Origin: an uncultured archaeon
Lineage (GTDB): Archaea > Thermoproteota > Bathyarchaeia > Bathyarchaeales > DTEX01
NCBI GenBank assembly: GCA_938091805.1
Contig: CALKGV010000014.1
Location: forward strand, 1-42,786
Length of the DNA stretch: 42,786 nucleotides
Direction of reading: 5' to 3'
The notes beneath the pieces were generated by a model. That model was given only the letters and a program-made list of their open reading frames with translations, did no database searches and was not told the origin of the DNA. Positions 1-42,786 of the stretch are shown here, piece after piece. Position 1 is the first letter of the stretch. The number at the start of each line of letters is the position of its first letter. The translations under genes and the position numbers were made by a program.

Positions 1-214
1 TTGTTTTGCATGATTCCTTTCTCCTGGTCTTCATTATATCTCCGAACTCTACTGTTAGGGCTCCGAAGACTCCTTCCCCTACGCCCCTAAACCCATACAG
101 TAATTCATTAAAGACCATGTCCCTTATCCTAGATCCGTAGCTGCCGGGACTCATCTTTCCAGGCATAACATGCAGCACAACTAGACATAAGTCAATTATT
201 GGACACGCCCTTGT
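1..214 (-). mobile_element. Transposase C-terminal relic, cut by the window edge
   Basis: Hand translation of the minus strand gives about 70 codons open from a stop at 215-217 to the window edge. The readable part includes MPGKMSPGSYGSRIRDM, then NELLYGFRGVGEGVFGAL, then TVEFGDIMKTRRKES. The pattern R-x-x-x-E-x-x-F-x-x-L followed by a basic stretch resembles the region around the last acidic catalytic residue of IS4/IS5-type DDE transposases (recalled family pattern, not searched). There is no credible N-terminal half or start upstream, so it is probably a decayed insertion-sequence tail, though the rest may lie beyond the edge. It lies where rpoH would normally precede rpoB. Confidence 0.45.
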
Positions 215-342
215 TTAAGGCAAAGTTTATTAGTCTCATCCTATTGTTTACTTTTTTGCCCTTGCAATTATGGACGCGCAGCTACTGATGAATGAGGCGA
301 TTTAATGGGGGAAGTGTTAATCTTAATAATATGTACGTCGCG

Positions 343-350
343 TTTAAATA
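343..350 (+). promoter_or_regulatory. TATA box of the rpoB operon
   Basis: TTTAAATA lies about 25 bases upstream of a GGAGGG motif at 370-375. Transcription would then start close to position 370, leaving a leader of only about 15 bases that is almost entirely ribosome binding site. This is an inference from archaeal TATA-to-start spacing. Confidence 0.55.
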
Positions 351-386
351 AATCCCAAATATCTTTATTGGAGGGAACATGAAAGT

Positions 387-3300
387 TTGATTAATCTTAA
401 AGATTCCTTTCTGGTTATGAAAGCTTTCTTTGAGGAGAAGGGGCTAGTTAGGCAGCATCTTGACTCCTATAACGAGTTTGTCGAGCATGGTCTCCAGAAA
501 ATAATAGATGAAGTTAAAGAAATAGAGATTGAAGTTCCTGAGGGGCCGTATAAAATAAGGTTTGGCAGAATTTTCATTGCCCGTGAGACTGATAACGGGG
601 TTATTTACGGGCCATATGTTACTGAGGTTGATGGGACCCGCCATGAGATCTATCCTATGGAGGCGCGTCTAAGAAACCTAACGTATGCAATGCCCATATC
701 AGTTGAGATGATGCCTATCATAGGCGGCAGAGAGATGGATAAGGAGCTTGTTTATATAGGCGATCTGCCAACAATGCTTAAATCAAAATACTGTTATCTC
801 TCCAGCGTCTCCGAGGATGAATTAATTAGGCATGGTGAAGATCCGCTTGATCCCGGAGGTTACTTCATAATTAACGGGTCTGAGAGGGTTATTGTTGCCC
901 TTGAGGATTTAGCTCCCAACCGTATACTTGTCGATGTTGAAACTAAGGGAGCTACGCCAATTTATAGGGCTAAAATATTTTCGACAACTGTTGGTTTTAG
1001 GGCTAGAATTGAGATGCGCATGAAACCCAATGGCTCACTGCATGTTTCTATGCCCGGAGTTCCATCAGAAATACCCTTTGTTGTTCTTATGAGGGCGCTT
1101 GGTCTCGAATCCGATAAGGAAATAGCTGAAGCGGTTTCGCTAGATAAGGAAGTGCAGAGCGAGCTTGAACCATCATTTGAGGAGGCTGCCGACGTAAATA
1201 CCGTTGAAGATGCGCTTTTATTTATTGGGAACCGCGTAGCCCATGGGCAGGTTAAAAGCTACCGCCTTCAGAGGGCTGAGCAGCTCATGGACCAAAACTT
1301 CATGCCTCACATCGGAAGATCCTCCAGTAAAAGAATCGATAAGGCTTATCTGCTTGGTGAGATGGCCACTAGAATCATTGAACTTAAGCTCGGCAGACGT
1401 AAACCTGATGATAAAGATCATGTTAAAAATAAGCGGTTAAAGTTAGCTGGCCCGCTGCTTGCTGATTTATTCCGAATTGCATTCAGAAACCTGTGTCGTG
1501 ACATCAAATATCAGCTAGAGAGGATGGGTTCAAGGAAGCGCATGATAAGCGTTTCAATAGCTGTTAGACCTGGAATAATAACCGAGAAGATTCAGCATGC
1601 CCTAGCAACCGGCAATTGGGGCCGGGGGAAAGTTGGCATAACGCAATTACTTGATAGAACAAATCTCACATCAACATACAGTCATCTCCGAAGGTTACAG
1701 TCGCCGCTGAGCAGAAGCCAACCTAACTTTGAGGCTAGGGATCTGCATGCTACGCATTGGGGCAGGCTGTGTCCAAATGAAACCCCTGAGGGCGCGAACT
1801 GTGGATTAGTCAAGAATCTAGCGTTGTCGGCTTCAATATCCATAGGCGTAGACTCTGAAAGAGTTAAGCATGAGCTTTATAAGCGGGGCGTTGTTCCTCT
1901 ATCTGAAGCCGGCGAGTCGCTGAAGATTAATGGTGCAAAAGTTTTTGTGAACGGCGTCCCGGTGGGCTATCATGAGAATCCGGAAAGGCTAGTTTCGGAG
2001 TTGAGAAGGGCGAGGAGGAGAGGTGAGATCTCACCGGAAATTAATGTCGCCTACTTCTCAGAGGTTTACGGTGTTAAGCGTGAAGTCTACGTAAATTGTG
2101 ATGAGGGAAGAATACGTAGACCCTTGATTATAGTTGAGAACGGTGTGCCGAAGCTGCTGGAGGAACATATTGAGAAAATTGCTTCCAAGGAATGGGTTTG
2201 GAGCGACTTAATAAAACATGGCATAATTGAATATTTAGACGCCGAAGAGGAGGAGAACGCCTATATAGCGCTATACCCTGAAAGTATCACTCCTCAGCAT
2301 ACTCATCTAGAGCTGGCGCCGTACTTGATCCTTGGGATCTGCACGTCATTGATACCATACCCAGAGCACAACCAGTCTCCGCGCAACTCTTATGAGTCAG
2401 CAATGGCTAAGCAAGCTTTAGGCATATACGCAATTAACTTCCCCTTTAGAGTTGACTCACGTGCTCACATACTTCATTATCCGCAGAAGCCGCTGGTAAA
2501 AACTAAGCCGATGGAAATCATAGGTTACGATCTGCGCCCATCTGGGCAGAATTGCGTTGTAGCGGTTCTATCATATGAAGGATACAATATGGAGGATGCC
2601 ATAATCTTCAATAAGGCATCCATAGAGCGCGGTTTAGCCCGTTCCACATTCTATAGGCTTTATGAGGTTGAGTGCCGCCAATATTTAGGCGGGCTAAGGG
2701 ATCGCTTAGCAGTACCAGAACCTGGAACGAGAGGTTACAGAGGAGAGCAATATTACCGTCTTCTCGAACCAGATGGAATAGTAGGGCTTGAAGCGGAGGT
2801 TTCAGGCGGAGACGTTTTAATAGGTAGAATTAGCCCACCTAGGTTCCTTGAGGAATATAAGGAGTTTGAGACTAGGGGTCCGGCAATGAGGGATTCATCG
2901 ATTGAAATGAGACCTTCTGAAAATGGCGTGGTTGACGCTGTCTTCATAACTGAAACAAGTGAGGGAAACAGGCTGGTTAAGGTTAGAGTGCGGGATGAGC
3001 GAATACCGGAGTTGGGCGACAAATTCGCCTCCAGACATGGACAGAAGGGGGTTATAGGTATGATAGTGCCGCAGGAGGATATGCCATTTAGCGTAGATGG
3101 GCTTGTTCCCGACGTGATAATTAATCCACACGCTATGCCTTCAAGGATGACCATTGGGCAGTTCCTAGAATCCATGGCTGGCAAGATAGCGGCCTTAAGG
3201 GGCGAAGCCATGGATGGCACACCGTTCATCGGCAAGAGGCGCGGCGAAGCCTTGAAACGCATGCTGATAAACATGGGCTTTAGCTATACTGGGCGAGAGG

Positions 3301-3755
3301 TTCTGTACAATGGCGTAACCGGCGAGAAGTACGTGGCTGACATATTTATGGGCATTGTTTACTACCAAAAGTTGCATCACATGGTTGCTGACAAGATTCA
3401 TGCAAGAGCTAGAGGTCAAGTTCAAATGCTGACTAGGCAGCCGACTGAAGGACGGGCTAGAGGTGGTGGGCTACGCTTCGGTGAGATGGAAAGAGATTGC
3501 CTAATAGGGCACGGTGTAGCATTGCTTCTACAGGATAGGTTACTTGAAGAATCAGATAAATACGTGCTGCATGTTTGCGAAAACTGCGGCTTCATAGCAT
3601 ACTATGACATGAAACAGCGTAAGTACCTGTGCCACATCTGCGGAGATAAAGCCGAAATCTCGCCGGTTATAGTTTCATACGCATTCAAACTTCTCTTACA
3701 GGAGTTAATGAGCCTATGCATCGCACCTAGGCTTAAATTAAAGGAGAGGGCTTAA
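387..3755 (+). CDS. rpoB: DNA-directed RNA polymerase subunit B (unsplit B''/B')
   Basis: This is the second-largest RNA polymerase subunit, forming one side of the active-site cleft. The 1122-aa chain carries both halves that methanogens and halophiles split into B'' and B'. Signature blocks include WGRLCPNETPEG near residue 458, GYNMEDAIIFN near 732, RHGQKG, and a C-terminal zinc knuckle with C1064, C1067, C1082 and C1085. The start is TTG at 387, which gives MINLKDSF. GGAGGG at 370-375 also precedes an out-of-frame ATG at 379 that stops after three codons, overlapping the TTG. An internal ATG at 417 would remove conserved-looking N-terminal sequence. rpoA follows after one base. The usual upstream rpoH is absent. 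Confidence 0.98.
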   Translation: MINLKDSFLVMKAFFEEKGLVRQHLDSYNEFVEHGLQKIIDEVKEIEIEVPEGPYKIRFGRIFIARETDNGVIYGPYVTEVDGTRHEIYPMEARLRNLTYAMPISVEMMPIIGGREMDKELVYIGDLPTMLKSKYCYLSSVSEDELIRHGEDPLDPGGYFIINGSERVIVALEDLAPNRILVDVETKGATPIYRAKIFSTTVGFRARIEMRMKPNGSLHVSMPGVPSEIPFVVLMRALGLESDKEIAEAVSLDKEVQSELEPSFEEAADVNTVEDALLFIGNRVAHGQVKSYRLQRAEQLMDQNFMPHIGRSSSKRIDKAYLLGEMATRIIELKLGRRKPDDKDHVKNKRLKLAGPLLADLFRIAFRNLCRDIKYQLERMGSRKRMISVSIAVRPGIITEKIQHALATGNWGRGKVGITQLLDRTNLTSTYSHLRRLQSPLSRSQPNFEARDLHATHWGRLCPNETPEGANCGLVKNLALSASISIGVDSERVKHELYKRGVVPLSEAGESLKINGAKVFVNGVPVGYHENPERLVSELRRARRRGEISPEINVAYFSEVYGVKREVYVNCDEGRIRRPLIIVENGVPKLLEEHIEKIASKEWVWSDLIKHGIIEYLDAEEEENAYIALYPESITPQHTHLELAPYLILGICTSLIPYPEHNQSPRNSYESAMAKQALGIYAINFPFRVDSRAHILHYPQKPLVKTKPMEIIGYDLRPSGQNCVVAVLSYEGYNMEDAIIFNKASIERGLARSTFYRLYEVECRQYLGGLRDRLAVPEPGTRGYRGEQYYRLLEPDGIVGLEAEVSGGDVLIGRISPPRFLEEYKEFETRGPAMRDSSIEMRPSENGVVDAVFITETSEGNRLVKVRVRDERIPELGDKFASRHGQKGVIGMIVPQEDMPFSVDGLVPDVIINPHAMPSRMTIGQFLESMAGKIAALRGEAMDGTPFIGKRRGEALKRMLINMGFSYTGREVLYNGVTGEKYVADIFMGIVYYQKLHHMVADKIHARARGQVQMLTRQPTEGRARGGGLRFGEMERDCLIGHGVALLLQDRLLEESDKYVLHVCENCGFIAYYDMKQRKYLCHICGDKAEISPVIVSYAFKLLLQELMSLCIAPRLKLKERA

Positions 3756-3756
3756 A

Positions 3757-6700
3757 ATGGCAGTTGAAGAAGCATACTATAAAATAATAGATCAGATAGG
3801 TTTCGGAATACTCTCACCACAAGAAATAAGGAAGATGTCTGTTGTTGAAATTCAAACAGCTGACACCTACGATGAGGATGGGGCAGTAATACCATCCGGG
3901 CTTATGGATAGCCAACTAGGTGTTCTTGAGCCTGGGCAGCGTTGTAGGACCTGCGGAAATACATCAGTAAGGTGTCCCGGACATTTTGGACATATTGAGC
4001 TTGCAGTTCCAATAATCCACGTTGAGTTCACAGAAGTAATATATAATCTTCTCCAAGCAATATGTAGGAACTGTGGGCGCGTGCTGCTTCCCGAGAAAAC
4101 GGTTAAATCTCTTAAGGCTAGGATGGAAAGGCTACGTAAATTAATTGGCATCGTGCCAGCCTCGTTCTATAATAGGGTTTTTGAAGAGGCGAAACGGAAT
4201 CGAGAATGCCCATACTGCGGCGCCAAGCAATACAAAATAGAATTCGTTAAGCCAACGATCTTCCACGAGTACGCGGAGAAAGAAGGCTCCCGGCGTTTAA
4301 CTGCAAACATGATACGTGAAAGATTTGAGAGGATATCCGACGAGGACCTTGAGCTTCTGGGCTTCGATCCGAAAAATGCACGCCCAGAATGGATGATACT
4401 TCAGGTTTTACCGGTTCCACCGGTCTATGTTAGGCCATCTATAACGCTTGAGTCGGGAATAAGATCTGAAGATGATTTAACGCATAAACTTGTTGATATA
4501 GTCCGGATAAATCAACGTCTTAAGGAGAACATAGAGGCCGGTGCGCCAACGCTTATAATCCAGGACTTATCTGAGCTTTTAGAGTATCATGTTACCACAT
4601 ATTTTAATAATGAATCATCTGGTATACCGCCCTCCAGACATCGATCTGGAAGAGCCCTGAAAACGCTGTCCCAACGCTTAAAGGGGAAAGAGGGCAGGTT
4701 CAGAAGCAATCTATCCGGCAAGAGGGTTGATTTCTCAGCCCGAACCGTTATCAGCCCGGACTCAAACCTAGATGTAAACGAGGTTGGTGTGCCAATAAGC
4801 GTGGCTATGAGATTAACCTTACCGGAGAAGGTCACCCCATGGAACATTGAAAGATTACGTGAACTTGTGAAAAACGGTCCGGATAAATATCCGGGCGCAC
4901 TATATATTGTCAGGCCTGATGGGAAACGTGTTAGGCTAGAGTTTGTCACAGATAGAGATAAACTGGCGGAGGCCCTTGAGCCGGGCTTCATCGTCGAGAG
5001 ACATCTGCAGAATGGTGATATAGTAATTTTTAACAGGCAGCCATCATTGCATAGGATGTCTATAATGGCTCATTACGTTAAGGTTCTTCCATATAAGACT
5101 TTTAGGCTTCACCTATGCGTCTGTCCACCATATAACGCCGATTTTGATGGGGACGAAATGAATCTTCATGTTCCGCAAAGCGAGGAGGCTCAGACCGAAG
5201 CCCGCCTCCTCATGCAGGTTCAAGATCACATATTATCGCCGAGGTTTGGAGGTCCAATAATAGGTGCCATAAGAGACTTTATAACAGCCTCTTTCCTCTT
5301 AACTCAAAAATCAACATTTCTAGACAAAAAGGAAGTATGTGAATTATTAGCGGCTGCTGAATATGATGGTCCCCTCCCTGAACCGGCTATTAAGGAGCCC
5401 AAACCCTTATGGACCGGTAAGCAAATATTCAGCTTATTCCTCCCGAAGGATTTCAGCTATACGCTTAAGGCCAGCGTTTGTAGAAGCTGCGAGCAATGCT
5501 TGAAAGAGGATTGCCCATACGATGCTTACGTTGTCATTAAGAATGGTGTTCTAATTAGAGGCGTAATTGATAAAAACTCCATAGGCGCTGAGAAATCAGA
5601 GAGCCTTCTCCATAGAATAATAAAGGATTATGGAACTGAAGCGGGTAGAAAATTCCTTAATCAAATCAGCCACCTTCTTACAAGATTCATGACGATGCGC
5701 GGCTTCACATATTCCTTCGAGGAGCTTGATCTTTCTGCCGAAGCCAAGCGGAAAATACGCCAAATAGTGAAAACAGCCGAGAAGAGAATAGCTGAATTCA
5801 CTAAAGCCCTACGAGATGGGACTCTTGAGCGGCTTCCAGGCCAGTCCCTCATAGACTCATTTGAACTGTACGTCATGAATGAGCTGGCTGAGGCTAGGGA
5901 GAAGGCTGGTAAAATAGCTGAGGAAGATCTTGAGATCAATAATTCAGGCATAATAATGACTAAGACTGGCGCTAGGGGTTCAACGCTTAATATAGGACAG
6001 ATGACTGCAATATTAGGTCAGCAATCAATACGTGGCAAACGTATTATACGCGGATACCTAGAGAGGGCTTTACCACATTTTGAACTTGGTGATCCATTTC
6101 CTAAGGCGAGAGGCTTCGTATATTCATCATATAGGGATGGTTTGGATCCGATTGAATTCTTCTTCCACGCTATGGGTGGGCGCGAAGGCCTAGTGGACAC
6201 AGCCGTTAGAACCCAGCAGAGCGGATACATGCAGAGAAGATTGATTAACGCATTGGAGCACCTGCGTGTTGAATACGATGGAACAGTAAGAAATCCCCTA
6301 GGTGAAATCATACAATTCAAGTATGGTGAGGATGGTGTTGATCCAGCTAAAAGCGATCATGGTAAGGCTGTTAATGTTAGCAGACTTATTGAGCAGGTTA
6401 AACTCATGATTGAGTGGGGAGAGCCCGCAACAAAAGAGCATATTGAGGAGCAGATAAATAATGTTAAAGAGGAGCTAACGCCGCTTCTGGTCCGTGAGCT
6501 CCTAGATGGATTGGTGAGCTCTGGCCTTAGTGAGGAGGGTGTAGACTTAGCGGTTAATTTGGCTCTAGAACGTTATAGGAAAGCTCTTGTTGAACCTGGA
6601 GAAGCGGTTGGTATAATTGCAGCTCAATCTATCGGCGAGCCCGGTACTCAGATGACTCTGAGAACCTTCCACTATGCTGGTGTAAGGGAACAGAATGTTA

Positions 6701-7599
6701 CGCTTGGGTTACCGCGCTTAATAGAAATAGTTGATGCGAGAAGGGAACCATCAACACCAATAATGACCATCTATTTAGATGAGGAGCATAGGAAGAGTAG
6801 GGAGAAGGCGACAGAGGTTGCCCGAAATATTCTCTACACAACGATAGAGGATATTTCTGAGGCAATTTACATAAACCCTGAAACTGGAGGGATAATTGTT
6901 AAATTCGACAAGCGCAGAATGGATGAGCGCGGTATAACGATGGATGATCTAAACAATATCATTAATATGCCGACCTGCTCCCTGAAGTTTGAAGAAAACA
7001 CGCTGTTCATTGAGCCCAAGAAGAAGATGGATGTAAAGAAGCTTCTAAGCAAAGTTTCATCTTATCATATAGGGGGCATAAGCGGCATACGAAGAGTCTA
7101 TGTGACTGAAGAAGAGGGCGAATGGATTATAAGAACCGACGGTTCTAATCTGCCGAGGGTTCTAGAGGTCATAGGCGTTGACCCCACTAGAACAACCACA
7201 AACAATTTACATGAAATAGAAAGGACGTTGGGCGTGGAGGCTGCCAGAAACGCCATAGTAGAAGAAGCGATGAGCGTACTTGAGGAGCAGGGTTTGGACG
7301 TTGACATAAGGCACATAATGCTTGTAGCTGATATAATGACGGCGACAGGCAGCATTAGGCAGATAGGGCGGCACGGAGTTAGTGGTGGAAAACCAAGCGT
7401 TCTTGCAAGAGCAGCCTTCGAAATAACAGTTCCAAACATTGTTGAGGCTGCCATTAAAGGGGAAGTCGATCCATTAAAAGGCGTAACTGAAAACGTTATA
7501 ATCGGGCAGACCATCCCGATAGGAACGGGGCTGGTTGAAATTTATATGAGGGCTCCCTCAGCAACTGTAAGCAAGGAGGGCGATGAAAAAGTTGAGTAG
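3757..7599 (+). CDS. rpoA: DNA-directed RNA polymerase subunit A (A' and A'' in one chain)
   Basis: This is the largest RNA polymerase subunit and carries the catalytic centre. At 1280 aa it joins the A' and A'' parts that most archaea encode separately. Zinc ligands C63, C66, C73 and H76 are visible near the N-terminus, with two more CxxC pairs near residues 107 and 150. The magnesium-binding NADFDGDEMN motif has its three Asp at 462, 464 and 466. The A''-type segment includes GEAVGIIAAQSIGEPGTQMT starting near residue 948, with no stop or restart between the halves. A further four-Cys cluster (C575, C578, C581, C586) may bind zinc. ATG at 3757 follows a GGAGAGGG site. The end overlaps rpl30e by 17 bases, suggesting translational coupling. 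Confidence 0.98.
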   Translation: MAVEEAYYKIIDQIGFGILSPQEIRKMSVVEIQTADTYDEDGAVIPSGLMDSQLGVLEPGQRCRTCGNTSVRCPGHFGHIELAVPIIHVEFTEVIYNLLQAICRNCGRVLLPEKTVKSLKARMERLRKLIGIVPASFYNRVFEEAKRNRECPYCGAKQYKIEFVKPTIFHEYAEKEGSRRLTANMIRERFERISDEDLELLGFDPKNARPEWMILQVLPVPPVYVRPSITLESGIRSEDDLTHKLVDIVRINQRLKENIEAGAPTLIIQDLSELLEYHVTTYFNNESSGIPPSRHRSGRALKTLSQRLKGKEGRFRSNLSGKRVDFSARTVISPDSNLDVNEVGVPISVAMRLTLPEKVTPWNIERLRELVKNGPDKYPGALYIVRPDGKRVRLEFVTDRDKLAEALEPGFIVERHLQNGDIVIFNRQPSLHRMSIMAHYVKVLPYKTFRLHLCVCPPYNADFDGDEMNLHVPQSEEAQTEARLLMQVQDHILSPRFGGPIIGAIRDFITASFLLTQKSTFLDKKEVCELLAAAEYDGPLPEPAIKEPKPLWTGKQIFSLFLPKDFSYTLKASVCRSCEQCLKEDCPYDAYVVIKNGVLIRGVIDKNSIGAEKSESLLHRIIKDYGTEAGRKFLNQISHLLTRFMTMRGFTYSFEELDLSAEAKRKIRQIVKTAEKRIAEFTKALRDGTLERLPGQSLIDSFELYVMNELAEAREKAGKIAEEDLEINNSGIIMTKTGARGSTLNIGQMTAILGQQSIRGKRIIRGYLERALPHFELGDPFPKARGFVYSSYRDGLDPIEFFFHAMGGREGLVDTAVRTQQSGYMQRRLINALEHLRVEYDGTVRNPLGEIIQFKYGEDGVDPAKSDHGKAVNVSRLIEQVKLMIEWGEPATKEHIEEQINNVKEELTPLLVRELLDGLVSSGLSEEGVDLAVNLALERYRKALVEPGEAVGIIAAQSIGEPGTQMTLRTFHYAGVREQNVTLGLPRLIEIVDARREPSTPIMTIYLDEEHRKSREKATEVARNILYTTIEDISEAIYINPETGGIIVKFDKRRMDERGITMDDLNNIINMPTCSLKFEENTLFIEPKKKMDVKKLLSKVSSYHIGGISGIRRVYVTEEEGEWIIRTDGSNLPRVLEVIGVDPTRTTTNNLHEIERTLGVEAARNAIVEEAMSVLEEQGLDVDIRHIMLVADIMTATGSIRQIGRHGVSGGKPSVLARAAFEITVPNIVEAAIKGEVDPLKGVTENVIIGQTIPIGTGLVEIYMRAPSATVSKEGDEKVE

Positions 7600-7918
7600 T
7601 CCCAGTAAGAGCGACATTGATAAATCTCTAAGTATAGCCGTTAGATCCGGAAAAATTTTATTTGGGTCAAACGTTACTATAAAAAACGTTATGGCCGGGA
7701 GGGTTAGACTCGTAATTGTAGCGCGTAACTGTCCAAGCGATATGCGTGAAAAAATAAAATACTATTGTAAACTATCGAGCACCCCGTTTATTGAATATCC
7801 CGGCTCAAGTCTGGATCTTGGTGCAGCCTGCAGAAAACCCTTTCTAGTCGCTTCTTTGGCAGTAAGAGATCCCGGTGATTCCGATATACTCAAATTCTCG
7901 GGTGGTGAAAATGTCTAG
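7583..7918 (+). CDS. rpl30e: Ribosomal protein L30e
   Basis: This is a 111-aa member of the L7Ae/L30e RNA-binding family and a large-subunit ribosomal protein. The N-terminal DIDKSLSIAVRSGKILFGSN and the central RLVIVARNCP are typical of L30e. Its position between rpoA and nusA is the conserved archaeal order and supports the call over a stand-alone L7Ae. ATG at 7583 lies inside the end of rpoA, and the stop overlaps the start of nusA by 8 bases. Confidence 0.93.
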   Translation: MKKLSSPSKSDIDKSLSIAVRSGKILFGSNVTIKNVMAGRVRLVIVARNCPSDMREKIKYYCKLSSTPFIEYPGSSLDLGAACRKPFLVASLAVRDPGDSDILKFSGGENV

Positions 7919-8348
7919 GGGAATACGTTTCACTAATGAGGAACTGAAATATATAGCGCTTTTTGAAAGCCTGACAGGTGCAAGCGTTAGGGACTGCATA
8001 ATTGACAGCCAATTCGATAGAATAATCTTTGTAGTTAAAGAAGGTGAGGCTGGATTAGCAATAGGCAAAGGTGGAAAGAACATAGCGCTTCTTGAAAAGA
8101 TGACTGGTAAAAAATACGAGATAGTTGAATTTTCCGATGATCCAGTTCAGCTAATAAAGAATGCCTTGAAGCCTGCGAAGGTGAAGGAAGTGCGGCTAAC
8201 CAAGAAACCTGATGGAAATACCATCGCTGTCGTTGCAGTGGATTATAAGGATAAAGGTATGGCTATTGGCAAGAATGGTAGAAACGCTGAGAAATTAAGG
8301 TTTCTTGCAAAGCGATATTTTCAGATAAGCAGCGTCTTTATTGTTTAA
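7911..8348 (+). CDS. nusA: NusA-like KH-domain transcription factor
   Basis: This is the short archaeal NusA relative, made of two KH RNA-binding domains without the S1 and C-terminal repeats of the bacterial protein. The glycine-rich KH loops are visible as AIGKGGKN near residue 52 and AIGKNGRN near residue 118. ATG at 7911 gives MSRGIRFTNEEL, the usual N-terminus, and 145 aa. A GTG at 7875 would add 12 residues overlapping L30e and is unlikely. GGTG at 7901-7907 serves as ribosome binding site. The gene belongs to the RNA polymerase operon and probably acts in elongation or termination, although the archaeal role is poorly known. Confidence 0.92.
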   Translation: MSRGIRFTNEELKYIALFESLTGASVRDCIIDSQFDRIIFVVKEGEAGLAIGKGGKNIALLEKMTGKKYEIVEFSDDPVQLIKNALKPAKVKEVRLTKKPDGNTIAVVAVDYKDKGMAIGKNGRNAEKLRFLAKRYFQISSVFIV

Positions 8349-8380
8349 GTAGGAAAAAAATTAAACGTCAGAACAAAACA

Positions 8381-8388
8381 TTTATAAT
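8381..8388 (+). promoter_or_regulatory. Candidate TATA box before rps12
   Basis: TTTATAAT lies in the 84-base gap between nusA and rps12, about 50 bases before the rps12 start and preceded by an A-rich stretch. It could provide a separate promoter for rps12 within the RNA polymerase operon. Confidence 0.45.
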
Positions 8389-8432
8389 GGGAAATATTAA
8401 TTTGGCAATATAGCGCGCGAGGTTAATTGGCT

Positions 8433-8870
8433 ATGGGAAAATCGCCTAATGGCGAATTCGCTGCAAGAAAGCTAGTCAGGAATAGAAAGAAGTGGCGATG
8501 GAGGAGCATATACTATAAGCGGCGCATGCTGATGTTGGATGTTAAAGCCGATCCTCTTGAGGGCGCCCCAATGGCCCGTGGAATAGTTATCGAAAAAGTC
8601 GGGCGGGAAAGTAAGCAGCCAAACAGCGCCATACGAAAATGCGTAAGAGTTCAACTAATAAAGAATGGTAAGGTTGTAACAGCTTTTCTTCCAGGCGACG
8701 GGGCGTTAAACGTTATTGACGAGCATGATGAGGTGACAATTGAGGGAATAGGCGGCTCGAGGGGTAGATCAATGGGAGACATTCCCGGAGTCAGATGGAA
8801 GGTAGTTACAGTTAACGGGGTTTCCCTTAAAGATCTAGTTATTGGAAGAAAAGAGAAACCTCGACGCTAA
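8433..8870 (+). CDS. rps12: Ribosomal protein S12 (uS12)
   Basis: This small-subunit protein lies at the decoding centre. The sequence has the archaeal-type start [14 protein letters not shown], then [20 protein letters not shown] and the loop [15 protein letters not shown], covering the full family length at 145 aa. ATG at 8433 is chosen over TTG at 8427 because GAGGT at 8419-8423 is 9 bases from the ATG but only 3 from the TTG. In most archaea rps7 and elongation-factor genes follow. Here the next gene is on the other strand 28 bases away, so the conserved str-type cluster ends at this point. Confidence 0.96.
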
Positions 8871-8898
8871 AACGCGTATTTACTTTAAGTATCTTTTA

Positions 8899-9363
8899 TC
8901 ACCATATGTCTGAATATTCCTCAAGAAGCGTATCTATAATTTCATCTCTCTCAGCTTCCGCCGTGTATTCTATTGGAAAATGCTTTCTTAATGGCATTAT
9001 TAGAAAATGTATTATCCTGTTTATCGCATCATCCCATATTTCAATCATATCCTTCTTCGCTTTCAGCAGCGAATGCCCTTGTATAACCGCGTAAATGTCA
9101 TCAAAGCCTATGCTTGTCTTTGACATAAATATGCAGTCACCAAGTTTCAACGCGCATATGTCCAGTCTCTCCTCAGCTATGTAGTTTCTTACGAGTCTAT
9201 AAACATGGTCTATATCGATCTTTATATCGGATATCACGCCGTAATCACTGTCGGTCATTAAAAAGCTCTTTATTAATACTTCGATTAGCTTAGATATGTT
9301 TGTCTCATCCTCTATGAACTCGCCCTCAATTCTCTTTCTTAAAGAGTTTTTTTGAAGGGGCAT
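8899..9363 (-). CDS. Hypothetical protein, 154 aa
   Basis: I do not recognise this family. It is an acidic soluble protein rich in Ile, Asp and Glu, with no signal peptide, membrane segment or metal-binding Cys cluster. The N-terminus is basic (MPLQKNSLRKRIEGEF), followed by apparently helical stretches. It lies convergent to rps12 and downstream of the radical SAM gene with a 166-base AT-rich gap, so it probably has its own promoter. No ribosome binding site is obvious before the ATG at 9363. It reads as coding because the frame stays open for 154 codons with ordinary codon use, but its role is unknown. Confidence 0.6.
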   Translation of the reverse strand: MPLQKNSLRKRIEGEFIEDETNISKLIEVLIKSFLMTDSDYGVISDIKIDIDHVYRLVRNYIAEERLDICALKLGDCIFMSKTSIGFDDIYAVIQGHSLLKAKKDMIEIWDDAINRIIHFLIMPLRKHFPIEYTAEAERDEIIDTLLEEYSDIW

Positions 9364-9497
9364 GTCTTCTTCACTCTGCCCAAAATTGTCGATGATCTAA
9401 TAAAATTTCTGTGATTAGAAATAAAAGTCTATTGAAAAAATATTTGCCGCAAAAATATGCTTATAATAAGTATTTTATCATCTATTTAATGCTTAAT

Positions 9498-9526
9498 TCT
9501 TAAGAGTTTATAAACTTAGAATTTTT
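9498..9526. repeat. AT-rich palindrome around a TATA-like core
   Basis: AGTTTATAAACT at 9505-9516 is a perfect 12-base palindrome, with partly matching TTCT and AGAA flanks and a run of T after it. It lies just past the stop of the radical SAM gene and upstream of the 154-aa gene, both on the minus strand. It may be a TATA box or regulator site for the latter or part of a transcript end; the sequence cannot separate these. Confidence 0.35.
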
Positions 9527-9529
9527 TAA

Positions 9530-10582
9530 CTATAAATACCTATAGAAATCCCTAGGTTTAAGCTCGCTAAACTCATCTGTATGTTCTGCGATGTGTCTCC
9601 TTATATCGAGACAGAGATGACACTTTGACACATATCCATCATCCTTCTCCCTATATCCATATTCTCTAACTGCGTATTCAAAGAGCTTCATTATGCCTTT
9701 AGGCGATACTAAAATCTCTATTATCGGATGTTCATCAAGATTTACTCCATCTTGGCAGATTTTTTCCAAATCTCTAGCATCCCCCAAAGATACGCCAGCG
9801 CAATAACCTGAAATGTAATTACAATAGTTATCCACATGAACGTGCCAATCCCTTGTTAGTTCTTCCATGCATGACTCATTAAAGAATCTGCTGGCCGGAT
9901 ATCTCCTATAAATGTAACCGATTCTGTATGGTGCCCTACCCATAGGCAAAATCGAGGGAAAACTTAGTCCAGCATAAAGTCCGAGCGGATCCTTTTCACC
10001 TATCACGGACAGATACTTTTCAAAGGATAAGGTTCCCTTAAGACCTATTGCCCTCATCTGATTTAAGAAAAGTTCTTGGTAAACAATAACGCTGCCAAAT
10101 ACGTGTTCACTTATCTTTATGGCCCGCTCTATACGCTCGAAGGGAATATGCTCAACGAGAAACGGGTTAACGCTTATAAGTATACCCTTTAAACCCGCAT
10201 CTCTGAGTTTACGAAGTTTCTCCTCAGTTTCCTCATCATCAGTGCACCAGAAACAGTTTGTTTCAACAAAAATCGAAGGAACTTCATACTCATCAGCCAT
10301 TTTAACCAAGTTAAGCAATAAATTAAAATTCAGGAAAGGCTCTCCGCCAGTGAAGTGTAAGCCGAGATTAACTCCTATTTGACTGAAATTTTTTGGATAC
10401 CGCTTTTTAAAAGATGCTGAGAGAATCTTCAAAATTTTCTCAGCGTCACTTAAGCTTATCCAATCGCTTCTCCACTTAGGGGAGCAAGCATACATGCAAT
10501 GCCTGCATTCATTAGTGCACTTGTATGTTAGAAATATTCCGCCTGAAAATGGCTCAGGAATAATCAATCGATTCATGTCCAA
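9530..10582 (-). CDS. Radical SAM protein
   Basis: This 350-aa protein has the radical SAM cluster motif CxxxCxxC at C22, C26 and C29 (KCTNECRHC), followed by another Cys at 33. A TGGEPFLNF motif for S-adenosylmethionine contact follows, then an ordered TIM-barrel-like middle. The C-terminal third has scattered Cys including CHLCLDI near residue 325, which suggests an auxiliary iron-sulfur cluster. The substrate is unknown. Translation could start at TTG 10582 or ATG 10576; a GGAGA site fits the TTG slightly better. No peptide precursor or partner gene is visible beside it. The nearest genes are the unknown 154-aa protein and a DUF362 protein on the same strand. Confidence 0.85.
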   Translation of the reverse strand: MDMNRLIIPEPFSGGIFLTYKCTNECRHCMYACSPKWRSDWISLSDAEKILKILSASFKKRYPKNFSQIGVNLGLHFTGGEPFLNFNLLLNLVKMADEYEVPSIFVETNCFWCTDDEETEEKLRKLRDAGLKGILISVNPFLVEHIPFERIERAIKISEHVFGSVIVYQELFLNQMRAIGLKGTLSFEKYLSVIGEKDPLGLYAGLSFPSILPMGRAPYRIGYIYRRYPASRFFNESCMEELTRDWHVHVDNYCNYISGYCAGVSLGDARDLEKICQDGVNLDEHPIIEILVSPKGIMKLFEYAVREYGYREKDDGYVSKCHLCLDIRRHIAEHTDEFSELKPRDFYRYL

Positions 10583-10768
10583 TCTTTCTCCGAACTAAGC
10601 TATTTTTTCAATGGTGTAAAGCTGATGAAGAATAAATGTTTATTTGCCGCTAAATCTATGGTGTAATAGGGATGATGTGATAAAAAGGTTGGAGCCAAAT
10701 CGCGCAATGACCAAGAGTTACTCCACTGACCTATTTTAGCCCCAAACTCAAAAAAGATGCCTATGAAT

Positions 10769-11620
10769 CTATTCCTTGAACGTCGGAGGTAACTTAAATT
10801 TTCTTTTAACCCTATCGATTTGTTCTCCGATAACTTCTATTTCATCCAGGTTTGCTGTTCCAAGTTTTCTTTCCTCGGCAAGCTTCAGATATTTCACTTT
10901 ATTAGGAGCTATGCCCATGGCTGCCGTTGCGACAGCGTCCACGGCAACCATATTTGTGCCTGCAATAATAATGTTCATTTGAACCGGTGAACCGTAGACT
11001 TCATCTTCCTCGGAACCAACTAGCCCGTCTACAACATTAAGTTTCACTTTGTCCCTGAAGAGCATTGTTAAATCAACTATTTTCTCATTCAACCTATCAT
11101 GCATGATGCTTTTTGGAAGAATCAGCCCCATAAGATTTTTCATGCATAATGTAACTAAGGCCATATGGTGAACCTTAAGCTTCGGAACATTTATTATGCA
11201 TGTGCTTCTAAGAGATGTTTCGGCAATCCCAACTTCGTGTAACGCTAAAGCGTTAGGTATTTTTAGTTTAATTATTGGGTCTCTATTTAAGTCTATGAGC
11301 CTAACTTTATGCCGTCTTACAACATCCTTTATTCCCACAACATTAAACGCCCTCTCAGTGTCGCCAGCTCCACCCTCGCCCACAACCACATCGCTTACTC
11401 CTAAATCCTTGAGGTACATAATTATGCCCTCAATGATGCGTGAATCAGTTGTAACGCCAGTTGAAGGGGGCTTAGCTGAAACATAATTTGGCTTGATAAG
11501 AACTTTATCCTCGCTTGATATGATTTTTTCAGAGCCAATTAATTTTAGAGCTCTCTCCAACATTTCATGCAGATCATCACCTTTAACAACGGCTACTTTT
11601 GCCTTCTTCATCGTAACCAC
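10769..11620 (-). CDS. DUF362 family protein
   Basis: This 283-aa protein matches the DUF362 pattern: VLIKPNYVSAKPPSTGVTT near the N-terminus, VVVGEGGAGDTE in the middle, and CIINVPKLKVHHMALVTLC followed by KNLMGLILP. The family is widespread in archaea and clostridia. Some members are fused to ferredoxin domains; this one has no CxxCxxC motif. Its biochemical role is not established. Starts are GTG 11620 or ATG 11611, with no clear preference. It lies between the radical SAM gene and a sugar-degradation remnant, all on the minus strand but with gaps over 100 bases, so operon membership is doubtful. Confidence 0.85.
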   Translation of the reverse strand: MVTMKKAKVAVVKGDDLHEMLERALKLIGSEKIISSEDKVLIKPNYVSAKPPSTGVTTDSRIIEGIIMYLKDLGVSDVVVGEGGAGDTERAFNVVGIKDVVRRHKVRLIDLNRDPIIKLKIPNALALHEVGIAETSLRSTCIINVPKLKVHHMALVTLCMKNLMGLILPKSIMHDRLNEKIVDLTMLFRDKVKLNVVDGLVGSEEDEVYGSPVQMNIIIAGTNMVAVDAVATAAMGIAPNKVKYLKLAEERKLGTANLDEIEVIGEQIDRVKRKFKLPPTFKE

Positions 11621-11717
11621 TCGCAGCTGATTAAAGTTAACCCCAGCTTAACTATTTTTCGGATTCTCCCATTATTGATGAGAAAACTCTCCGTAACTGC
11701 TCTTAAGGTTCTCTATC

Positions 11718-11893
11718 TCAATAATGCTGTTTTAGATCCTGGTTAAATGGCAAGTTTAATATCGCATATATGGCTTCCTCCGCCTGTTTAATAGAAATTT
11801 ACTACGCCTGTTTATTCGAGAGGGTCCATGGGTCCCTCATGAGCACATCTATTAGCAAATCTTTATCTTTGGGGTTGTTCAGGCATTTCTCTT
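11718..11893 (-). pseudogene. Relic of a GH4-type glycosidase C-terminus
   Basis: Directly downstream of the beta-glucuronidase stop, the minus strand reads DKDLLIDVLMRDPWTLSNKQA, meets TAG TAA, and after 24 bases resumes in the same frame as KQAEEAIYAILNLPFNQDLKQHY and stop. This resembles the C-terminal tail of glycoside hydrolase family 4 enzymes (alpha-glucosidase/galacturonidase type), which often end with a DP-W/L-x-x-S-x-x-QA...LPFN pattern (recalled, not searched). TAAACAGGCG occurs on both sides of the stop-bearing 24 bases, so a short tandem duplication may have broken the frame. No other part of the gene remains. Confidence 0.4.
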
Positions 11894-11896
11894 ACC

Positions 11897-13639
11897 TTAA
11901 TTCGTAAACGTGGGTAAATTGTTAAATAGCGATGAGAGAATTAGCACTGACATTTTTGGCTGTCTATCTCTAGTAAACACGCCTTTCCTGTTTAAGATTG
12001 TTCTTCCCGGATTCTGCGGGGTTCTGAAATCCGCAAAGACCCATACATGTAAACCATTAATAAAATTCTTCTTTGACAGGGCTTCCACATATTTCCTAAT
12101 AAATTCTGCTTGGTAGTCCTCAGACCACATGTTTGGGGGGTCGCTGTGTAACCCTATAATAGCGTCGGCGCCAAATTCCGTCATGATTATGGGTTTCTCT
12201 GGATTTTTCCTATGAATCTCCTCGAGATCTGTTATCATAGAATTTACTCCCTCATCTATGTTGCCCCATTCAGAATACCATCCTCGATAAAAATTCAGCG
12301 ATATAACGTCTACGTAGCTTAAAGCCAGATCTCTAACGCTTTTATGCGATGCAAATGTTATTGGCCTTGAGGGATCTATCTCCTTGAAGTATGCGGCAAG
12401 TTTCCTTATGAACTCGGCAACTTCAGGTATGTCGCTCGGCGGCTCGTTTAAAATACTATACATTATGACCGATGGCCTATTCCTGTGCTCCCTAATCATC
12501 TCGCTGATAACTTCCTTTGCCTTAGCCAAATAGTCCCCACCGCTAAATAGTTTAGATAAATCCTCTCTTTTTGCGATTATTCTCTCAATGCCCGAGTAGC
12601 ATAGGGGTGGCTCTAAAATCACTAGAAAACCGAATTCATCCGCCAAATCTAAATGTTCGTTAGAATACGGATAATGAGATGTTCTAAAAGAATTCGCCCC
12701 CATCTTTTTCATGAGGTAAAAATCTCTCACAAGCACCGGACCCGGCAAATATTTGCCGAAAATAATGAAATCTTCATGTCTACCAAAACCCTTTAAAAAA
12801 ATCGCCTTTCCATTTAAGTATATTCTGCCGTCTTTAACTTCAATATCTCTGAAACCTATACGCTCATACACGGAATCCCTAATACTTCCACCAATACAGA
12901 GTTCCAGGATTAGAATATATAGGTTGGGCGCCTCTGGGCTCCAAGGTTTAATTCCCTCAATTTTTCCCTCATAAATATGTTTGCCGGGTTCCACATCACT
13001 GATTTTCTCCCTGTATATGATTGAGTTTAAGTCTTTGCTACCTAAAATTACATTTAAGTCAACTGTCTCTTCAGATACGATGTCGACTGAAACCTTCAAG
13101 TATCCCTTACTGTCGGCATTTACGGTTACGTCTCTAATATAATGCTGGTCAGCGAACTCTATGTATACTGGTCTATGTATGCCTCCGTAATGGAAGAAAT
13201 CAAAAGCTGTTAAATTAAATTTCACTGCTGGGGGCAAAGCGCTTAGTGACGGCGTATTATCCACTTTCACTACGACCCTATTGAAGTCTCCAGTTTTTAA
13301 ATCGCCAATTTTAAATCTGAACGATGTAAAAGAACCCTCATGTTCTCCCACAAATTTTTCATTAATCCAAACTTTAGTTTTATATCCCGCCCCTTCAAAT
13401 ATAATCCAAGCCATCTTTCCATCCAGGTTTTCCCCCATATAGAAGTCTTTCTGATACCAAGCGGCGCCACTAAATTGATCCCATTTAGGATTTTGCTCAT
13501 TCCATGATGATGGAACATAAATCAGATCTTCTGATTCAAATCTCCTAAACCACTCCTCTTTCTCACCGATGTTGTCCTCATCAACTCTAAATTTCCAGAA
13601 TCCCTCTAAGGATATTTTGGGTCTAAACCAGCTTTTCAT
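11897..13639 (-). CDS. Beta-glucuronidase-like glycoside hydrolase, family 2
   Basis: This 580-aa enzyme has the GH2 layout: an N-terminal sugar-binding jelly roll (YQKDFY, GGIHRPVYIEF), an immunoglobulin-like domain, then a TIM barrel from about residue 275. The barrel contains GFGRHEDF, acid/base E399 in LNEPPSD and nucleophile E488 in TEFGAD. Near the C-terminus, N550-R-K552 matches the NxK motif by which beta-glucuronidases recognise the substrate carboxylate, followed by GVFTRDRQPK as in UidA. That favours glucuronide over galactoside. No signal peptide is visible, so it is probably cytosolic and acts on imported uronides. The GH4-like relic beside it suggests a former sugar-acid degradation unit. 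Confidence 0.88.
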   Translation of the reverse strand: MKSWFRPKISLEGFWKFRVDEDNIGEKEEWFRRFESEDLIYVPSSWNEQNPKWDQFSGAAWYQKDFYMGENLDGKMAWIIFEGAGYKTKVWINEKFVGEHEGSFTSFRFKIGDLKTGDFNRVVVKVDNTPSLSALPPAVKFNLTAFDFFHYGGIHRPVYIEFADQHYIRDVTVNADSKGYLKVSVDIVSEETVDLNVILGSKDLNSIIYREKISDVEPGKHIYEGKIEGIKPWSPEAPNLYILILELCIGGSIRDSVYERIGFRDIEVKDGRIYLNGKAIFLKGFGRHEDFIIFGKYLPGPVLVRDFYLMKKMGANSFRTSHYPYSNEHLDLADEFGFLVILEPPLCYSGIERIIAKREDLSKLFSGGDYLAKAKEVISEMIREHRNRPSVIMYSILNEPPSDIPEVAEFIRKLAAYFKEIDPSRPITFASHKSVRDLALSYVDVISLNFYRGWYSEWGNIDEGVNSMITDLEEIHRKNPEKPIIMTEFGADAIIGLHSDPPNMWSEDYQAEFIRKYVEALSKKNFINGLHVWVFADFRTPQNPGRTILNRKGVFTRDRQPKMSVLILSSLFNNLPTFTN

Positions 13640-13744
13640 ATACCATCATAAATGATCTTCACTATTTAACCATAAAAATTTTCTTGATGTTTTTGTCTTC
13701 ACATAAAAAGGCAATCTAAAGCATAAACGCATCAATCTGGTTTA

Positions 13745-14653
13745 CTAAATATTTAATAACTGATTTATTATCAGATCCGGCTTAAAAAGCTCCATATCTT
13801 CATATCTTTGACCAACGCCAAGGAATAGTATCGGCTTTTTTGTCACATAAACTATTGAGATTGCAGCTCCACCCTTCGCATCAGCATCCATCTTCGTTAA
13901 AATTGAGCCGCTGATATCTACATATCTATTAAATTCTTCCGCTTGCGAGACAGCATCATTTCCAGTTAAGGCATCACCAACAAATATTGTGAGGTCCGGC
14001 TTTACAACACGGATTATTTTCTCCATTTCAGCCATAAGATTTTTGTTTGTCTGCATCCGCCCAGCTGTATCAACTAGCACTACATTTATTCCCCTTGTTT
14101 TAGCGTACTGTACGGCATCATATGCCACTGCAGCAGCGTCTGAACCATACCTGTGCTTTATTAAATGAACCCCAAGTTTCTTGGCATGCTGCTCAAGCTG
14201 CTCTATTGAGCCAGCTCTAAAAGTATCGCTGCATGCTAAGACAACAGAGTAGCCTCTCTTAAGCAGCAGATTAGCGATTTTAGCAATAGTTGTTGTTTTT
14301 CCAGTCCCATTTATTCCAACAAAAATGATGACGCATGGCTCTTTCAAAACTTGCTTCTTCTTAACGATCTCTATAAGGTCTACTTTATTTGGGGTTTCAA
14401 ACAGCTTTAGAAGCGTTTCCCTCAATGCCTCTTTTATTATTTTACGCTTATCATTAAATCTACCTATCTTTAAACCTGCAAGGTTGCTCTCGAGCTGCTC
14501 GCATATATGATCGGCAACAACAACAGCAACATCATTTTCTATAAGGGCGAGCTTAAATTCCCAAATAATTTCTCGGATTTCTTCCGGTTTAAGTTCTGTT
14601 GTTGAAACCTTAGTCACGAATCCGCTTATGACTTCACGTAGCTTTTCAAACAT
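13745..14653 (-). CDS. ftsY: Signal recognition particle receptor FtsY
   Basis: This SRP-family GTPase docks ribosome-nascent-chain complexes at the membrane. The 302 aa comprise a short N domain (1-100) and a full G domain: GINGTGKTTT at 114-123, the insertion-box sequence DTFRAGSIEQLEQH at 143-156, DTAGR at 195-199 and TKMDADAKGG at 253-262. The acidic A domain found in bacterial FtsY is missing, as is common in archaea. It closes the 18-gene minus-strand array, after pfdA, which is the conserved archaeal order aif6-rplX-pfdA-ftsY. An SRP54 identity is unlikely because the Met-rich M domain is absent. Confidence 0.96.
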   Translation of the reverse strand: MFEKLREVISGFVTKVSTTELKPEEIREIIWEFKLALIENDVAVVVADHICEQLESNLAGLKIGRFNDKRKIIKEALRETLLKLFETPNKVDLIEIVKKKQVLKEPCVIIFVGINGTGKTTTIAKIANLLLKRGYSVVLACSDTFRAGSIEQLEQHAKKLGVHLIKHRYGSDAAAVAYDAVQYAKTRGINVVLVDTAGRMQTNKNLMAEMEKIIRVVKPDLTIFVGDALTGNDAVSQAEEFNRYVDISGSILTKMDADAKGGAAISIVYVTKKPILFLGVGQRYEDMELFKPDLIINQLLNI

Positions 14654-14666
14654 GCCCCTTTCTCTC

Positions 14667-15095
14667 TTATCTTTGTCCTCTGAGCGTTGCTGTTAATTCT
14701 TGAAGTTTATTTTGCCCCTCTTGCATTCTGATTAAAACTTGATTTAGCTGCTGTTCTAGGGCCGCCTTAGTCTTGTTTAGTTCAGCTATACGGTTTGCTA
14801 TATCCTCTTTAGCTTCCTTTATAGATTTTTCAACAGCTATCCCAGCGCCTATACCGTAAACAACTTTATCTGTATCCTCAAGTTTAGCTTTAACATATGA
14901 ACCTCCGCCTATTGGGACAAATATTGAATCGGAATCTTTCTTTTCAATTCCCTCAAGAGACATGCTGGCTAAATTGAGTTCTGTTATGGCCGCATTAATG
15001 AGGTTTACTCTCGATTGGAGATATTCAGCGGTGTTTTCCAATATTCTAAGCTCAACTATCAGCCTTCTAACATCATCCTCAGTTGAGGTTGACAT
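14667..15095 (-). CDS. pfdA: Prefoldin subunit alpha
   Basis: This is the alpha subunit of the hexameric prefoldin chaperone, which hands unfolded chains to the thermosome. The 142 aa form two long coiled-coil helices (about 1-45 and 92-142) around a beta hairpin region with FVPIGGGSYVKAKL, the family hallmark. ATG at 15095 gives MSTSTEDDVRRL. It lies 13 bases upstream of ftsY and 47 bases after rplX. The beta subunit, often encoded in the same array next to pcc1, is not in this window. Confidence 0.95.
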   Translation of the reverse strand: MSTSTEDDVRRLIVELRILENTAEYLQSRVNLINAAITELNLASMSLEGIEKKDSDSIFVPIGGGSYVKAKLEDTDKVVYGIGAGIAVEKSIKEAKEDIANRIAELNKTKAALEQQLNQVLIRMQEGQNKLQELTATLRGQR

Positions 15096-15142
15096 TTATT
15101 AAATCACCCAAAAGCTAAAAAGAGCCACGTAGCTTAAATAGG

Positions 15143-15346
15143 TTAGGTTTCCTCCTCAGATGGCATCTCCTCAACGTTTTCGATCTTTATTTGAAAACGT
15201 TTAACTCTATGCTTGCTTCCTAAGAGTTTATAGATTTCCTCTATGGCATGCTCCGGTTTTAGGGCTCTAACCTCCTTCTTAAATGTTGTCTTAAAGTTGG
15301 GTTTCACGATTTTTCCAATCACCCTATAGATTTTAATTTCACTCAT
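15143..15346 (-). CDS. rplX: Ribosomal protein LX (eL20, L18Ae-type)
   Basis: This 67-aa archaeal large-subunit protein has the family start EIKIYRVIGKI and the segment EVRALKPEHAIEEIYKLLGSKH, followed by RFQIKIENVEEM. ATG at 15346 overlaps the end of the aIF6 gene by 8 bases, pointing to coupled translation. Its place between aif6 and pfdA is the conserved archaeal arrangement. The last residues are acidic. Confidence 0.92.
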   Translation of the reverse strand: MSEIKIYRVIGKIVKPNFKTTFKKEVRALKPEHAIEEIYKLLGSKHRVKRFQIKIENVEEMPSEEET

Positions 15347-16025
15347 GATGTTTAACCACCTTTAAGGCTTGACTTATCATGAACAATTCCGGGCCTGTTG
15401 TTAAGGAGCCTGCGACGGCAACGTTGCTGTTTCCAATAAGTCCCGTGGCCACATATGGGATTCCACAGTTGACGGTTCCAACATTAATGGGAGCTTTTAA
15501 AACCTCGCCTAAAAGTTTTTCCTCCTCGGGTTTAATTAGCGGATGGGCTAAAACTCCCTTATCTGTTGCAACTGCAAGCGAGCCGATATAAGGCAGTCCA
15601 GCAATTTCGCCGGGCACAGCCTCAACGCCAAGCGTATCAGAAATCGCCTTAACCTCAGACTTTTTCAGCCTAGGATCAACTATTGCGCCTCGATTATTGG
15701 CTAAAACAAGATTTCCAAAAGCGGTCTTTTTGCTATCCTCCATCACAGTTATGTTAACCTCAGTGAACGCTTTTTTCAAGGCGGCTATTTCCTCATCATA
15801 TACCGAATGCGGAAGAATCAGCCCGTAAGAGTTGGCGCATACCAAAGAGCCAATCAACACTGAGCCGCTTACGTTCGTCTTTACAACGTTTACGTTGAAC
15901 CATTTCTCAACCTTCTTTATTATGCTCTCGGGCAGCTGATTTGGCACAATGACGAACCTGTCAGTTGCTCGCATAAATACACCTATGCTTGCGCTGCCAA
16001 AAATATCGAGGAGGAAAAGCGGCAT
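15339..16025 (-). CDS. eif6: Translation initiation/anti-association factor aIF6
   Basis: This factor binds the large ribosomal subunit and blocks premature joining; in eukaryotes SBDS helps to release it. Both genes occur in this array. The 228 aa form the fivefold repeated propeller unit, seen as recurring GSLVCANSYGLILP, GNLVLANNRGAIVDP and GSLAVATDKGVLAHP blocks. ATG at 16025 has GGAGA about 6 bases upstream and sits 2 bases after the rpl31e stop. Confidence 0.96.
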   Translation of the reverse strand: MPLFLLDIFGSASIGVFMRATDRFVIVPNQLPESIIKKVEKWFNVNVVKTNVSGSVLIGSLVCANSYGLILPHSVYDEEIAALKKAFTEVNITVMEDSKKTAFGNLVLANNRGAIVDPRLKKSEVKAISDTLGVEAVPGEIAGLPYIGSLAVATDKGVLAHPLIKPEEEKLLGEVLKAPINVGTVNCGIPYVATGLIGNSNVAVAGSLTTGPELFMISQALKVVKHHE

Positions 16026-16027
16026 CC

Positions 16028-16357
16028 CTATTCTCCTTCAGCTAAGTGGACTGTTACCAACCCATCTTTATCCTTTGCAGCTTTTATCCTAACCTTTCGT
16101 GGAGGCTTCTCGATCCCCCTACTCCAAACCTTCTCATTAACCTCGTTTGAGATTATTATGTCCTCATTTTCAACCTTCATATGCCTTCTAATAAACTCCC
16201 TAAGTATGCGCATTGCTCTAGGAGCCCTTTTGGTCACTGGCATAATCCACGCCTTGCTAAGCGGAACAGTATATACGCGTTCTTCTACGATATCACTTTC
16301 AGATTTAGATTCGGTCTTCTTTTCCTCAGTTTTCTCTTCCTCTCTCTTATCACTCAT
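16028..16357 (-). CDS. rpl31e: Ribosomal protein L31e
   Basis: This is a large-subunit protein near the exit tunnel. The conserved core starts at VEERVYTVPLSKAW and continues through RAPRAMRILREFIRRHMKVE to KVWSRGIEKPPRKVRIKA. About 25 charged residues rich in Glu and Lys precede the core, longer than in many archaea. ATG at 16357 is chosen because GAGGTG lies 6 bases upstream; a GTG at 16366 would fall inside that site. The ribosome binding site overlaps the rpl39e stop. Confidence 0.95.
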   Translation of the reverse strand: MSDKREEEKTEEKKTESKSESDIVEERVYTVPLSKAWIMPVTKRAPRAMRILREFIRRHMKVENEDIIISNEVNEKVWSRGIEKPPRKVRIKAAKDKDGLVTVHLAEGE

Positions 16358-16367
16358 CAGCAACACC

Positions 16368-16520
16368 TCAAGCTTTTATCTTTGTTCTTCTCCAATGCCT
16401 TTTAGGAATTCTGGCGACCTTACCTAAGGTTCTAGCTATGACCCATGAGGGTACAGCCCTACTTTCCTTACCAGCTTTTATAAGTCTAAGTTTTTTGGCG
16501 AGGGGCTTATATCTAGCCAC
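16368..16520 (-). CDS. rpl39e: Ribosomal protein L39e
   Basis: This 50-aa, very basic protein lines the ribosomal exit tunnel. Hand translation gives [18 protein letters not shown], then [13 protein letters not shown] and the family-typical [10 protein letters not shown] end. The start is GTG at 16520, with AGGAGG about 9 bases upstream; another GTG at 16526 lies too close to that site. The pair rpl39e-rpl31e is conserved across archaea. It starts 3 bases from the PDCD5 gene stop and its own TGA overlaps the rpl31e ribosome binding site. Confidence 0.93.
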
Positions 16521-16522
16521 TT

Positions 16523-16858
16523 TCACATCCTCCTTATACGAATCTCCCTTTTATCCATTTGCAGCCTTCTTAAAATCTCTTTCAGCCGCTCATCATCTAT
16601 CGGAATGCTTATTCTCCCTTGCTGCGCAATCTGAATGAGCTGCAGTTCAAGATGAGACGCAAACTCAGGTTTAACCATTTTAAGGTTTGTAAGCCTCTGT
16701 CTAGCTTCCGGCGTGAGTATTTTTCGTAATACGGCTTGTTTCTCCATCTCAAACTTTTTCTGTGCTTCTACTGCCTCCTGCTCCTGCAAAAGCCTCTGCT
16801 GTAGCTCCATGAGTTTTCGTTTTCTTATCGCTTCAAGCTCATCTTCACTTGCATTCAA
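16523..16858 (-). CDS. DNA-binding protein, PDCD5 family
   Basis: This 111-aa archaeal homologue of programmed cell death protein 5 starts with a Glu/Gln/Lys-rich helix (residues 1-45), followed by a three-helix bundle containing [21 protein letters not shown] and [12 protein letters not shown]. That is the PDCD5/YMR074c signature. Archaeal members bind double-stranded DNA in vitro; the cellular role is unclear. Its fixed position between rps19e and rpl39e suggests a link to translation. The start is TTG 16858 with AGGTG upstream. Confidence 0.92.
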
Positions 16859-16876
16859 GGATAATGCACCTGCCTT

Positions 16877-17332
16877 TTAGTACTTCGTTAGTTCCGGAAT
16901 AGCCTTTTCTAGTTCCTTTCTAATTTCAGCTGCAAGCGAGTCCAGAAGCTTCCTTCCCTCAGGGGTGATTACTCTTCCCCTACCCATTACAGTCTCTATG
17001 AAACCAGCTTTCTCAAGCTGCTGTAAGGCTCTTCTTATTATTGCTCCGCCCCCCTTCCTAGCATGCTCGGGTCTAACTCCCATATTCTTTCTTCCACCAT
17101 ATTCAGAGCGTAAATGTTCAATACCTATCGGCCCCATCACATAGACTTTCCGAAGTAGGGATGCGCATCGAATATACCACCAGTCTGGGTTTTGTGGGGG
17201 GCGCTCAGCGTGGGCGCCGGTTTTAACATATGGCGCCCATTCCGGCGGCCTGATAGCGTCGACATTATCCTTTAAGTATTTCGCTAACCGTTCTATTAAT
17301 ATTGCTGGTGGGACATCGTATGGTGTCGGCAA
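16877..17332 (-). CDS. rps19e: Ribosomal protein S19e
   Basis: This small-subunit protein is needed for 18S-type rRNA maturation in eukaryotes. The sequence shows [19 protein letters not shown], the aromatic [16 protein letters not shown] and the winged-helix segment [20 protein letters not shown]. At 151 aa it is full length. The start is TTG 17332, with GAGGAATGA about 10 bases upstream. A 60-base gap separates it from the CRM-domain gene. Confidence 0.96.
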
Positions 17333-17393
17333 TGTTACTCATTCCTCGCTTAATCCACTTCTTCACTATTCTAGAATGCAGTCTTATAAATAC

Positions 17394-17660
17394 TTACTTC
17401 TTCTTTTTAGGCTTAGATAATGTGAATGTATGGCCAATTATTTGAGTTACTCTTGCGCCAGTTGCTAAAGATACTTTTTGGGCTATGCTTTCCACAGCGC
17501 CGCTTGTTAAAGCCGTTTTTAACACCTTAACCTTCACCGTTCTTCTCTTATCGAGGTGTTTGATTATCTCCATTATCTGGGCCTCGGTTAATCCCTTCTT
17601 GCCAATTCGGACAGTTGGTTCTTCGGAGGAAATTTTCTTAGAAGATGCTTGCGCTGGCAT
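17394..17660 (-). CDS. CRM/YhbY-domain RNA-binding protein
   Basis: This small RNA-binding protein has a single CRM domain. The signature is visible in VRIGKKGLTEAQIMEIIKHL followed by KVKVLKTAL and a basic C-terminal tail ending in KPKKKK. Bacterial YhbY associates with pre-50S particles, so a ribosome assembly role fits the neighbourhood. I place the start at ATG 17660 (88 aa): the stop of the Rpp21 gene and this ATG share a base (TAATG), and GAGGAG lies about 7 bases upstream. Longer in-frame starts at 17714 or 17792 would overlap the Rpp21 gene extensively and add non-family sequence. Confidence 0.87.
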   Translation of the reverse strand: MPAQASSKKISSEEPTVRIGKKGLTEAQIMEIIKHLDKRRTVKVKVLKTALTSGAVESIAQKVSLATGARVTQIIGHTFTLSKPKKKK

Positions 17661-18001
17661 TACGTACTCCTCTTCCTTAATGGCCTCCTCATGTGCCCAC
17701 CGCAATATAGGCATGTGATAATCATGTGTGGTTCTCTTCTTAATTGTATGCGAACACGTGAGCTTACTCCGGGGAAAATGAACCTTTTGCAATGCTTACA
17801 TATTAGGAGGCGTTTTTCCCTCGGCAGCTTAATTCTAGCTCGCATAGCAATTTTCCTTGCGTTTTCCACGTATTTCTGCGCCAGATCCGGTCTTTCATGA
17901 AGCATTTCTATGGCCAGGTTGAAGAGCCGCTCGATGCGTTCCAGAGCTATTTCCTTAATTTTTTTTCCATTCATAATTTTTCCTAACTTTACTTCACTCA
18001 C
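17660..18001 (-). CDS. rnp4: RNase P protein component Rpp21/Rpr2 type
   Basis: This protein subunit of RNase P matures tRNA 5' ends. The 113 aa have an N-terminal helical part (IKEIALERIERLFNLA) and a zinc ribbon of two CxxC pairs: ICKHC near residue 68 and TCLYC near residue 96. The arrangement is typical of archaeal RNP4. The start is GTG 18001. A TATA-like AT run just upstream could give it an extra, nearly leaderless promoter within the array. The RNase P RNA and other protein subunits are not seen here. Confidence 0.92.
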   Translation of the reverse strand: MSEVKLGKIMNGKKIKEIALERIERLFNLAIEMLHERPDLAQKYVENARKIAMRARIKLPREKRLLICKHCKRFIFPGVSSRVRIQLRREPHMIITCLYCGGHMRRPLRKRST

Positions 18002-18029
18002 TTTGATTATAAAAATATATATGCCTAAA

Positions 18030-18290
18030 TTATTTCTGGCTCTCTAAAAAATTGTAAATGTTTACTAAGGATATGAGCCAACTTAGGTAGGAGTTTATTG
18101 AAGCCCTAAGCGCCGTAGTATCCTCGGCCTTAAACTTCAATAGTATGCTTTCTCCATCCCTAAATACTTTAACCTTTGAGCGATATCTCAAGGTTGCAGC
18201 GGTTTCTGGCTCAATAGATTTCCTCATTATCTCAGCTTCATTAACGGATGGAAACGTAAGGCGTATAACTGCCGACGCTTCCTCAATCAT
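18030..18290 (-). CDS. pcc1: KEOPS complex subunit Pcc1
   Basis: This is the dimerising subunit of KEOPS, which makes t6A at position 37 of tRNAs that read ANN codons. The 86-aa sequence has the Pcc1 pattern: ASAVIRLTFPSVNEAEIMRKSIEPE, then RDGESILLKFKAEDTTALRASINSYLSWL. I choose ATG 18290, which overlaps the Brix gene stop as ATGA; GTG 18299 would add three residues. A second Pcc1-like gene lies at 23406-23666. Confidence 0.88.
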   Translation of the reverse strand: MIEEASAVIRLTFPSVNEAEIMRKSIEPETAATLRYRSKVKVFRDGESILLKFKAEDTTALRASINSYLSWLISLVNIYNFLESQK

Positions 18291-18847
18291 ACCTGCCACG
18301 CTACGTGAGAGATTTTTATACGCGGCCCTATTTCAGCATTGCTGGGTAAAGTATAAAAAGAGATGCATGCTAAGCAATCTTCGCTACTTGTGAAGCGTAA
18401 ATATACATCATAAATTGATGGGGCTTCCTCAGCCTTAAATATGGGTATCTCAAAAAATTCTGATAGGCTCGATGCCAATTTTTCCACTTCGCTGCCTCTT
18501 ATTTCAGTAGAATCTAAAAACATATATTTAATTAGTTTTTTCTGGTTATTCTCCTTAGAAGCCCCGAACTCCCTTCTTAACCTTACGCCTGAAACATATA
18601 AGCGCGGCGCTTTCTCGCTCATTTTTCCATCAACTACTCTGAAGAACCTTATTCTTCCCGGGCTGCCCTTCCATCTATCAACTACAATGATTTTTTCAAT
18701 CTTCATTTGAACGGCTTTTTCAGCAAGATCGAAAAAGCTTGTTTTTCCCCGGTTAATTTTCACTAAGCCGGGTATTGAGCGGGCTAAATCATTGCATAGG
18801 CTTCTAACTCTTCTAGTGGGCCTATGCGAGGTCGTTAATAAAATCAT
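18287..18847 (-). CDS. Brix-domain ribosome biogenesis protein
   Basis: This protein is related to eukaryotic Imp4/Brx1/Rpf factors, which bind pre-rRNA. The start MILLTTSHRPTRRVRSLCNDL and the later NRGKTSFFDLAEKAV and IIVVDRWKGSPGRIRFF are typical of archaeal Brix proteins, and 186 aa is the usual length. ATG at 18847 has AAGGAT about 8 bases upstream. It lies between rpl37ae and pcc1. The RNA polymerase subunit P gene often found at this place is missing. Confidence 0.93.
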   Translation of the reverse strand: MILLTTSHRPTRRVRSLCNDLARSIPGLVKINRGKTSFFDLAEKAVQMKIEKIIVVDRWKGSPGRIRFFRVVDGKMSEKAPRLYVSGVRLRREFGASKENNQKKLIKYMFLDSTEIRGSEVEKLASSLSEFFEIPIFKAEEAPSIYDVYLRFTSSEDCLACISFYTLPSNAEIGPRIKISHVAWQV

Positions 18848-18861
18848 TTGTTTTATCCTTT

Positions 18862-19122
18862 TTAAGCGCCTTTGGCTGCGCGCTCAGCAGTTATGCCAAT
18901 CTTGGTTTTCGGCGTGTACGCTCCGCCGGCAAACCTGAAGCCGCACCTATCACAGATCCATATGCCAACGCTTTCTCTGTGCACATGATTTAATCCACAT
19001 TGTGGGCATGGATGCGGTTTCCTCATTTCAGATATAACTTCAACATAGCGTTTCCTAACAGATACACCATACTTTGGGCCGAACCCTCTAGCTGGTCCAA
19101 CCTTCTTTGTTCTTTTTCCCAT
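18862..19122 (-). CDS. rpl37ae: Ribosomal protein L37Ae (L43e)
   Basis: This large-subunit zinc-ribbon protein has the start RTKKVGPARGFGPKYGVSVRKR in family form and two CxxC pairs, CPQC near residue 39 and CDRC near residue 57, that hold zinc. It is full length at 86 aa. The ATG shares its A with the rrp42 TAA stop (TAATG), so it is coupled to the exosome genes as in many archaea. Confidence 0.95.
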   Translation of the reverse strand: MGKRTKKVGPARGFGPKYGVSVRKRYVEVISEMRKPHPCPQCGLNHVHRESVGIWICDRCGFRFAGGAYTPKTKIGITAERAAKGA

Positions 19123-19919
19123 TAGGTCTTCACCACCATTTTTCTCAGCTCTTCAGCTTTCTCTTTGGCTATATGAGCGGCTTCCATAATCTGTTGCGGT
19201 TTTAACGCTCCAGTGCCGCCTTTTTGAATCGCACTTATCTTATTATCCTTATCAAATGTTATCGTTAACCGTGCGCTCATGGCCTCTTCCTCCTCAAGCC
19301 ATGGGTCTACGACTAGCTTATCGCTTATATTCGCTAAAGTGACAGATACCGGGAGGTTCTTTATTGGCAGCGGAATATAATCGTTTGTTTTCTTAACCTC
19401 ATTTTCCTCCACAACGTATACCGGAATTTTAGTATTCAATAGAGCGGCTAATGCCGCTAGCGATGATGCATCAATTAAATTCCCATCATGATTAAGCACA
19501 TAGATATCAATGAATATTACATAAACCTTTTTCCCCGGGATAATACATAATTTCTCTAGGTCGATAGCTTTAGATTCACGTATGCCCCTATCGACAACCC
19601 TTGCTAATTCGATGGATTCTTCGCTGGGCGGACCAGCTTCAAACTCTGGCGATGCCAGCGGCACAAACTCTGAGTTTACAGTGAAAACCCCCTCATTAGG
19701 CCGATCTAGGAAAGGGTCGCCTATCTCAACTTTAACTCCTACGACAACTTCTGTTTTACCAAGCAGCACTCTGGATGAACCCTCAGCTTTCTCAATTATT
19801 CCTGTTTCCACTTTTATCGGGCGGTAATCTTTAAGTCCTCTACCATCAAGTCTCTTGCCGCTGGCCACCATTTGGGCTATCTGCTTCTGCCTTATGCGTG
19901 AAACCATTATCGAAGACAT
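19122..19919 (-). CDS. rrp42: Exosome complex subunit Rrp42
   Basis: This is the structural RNase PH-fold partner of Rrp41 in the hexameric ring of the 3'-5' RNA-degrading exosome. The sequence shows [26 protein letters not shown] and [15 protein letters not shown]. It lacks the phosphorolytic active-site residues present in Rrp41, as expected. The 265-aa length is typical. ATG at 19919 lies inside the end of rrp41 and has GGAGG 6-7 bases upstream. Confidence 0.95.
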
Positions 19920-20650
19920 TCTTCAACCTCCTCCTTAATTGTTACGTATCTAGCCTTCAAGGCTTCCTTCTGAAATTTATATATTTGCTTACAGCCATCC
20001 ATTGCAAGGTTTAGGGACTGATTAAACTCTTCAATGGTTAATGATCCATCCATTTGCAGAAGCGATATTAATCCCAGATTTGGCATGTACGCAACTGGCA
20101 CATCAGCCTCACCCTCCTTATCTTCAATGTCATTGAGATCTAGCACTATGACGCCGTCAACCTTTCCAGCGGCGCATGCTACCACAAGGTCCCTCATTGG
20201 GACGCCAGCGTCGGCTAATGCTAAGGCGGCAACGGTTGTACCAGCGCATCTTGTTCCACCATCAGCTTGAAGTACCTCGATGAATATGTCAATGGACGTT
20301 CTTGGGAACTTCTCAAGAAATATTGCCGGCTCAAGGGCCTCTTTTATAACTTTGGAGAGTTCTATTTCACGTCTTGATGGTGCTGGAGACTTACGCTCCT
20401 CAACCGAGAATGGAGCCATATGATATCTGCATCTGAGAAGAGCCCTATCTGGTAAAGCTAAATGTCTAGGGTGAACCTCTCTAGGCCCATAAACAGCAGC
20501 TAATATTTTATTTTTTCCCTGCTCAATATAGGCTGAGCCGTCAGCATTACTTAATACACCTACTTCCATCTTTATTAGCCTAAGCTCGTTCGGTTTTCTT
20601 CCATCGACTCTCAAACCATTTTCATTTATCAACCTGATTTTCCCACTCAC
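19907..20650 (-). CDS. rrp41: Exosome complex catalytic subunit Rrp41
   Basis: This is the phosphorolytic RNase PH-type subunit of the archaeal exosome. Family blocks include [12 protein letters not shown], the basic [17 protein letters not shown] region, and the catalytic-loop sequence [19 protein letters not shown] with [24 protein letters not shown]. The 247 aa match the usual length. GTG at 20650 overlaps the rrp4 TGA as GTGA, with AGGTGA about 8 bases upstream. Confidence 0.96.
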
Positions 20651-21339
20651 TTCTTTTCACCTTTCTCCTTCCTTATCATTTCAGTAATCCGATCCGTCAG
20701 TCCAGAGGTATGAGCTTCCTGAGCAATCTTCTCGATTGCCATGATAGCCAATCTTTCATGCTCCGGACTTGGTCCAGAAATTAATATTATGCCATTTTGC
20801 CCAACGGTTATTTTACATTCAGTCTCTTTTTTAAGCATATTTATCATCGAGGCTTTACGCCCGATGATCCTAGGTATTTTTGCAGGAGAAACTTTAACTA
20901 TTTGTCCTTGAGTGATTTTTCCAAGCCCCGGCTCCTTAATTGTGAGAACCGGATCAATAGTTCGGTCGAAAGATATAATTTTAGCAAAAATTAAATCTCC
21001 AACGTCCAGAAATCTCGTTAGATCATCCTTCTGCTGTCTAAAGGGTTTGTTTAGCGCTTCGCTGGCTCTTAAAGCGGCCTTGTAGGGGGAATTTATGTTG
21101 ACAACCCAACCGTTAATGTTCACATCTTCTATCTTGCCAATAACCTGGTCGCCAACTGAAGGAATATAGAACGTGTTTAGTGCAACAACTTGAACCACTT
21201 TTTCTCCATACTCTACAAGTCCAAGTCTGCTAGCGTAAATCCTAGATTCATCCTTATACGTGTTGTTGCCAGCCACATAGTCACCTTCTGCTAGAAGGTC
21301 GCCGGGAGTTACTACCTGCCTATTTTCAAAAAAGAACAT
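20647..21339 (-). CDS. rrp4: Exosome complex RNA-binding subunit Rrp4
   Basis: This cap subunit of the exosome feeds RNA into the Rrp41/Rrp42 ring. Domain order is an N-terminal domain ([13 protein letters not shown]), an S1 domain ([19 protein letters not shown]) and a KH-like domain ([19 protein letters not shown]). The 230 aa are typical, with a Lys-rich tail. It precedes rrp41 with a 4-base overlap, as in nearly all archaea that have an exosome. Confidence 0.95.
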
Positions 21340-21355
21340 AATGATGCCACCTAAA

Positions 21356-22045
21356 TTACTTTAAAATTTTAGCCTCTAGGTTTCCGTGAGTGATCTCACC
21401 CATTTTCTCTAAGAAGGGCCCGTAAAATCCAGCTGGCATCTCTAGGATTATGGAAAGCGAACCGTCGCTTAACCAAGTTTCATTTTTTATTGTTCCAAAG
21501 GATTTTAGAGCCCCATAAGATTTGCCAGCATACTCGGGGGGTATGCGAGCCGCTACAGAGATCTTTTCAACGCTGAGCGGTAAAACTGAGCGCAAAACTT
21601 TAATGGCTTCATTTGCTTGCTCCTCGACGCTTTTAAATGGGTCGATGGAAAAGTGAACTTGCTCAAGAGCTTGCTCTATACGGGTTGGCGGGTGAGGAAG
21701 CTTCGTTCTTGGATCCATAGCATTGCGTGATATAAAATCAATAATCTGCCTACGCTTCTCCTCAATAAGCTGTCTTCTCTGCTGGGTTGTTAGCTGGAGA
21801 GTGCCCTTCTTAAGTATGACCTTGGCTATTTCTAGCGGGTCTAGGGTTCCAAAGGCTTCTTTTAGTTTCTTTTCGGGGGATCTCAAGCCCTTATTTGCAT
21901 CAGTAAATATTACATCTGTAACTAGTACGTCTGAAAGCGATACGGATTTTCCGCTACGGAATGCAAATGCTGGGTCTGGTTTAACTATTATCTCAAAATT
22001 CTCTCCATTTATATTTATGCGTGCAATCGTATAATTTTTACTCAT
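21356..22045 (-). CDS. sdo1: Ribosome maturation protein SBDS
   Basis: This is the homologue of human SBDS and yeast Sdo1, which with EFL1 releases eIF6 from the large subunit. The three-domain layout is visible: N-terminal FYSH domain with FEIIVKPDPAFAFRSGK, a helical domain including LTTQQRRQLIEEKRRQIIDFI and DPRTKLPHPPTRIE, and a C-terminal ferredoxin-like part. The 229 aa are standard. Its presence in one array with aif6 is consistent with a shared maturation step. Confidence 0.95.
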   Translation of the reverse strand: MSKNYTIARININGENFEIIVKPDPAFAFRSGKSVSLSDVLVTDVIFTDANKGLRSPEKKLKEAFGTLDPLEIAKVILKKGTLQLTTQQRRQLIEEKRRQIIDFISRNAMDPRTKLPHPPTRIEQALEQVHFSIDPFKSVEEQANEAIKVLRSVLPLSVEKISVAARIPPEYAGKSYGALKSFGTIKNETWLSDGSLSIILEMPAGFYGPFLEKMGEITHGNLEAKILK

Positions 22046-22060
22046 CCTCTCTCAGCTACC

Positions 22061-22780
22061 TTACACTTCCTTTATGTATTTCTCAACTTCTTCGTCAGAC
22101 AACATTCTAAACCGTCTGGTTGAGGCTGGAACAACGGATATTTTGATTCTAGGCTGTTCGCCCCTAGCCTGCATCGACTTAATTAAGCATTTAACTCCAA
22201 GCTTTATGGCTTCTTCAAGTGTTAAGTCATCACGGTACTCTTCCCTAAGCACGTTCTCAGCGGTTTCACGGCCAATTCCTATAGCAACAGCCTTATATGC
22301 CCTATATGTTCCGCTCGGGTCCGTTGTAAAGAGTTGGCTTCCGCTCTTATCGACTCCGGCGAAAATTATGGAAACGCCAAAGGGCCTGACTCCAGCATGC
22401 TGTGTGTAAAGCTGTTTTATGTCGCCTATTCTTTTTGCAACAACCTCTACATCCACCGGTTCATCGTACATGAGCCTATTGCTCTGAGCGAAAACTCTGG
22501 CCTCATCGATCAATATTCGTGCATCAGAGCTTAAGCCGACAACTGCGGCTCCAATGTGCTCATCAACTTCATATATTTTCTGAGTGAACTTTGGATTCTG
22601 CAGTTTAGACTCAATTTTTTCCTCAGCCCCTATAATGACCCCCTCGGGACATGTTATACCTATAATGGTTGAGCCCCTATAAACTGTTTCCAATGCGTAT
22701 TCAACTTGGAATAATCGGCCATCTGGGGAAAAAACTGTGATGGCTCTATCATATGCTCCTGGAACCGCAAAGACAGACAA
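22061..22780 (-). CDS. psmA: Proteasome alpha subunit
   Basis: This protein forms the outer gate ring of the archaeal 20S proteasome. Signature sequences are YDRAITVFSPDGRLFQVEYA, GSTIIGITCPEGVIIGAEEK and the pore-side PFGVSIIFAGVDKSG. The 239 aa are standard, and no catalytic Thr is expected in alpha. The start is TTG 22780; GAGGGTG lies about 10 bases upstream, and an out-of-frame ATG seven bases before the TTG opens a 12-codon reading frame, as in the layout at rpoB. It is the first gene of the 18-gene array. Confidence 0.95.
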   Translation of the reverse strand: MSVFAVPGAYDRAITVFSPDGRLFQVEYALETVYRGSTIIGITCPEGVIIGAEEKIESKLQNPKFTQKIYEVDEHIGAAVVGLSSDARILIDEARVFAQSNRLMYDEPVDVEVVAKRIGDIKQLYTQHAGVRPFGVSIIFAGVDKSGSQLFTTDPSGTYRAYKAVAIGIGRETAENVLREEYRDDLTLEEAIKLGVKCLIKSMQARGEQPRIKISVVPASTRRFRMLSDEEVEKYIKEV

Positions 22781-22899
22781 TTTTCATATCACCCTCTCTT
22801 CCATCATCAAATCTTTCTCTTCTCTTTGAGAAGTAGAAGATGAAACTAAAAAACCTTTTGCATTTATTTTTTCCATTTAACTTTATTTTTTTCCCATGC

Positions 22900-23060
22900 C
22901 TATTTCCTTTTCCTAAAGACCTTGACGCTGTCAATGTCGCATACTATTCGAAGCCGACCTCAACGAGCCTCCTAACCTCATCAACGGTTTTGGCAACCGC
23001 TGTGTGTGAGCCTTTCTAGACTGTCCTTTCTAACCTTTTCAGCGTAGACCTCTTTATATC
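22900..23060 (-). pseudogene. Probable tyrosine-integrase C-terminal relic
   Basis: On the minus strand the sequence reads HTAVAKTVDEVRRLVEVGFE, meets TAG, and with a one-base shift continues CDIDSVKVFRKRK and stop. Joined as GFEYVCDIDSVKVFRKRK, it resembles the extreme C-terminus of archaeal tyrosine recombinases (recalled pattern, not searched). The N-terminal catalytic part is not found. If correct, it is the scar of an integrated element. Its downstream end lies in the psmA leader. Confidence 0.35.
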
Positions 23061-23064
23061 CACT

Positions 23065-23300
23065 GGGTTTTGAACCCGGCTGGAAAGGTTGATCCACTGA
23101 ACCTAGCGTCTGAACCGTTCAGGTAGACCAGCCTAGAAGACTAGGTTCGGCGGATCAAACCCATCCTGGAAATACAGGCTCTGCCAGGCTGAACGTTTAG
23201 GACCTAGTATGCTAGGTGATCCTAAACAAGCATGATCCTTGGATCTAGAAGTCTAGGTCCGTCTGCTAGGATATCCTGAATGTTTAGGTTGGATCACGCG
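23065..23300 (+). repeat. Cluster of hairpins with imperfect ~80-base repeats
   Basis: Four hairpins follow each other: 23065-23077 (GGGTT/AACCC); 23087-23161, where GGTTGATCC, GAACCTA and GTC pair with GAC, TAGGTTC and GGATCAAACC around an inner hairpin; 23195-23227 (GTTTAGGA and CCTAG pairing with CTAGG and TCCTAAAC); and 23241-23260 (GGATCTAG/CTAGGTCC). A CTGAA(C)-GTT-(C/T)AGG motif recurs at 23110, 23189 and 23276. The region is richer in G and C than its flanks and has no ORF. It may be a structured RNA, since one U-G pair fits plus-strand transcription, or a mobile-element end. I cannot match it to RNase P or SRP RNA. Confidence 0.55.
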
Positions 23301-23405
23301 GGGAAACATTATTTTCCAAAAACGCCTAGCCACAACCGTTCAAATAATAATTTTTAGCAAAATCTGTTAAAGATGCATTTTTCTGGGCTGAAACAAAAAG
23401 AGGAG

Positions 23406-23666
23406 TTAAATGCGGGAGAAATCTCCACGAAGAATCGAAATGGTTTTTTCAGCGGTTAATACGCATTTTAGCAGATCATCAATCGTTGATAGTAGGGTTG
23501 CAATATTGTCGCCATAATACTTTATGGTTGTAACAACTTTTCTATCTATCTTCTGCGTCTCCACAATTAATCCATTGGGAGTTTCCGCATTATCAGGCGA
23601 GACGGCCTTAAATATGGCTTCCGCCTCCGCCTCATCATCGTAGACGAGCAATATTTCAGCTTCCAC
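23406..23666 (-). CDS. Pcc1-like protein (second copy)
   Basis: This 86-aa protein has the same compact alpha-beta pattern as Pcc1: AEILLVYDDEAEAEAIFKAVSPDN, then VVTTIKYYGDNIATLLSTIDDLLKC. A gene of this kind is commonly found beside the archaeal RecJ-like gene and S15, and it differs clearly from the pcc1 at 18030-18290. It may be a KEOPS-related subunit or a partner of the DHH nuclease; its exact role is not established. It overlaps the DHH gene by 11 bases, indicating coupled expression. A short oligo-T run after its stop could end the transcript. Confidence 0.75.
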   Translation of the reverse strand: MEAEILLVYDDEAEAEAIFKAVSPDNAETPNGLIVETQKIDRKVVTTIKYYGDNIATLLSTIDDLLKCVLTAEKTISILRGDFSRI

Positions 23667-25113
23667 CTCTTTTCATCCTCACCATATATTCTTTTACTAG
23701 GGAGTCAACATGCTTCAAGAATTGCATTTTCTGCTCGTAGGGCACTTGAGCGCCGGCTGCAATATCATGTCCACCGCCTATTCCCAAGCATTTCTCCGCA
23801 GCCATGCTTATTATTTCTCCAAGATTTAATCCCATTCTGGCTATCGAATCTGTTGTGCGCGCTGAAATTTTAAGCACTCTTTCTTTAGGCATGAAGGAAT
23901 ATGCAACCAGCGGCTTCTCCGGCTTCGGCAAGTTCATTGTGATTATAGTTGATATTGCGCTTATAGATTTCTCATCAATATCTTTCTCGCCATGAAGGAC
24001 ATAGATACTCTCCCATTCTTCAATGCGATCCGGATTTTCATTTAACCACTTAAGATATTTAGTGATGGTATGCCTATAATCCTCTAGAACTGTGAGGGCT
24101 TCCTCATAGGTTGCACTTCTATCGCCCATACATATGGCCACCCCTAAGCCCGGAACCCCCATTCTTCCAGTTGCGTTTAGGAGGAGTGCGAACTCTCGGG
24201 CATCTCTAAGCGGCGTCCAAGATCCCTCTTTTACAAGGATATATATCGCGCCTATAAGGTTCATGGCTACTTCGCTTTTGAAACCTTTTGAGATCAAATA
24301 GTTGTGCAGAGCAGAGAATATCTTGCGTTTTTCGTCTGATGTAAGATCCCTTAGAGCGCGCCACCTATCGTTTCTTTTGAGTTCAATGTTTAGTTCGCTT
24401 AGGAACGCTAGTGCTCTATCCTCCTCCCCACTTATTCCGGGTATGTAAGGATTTGTCGTATAAGCTAGGGCTTTATGTATTGGCCGCGTTTCCCTACCGA
24501 AGAACAAAAGGTCTATCTCAACGGCCAGCAGCCCAGATCTAATTGCATCGCTGACAATAAACTCATTTACGCCACCTAGCCTTCTCTCATCATATTTATC
24601 CTGTAGATCTCCTAAAGATCCTATAACGGCTAGATGGGAAAGATCAATATTATTCTCATTTATGGACTTTGCCACTAAATACGCTATTCCAGCGGAGCTT
24701 ATTTCCCGTGCCCCATCTATCCCCAGTAGATGTGGATTAACATGTATGAAGGTTTCTTTAGGTTTACCTATAGGCTGATGATGATCCAATATAATTGTTT
24801 CCCTATTTTCTGCTTTAGCGCATAAAACGTCGAGGTAGCCGCTTCCCATATCGGTAAATATTACTAGAGTATCTCCCCCGCTCTGTGAATATGCCTTATT
24901 TATGACCTCCTCATCTAACCATCGTTCTATTCTAATGCAGAATCTAGCTTCCGTCCGAAATAGAGCTTTCCCCAGAATTCCGGCGGCTGATATGCCGTCA
25001 GCATCCATGTGAGATATTATAAGGATCTTTTTATCCCTATCTAGGCTTTCAAGAATAACCTTAGATGCCGTGCGGGCTTCATTAATAATGTCGCTAACTT
25101 TATCATGGGTCAT
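23656..25113 (-). CDS. DHH-family phosphoesterase, archaeal RecJ-like nuclease
   Basis: This 485-aa DHH/DHHA1 protein is related to archaeal RecJ/GAN nucleases, which associate with the CMG replicative helicase or act as exonucleases. Metal-binding motifs are HMDADG at 35-40, TDMGSG at 87-92 and DHH at 110-112, with the DHHA1 glycine motif GIGGGHDIAAGA near residue 450. It lies 11 bases after rps15. The order rps15-DHH-Pcc1-like is conserved in many archaea. Whether this copy is nuclease or scaffold cannot be read from sequence, but the catalytic residues are intact. Confidence 0.9.
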   Translation of the reverse strand: MTHDKVSDIINEARTASKVILESLDRDKKILIISHMDADGISAAGILGKALFRTEARFCIRIERWLDEEVINKAYSQSGGDTLVIFTDMGSGYLDVLCAKAENRETIILDHHQPIGKPKETFIHVNPHLLGIDGAREISSAGIAYLVAKSINENNIDLSHLAVIGSLGDLQDKYDERRLGGVNEFIVSDAIRSGLLAVEIDLLFFGRETRPIHKALAYTTNPYIPGISGEEDRALAFLSELNIELKRNDRWRALRDLTSDEKRKIFSALHNYLISKGFKSEVAMNLIGAIYILVKEGSWTPLRDAREFALLLNATGRMGVPGLGVAICMGDRSATYEEALTVLEDYRHTITKYLKWLNENPDRIEEWESIYVLHGEKDIDEKSISAISTIITMNLPKPEKPLVAYSFMPKERVLKISARTTDSIARMGLNLGEIISMAAEKCLGIGGGHDIAAGAQVPYEQKMQFLKHVDSLVKEYMVRMKRGGS

Positions 25114-25124
25114 TTGGAACCCTT

Positions 25125-25565
25125 TTAGGTAATAGAGGCTACTGTTGCCCTATACTCCCAGTTTGAGGGTAATATGCCCCTCTCCTTATAGTAGTCAGAT
25201 AAACGGTGAATCTTAGATTCAATGAGCTGCAAGGCTCTCTTATTATGCTTGTCTTTCTTATTCCTCTGCAGATGGGCTGTTATACGCGCGGCTTTCCTGA
25301 GGAGATTTTCTAAATCCTCAGGAATTTTGGGCGCTAGAGCATTCTCTTTAAGTATCTCAGTTATGCTTTTTCCAACTATTGGTTTTACAAGCGGAATACC
25401 ATACTGGTCTCGCAGTATTACACCTATCCTGCTTGGGGGGATCCCCTCCCTGGCAAGCTTAACTATTAAGGCTACAATCTCCTCAGGTTGATACTTACAC
25501 CAGCTTGGGGCTCTCTTCCCAACGGGTCTGGTGGAATGTGAGCGCCCCTTTTCCTTTTTGGGCAA
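25125..25565 (-). CDS. rps15: Ribosomal protein S15 (uS15, archaeal form)
   Basis: This small-subunit protein has the archaeal/eukaryotic N-terminal extension: GRSHSTRPVGKRAPSWCKYQPEE, then LAREGIPPSRIGVILRDQYGIP and the S15 core with NKKDKHNKRALQLIESKIHRL. I start it at TTG 25565 (146 aa) because GGAGG at 25573-25577 lies 7 bases upstream. An upstream ATG at 25670 would add 35 residues unrelated to S15. It heads the rps15-DHH-Pcc1-like operon. Confidence 0.94.
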   Translation of the reverse strand: MPKKEKGRSHSTRPVGKRAPSWCKYQPEEIVALIVKLAREGIPPSRIGVILRDQYGIPLVKPIVGKSITEILKENALAPKIPEDLENLLRKAARITAHLQRNKKDKHNKRALQLIESKIHRLSDYYKERGILPSNWEYRATVASIT

Positions 25566-25804
25566 TACTAATCCTCCAGTAAGCTTTTGAAAAAGAGACG
25601 CACACGCATTTAAAAGCTTTGTTGTTCTGCATTTCCCAATCTTCCGCATGATTAATGTGTTTTCCCTCACTCAGCAGTAATTTAGAAACTTGAGGGACCT
25701 AGTTTAGTCATGGGTAGAGTTAATATTTCAATTTAGGAAAGATTAAAAGCGCGATTGTACAATAATTATTTAGGCTGTCTAAAATTACATAGAAAGTGGT
25801 TGTT

Positions 25805-26308
25805 ATGTGGGATAAGATAGTAAAAGCATTGGAAGGTTATCCTGAAAGACTCAATATTGCAAAAATACTCATTAAGAATGGCTTAAGTGTGAGAAATGGA
25901 AAAATCTACTGTGGAGACATAATTATACCAGTCGTTAGAATAAGCCGGGTTGCTGGGGTTGATAGGAGAACCGTTACTCAAACTGTGAAAATGATTGAGA
26001 GCAACCCGGATTTAAAGGTCATATTTAATGGCATAAGCCCGGCTGGATCATCGCTGCGTGATGTGGCTAGGCATTTAAACTTTGGTGTTGTTGAGATAAC
26101 TCCGGTGGATGCCAGAACACCTGGCATATTGGCAGCTGCAGCCCTGCTAATAGCGCAAAAGAACATAAGTATAAGACAGGCGATAGTTGATGATCCGGAG
26201 CTCACCCCTGAGCCGAAGCTGACGCTTATAACCGAAATGAAGGTGCCCGGTGAACTTATACCTGAGTTCCTGAAGATAAAAGGCGTTTCAAAGGTTTCGG
26301 TGTATTGA
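25805..26308 (+). CDS. HTH- and ACT-domain regulator of amino acid metabolism
   Basis: This 167-aa protein combines an N-terminal helix-turn-helix part (VVRISRVAGVDRRTVTQTVKMIE) with a C-terminal ACT-type ligand domain ending in FLKIKGVSKVSVY. This is the archaeal family described as predicted regulators of amino acid metabolism (COG2150). The start is ATG 25805; a GTG at 25796 is possible. A LysE-type exporter gene begins 10 bases after its stop, suggesting that it controls efflux of the amino acid it senses. The ligand is unknown. Confidence 0.82.
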   Translation: MWDKIVKALEGYPERLNIAKILIKNGLSVRNGKIYCGDIIIPVVRISRVAGVDRRTVTQTVKMIESNPDLKVIFNGISPAGSSLRDVARHLNFGVVEITPVDARTPGILAAAALLIAQKNISIRQAIVDDPELTPEPKLTLITEMKVPGELIPEFLKIKGVSKVSVY

Positions 26309-26318
26309 GGAAGATAGC

Positions 26319-26972
26319 ATGCTTGAGCTGCTAGGGATATCTTCTCTATCGTTTATGGCAGCTCTATCTGGCGCCGTTGTTCCAGGACCAGTTTTCATGC
26401 TCGTAGTTTCGGAGTCCATAAGAAGCGGTAGGATAGCCGGTCCCTTAATTGTGCTTGGACATTTAATTCTTGAATCGCTTATAATTTTCCTAGTGTTCTT
26501 AGGATTGGGGCCATTGATGAAAACTAAGCATGCTTTAACTATAATGGGTTTTATCGGCGGAGCCATGCTGTTGTTCATGGGTTTTCGCATGATGAGGGAC
26601 GCATTAAACCTAAAAATTAACAATGAAGCATTAGTCTCCAATTCTAGCATCGCCAAAACAAGATGGGCTTCGCATGGCTTGCTTATTTCCGGATTTTTAA
26701 GCAGCGGTTCGAATCCCTATTTCTTTCTTTGGTGGCTGATGGATGGATCCCCATTGATAATTAGCGCCGTATCTTTCGCTGGAGCATCAGGCTTATTAGC
26801 GTTCTTGGTTGGGCACGCATTTGCGGATTTAGCGTGGTTTAGTTTCGTAAGCTACTCCATTCATAAAAGTAGAAAGTTTTTAAGCCGGAGAATTGTTAAG
26901 GCAATACTTTTTGGCAGCTCCATAGTCCTAATCTCTCTCGCAATTTATTTGCCATTTTCACTTTATTTTTAA
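26319..26972 (+). CDS. LysE-family amino acid exporter
   Basis: This 217-aa membrane protein has about six hydrophobic segments and the LysE/RhtB start pattern: SLSFMAALSGAVVPGPVFMLVVSESIRSGR, followed by GPLIVLGHLILESLIIF. The middle contains SGFLSSGSNPYFFLWWL, with the conserved NP(Y/F) turn. It probably exports an amino acid or related metabolite. ATG 26319 has GAGG upstream. It shares an operon with the ACT-domain regulator. Confidence 0.88.
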   Translation: MLELLGISSLSFMAALSGAVVPGPVFMLVVSESIRSGRIAGPLIVLGHLILESLIIFLVFLGLGPLMKTKHALTIMGFIGGAMLLFMGFRMMRDALNLKINNEALVSNSSIAKTRWASHGLLISGFLSSGSNPYFFLWWLMDGSPLIISAVSFAGASGLLAFLVGHAFADLAWFSFVSYSIHKSRKFLSRRIVKAILFGSSIVLISLAIYLPFSLYF

Positions 26973-27058
26973 GTTAATATGCTCGTTAATGCGTTCATAA
27001 GATTCTGGGCAAAACGCTTTTACTGTTGAATCGTACTTATTCTTTGATTTAATCAGGG

Positions 27059-29983
27059 ATGAGCTATCGGGCGATGGATTTATCATTTGAACAAACGCAG
27101 GAGATGAAGGAAGCTCAAGACAATGTATTTAATTTGCTAGTTCGTCCAATACGTAAACTTATTGAGGAGAGAGGGTTCAAATATCCAACGGAGCCTCAAT
27201 CAAAGGTTATACCCAAAATTCTTGAGGGCAAAAATGTCCTTCTTATATCGCCGACCGCGAGCGGAAAGACTGAGGCAGCAATCCTCCCAATTCTCAACAT
27301 GCTTATTCAGATGCCTAAAAGAGAGCCTGGGATAAAGGTTCTCTACATTACGCCTTTAAGGGCTCTAAACCGTGACATGCTTGAGCGTTTAGAATGGTGG
27401 TGTAATAATTTAGATATTAGATTAGCTGTTAGGCATGGTGATACCGACGCAAATGAACGTTCGAAGCAAGCTAGAAGCCCACCGGACATGTTAATAACGA
27501 CGCCTGAAACGTTGCAGTCAATTTTATCCGGGTGGATCATGCGCCGCCACCTGCAATCCATGAGATGGGTTGTTATTGACGAGGTGCATGAGCTGGCTGA
27601 TAATAAACGTGGCAGTCAACTGGCGTTGGCGCTTGAAAGGTTAAGAACTATAACTAATGAAGACTTTCAAATAATTGGGCTTTCTGCAACCATTGGCACG
27701 CCAGAGAAGGTTGCGCAGTTTCTCGTGGGAAACAATCGTCCGGTTGAAATCGTTAAGGTCCCGGTTGCCAGGATGATGAGATTGCAGATAATATATCCTA
27801 AACCTGAACCGCAGGATGAAGAGTTGGCTTCATCGCTTTTCACCCACCCTGAGGTCGCGGCGAGGCTGCGCGTGATGCGTCAATTTATTGAGAGACATAA
27901 TTCTGCTCTACTATTCACTAACACACGTACAATTTCCGAAATCTTAGCGAGCAGATTTAAAATATGGGATGTTAACTTTCCAGTCTCCATTCATCACGGT
28001 TCCTTAGCTAAGTCCTCTAGGATCGCAGCTGAGAGGGGGCTTAAACAAGGAGAATTGCGTGGTTTAGTTTGCACAAGCAGTCTGGAGCTTGGAATAGATG
28101 TTGGCAGAATAGATCTGGTGATTCAATATATGAGTCCAAGGCAGGTTACACGGTTAATACAGCGTGTTGGGAGAAGCGGTCACAGGATCGGGTCGGTTGC
28201 GAACGGCATAATTATAACGATGGATTCGGATGACACCTTAGAAGCAATGGTGATAGGCAGAAAGGCGCATAATGAGGAGCTGGAGCCTGTTGACATACCT
28301 GAAAAGCCCTTAGATGTTTTAACCCATCAAATAGCGGCTTCTTTGCTGAAAAAGAAGCGCCTCACATTTGATGAAATATGCGAGGTTTATAAAAGATCCT
28401 ACCCATATAGGAACTTAACTGTTGACGACGTGAAACGAGTTTTAGAGTATATGCATAATCGCTTCCCAAGATTAGCATGGGTTTCCTTTGAGGATAATGT
28501 GGTTCTAAAGCCCAGGAGAACAAAAGCACTCTTCGAATATTTCTTCGAGAACCTCTCAATGATACCTGATGAGAAACATTACCTTGTCATCGATAAGAAC
28601 ACGGACACGGCGATAGGACTTCTGGACGAAGCTTTTGTAGCTGAGTATGGTAAGCCAGGTGTGAAATTTATCATACGTGGAAGCCCCTGGAAAATAATGA
28701 GCATGAATGTGGACAAAATTTATGTGAAGTCAATTGATGATCCAACAGGGGCTATACCAAGCTGGGTTGGCGAGGAAATACCGGTGCCCTTCGAAGTTGC
28801 TCAGGAGGTTGGCGCAGTAAGAAGGTTCGTAGAGGAAAAGATAATGGCGAACTTAAGCCCTGAGGAGATTGCGAGGGATCTGGCTAAAATATATCCGGCG
28901 GATGAAGAAACAATTTTAGAAGCGATAAAGGAAACTCTTGAGCATGTTAAGGAAGGCTGCCCAGCTCCAACGGACAAGCGGATAACAATTGAAGAATGGG
29001 GCGACTTCATAATACTGCATTGCAGCTTTGGCTCATTAACCAATAGGGCTTTAGCTCAGGTTCTTGGCCACGTGATTTCTGAGCGGACAGGATACTCCGT
29101 GATTGTTCAGCATGATCCGTACAGAATATTCATTCAAACTATGGGGGAAATTAAGCCTGAATCAATCATGGAAATATTCTCAGATCTAAAGAATTCGACG
29201 GAAGAACTCATTAAGGAGACGCTTACCAAGGCTGTTGTTAAAACAGGCATATTTAAGAGACGCCTAATACATGTTGCTCGACGTTTCGGAGCTATAAAAA
29301 AGTGGGTCGACTTCGAAAGCGTTAGCCTAAGAAACTTAATAAAGAGTTTTGAGGATACAGTAATCTTTGAAGAGTCCCTAAAAGAGGTTTTCACAAAGGA
29401 TTTGGATCTTAAAAATCTGATAAATGTTCTCGACATGATGAGGCGTGATGAAATAGAAATAGTTAAAATTGAAACGCGTGAAGAGGCAAGCCCAATAGCC
29501 CGCGTGGGCATAGAGCGTGTGAGCATGAAAACAGACCTTATACCGCCGGAAAAAATGCGAAGAATCCTCATAGAATCGGCCAAAGCTAGGCTTCTAGGCG
29601 AGACGAGAACTTTTGTTTGCACGGACTGCTGGGACTACATAGAGATGGCAAGCATTAAGGATTTGCCGGAGCATCCGCGCTGCCCTAAATGTGGATCACC
29701 GAACCTTGGTGTGCTTGAGGTTGAAGATTACGAAGCTTATCCATTGATTGAAAAGAAAAATGAGAAGCTGACTAAGAGTGAGGAGCATCTCAGGGAGGAA
29801 GCGATTGAAACAGCTAAGCTTATCTCAAAATATGGTAAAGCCGCGGCGGTGGCTCTCTCAAGTAGAAGACTTAGGCTAAGCAGCGTGAAGGAGATATTGG
29901 CTAAAGAGAGTAGGATCACGGATGAACTTTTTGAATTAATAATAGAGGCTGAACGCGAGGCGCTAAAGAGGAGGTTCTGGTAA
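27059..29983 (+). CDS. Lhr-type superfamily 2 helicase
   Basis: This 974-aa helicase has the Q-like PTEPQSKVIP motif, Walker A PTASGKT at 65-71, DEVH at 174-177, SAT near residue 215, and the C-terminal motifs GIDVGRIDLVIQYMSP and QRVGRSGHR. A winged-helix and Lhr-core region follows, and a zinc knuckle (C854, C857, C875, C878) lies near the C-terminus. Lhr proteins unwind DNA and DNA:RNA hybrids and are linked to repair. The ATG at 27059 lacks a strong ribosome binding site. The gene stands alone between the LysE and methyltransferase genes. Confidence 0.92.
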   Translation: MSYRAMDLSFEQTQEMKEAQDNVFNLLVRPIRKLIEERGFKYPTEPQSKVIPKILEGKNVLLISPTASGKTEAAILPILNMLIQMPKREPGIKVLYITPLRALNRDMLERLEWWCNNLDIRLAVRHGDTDANERSKQARSPPDMLITTPETLQSILSGWIMRRHLQSMRWVVIDEVHELADNKRGSQLALALERLRTITNEDFQIIGLSATIGTPEKVAQFLVGNNRPVEIVKVPVARMMRLQIIYPKPEPQDEELASSLFTHPEVAARLRVMRQFIERHNSALLFTNTRTISEILASRFKIWDVNFPVSIHHGSLAKSSRIAAERGLKQGELRGLVCTSSLELGIDVGRIDLVIQYMSPRQVTRLIQRVGRSGHRIGSVANGIIITMDSDDTLEAMVIGRKAHNEELEPVDIPEKPLDVLTHQIAASLLKKKRLTFDEICEVYKRSYPYRNLTVDDVKRVLEYMHNRFPRLAWVSFEDNVVLKPRRTKALFEYFFENLSMIPDEKHYLVIDKNTDTAIGLLDEAFVAEYGKPGVKFIIRGSPWKIMSMNVDKIYVKSIDDPTGAIPSWVGEEIPVPFEVAQEVGAVRRFVEEKIMANLSPEEIARDLAKIYPADEETILEAIKETLEHVKEGCPAPTDKRITIEEWGDFIILHCSFGSLTNRALAQVLGHVISERTGYSVIVQHDPYRIFIQTMGEIKPESIMEIFSDLKNSTEELIKETLTKAVVKTGIFKRRLIHVARRFGAIKKWVDFESVSLRNLIKSFEDTVIFEESLKEVFTKDLDLKNLINVLDMMRRDEIEIVKIETREEASPIARVGIERVSMKTDLIPPEKMRRILIESAKARLLGETRTFVCTDCWDYIEMASIKDLPEHPRCPKCGSPNLGVLEVEDYEAYPLIEKKNEKLTKSEEHLREEAIETAKLISKYGKAAAVALSSRRLRLSSVKEILAKESRITDELFELIIEAEREALKRRFW

Positions 29984-30050
29984 ATTTATATATCTGAAAA
30001 TCATCTAGAAGCATAAGGTAAAAATAATGCCTCGATGATTAAATGGAAAA

Positions 30051-30548
30051 GTGAAAAAGAGGTGGAAACATTTGTTAATATCTCCTTTCGTCGCCTCTCC
30101 CGAATCGGTTATAAGAAGGCTTTTAACTATGGCTGAGCTGAAGCCTGGCGAAATATTTGTCGATCTCGGCGCTGGTGACGGTCGACCGGCCGTTATTGCT
30201 GCAAAAGAATTCGGGGCCGTAGCTATTGGTATAGAAATCAGAGAAGATTTAGCGAAGCAAGCTATGAGAAGAGTTAGTGAGTTAGGTTTACAGGATAGGG
30301 TTAAAATAATTAATGATGACCTCTTTAACGTGGACATAAGCATGGCTGATGTTGTCTACTTATATCTCACCACGAGCGCCAATGAAAAGGTTAAGCCAAA
30401 GCTCGAATCCGAACTCAGAAAGGGAACAAGGGTTGTATCGCATGATTATGAGATAATGGGATGGAGGCCAATTAAAGTTGAAAAATTCTGTGAGAATCAA
30501 TTTTTAGGTTTTCCGACCCACACATTATACCTTTATAGGAAGATCTAA
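30051..30548 (+). CDS. SAM-dependent methyltransferase, class I
   Basis: This 165-aa Rossmann-fold methyltransferase has motif I DLGAGDGR at 38-45, an acidic motif II region GIEIRED, and INDDLFNVDISMADVVYLYL after it. The sequence after the acidic loop (YLTTSANEKVKP) resembles small archaeal methyltransferases related to lysine methyltransferases, but the substrate cannot be named. The start is GTG 30051, with no clear ribosome binding site, so the transcript may have little or no leader. The TnpB relic follows it. Confidence 0.8.
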   Translation: MKKRWKHLLISPFVASPESVIRRLLTMAELKPGEIFVDLGAGDGRPAVIAAKEFGAVAIGIEIREDLAKQAMRRVSELGLQDRVKIINDDLFNVDISMADVVYLYLTTSANEKVKPKLESELRKGTRVVSHDYEIMGWRPIKVEKFCENQFLGFPTHTLYLYRKI

Positions 30549-30776
30549 GTTTTCACAGTGGGCGCCTCATCCATCGCTGGATAATTAAATATCCGCAATC
30601 TCTTCCGACATAATCCTCTAGTTTTAAATTTTATATAATTTTTTAGACTCGTTCTGAGCTAGCGTTAACTTCAATAACTGATCGTTCTGAGATGGCTCTT
30701 CCTCTCTCATGTCATGGGGAGGCTTTCGCCCTGAACGGTTGAAGGGGCCATTTATCTGCTTTTTGGAGGAGGTTTT

Positions 30777-30940
30777 TTACGGCGATTTTGCCAGCTTAGC
30801 CTTGTACTCGATTATGGCTTGGAGCCTCCTGAAGCTCCACCTGTTCAGTCTGCCGTTGAACTCCCCTAGACTTTTTCTTTGCCCTCCTAATGTTTCTCAA
30901 GTCTTCCAGAACTATTGTTGAGCAGCCCTGCCTTGGAAAA
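30777..30940 (-). pseudogene. tnpB: Relic of an IS200/IS605-type TnpB
   Basis: The minus strand reads STIVLEDLRNIRRAKKKSRG, then one frame over LNRWSFRRLQAIIEYKAKLA and a stop. Both pieces are characteristic of the RuvC-like part of TnpB (the E-D-L-x-x-I block and the NRWSF-x-x-L-x-x-I-x-YK block). The zinc-finger and final Asp blocks are missing, as is the N-terminal half. The gene is frameshifted and truncated, so inactive. A 213-base plus-strand ORF across the same place (30709-30921) is its antisense shadow. Confidence 0.7.
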
Positions 30941-31000
30941 TTTATTAGGAAGATTTTAATTCAAAATTTTTAAGGCATAAAGTCTCCGGAGAGCAGTAAA

Positions 31001-31513
31001 ATGGGCTTCGTTCCTTGGAGATACGTTAACTCATGGTACTGTAATGGATGCGGACTGTGCTGTAGGGAATTTGAGGTAGTCTTGACCTTTAATGAGTGGC
31101 TTAATATAACTAAGACTTACGGTGCTGGAGTAACGCGGGCTGGCTTAAATAAATTCTATATGGGTAAAAAGAGTGATGGTTCATGCATCTTCCTATACGC
31201 TGTCCCGGATGGAAGGCGATTGTGCGGGTTGCAGAATAATAAACCGATTGCTTGTAAGGTTTGGCCCTTTAAGATACTTAATAAGCCAAAATATGGCGGG
31301 GCTAATGAAGCTCTCTTCAACTATAATGGGCAAAATTTATTCGTGTACATTGACCCATTCTGTCCCGGTATACGTTGGGGTCCCCCATCTACTGAATTAA
31401 TCTATAAGGTGATACCTGAATTCATAGAGGTGGCTTCAGGGCTTAGGCAAAAACAATTTTACTCAACAATGCGTATGACGCCGAGATTCTACATGTTTTA
31501 TAAAAAATATTAG
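31001..31513 (+). CDS. YkgJ-type cysteine-cluster protein
   Basis: This 170-aa protein has the cluster CNGCGLCC at C14, C17, C20 and C21, further Cys near residues 62 and 75, and KPIACKVWPF. That is the pattern of the YkgJ/UPF0153 family, thought to bind zinc or an iron-sulfur cluster; its function is unknown. ATG 31001 has GGAG about 10 bases upstream. It lies alone between the TnpB relic and the convergent GH3 gene. Confidence 0.82.
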   Translation: MGFVPWRYVNSWYCNGCGLCCREFEVVLTFNEWLNITKTYGAGVTRAGLNKFYMGKKSDGSCIFLYAVPDGRRLCGLQNNKPIACKVWPFKILNKPKYGGANEALFNYNGQNLFVYIDPFCPGIRWGPPSTELIYKVIPEFIEVASGLRQKQFYSTMRMTPRFYMFYKKY

Positions 31514-31534
31514 GGGTGGCATAGCGGATAATTT

Positions 31535-33793
31535 TCACTGGATTTCTACATCACTAAAGAATTTTCGTAGATGAAGGAGGCTTCTTCTGCCAGTAACTTC
31601 AAACTTGCCAGTGAGCCTTATATCCTCAGATGAGCTGCCAACCATGACTTCATATAAGCCGGGTTCAACCACTAGTCTCATATCCCGATCATAGAAGGCA
31701 ACCTGATCCATATGTAATGTGAATGTTATTTTCCTTCTTTCTCCCGGCTCTAATGTAATTCTCCTGAACCCTTTTAATTCCTTAACCGGTCTAGAGACCG
31801 ATGCCACAGTGGCGCGTATATATAATTGTGCAACTTCATCGCCCCTTAGTTCGCCGACATTTTTGACGTAGAAGCTAACAGTAACTTTGCCTGCTGGCCC
31901 AACCTTACTCGGCTCTATTTCAAGTGAGGAATAATCAAACTTTGTGTAGCTTAACCCATGCCCGAATGGGAATAAAGGTTTGGCGCTCATAAAGACATAG
32001 TCTCTGAAGGAAGAGCTCCTTCTACTGTAGTAAATCGGTATCTGCCCAGCATCCTGCGGTATGGTGATGGGCAGCTTACCGCCAGGGTTATAATCACCGA
32101 ATAGGGCGTCTGCTATGGCATTCCCGCCTTCCTCCCCTGGGAACCATGCCTCAACTATCGCGGATGCTTTTCCGGCTATTCGCCCTATTGACAGAGGTCT
32201 ACCGTTCACGAGCACTATTACTAATGGTTTACCTGTCTTATAAAGTTCCTCAAGGAGATCTTCTTGAACTCCGGGAAGCGAAAGGCTTGCACGATCCCTT
32301 CCCTCACCGGTTACAGCTGGCAGATGGAACATTCCCGATCTTTCACCCATTACCGCCACGATAACGTCGGATTTTGATGCGGCTTCAAGAGCCTCCCTAA
32401 ATCCATCCTTTGATAAGTCATATATGTCGCATCCTCTCGCGAAATATATGAGCGTTTGAGGTGAAACCTTGCCCCTGACGGCTTCTAATATGCCGATTAC
32501 TCTGACAGCATCCTGCTCGCAGCCCAGATGCAGCGTATAGCTGTAGTCGCCTAGTAAACCCCTCGTTGTGTCAGCGTTTGGTCCTATAATAGCTATTGCT
32601 CCCAAATTCTTCTTCAATGGGAGAGTTCCATCGTTCTTTAGGAGGATTATAGATTCTCTCGCAGCTCTTAGAGCTAGCATCCTATCTTCCTGCGTGTCTA
32701 AGGCTCTTGAAGCCTTCTCAACATCAACATATGGGTTATCAAAGAGCCCTAGAAGGAATTTGACCCTTAAAACTCTGGAGACGGCTTCATCTATAGCCGC
32801 CTCTGAAATGATACCTTCTTTAACGGCGTTAAGTAAGGGTTCACCATAGCACTTAAGCCTCGGCAGCTCTATATCTATGCCGGCTTCTAGGGCTTGTACA
32901 GCGGCTTCCTTCTCATCTGCTGCAACATGATGGAAGGTCCTAAGCATCTCGATTGCTCCATAATCTGAGACGACATATCCCTTAAATCCCCACTTGAACC
33001 TGAGGATTTCGGTTAGCAGTTCTCTGGAGGCCGCGCATGGCACACCATCTATGTCATGGTAAGCGTTCATTATGGAGTATGCTCCAGCCTTCCTGATAGC
33101 GACCTCAAAGGGGAACAGAAATATTTCCCTAAACTCCCTCGGTGGAACATGCACAGGTGCGCAGTTTCTTCCACCCTCAGAAAAACCATGAGCAGCGAAA
33201 TGCTTCGGCGTAGCTACAATCCCCGATGACAAATTGTCCCCCTGAAGTCCCGTTATATATGCCACACCCATGCTGGCAACTAAATATTGATCTTCACCGT
33301 ATGTTTCCTCGGTTCTACCCCATCTAGGATCCCTGGCAACATCAAGAACCGGCGCAAGCCCCTGATGGGCCCCTAAAGCCCTCATCTGCCTCCTAATAAC
33401 CGCTGCAACGCTTTGAATCAGATCAGGATCCCATGTGCTCGCCAACCCTATGGCCTGTGGGAATGTTGTTGCACCATAACTCATTAATCCACTTAAGCAT
33501 TCCTCATGGACTATGGCTGGTATGCCGAGCCTTGTCTCCTCTATTAAGAACTTTTGAATGCTGTTTGCTGCGGCAGCTATGCCAGCTGGATCCCTAGGAG
33601 ACTCGCGGCTTCCGGCCAGTCGAGTGATCTGCCCAATGCCCTTACTAATAAGATTTAGAGCCTTCTCACGTGAGAGCCTTCCATTTTCTAAAAGCTCCGA
33701 AGCTGGGATTGAACCTAACTGAGCGATTTTTTCCTCAATACTCATTTGTTTAACCAAACTTTTAACTTTACTATTCACAGCATATTCCCTCAT
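31535..33793 (-). CDS. Family 3 glycoside hydrolase (beta-glucosidase/xylosidase type)
   Basis: This 752-aa enzyme has the GH3 order: TIM barrel (about 1-340), alpha/beta sandwich (about 360-600) and C-terminal fibronectin-like domain (about 645-725). KHFAAHG near residue 195 is the substrate-binding lysine-histidine motif. D277 in VVSDYGAI is the expected nucleophile. There is no signal peptide, so the enzyme is probably cytosolic and releases glucose or xylose from imported oligosaccharides. Sequence alone does not decide between glucoside and xyloside. With the GH2 gene it points to plant or algal polysaccharide use. Confidence 0.93.
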   Translation of the reverse strand: MREYAVNSKVKSLVKQMSIEEKIAQLGSIPASELLENGRLSREKALNLISKGIGQITRLAGSRESPRDPAGIAAAANSIQKFLIEETRLGIPAIVHEECLSGLMSYGATTFPQAIGLASTWDPDLIQSVAAVIRRQMRALGAHQGLAPVLDVARDPRWGRTEETYGEDQYLVASMGVAYITGLQGDNLSSGIVATPKHFAAHGFSEGGRNCAPVHVPPREFREIFLFPFEVAIRKAGAYSIMNAYHDIDGVPCAASRELLTEILRFKWGFKGYVVSDYGAIEMLRTFHHVAADEKEAAVQALEAGIDIELPRLKCYGEPLLNAVKEGIISEAAIDEAVSRVLRVKFLLGLFDNPYVDVEKASRALDTQEDRMLALRAARESIILLKNDGTLPLKKNLGAIAIIGPNADTTRGLLGDYSYTLHLGCEQDAVRVIGILEAVRGKVSPQTLIYFARGCDIYDLSKDGFREALEAASKSDVIVAVMGERSGMFHLPAVTGEGRDRASLSLPGVQEDLLEELYKTGKPLVIVLVNGRPLSIGRIAGKASAIVEAWFPGEEGGNAIADALFGDYNPGGKLPITIPQDAGQIPIYYSRRSSSFRDYVFMSAKPLFPFGHGLSYTKFDYSSLEIEPSKVGPAGKVTVSFYVKNVGELRGDEVAQLYIRATVASVSRPVKELKGFRRITLEPGERRKITFTLHMDQVAFYDRDMRLVVEPGLYEVMVGSSSEDIRLTGKFEVTGRRSLLHLRKFFSDVEIQ

Positions 33794-33871
33794 AAAGATC
33801 CCCTAAATACGTGAATGGCAAACTTAACTATAAAAGGCTTAGCAAGATTGCGGCGGCATATAACGCAAAAC

Positions 33872-33878
33872 TTTATAA
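33872..33878 (+). promoter_or_regulatory. TATA box of the tRNA-Val gene
   Basis: TTTATAA with a preceding AAAAC lies about 50 bases before the tRNA, giving a 5' precursor of roughly 25 bases for RNase P to remove. Confidence 0.45.
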
Positions 33879-33924
33879 CAAGAATTCATCAAGAAAATAA
33901 TAGTTAAGTCTTCCAGCATGCTGA

Positions 33925-34039
33925 GGGCCGGTCGTCTAGCTTGGTTAGGACGTCTGCCTGACTGGAGAAATCCCGGGAGGCGCAGAAAACCTTTAAATAG
34001 GCATCTGTAAGGCCGCCGGTTCAAGTCCGGCCCGGCCCA
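33925..34039 (+). tRNA. tRNA-Val (GAC), apparently with two introns
   Basis: The acceptor stem pairs GGGCCGG (33925-33931) with CCGGCCC (34032-34038) and A is the discriminator; CCA is not encoded. The D arm is GTCT/GGAC. The anticodon stem TCTGC (33953-33957) pairs with GCAGA (33982-33986). The loop starts CTGAC, so the anticodon is GAC. About 17 bases within 33963-33979 are extra at the usual intron place. The T arm is GCCGG-TTCAAGT-CCGGC at 34015-34031. Between the anticodon stem and T arm there are 28 bases instead of about 5, implying a second, noncanonical intron of about 23 bases. Exact splice sites are uncertain. Confidence 0.85.
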
Positions 34040-34175
34040 CTAAAATCTTAAGGGAGGCTCGAAATAGGGCTGTTCCTGCTCAGTTTTGATTTGGGGATCA
34101 TGTAAAAAATAAACGTTGTTTTTATGGAAAAATATAAAGATAAAGAGAATCACATGAAAAGTGAGGTGAAGCATT

Positions 34176-34479
34176 ATGGTGGTTGATGGCGTCTATGAGA
34201 TTACGATGCGGACCCCGATGGGAGAACATAGGGGTAAATTAACGCTTAAGACGTACGGTAATGTTCTAACGGGCATAAATGAGACTCCGATGGGTACGAT
34301 TAGTTTTACAGGCACGGTGGAAGATGATGAGATTCAGTGGACAGAGCGTTTGGAAACTCCCATGGGTTTGGTAACTGTAACCTGTAAGGGCGTGGTAGAG
34401 GGGGGATAAAATATTAGGGCAAGTAATCACCCCATTTGGCAGCATACCCTTCGAGGGCAAGCGGAAAAGTGGTGAGTAG
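34176..34479 (+). pseudogene. TPMG-repeat small protein, frame shifted at a G6 run
   Basis: The first frame (34176-34409) encodes 77 aa ending VEGG. The next frame continues without a break as DKILGQVITPFGSIPFEGKR and stops at 34477-34479. The joint lies in six G at 34400-34405; with one G fewer the two parts form one protein of about 100 aa. It has four TP(M/F)G turns in a beta-rich pattern, as in small proteins of unknown function in archaea and bacteria that usually end in a PFEG-type motif. It may be a real mutation, a base-calling error, or a slippage site. A good GAGGTG site precedes the ATG. Confidence 0.65.
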
Positions 34480-34557
34480 AAGAAGTTGTAAATCCGCGCG
34501 TTGCTTTCTAACGCGCTAAAATTATCTATGCAGCCGTTTTTCGTGGAGGTTGTTGTT

Positions 34558-35538
34558 TTGGGAAGATTTAGGGTTGCAATAACCGATTCGGATTATGGTT
34601 CTCATGAAGTTGAGGAGGAGGTTCTATCCAGTATAGGCGCTGATCTTATTAAGTTTCAATGTAGAACCGAAGATGATGTTATTCGATGCTGCAGCGACGC
34701 CGATGGATTACTGAATCAGTACGCTCCGATAACTAGAAGGGTTATTGAGGGCCTTCAAAAGGCGAAGATAATTGTTCGATATGGAGTTGGAGTTGATAAC
34801 GTAGATGTTGATGCGGCCACGGAGAAGGGAATATTTGTCGCAAACGTCATATACGATGTTACTGATGTTGCGGATCACGCCCTTAGCCTAATTTTATCAT
34901 TAGTTAGGAAAATCGTTTGGGCTGATCGCAATGTTAAGGAGAATAAATGGGACTGGAAAGCTGTTCAGCCGATATCTAGGCTGAAGGATAAAACCGTTGG
35001 CATAATAGGTTTCGGCAGGATTGGAAGAAAGGTTGCACAGAGACTTAGAGGTTTCGAAGTTAAGATAGTGGCTTACGACCCCTACGCTCCAAGAGAAACA
35101 TTTAGAGAGTATGGTGTCGAGAAGGTTGACTTTGAAGCTCTAATCAAGGAATCGGACATAATTACAATTCACACGCCTCTCACTAATGAAACGAGGCATA
35201 TGATAGGTGAGAAGGAGCTTAAAAGCATGAAGCGGGAGGCCATCATAGTTAATGTTTCCAGGGGCGGCATAATTGATGAGAAAGCGCTGTGCAAAGCCCT
35301 TAAGGAGAGGTGGATAGCGGGAGCCGGCCTAGATGTTCTGGAGGAGGAGCCGCCGGCTAAAGATAATCCGCTGCTGAGGCTGGACAATGTAATAATTACG
35401 CCTCACATGGCTTGGTACTCAAACAGGTCGCTGGATGAGATACGTAGAAAAGCCGCTGAAGAAGTTGCCAGAGCCCTAAGCGGTCAGATCCCAGTGAACC
35501 TGGTGAATAAGGACGTGCTTAAGAAACTGAACCTTTAA
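34558..35538 (+). CDS. D-isomer-specific 2-hydroxyacid dehydrogenase
   Basis: This NAD-dependent oxidoreductase belongs to the D-lactate/phosphoglycerate dehydrogenase/CtBP superfamily. Counted from TTG 34558 (326 aa), the nucleotide-binding GFGRIG lies at 151-156 with the acidic end DP at 174-175. Catalytic Arg235 (VSRGGIID), Glu264 (DVLEEEPP) and His283 (ITPHMAWYS) are present. GGAGGT at 34545-34550 lies 7 bases before the TTG and decides the start; a frame open further upstream from 34501 has no such site. The substrate is not readable. There is no ACT domain, so it is not a classic regulated SerA. Confidence 0.87.
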
Positions 35539-36038
35539 TGAAAAATCTCCTATAGGCAAGATGTATGTAAAAGCCACGCCTAAAAGCCCAGTCCATGCGC
35601 AGAAACTATAGATTTCCAGCGTTAATGCGGGCTCATAAAGCGGATTAAGCATTAATGGATAGAGCGGCTTTATGTCGCCATACGACGGCGAGTCCAGTAG
35701 AACATGCAGCATTGTGCCGGAGAGTCCGGCAACCATGAAAGGTTTAGCTTTTGCCGCCCGCTCCTCTTCTAGTAAGATAATGTTTGAAAAAAATCATGAA
35801 AGTTCCCATCCATGTTCCCATCCATGAGGAACATTATGCAGCCTAAGGCTAAACCTAGGATTGACGCGGAAAGAAACGTGTGCAAATACCCATGTAGTGG
35901 ATAATGAAGACCAAAAACTATGAATGGTTCAACATCCACAATAGTGTTTGCTAGGAAAAATGTGGGGGCATGTATATGTTTTCTAAGAGGAAGCCCAAAG
36001 CATAGGGCTGGTCCAAGATGAAATGGTGTAAATGGCAA
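35476..36038 (-). pseudogene. DUF457/YbcI-like membrane protein, frame shifted at a T7 run
   Basis: Two minus-strand frames make one protein. The first (36038-35769) starts MPFTPFHLGPALCFGLPLRKHIH and includes LANTIVDVEP and HGYLHTFL; the second carries SNIILLEEE then FMVAGLSGTMLHVLLDSPSYGDI. They join in seven T after HDFF, around 35792, where one base more or less restores the frame. Four or so membrane segments and conserved His/Asp residues match membrane-bound metal-dependent hydrolase relatives (DUF457). A tandem MDGNMDGN precedes the break. The 3' end overlaps the dehydrogenase gene by 63 bases, so the original stop may be lost. Confidence 0.65.
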
Positions 36039-36110
36039 CTTTTAGCCAGCTCCAAGTTTAGTATTTTCTTCATCATATTTGTGGCAAATTAGGCTGTTCT
36101 TCATTTAGGT

Positions 36111-37109
36111 TTAGCGCCTTTTCCTCTTAGCAAGCAGCAGTGTAAACTCTACGGCGGCGACGGTAGCAGCCACAAACGTTGCTGCCTGAAAGGCCGCTAG
36201 CTGATTTTTCAGGTTTTCCGCTTCAGCCCTTAAAGATTCAGTGAGCTTCTTAACTTCCATTTCCAGTTCCCTCATAGCCCTCCACTTCCTTAAGCCCTTG
36301 AAGAGTTGTTTAGCGTTATATTGAAACATTTGCGTTAAATTCCCGGTTCCAGGGATTGCTCCAGGAAAGTTTGTTAGAACAACATGTTCTGCTCCAACCT
36401 CAGAGGCTATTGAAGCCCCAAATTCAGCGCTTATCTGAAGATTATCGATTATTAATGCAGCGCTTTCATTACGTGCTATATCAATGATGCTGACTATGTC
36501 GCTGGCTGAGAGGGTTTCAGGCGGATCATATGTTGCGACAACTTTAAACCCAACCCACTCAACAAAGGTTTTTTGCCACTTCATGCATATTACGCTGACG
36601 TTCTCAACGCCTAAGGATTGGGCTTCTCTTCTTATCTCATTTGCCACGGAATCCACAGCGTCAAGCATGCTTAATACTTTGCTGCTGAAATCCTTTGAGA
36701 GCGCTATGCTAAGGTTTCCGCCAATTATTTTTATGCAGATTTTTGCACCTTCAGGCGTGTTATATGTTCCGGGAACCTTAACTTGTATTAGTTTTTTGTT
36801 GCCAGCAGCCTCAATCAGGTTTCTAAGCCAAGGTTTCTCTCCCGGTATGTCATGGTAGAATAATATTTTTGCCTCGCTTAGGGCGTATATGTCGCTTGGC
36901 TTCATATCGTAGTCGGCTGGGCAAAGGCTCGGGTTCACTAGGACGATAACGTCCGCATCGTCGCCGACAATCTCCTTAACTATTGAACCCAGAACATTCG
37001 TCGTGCATACTATTATCGGTTTCCCGTCCTCTTCAGCGGCTACAGATGGCAATGTAGCGCTTAAGATCAAGAGCGCTGCCAAAAACATTGTTACCTCATT
37101 AATCTTCAT
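36111..37109 (-). CDS. ZnuA/TroA-like metal-binding protein with altered ligands
   Basis: This is the substrate-binding part of a metal ABC importer. The 332 aa comprise a signal sequence (1-25), a two-lobe TroA-like fold, a coiled coil (about 275-305) and a C-terminal membrane helix ending in KRKRR, so the protein is held outside the membrane by its C-terminus instead of a lipobox. In ordinary ZnuA the first lobe has a DPH motif; here it is LCPADYD with C63 and no His. The His in the third ligand block also appears replaced (CMKWQKTF). The cargo may therefore not be zinc or manganese. Nickel is possible given nikR nearby. It overlaps the permease gene by 11 bases. Confidence 0.82.
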   Translation of the reverse strand: MKINEVTMFLAALLILSATLPSVAAEEDGKPIIVCTTNVLGSIVKEIVGDDADVIVLVNPSLCPADYDMKPSDIYALSEAKILFYHDIPGEKPWLRNLIEAAGNKKLIQVKVPGTYNTPEGAKICIKIIGGNLSIALSKDFSSKVLSMLDAVDSVANEIRREAQSLGVENVSVICMKWQKTFVEWVGFKVVATYDPPETLSASDIVSIIDIARNESAALIIDNLQISAEFGASIASEVGAEHVVLTNFPGAIPGTGNLTQMFQYNAKQLFKGLRKWRAMRELEMEVKKLTESLRAEAENLKNQLAAFQAATFVAATVAAVEFTLLLAKRKRR

Positions 37110-37926
37110 TTCTCCACCTCCTTTTCCTTTTAGGCGAAAAGATGACTGAGACTGCGAATATTAGGGTTGAAATGAGGGCTATGCATGAGCCTACGGGTAT
37201 GTCTAGAAATAGAGATGTGAAGAAGCCGGCTATACAGGATGCGGCCCCAATAATCGGTGAAAGAAAAATAATTTTCCTCATGTCATGCAAATACTGAAGA
37301 GCTGAGGATGCAGGGTTAAAAAGAAGCGCATAAACAAGCAATCCGCCTACAATCTTCAATGATAAAGCCACAATTAACCCAGCTAAGAAAATCATGAAGT
37401 ATACGAATATCTTAGTATTTATTCCATCGGCCTCAGCCATTTTCCTATCGAACATTATTGTGAAAAGCTCCTTCCAGAAGAGGTAGATTAGGGCCAGGGT
37501 TATGGAGCATAACGCTATCAAGTAAACTAGATCTCTATTTGTTACGGACACTATGCTTCCCCAAAGAACGCTTGCAACCTCGCTTGAAAGCCCAATCTGA
37601 GGTGAAAACGTTAAGAAGATGAATGCCAAAGCCATGTTAAGCGAGAATGCTATGCTCGTTATCGTGTCAATGGGCAGGCGGGCTTTATCTGCAGCCGGCC
37701 CTATGAAGAAAGCGGTGGTCGCTGAGAAAATTATGGCGGTTAACAGAGGGTCAACGGATAAAGCTACGCCTAAAGCTGCGCCTGCAAATGCGCTGTGCGA
37801 CATTGAATAGCCTATCGTTGAAAGTCTCATTTTCACAACGAATACCCCTATTAAGCCGCCGAGCAATCCTATGAATACGCAACCTAAAAGCGCCCTTTGA
37901 AAAATCGCATATTCAAGATACATCAT
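37099..37926 (-). CDS. ABC transporter permease, ZnuB/TroC type
   Basis: This integral membrane subunit is 275 aa long, with eight or so hydrophobic helices and the ABC-3 family features GLIGVFVVKMRLSTIGYSMSHSAFAG and KIVGGLLVYALLFNPASSAL. It forms the channel for the metal delivered by the upstream binding protein and is driven by the ATPase. ATG 37926 overlaps the ATPase stop, and its own end overlaps the binding-protein gene. Confidence 0.92.
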   Translation of the reverse strand: MMYLEYAIFQRALLGCVFIGLLGGLIGVFVVKMRLSTIGYSMSHSAFAGAALGVALSVDPLLTAIIFSATTAFFIGPAADKARLPIDTITSIAFSLNMALAFIFLTFSPQIGLSSEVASVLWGSIVSVTNRDLVYLIALCSITLALIYLFWKELFTIMFDRKMAEADGINTKIFVYFMIFLAGLIVALSLKIVGGLLVYALLFNPASSALQYLHDMRKIIFLSPIIGAASCIAGFFTSLFLDIPVGSCIALISTLIFAVSVIFSPKRKRRWRNED

Positions 37927-38669
37927 CCACTATGCCTCCAGAAACCTGGAAAATACCATTTTTCAATCAGCGCCAGCGCCTTTCTAAGTTCGCAATCAGC
38001 AATTATCCTACCGCTATTCATGACTATTGTCCTGCTGCATGAATCCACTATCTGATGTAGATCATGGGTAACTATTATCGTGGTTAAATTACGTTCGCTA
38101 CTTGTCTGGGCTATTAATTTAGAAATTTTATCACGTGATTCAGGATCAAGGTTGCTGAACGGTTCATCCAGCAAGAGTATTTTCGGCTCCTTAGCTATGG
38201 CTCTGGCAATCATAACCTTTTGCTGCTGTCCACCGGAAAGCTTCCCAACCGGTTTGTTGGCTAAATCCTCAATCTCTAGAAGCCTCATGGCTTCGATCGC
38301 CTTCTCTTTATCCTCCCTGCTGGGTCTGCCTATAACTCCAATCTTACCATACCTGCCCATTAAAACAGCATCTAGAGCAGTGTAGGGCTCTCCAGGGTCA
38401 ACCATAAAGTCCTGCGGCACATAACCTATTTGACACCTAACCTGCTTTCCATACTTCTGCACGTCTAAGTTTAGAACCGAAATACGCCCCTTAAATATCG
38501 GCAATAAACCATTTATCGTCTCAAGAAGGGTTGTTTTTCCAGCAGCATTGGGCCCTATAACATAAGCAAACTCGCCCTCCTCAAAAGTGAGATTAACGTC
38601 CCTAATCGCAGGTCTCTTCTCCCCCTCATACACTGTTGAAACATCCCTAAGCTCGATTATCGGTGCCAT
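37923..38669 (-). CDS. ABC transporter ATPase, ZnuC type
   Basis: This nucleotide-binding subunit of the metal importer is 248 aa long, with Walker A GPNAAGKTT near residue 38, Q-loop GYVPQDF, signature LSGGQQQ near 145, Walker B ILLLDEPFSNLDP and switch His in VTHDL. It is the first gene of the transporter operon and is divergent from nikR. Its promoter region contains the TGTTAC dyad at 38708-38733. Confidence 0.95.
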   Translation of the reverse strand: MAPIIELRDVSTVYEGEKRPAIRDVNLTFEEGEFAYVIGPNAAGKTTLLETINGLLPIFKGRISVLNLDVQKYGKQVRCQIGYVPQDFMVDPGEPYTALDAVLMGRYGKIGVIGRPSREDKEKAIEAMRLLEIEDLANKPVGKLSGGQQQKVMIARAIAKEPKILLLDEPFSNLDPESRDKISKLIAQTSSERNLTTIIVTHDLHQIVDSCSRTIVMNSGRIIADCELRKALALIEKWYFPGFWRHSG

Positions 38670-38707
38670 CCTGCTCAGTCGCCGCTTTAAACGCTTACTA
38701 TCTATGA

Positions 38708-38733
38708 TGTTACTGAAAAATTATAATGTAACA
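38708..38733. promoter_or_regulatory. Inverted repeat over the transporter TATA box, possible metal-regulator operator
   Basis: TGTTAC and GTAACA are separated by 14 bases that include TTATAAT, which on the minus strand gives ATTATAA, a plausible TATA box for the ABC operon starting at 38669. A protein bound to the dyad would block TBP. The layout (two 6-base half-sites about two helical turns apart, centre to centre) suits a dimer of NikR type, but the bacterial NikR half-site sequence is different. DtxR-family binding is the alternative. Confidence 0.45.
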
Positions 38734-38800
38734 CAAACTTAAAAATTTAACCCCCCTAAGGGCACCTTCAAGTTTGCTTAACTATTGGAAAACTGTCTCC

Positions 38801-38820
38801 CCTAGCATACTAGGACTAGT
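38801..38820. repeat. CTAG hairpin shared with the 23.1-kb locus
   Basis: CCTAGCATACTAGG forms a hairpin and its reverse complement occurs exactly at 23203-23216. The palindrome ACTAGT follows directly. The 330-base gap holding it also contains the transporter dyad at 38708-38733 and the nikR promoter. Confidence 0.45.
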
Positions 38821-38960
38821 ATAATAAGTGAGATTGATTAACGTGACTTTACTGACCAAACAGCCTGAGGGATCTCTTACAACTCTTTACATTTTGAAAA
38901 AGGTCTCGGCGCTCCAATGCGCGTGAGAAATGGAACCCTTAGGTTCAGGGGTTGAAAAAT

Positions 38961-38970
38961 TTTAACTATA
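38961..38970 (+). promoter_or_regulatory. TATA-like promoter of nikR
   Basis: TTTAACTATA lies about 35 bases before the nikR ATG, so the leader would be about 10 bases and contain GGTG at 38991-38994. Confidence 0.4.
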
Positions 38971-38999
38971 ACCATCCCCAAATTATTTTCGGTGTCTAA

Positions 39000-39416
39000 A
39001 TGCAAGATAAAGCGGGCGTTGTACGTTTTAGCGTTTCACTTCCGCCAACGCTTGTTGAGGAATTTGACAGTGCCTGGAAGAGCATGAATTATGAAAGTCG
39101 TTCTAAAGCCGTTCATGATGCCATGCGAAACTTTATAAGCGAATTTAAATGGATACGCGGCGAAACGGAGCAGATGGCCGGAGCGATACTCATGCTATAC
39201 TATTTAGATAAGCCCAATCTACTGGAGAAGATAATGGAAATTCAGCATAAATTCAGAAATATAATATCGTCAACGACGCACATACATCTGGAGGAGGATA
39301 AATGTCTAGAGATGATCGCAGTTAACGGTAAAGCTGGCGAAATAAGAAACCTAGCGCAGGAGTTAATGGCTAAGAAAGGCGTTAAGCAGGTTAAAATCGC
39401 CGTAGTGGCACCCTAA
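39000..39416 (+). CDS. nikR: Nickel-responsive regulator NikR
   Basis: This is a ribbon-helix-helix repressor with a C-terminal ACT-like nickel domain. The N-terminal ribbon-helix-helix runs through VVRFSVSLPPTLVEEFD and YESRSKAVHDAMRNF. Nickel ligands H83, H94, H96 and C102 have exactly the spacing known from E. coli NikR (H76, H87, H89, C95). The 138-aa length is typical. It is divergent from the ZnuABC-like operon, which it may repress when nickel is plentiful; this is inferred from position. ATG 39000 has GGTG upstream. Confidence 0.95.
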   Translation: MQDKAGVVRFSVSLPPTLVEEFDSAWKSMNYESRSKAVHDAMRNFISEFKWIRGETEQMAGAILMLYYLDKPNLLEKIMEIQHKFRNIISSTTHIHLEEDKCLEMIAVNGKAGEIRNLAQELMAKKGVKQVKIAVVAP

Positions 39417-39462
39417 CAGAATTTCCATTTTTCTTCTCCAATCTGGGCTGCGGCGTGCAACG

Positions 39463-39470
39463 CTTAAATA
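39463..39470 (+). promoter_or_regulatory. TATA box of the dtxR-feoAB operon
   Basis: CTTAAATA lies about 50 bases before the TTG start of the DtxR-family gene. No clear DtxR-type palindrome is seen around it. Confidence 0.4.
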
Positions 39471-39519
39471 CGACTATTCGTAATTCTGTTTTAGAAATAT
39501 CGTAAAAGAGGATTTCGGC

Positions 39520-40182
39520 TTGCCATTGAAAATTTCCGATGTAATTGAGGAGTATCTTGAGGTCATCTATAGGCTCCAGGAGCAGAGAGGCGTGGCCAAA
39601 ACAAGCGACCTAGTTAGGATTTTAAGCGTTGCACCCGGAACCGTAACTAACACTATTGAGAGACTTGAGAAGAATCTTCTGATAACTCATGCGCCTTACA
39701 AGGGAGTGAAGTTGACGGAGAAGGGATTTAAAATAGCTATGAACGTCATTAGGAAACATAGATTACTTGAGTGCCTCCTTGCAGGTTTCTTAGGAATCGA
39801 ATGGTATGAGGCGCATGATGCGGCTTGTCAGCTTGAACATTGGATATCGGAGGAGATTGCGGAAAAAATTGAGGAAGCTCTTGGCTATCCGAAAACCTGC
39901 CCGCATGGAAATCCGATTCCAACAGAGCGTGGCGAAATATTTGAGGAGGAAACACAATCTCTCATCGAACTGAATATTGGCGATGAAGGCATAATCACAA
40001 AGATAACTGATGAAGGAAGCTCCCTTCTGCAGTACTTCAGCAGGATTGGCATAAAACCGAAAAAACGCATTAATGTAATTGATAAGGCCCCCTTCGATGG
40101 CCCAGTAACTATCAAAATAGATGGAAGAAGCCACGCCTTAAGCCGTGATGTGGCCTCGCTTGTGAGGGTTCGTAAAATTTGA
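39520..40182 (+). CDS. DtxR/MntR-family metal-dependent regulator
   Basis: This 220-aa transcription factor has an N-terminal winged helix (VIEEYLEVIYRLQEQRG, then SDLVRILSVAPGTVTNTIERLEKN), a metal-binding dimerisation domain with HRLLECLLAGFLG, AHDAACQLEHWIS and CPHGNPIP, and a C-terminal SH3-like FeoA domain from about residue 145. The three-domain layout resembles DtxR/IdeR more than short MntR. It starts at TTG 39520 with GAGG upstream and overlaps feoA, so it most likely controls its own iron-uptake operon. Confidence 0.92.
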   Translation: MPLKISDVIEEYLEVIYRLQEQRGVAKTSDLVRILSVAPGTVTNTIERLEKNLLITHAPYKGVKLTEKGFKIAMNVIRKHRLLECLLAGFLGIEWYEAHDAACQLEHWISEEIAEKIEEALGYPKTCPHGNPIPTERGEIFEEETQSLIELNIGDEGIITKITDEGSSLLQYFSRIGIKPKKRINVIDKAPFDGPVTIKIDGRSHALSRDVASLVRVRKI

Positions 40183-40463
40183 TGATGACTTTAGAGGTGG
40201 TTAAGGTGGAGCTGCCGCTGACAGCGTTGAGAGAAGGTGAAAGCGGAGTAATCACGTCAATAAGAGCTAGTTTTGGATGGGGGAAAGGTGGAGGTTACGG
40301 GTTTCAAAAGAGACTTATGGACATGGGTTTAACACCCGGTACAAGGATAACGGTTGTTAAATCGGCGCCCTTTCACGGACCAATTGAAATTAATGTGAGA
40401 GGCTACCGGTTGGTAATCGGCAGAGGAATGGCTGAAAAGATTTTAGTGGAGGTTCAAAAGTGA
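40182..40463 (+). CDS. feoA: Ferrous iron transport protein FeoA
   Basis: This small SH3-like partner of FeoB has LTALREGESGVITSI, a Gly-rich insertion GWGKGGGYGFQKRLMDMGL, and the family ending TPGTRITVVKSAPFHGPIEINVRGYRLVIGRGMA. The start is probably one of the ATGs at 40182 or 40185; a GTG at 40206 with GAGGTGG upstream is another possibility. It overlaps the regulator stop and its own TGA overlaps the feoB GTG. Confidence 0.92.
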   Translation: MMTLEVVKVELPLTALREGESGVITSIRASFGWGKGGGYGFQKRLMDMGLTPGTRITVVKSAPFHGPIEINVRGYRLVIGRGMAEKILVEVQK

Positions 40464-42403
40464 CGGTGAAGAAGCTGAAGATCGCGTTAGCGGGAAACGC
40501 GAATGTTGGCAAATCTGTAATATTTAATCAGCTGACTGGTTTACATCAGCATATTGGAAACTGGCCCGGTAAGACGGTTGAGAAGGCTGAGGGCACTCTT
40601 CACTTTAAGGGCTATACCATAGATATTATTGATTTACCGGGCATATATTCGCTGTCAACATTCTCTTTGGAGGAAATTGTTTCCAGAGAGTATATAGTTG
40701 AGGAAAAACCAGATCTGGTCATAAATATTGTAGATGCATCCGCCCTTGAGAGAAACCTCTTCTTCACCCTACAGTTAATGGAGCTTGAAACCCCGCTTAT
40801 TATAGCCCTAAATCAAATTGATATGGCTGAGAAGAAAGGGATAAAAATAGACCTTAAAAGGCTTGAAGAAAATCTTGGAGTAAGCGTTGTCCCGACAATC
40901 GCCATAAAAGGGAAAGGAATATACGAGATGCTTGAAAAATCCGTTGAAGTTATTGAGAAAGGCGCAGTGAAGCCTTCGGCGATAAGTTATGGTGAAGAAA
41001 TCGAAGAAAGAATTCGTCGGCTCACGGAGGTGCTAGGGAAAATACGGCTTAAATATCCAGCTAGATGGACAGCGATAAAACTTCTAGAGGGTGATGAGCA
41101 AGTTAAGAAGGAAATATACGATTTAAACCCTGAGATTCTGCAGATGGCTGAAAACCTCGCTAGGGAAATTGAGGAGATTCACGGTCACCCATGCCCAACA
41201 GTGGTTGTATCTGAACGTTACGAGGTTGCTGGCAAAATTGCGAGGGAGGTTCAGCAGATTCTGCCAAGAATAAAGCCCCCGTTAGGCGAAAGACTGCATG
41301 AAGTGACAACCCATAGGGTTCTAGGCTATCCAATAATGATTCTGGTTGTTCTTGGAATTTTCAACGTAATCTTCATGCTCGGAGGCTGCATGTCGGGAGT
41401 TCTCAGTGGTCTATTCTACGGGTATGAACCGCTTTTTGAAAATCTTTTTGGATTAAACCCGCTTAAGGAGATAATTTGGGGCGGGATTATGGAGGGCGTA
41501 ATAGCCAACATTTCCGTCGCCCTGCCGTATATAATCCCATTTTACCTAATTTTATATGTTCTTGAAGATTCCGGCTACCTTGCTCGAGCAGCCTTTCTAA
41601 CAGACACCTTAATGCATAAAATAGGCTTACATGGTAAAGCCTTCATCCCCCTGATGCTTGGTTACGGATGTAATGTTCCCGCATGTTTAGGGTGCAGAAT
41701 AATGGAGACGGAAAGAGAGAGGCTTCTCGCCGGCTTCGTTGTTACGCTGATACCGTGCGCCGCAAGAACAATTGTAATACTTGGGCTTGTTGGAAGCTTT
41801 CTCGGGCTGCACTGGGCATTAACACTGTATGCCATCGACTTTATAATAGTTTTCCTATTGGGGAAGCTAGCGTTTAAAGTTCTTCCCGGGGAGCCAACGG
41901 CTTTAATAATGGAGATGCCGGATTACAGACTTCCGCATTTTAAAACCGTAATTAAGCAAACATGGTTTAGGCTTGTGGAATTTCTCAAAATATCCTTTCC
42001 ATTAATAATTGTAAGCGGACTAATAATTAAGTTCGCGGAGATTTTTAATCTTTTAGAGCCAATTTCAAGATCTCTAAGTCCTGTAACGGTCACTTGGCTT
42101 GGGTTGCCGGAAATCACCGGTGTAACATTAATATTCGGGATATTAAGAAAGGAGCTTACGCTGATAATTCTTGCAACGTTGCTTGGAACGACAAAATTTC
42201 AAGAGGCCTTAACGCCGCTACAAATGTTTGTCTTCACTTTAGTGGTGATGCTTTATGTGCCATGCATCGCAACCATAGCGGCGTGCGTAAAAGAGTTTGG
42301 ATGGAAAAAAGCCATAATAATATCCTTGCTTGAGATAATTCTCGCGATCAGCGTGGGTGGATTAGCCTATAGAATTTTAGCAACATTAAATTTATTAAAA
42401 TAA
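40460..42403 (+). CDS. feoB: Ferrous iron transporter FeoB
   Basis: This membrane ferrous-iron importer has an N-terminal GTPase: GNANVGKS at 12-19, G2 Thr in WPGKTVE, DLPGIYS at 58-64 and NQID at 118-121. A helical linker follows, then about ten membrane segments from residue 285 on with two gate motifs, including [23 protein letters not shown] near 402-424. The 647 aa are complete. GTG 40460 overlaps feoA as GTGA. It is the last gene of the regulator-feoA-feoB operon. Confidence 0.96.
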
Positions 42404-42451
42404 GGCTTCATGCTTGAAACGTTTTTGCCTCAGTTTAGGGACGTGGCAACT

Positions 42452-42570
42452 TAAGGTTCACCTCCTTAGGTGGTTGTAGTGGTATGGAAATGCTCCTAAA
42501 CTCAGATAATGCTCTGGCAGTTCTCCTAAGACTAGACATCTGAACATAGAAGGCTAGACCAAGAACCTTA
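42452..42570. repeat. Structured spacer bounded by an 8-base inverted repeat
   Basis: TAAGGTTC at 42452-42459 and GAACCTTA at 42563-42570 are inverted copies. A small hairpin CACCT/AGGTG lies just inside the left one. The stretch around CTAGACATCTGAAC and GGCTAGACCA near 42531-42560 resembles CTAGCGTCTGAAC and GGTAGACCA at 23103-23130. The 42404-42749 gap has no intact gene. It may be the end region of an insertion sequence or another member of the hairpin family. Confidence 0.4.
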
Positions 42571-42749
42571 CGCCCAAAAGGGAAACCTATTCCTCTCAAA
42601 TAGGTGAGATAGAAAAAGTTAATTACTGAACTTTGGCAAATTTAACGTTTTCGGGGCTCTGTGCGTTTTCGAGGTTACTTTGACATGTATATCTGCATGT
42701 TGGAAGCGCTTATTCCTTCCTTCTCCAGCCTACCTTTTTGGTGGTTGTG

Positions 42750-42786
42750 ATGTTGCCGATTGTGAGATACCCGAGCTTTGTTGAGG
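42750..42786 (+). CDS. Start of an ORF cut by the window edge, perhaps a transposase
   Basis: ATG at 42750 follows GGTGG by about 6 bases and opens a frame reading MLPIVRYPSFVE to the window end. Twelve codons are too few to identify it. The start resembles N-termini of some archaeal transposases (weak recollection), and the structured spacer before it would suit an insertion-sequence end. Confidence 0.3.
   Translation, partial: MLPIVRYPSFVE

Follow-up and report, generated by a model that had tools for sequence, protein, structure and literature searches.

In the parts of the literature available to us, the Caudoviricetes proviruses described from Bathyarchaeia (PMC10848311, PMC11705971) carry a tyrosine integrase at one border and are linked to tRNAs in their integration. 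The locus reported here resembles them in the integrase remnant at one border, in the tRNA 3' fragments that adjoin other copies of its second border, and in the terminase, portal and major head protein found in a related virus contig, but differs in being a 570-bp scar only and in lying at a non-tRNA site. No mention of a hairpin array or of a border palindrome was found in the accessible portions of those two papers. The locus lies in a 42,786-nucleotide stretch (the window; contig C14) of a 1.71-Mb metagenome-assembled genome (MAG) from Bathyarchaeia, and was originally marked as an unassigned cluster of hairpins at 23065-23300. This cluster is very probably what remains of the distal, non-coding end of a head-tailed archaeal provirus that has since decayed (Table 1), and the origin of the enclosing insertion as a provirus remnant is well supported.

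Table 1 Features of the psmA-pcc1 region in the window.
Feature	Position	Strand	Details and basis
psmA, proteasome alpha subunit, intact flank	22061..22780	minus	
Whole insertion between psmA and pcc1, ~570 bp	22867..23436	.	Empty sites in G003 and G001
Integrase C-terminus remnant, tyrosine type	22900..23006	minus	Stop codon 22900-22902, frame broken; tblastn with intact 400-aa paralogue (PF00589)
Remnant similar to C-terminus of ORF C98:3919-4239	23008..23067	minus	65% over 20 aa, E = 0.01
Small hairpin GGGTTTTGAACCC	23065..23079	.	Resembles tRNA T-arm on minus strand; tRNA not detected
Region common to second copy, contig C31	23085..23361	.	77% identity
Long layered hairpin	23087..23158	.	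Outer arms TTGATCC / GGATCAA, inner CTGAACCGTTCAG and CCTAG-AAGA-CTAGG
Hairpin CCTG-GAAATA-CAGG	23165..23178	.	Fold
Palindromic hairpin ACCTAG-TATG-CTAGGT	23202..23217	.	Fold
Hairpin GGATCTAG-AAGT-CTAGGTCC	23241..23260	.	One U-G pair on plus strand; sequence and fold
GTGATCCAACCTA, start of array unit	23285..23297	minus	
Distal proviral end: palindrome TGGAGATTTCTCCCGCA and polypyrimidine/T tract	23391..23436	minus	
pcc1-like gene, last residues and stop codon now from insertion	23406..23666	minus	...TISILRGDFSRI vs ...TISVVKNI

The serial hairpins are real: the 236-nt segment folds with a minimum free energy of -94.8 kcal/mol (z = -5.31), a value equalled by one of 200 shuffles. A GC-corrected scan of the window ranked bin 23101 first in structure on the plus strand; on the minus strand the top two ranks went to bins 23001 and 23101, and folding of a slightly larger segment was equally strong there (z = -4.7 to -6.2). 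As in the preliminary description, the cluster has no ORF, the motif CTGAA..GTT(C/T)AGG lies at 23110, 23189 and 23276, and full pairing of the stem at 23241-23260 requires the plus strand and a single U-G pair; this position is C-G in the second genomic copy, on contig C31. The imperfect repeats of about 80 bases proposed there were not recovered: the repeat finder reports no tandem repeat, the sequence between motifs is non-repeating, and the 13-nt palindromic motif alone recurs, at spacings of 79 and 87. Regular identical direct repeats of the CRISPR kind are absent. Homology to the C31 copy makes the array unit larger than first marked (23085-23361), and the whole is enclosed in the insertion at 22867-23436. 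An intergenic spacer elsewhere in the window holds a single CCTAGCATACTAGG palindrome (38801-38814) with the same sequence as array hairpins.

The two closest relatives (G003 and G001; psmA 98-99% identical) lack the entire block, having a short psmA-pcc1 spacer with 32 nt where the window has ~570 bp. Between the two identities first offered, a new structured RNA or a mobile-element remnant, this empty orthologous site, together with integrase and viral-gene debris, upholds the latter. On the pcc1 side the insertion extends into the coding sequence, and over 23406-23440 it supplies the last residues and the stop codon (...TISILRGDFSRI in place of the relatives' ...TISVVKNI). A CTAAAAA(A)CCTTTT block upstream of psmA (22842-22860), kept in nearly all relatives within the taxonomic order and probably the psmA promoter, ends just short of the insertion. 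Both gene remnants inside are short (20-25 aa). The 570 bp hold no viral structural genes, including capsid and terminase, which is consistent with deletion, and our claim is accordingly for a remnant rather than a provirus. No attachment-site direct repeat was found in the window, and the insertion site is not a tRNA.

Relatives of the two remnants connect them to head-tailed viruses. About 25 integrase matches, many fragmentary, occur in the genome, the intact one (C47) carrying the Phage_integrase domain (PF00589). At several loci the 3' end of the integrase leads into a tRNA gene or a 3' fragment of one (C8, tRNA-Pro; C62 and C67, junctions read by eye). Integrase relatives in IMG/VR virus contigs have 40-52% identity and lie mostly at contig ends. 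One such contig, L173, is head-tailed, encoding terminase, portal (PF06381), head protease, major head protein and integrase, and its viral ABC-ATPase/GNAT fusion protein is homologous to ORF C98:3919-4239 (E = 5e-16), to which the second remnant in the window is similar. At another proviral scar (L098, 3725-4891), a chimeric ORF fuses an integrase N-terminal zinc-ribbon fragment to an apparent zinc-type alcohol dehydrogenase.

The distal border is formed by a palindrome, TGCGGGAGA-NN-TCTCCA; on the plus strand, the insertion ends in TGCGGGAGAAATCTCCA plus nine more bases. A longer form, AAAAAGAGGGGGTTTGCGGGAGANNTCTCCAC, is present seven times in the genome with no more than three mismatches to its core, and at C31:7709, C7 and C67 variants are followed without a gap by the 3' end of a tRNA (for example GGTGGGTTCAAATCCCACC). 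In L173, 60 bp separate the integrase stop codon from the reverse complement of the palindrome, and in L174 a decayed form follows the integrase. Scanning 84,980 GTDB species genomes with TGGMGANNTCTCCCGCAAANNNCC gave 82 stretches (L175-L255), all from Bathyarchaeota or uncultured-archaeon MAGs except three from bacteria, probably chance matches, or four if one labelled Baldrarchaeota is counted. The T tract beside the palindrome, which was outside the search pattern, is 86-97% T at its core, and 18 of 79 loci have a T-arm in the 45 nt upstream of the palindrome, compared with 13 of 3950 positions chosen at random. At many palindrome loci in other genomes, the side on which the element should lie carries ordinary host genes, so some of these loci are probably solitary scars. 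From these associations we infer that the palindrome flanks the attachment core as an arm and so shows where integrated elements of this integrase group have their distal border. It may instead act as a plain gene terminator, but this would leave both the insertion boundaries and the tRNA fragments unexplained. In the window, the palindrome and T tract occupy 23411-23427 (TGGMGAYRTCTCCCGCAAAHYCCC-T6), a combination that is almost confined to Bathyarchaeia and in many cases joined to a 3' fragment of a tRNA; no description of it was found in those parts of the literature that our search covered.

The one clear second copy of the array, at C31:6136-6414, is 77% identical over 23085-23361 and also ends in the terminal palindrome, exactly where the neighbouring gene has lost its start codon. 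This copy has an independent empty site of its own: in relatives the start of a cyclase-like gene is AAATG|GTTAAAGATATA, and C31 has CTCCACAA|GTTGAGGAAATA, which places the insertion border exactly at the start codon. More distant arrays of the same style (CCTAG-N4-CTAGG, with TGATCC/GGATCA) occur on C98, C2, C1, C34 and C4. The pattern CCTAGNNNNCTAGG has 15 sites in the genome compared with none for a reversed control, and all four exact matches to the unit start GTGATCCARCCTA in the genome are in arrays. Identity between the C98 and C2 arrays is 78-79%; C31 and C98 show weak similarity. The genome was sampled as targeted stretches, in which arrays lacking the CCTAG-N4-CTAGG core may be missed; the approximately seven array sites so obtained all have a proviral-type context. 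On C31, C1 and C34 the array is just inside the palindrome, on C1 and C34 between the border and the end of a weakly portal-like gene (E = 0.03), on C4 it directly follows an integrase, and on C98 and C2 it follows small ORFs. Orientation relative to the border is opposite in C1 to that in the window and C31, and two proviral ends with a junction similar to that of C1 and C34 have no array (C34:2350 and C97). Presence or absence at the same place and opposite orientations show that the array is a palindrome module particular to this lineage and not one of the core genes of the virus.

The same features, with array bounds at TGATCC/GGATCA (read by eye) and congener arrays near tRNAs, would also suit an independent REP/MITE-like palindromic element, unrelated to the virus, that accumulates in proviral and tRNA-proximal debris. 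We regard this as somewhat unlikely, given the low copy number (~seven array sites), the lack of any target-site duplication seen at the arrays and the proviral-type setting of every array found in this genome. A derivation from IS5 or from insertion-sequence ends is a far weaker candidate and extremely improbable: the C31 copy does adjoin an intact IS5-type transposase, but the corresponding IS5 end matches ~38 places without an array, and the window copy has no IS5 sequence beside it. A match to insertion-sequence ends, which the preliminary description had named as evidence against its reading, thus does not account for the cluster. The IS5-type element is itself abundant, at C31:6680-7500 (L002 2087-2842) and ~38 other places.

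Beyond this genome the array was found in none of 100 related genomes, and no match to its DNA was obtained in GTDB species genomes, IMG/VR, phage or plasmid records, the GTDB and IMG/VR scans being for exact matches to one conserved block only. It was not found in any virus contig, is absent at the equivalent place in L173 and at most proviral-end loci of other Bathyarchaeia, and no unusual structure was seen inside the border in those genomes (mean z = -0.2). Its absence from virus contigs and most other proviral ends means that the link between array and virus could be secondary. The congener G007 has four loci with CTAG-hairpin arrays (L104-L107), whose sequences are related to these yet distinct. 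Each is located 3' of a tRNA gene, and two are nearly identical over ~200 bp. Since the border shows no unusual structure elsewhere and the G007 arrays lie 3' of tRNAs, a module settling at integration sites fits better than a viral core function. One such function, a replication or packaging signal made of tandem palindromes and kept beside the attachment site, would agree with clustered inverted repeats adjoining the genome end in several related proviral remnants, but it is improbable in view of the absence of the array from the equivalent place in L173 and from most proviral-end loci elsewhere. The tetranucleotide CTAG, with which the arrays are packed, is nearly absent from virus contigs L168 (0.33 per kb) and L174 (0).

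The idea of a new structured RNA fared less well than that of a mobile-element remnant. Rfam gave no match to the array at curated thresholds and nothing credible below them, there is no copy in the 100 related genomes, and compensatory change is slight: substitutions between the C14 and C31 copies are not concentrated so as to keep pairs, and there are two or three double compensations between these two close copies. A provirus could nevertheless encode a structured non-coding RNA, most likely on the minus strand, that of the neighbouring genes and the integrase. On that strand both copies fold well (-85.0 and -86.7 kcal/mol), the fold survives the observed substitutions better than it does random ones (z = -2.6 and -2.4; 3 and 4 of 300), and with the window fold as reference the changes give 11 G-U pairs compared with 3 A-C. 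This bias disappears with the fold of the other copy as reference (6 compared with 8), the C98/C2 pair shows no consistent strand for fold retention, only two close copies with few double compensations are available, and a homologue outside this genome and an Rfam match are both lacking. Retention of the minus-strand fold (z about -2.5) is weak evidence for RNA, being expected also of palindromic DNA. A conserved new RNA gene is therefore not supported, and an RNA encoded by the provirus appears quite unlikely. Two further identities were rejected. Parts of the region resemble tRNA arms (AGCCTGGCAGAGC a D-arm and GGGTTCAAAACCC a T-arm), but no tRNA was detected in the hairpin region by covariance search or ARAGORN, and the likeness would reflect chance or decayed attachment cores. 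For an integron attC array, the window array has one RYYYAAC and no GTTRRRY, and the C31 array none of either.

We return to the degraded provirus as the preferred reading. A tyrosine-recombinase virus would have used a non-tRNA site between pcc1 and psmA for its integration, and most of it would then have been lost. Still present are the integrase 3' end at one border, the viral ABC/GNAT gene fragment and the palindromic hairpin array inside, and, at the other border, the palindrome flanking the attachment core of this virus group. We propose that the array is a REP/MITE-like DNA repeat hitchhiking at proviral ends, with hairpins that act or persist as DNA palindromes, perhaps through mobilisation or template-switch correction. 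The hairpin module is real and lineage-specific; its function we infer. A bolder proposal, that a mobile hairpin palindrome module beside the attachment core and TGGMGAYRTCTCCCGCAAAHYCCC-T6 together constitute a new control region for integration or excision, working as single-stranded DNA or RNA, seems to us quite unlikely.

An apparent orphan RNA is in this way recast as an integration scar with known empty sites, at which a virus end can be seen to have rewritten the C-terminus of the gene for pcc1, a KEOPS subunit. The border palindrome may be useful as a tag for scars left by virus integration, and could help to locate proviral ends and the tRNAs targeted in an uncultured group with mostly unknown viruses.

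Integron attC arrays, including those of archaeal integrons (PMC9668308), are similar to the array in being hairpin-rich, recombination-associated DNA near a tyrosine recombinase; they differ from it in that attC core motifs are essentially absent here and there are no gene cassettes. With REP/BIME elements and MITEs the array has in common clusters of short hairpins, alternating orientation, location in spacers and multiple copies per genome, but it has far fewer copies, is restricted to one lineage and is tied to proviral ends.

Follow-up and report, generated by a model that had tools for sequence, protein, structure and literature searches.

The locus considered here raises the question of whether a tRNA-Val(GAC) gene that is longer than its product should be, by blocks of 17 and 23 bases, encodes a working tRNA, and how the surplus would be removed. 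It lies in the window, the whole stretch of 42,786 nucleotides that was analysed. The acceptor (33925-31/34032-38), D (33934-37/33948-51), anticodon (33953-57/33982-86) and T (34015-19/34027-31) stems are all paired, as the sequence-only reading had reported. The span 33925-34039 scores 44.8 bits against the Rfam tRNA model, both in a 201-base search (E 8.6e-9) and in a search of the whole genome (E 1.7e-8). A default Rfam scan of the whole window at the gathering threshold misses the gene, and ARAGORN run over the window calls no tRNA there. Presented with the precursor, ARAGORN returns no gene by default and a 'tRNA-Stop' when introns are allowed. Excision of both inserts (Table 1) leaves a 75-nt tRNA that ARAGORN identifies as Val(gac); as is expected of bulge-helix-bulge (BHB) introns, the molecule folds and is recognised once the inserts are gone, this program calling Val(gac) in the spliced form only. 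The observation is thus confirmed: this is a genuine tRNA-Val(GAC) gene with two inserts.

Table 1. Predicted organisation of the tRNA-Val(GAC) gene, in window coordinates
Feature	Coordinates	Strand	Basis
tRNA-Val(GAC) gene, primary transcript body, 115 nt	33925..34039	+	Rfam RF00005 match, four paired stems
Exon 1, positions 1-36, 3' end = anticodon GAC (33960-33962)	33925..33962	+	Intronless orthologues
Intron 1, 17 nt, at 36/37	33963..33979	+	Orthologue comparison; own scorer
Exon 2, positions 37-44, GCGCAGAA, 8 nt	33980..33987	+	
Intron 2, 23 nt, at 44/45, variable region	33988..34010	+	Orthologue comparison, BHB
Exon 3, positions 45-73: remaining variable region, T arm, acceptor 3' strand, discriminator A34039	34011..34039	+	
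BHB of intron 1, central helix 33957-33960 (CCTG, positions 31-34)/33974-33977 (CGGG)	33957..33977	+	
BHB of intron 1, inner helix 33964-66/33971-73, GAAA loop	33957..33977	+	
BHB of intron 2, outer helix 33979-81/34012-14, central helix 33982-85 (GCAG, positions 39-42)/34005-08 (CTGT)	33979..34014	+	
BHB of intron 2, inner helix 33990-92/33999-34001	33979..34014	+	

The best explanation, and very probably the correct one, is that the tRNA-Val(GAC) gene is functional and carries a pair of short archaeal introns of the protein-spliced kind, located at 36/37 and 44/45. Before splicing, each intron would pair through its 3' end with the preceding exon and so form a BHB substrate. A two-subunit tRNA splicing endonuclease would cut within the bulges, and RtcB would join the three exons into an intron-free 75-nt tRNA. 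At the level of sequence, this scheme is supported by the cloverleaf, by precise intronless orthologues, by conserved central helices and by the presence of the two EndA subunit genes and an RtcB gene; what they leave to inference is expression, the points of cleavage, ligation and whatever order the introns leave in.

Intronless 75-nt genes from sister genera (L045, L047, L048, L050, L051) served to place the introns. The predicted product, CUGACGCGCAGAAGGCC, differs from each of them by two substitutions, and the comparison fixes the position of both inserts free of any structural assumption. The earlier suspicion of two introns, one of them in the variable region, is borne out by these orthologues, by conservation among relatives, by the BHB helices and by the Val(gac) call, and the insert lengths that it gave, 17 bases in the anticodon loop and about 23 before the T arm, prove to be exactly 17 and 23. 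The register of intron 1 is unique, because the purine G37 of the orthologues must stay. For intron 2, a start at 33986 or 33987 yields an identical product, and 33988 is favoured by the BHB. Neither intron is found at the canonical position 37/38; intron 1 lies one base 5' of it, which refines the earlier account of the anticodon-loop insert, now best placed at 36/37. A home-made scorer, run without knowledge of the site on the T-arm candidates of the genome, chose the same two introns.

The splicing signals are conserved to different degrees. The 4-bp central helix of intron 1 is complete in 19/19 two-intron genomes, that of intron 2 in 13/19, with three of its four pairs present in the other six; in the target both are complete. 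Counting distinct introns, 15/15 sequences of intron 1 form the complete helix against 0.33 by shuffling, and 12/17 of intron 2 against 0.14 (maximum 3 in 2000 shuffles in each case). The signal is best read as conservation of pairing and not as two-sided covariation, because the exon side is invariant. The sequence-only reading had proposed that each junction be checked for a BHB fold, and the central helices stand at both. The strict form, hBHBh' (two 3-nt bulges with both helices), is only partly present: intron 1 has the inner helix and a weak outer one, and intron 2 has both helices with an uneven inner loop. Relaxed BHB forms are known (PMC4090602, cited from part of its text). Folded without constraint, the precursor prefers a structure other than a BHB. 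A fold constrained to the BHB of intron 1 (BHB1) plus four anticodon-stem pairs reaches -42.1 kcal/mol against -50.0 for the best fold, a cost of 7.9 kcal/mol in the target.

The hairpins of intron 2 vary in sequence and keep their stems (mean 4.0 bp vs 2.86 shuffled), and good hairpins in several relatives would also suit a tRNA in which the anticodon-loop insert alone is spliced and the 23 bases are kept as an unusually long variable arm. However, the sister-genus Val tRNAs have a variable region of 5 bases, so that the intronless orthologues are not of type II (long variable arm). The 3' end of the insert, moreover, has a copy of the 5' anticodon-stem strand (CTGY), which is kept in 11/11 genomes of the genus and which a BHB needs and a variable arm does not; the retained arm is very improbable. 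A single canonical intron at 37/38, giving the anticodon GAG of a tRNA-Leu instead of GAC, has one program call in its favour: with intron 2 removed and introns allowed, ARAGORN reads tRNA-Leu(gag) with the intron at 37, because a tool restricted to canonical introns sets it there and intron 1 is one base off. Against this, the intronless orthologues read CTGACGC, a separate gene of the same genome (L027) is parsed as Leu(GAG), the central helix is unpaired in the canonical register (by eye), and Leu tRNAs carry a long variable arm; the Leu reading is scarcely credible. Annotation that admits only canonical introns can thus miss such genes or misread their anticodon, as Leu or Stop for Val. 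A decayed pseudogene, to which the two inserts and the CTA found here in place of the CCA of relatives might point, is hardly to be credited either, with exons near-invariant across the genus while the introns diverge, and with no second tRNA-Val(GAC), and specifically no intact intronless one, found elsewhere in the genome (96.3% complete, 112 contigs).

The bases that follow the discriminator are an observation in their own right. A34039 is followed by CTA at 34040..34042 (+), and CCA is encoded at this place in 10/10 relatives of the same genus. The CCA of the target tRNA would therefore need enzymatic addition. Upstream of the gene lies an ORF of 752 aa on the minus strand (31535-33793), which we take to resemble a glycoside hydrolase family 3 enzyme.

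The two-subunit endonuclease demanded by the scheme appears to be encoded. The genome carries two EndA homologues, L001 and L002. L001 best matches 2cv8 and 3p1z, presumably the S. tokodaii and A. pernix enzymes, in near full-length alignments, and keeps the His of an EHAPY segment at the aligned catalytic place. L002 is best aligned with 1a79, presumably from M. jannaschii, and has Ser at the place of this His (KDSANY); that the place is catalytic is our assumption. On the encoded subunits, the pair shows the catalytic-plus-degenerate pattern of a broad-specificity EndA, which lends support to the earlier expectation that such an enzyme would be required. An RtcB ligase gene is also present (E 2.5e-175). 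Two-subunit EndA enzymes are tolerant of non-canonical introns, according to parts of two reports (PMC4090602, PMC7714728).

Among 256 genomes of the class Bathyarchaeia, 19 carry the two introns at these same places, including 11/11 of the own genus. By family, two-intron genes are found in 1/1 genomes of f3, 3/3 of f11, 2/2 of f12 and 2/9 of f15. Since the arrangement is conserved in this way, with intron interiors that diverge and exons that hardly do, it is not the product of chance. An intronless gene is found in 43/256 genomes, including 6/10 other members of the own family, and the two lists do not overlap among the 256 genomes. The strict patterns behind these counts classify 62/256 genomes (19 with both introns, 43 with neither, no true single-intron gene), and the other 194 match no strict pattern. 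Four apparent single-intron matches were rejected: the one with intron 1 only belongs to a gene with both introns in G094, and the three with intron 2 only are intronless genes with TTCRA further downstream. In a named genome collection, the intron-1 pattern was matched by 11 records, ten of Candidatus Bathyarchaeota and one of an uncultured archaeon; the target genome belongs to the Bathyarchaeia.

Single-intron forms do exist, rarely. A looser search found intron 1 alone in G209, 32 nt long and with the same CAGG pairing segment, and, among the matches listed in another search, G081 has one intron elsewhere, at 39/40 (position judged by eye). Given these two genomes, the joint presence or joint absence of the introns is a tendency and not a strict rule. 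The distribution fits an old intron pair followed by several losses; alternatively, the introns may have been gained in parallel.

A further proposal, possible though on balance doubtful, is that the two introns form one cooperative splicing unit. The 3' end of intron 2, a copy of the 5' anticodon-stem strand, would capture positions 39-42, free C31 for intron 1 and so set the first splice site at 36/37; on this cooperative reading, the proposed folding is the reason why the introns are for the most part retained or lost as a pair in Bathyarchaeia. The pairing of each intron uses anticodon-stem bases, and that the two BHBs replace the anticodon stem by folding jointly is something we infer only. 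When the BHB of intron 1 is forced on the target, that of intron 2 (BHB2) emerges unforced, at -48.0 kcal/mol, a cost of 2.0 relative to the best fold. Of 18 distinct precursors folded at 37 C, 13 form BHB1 at a lower cost with intron 2 than without it; in 4 the cost is unchanged, and in 1 it is higher. With BHB1 imposed, the full set of four BHB2 central pairs appears in 12/18 precursors, all 12 within the own genus and f12. These modelled energies are suggestive of coupling and not decisive, and the presence of intron 1 alone in G209 argues against a strict dependence on intron 2. If the introns are coupled, the locus would be a small system in which to test how introns at adjacent sites limit one another's gain and loss.

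Multi-intron tRNA genes have been described before in other archaea, and the tRNA-Val gene is largely ordinary in this company; it extends a well-documented class of genes to Bathyarchaeia. The comparisons that follow draw on parts of the cited texts. Multi-intron genes of Thermoproteales likewise have several short BHB or relaxed-BHB introns per tRNA, in a lineage with two-subunit EndA (PMC4090602). For instance, the tRNA-Pro(UGG) of Pyrobaculum islandicum has introns at 25/26, at 56/57 and at the canonical site; it is a different tRNA with different positions, whereas the Bathyarchaeia gene is interrupted at 36/37 and in the variable region (PMC4090602). The tRNA-Thr(GGU) of Caldiarchaeum subterraneum likewise has two introns, at 24/25 and 45/46, the variable-region one within a base of that in tRNA-Val (PMC3293823). 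It differs in that its second intron is in the D arm and in that one- and two-intron forms occur in the population (PMC3293823). Outside Thermoproteales, widespread non-canonical multiple introns are likewise found in the Asgard groups Atabeyarchaeia and Freyarchaeia, where 92-95% of tRNA genes have introns and over half have several; these belong to another phylum, and the likeness to the tRNA-Val gene is one of general pattern (PMC11291895). Two or three introns in one tRNA can be packed so tightly that the next motif forms only after one of them has been removed (PMC8450103). A limited search of the literature for tRNA introns of Bathyarchaeota/Bathyarchaeia gave no description of this gene, and the accessible parts of PMC9499178, PMC7714728 and PMC12918454 are silent on Bathyarchaeia tRNA introns.

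Interrupted tRNA genes are common in the genome itself. The same scorer, which is not validated on a known genome, parsed 25 tRNA genes well: 16 intronless, 5 with one intron and 4 with two. A relaxed rule resolved four more, of which three have a single intron and one has two. As a rough figure from an incomplete set, the genome has about 18 introns in 29 parsed tRNA genes, 13/29 being interrupted. The parse of L079 was poor and L030 and L103 had none; L023 and L024, being identical, were counted once; and L073, L104, L077, L087 and a second T-arm-like candidate in L099 were left out as spurious or unparsed. The earlier view that two introns would be notable in this lineage does not survive, given this count and a pair of introns that is fixed in the genus and found in other Bathyarchaeia families. 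According to the authors of tRNAscan-SE 2.0, Thermoproteales have 0.84 introns per gene, and the archaea that they studied have 0.21 overall (PMC8450103, part of the text).

Several other features of tRNA genes came to light in this survey. Other Val tRNA genes of the family are likewise interrupted: by eye, the TAC-form genes of G013, G015 and G011 have two introns, and the CAC form in the own genus has a long insert (TAC/CAC loci L161, L162, L163 and the group L028, L164). The identical tRNA-Val(TAC) genes L023 and L024 lie near contig ends with identical upstream bases and are perhaps an assembly duplication. The tRNA-Cys gene L008 and the tRNA-Ser(TGA) gene L022, also near contig ends, are followed by an identical stretch of 30 bases, which may be a repeat at which the assembly broke. 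Certain 3' trailers (e.g. L119, L063, L061, L008, L096) consist of CCA, 8 bases and GTTCRA, a hexamer resembling a T loop; no such trailer stands behind the target gene. The CCA-8-GTTCRA pattern occurs in 35/250 Bathyarchaeia genomes, nearly all listed places being visibly tRNA ends, and its reversed control gave zero matches in the same 250. Among the 87 tRNA ends examined, 10 have the GTTCRA trailer, where shuffling gives 1.15; L129, which is among these 10, came from a pattern that selects for GTTCRA.
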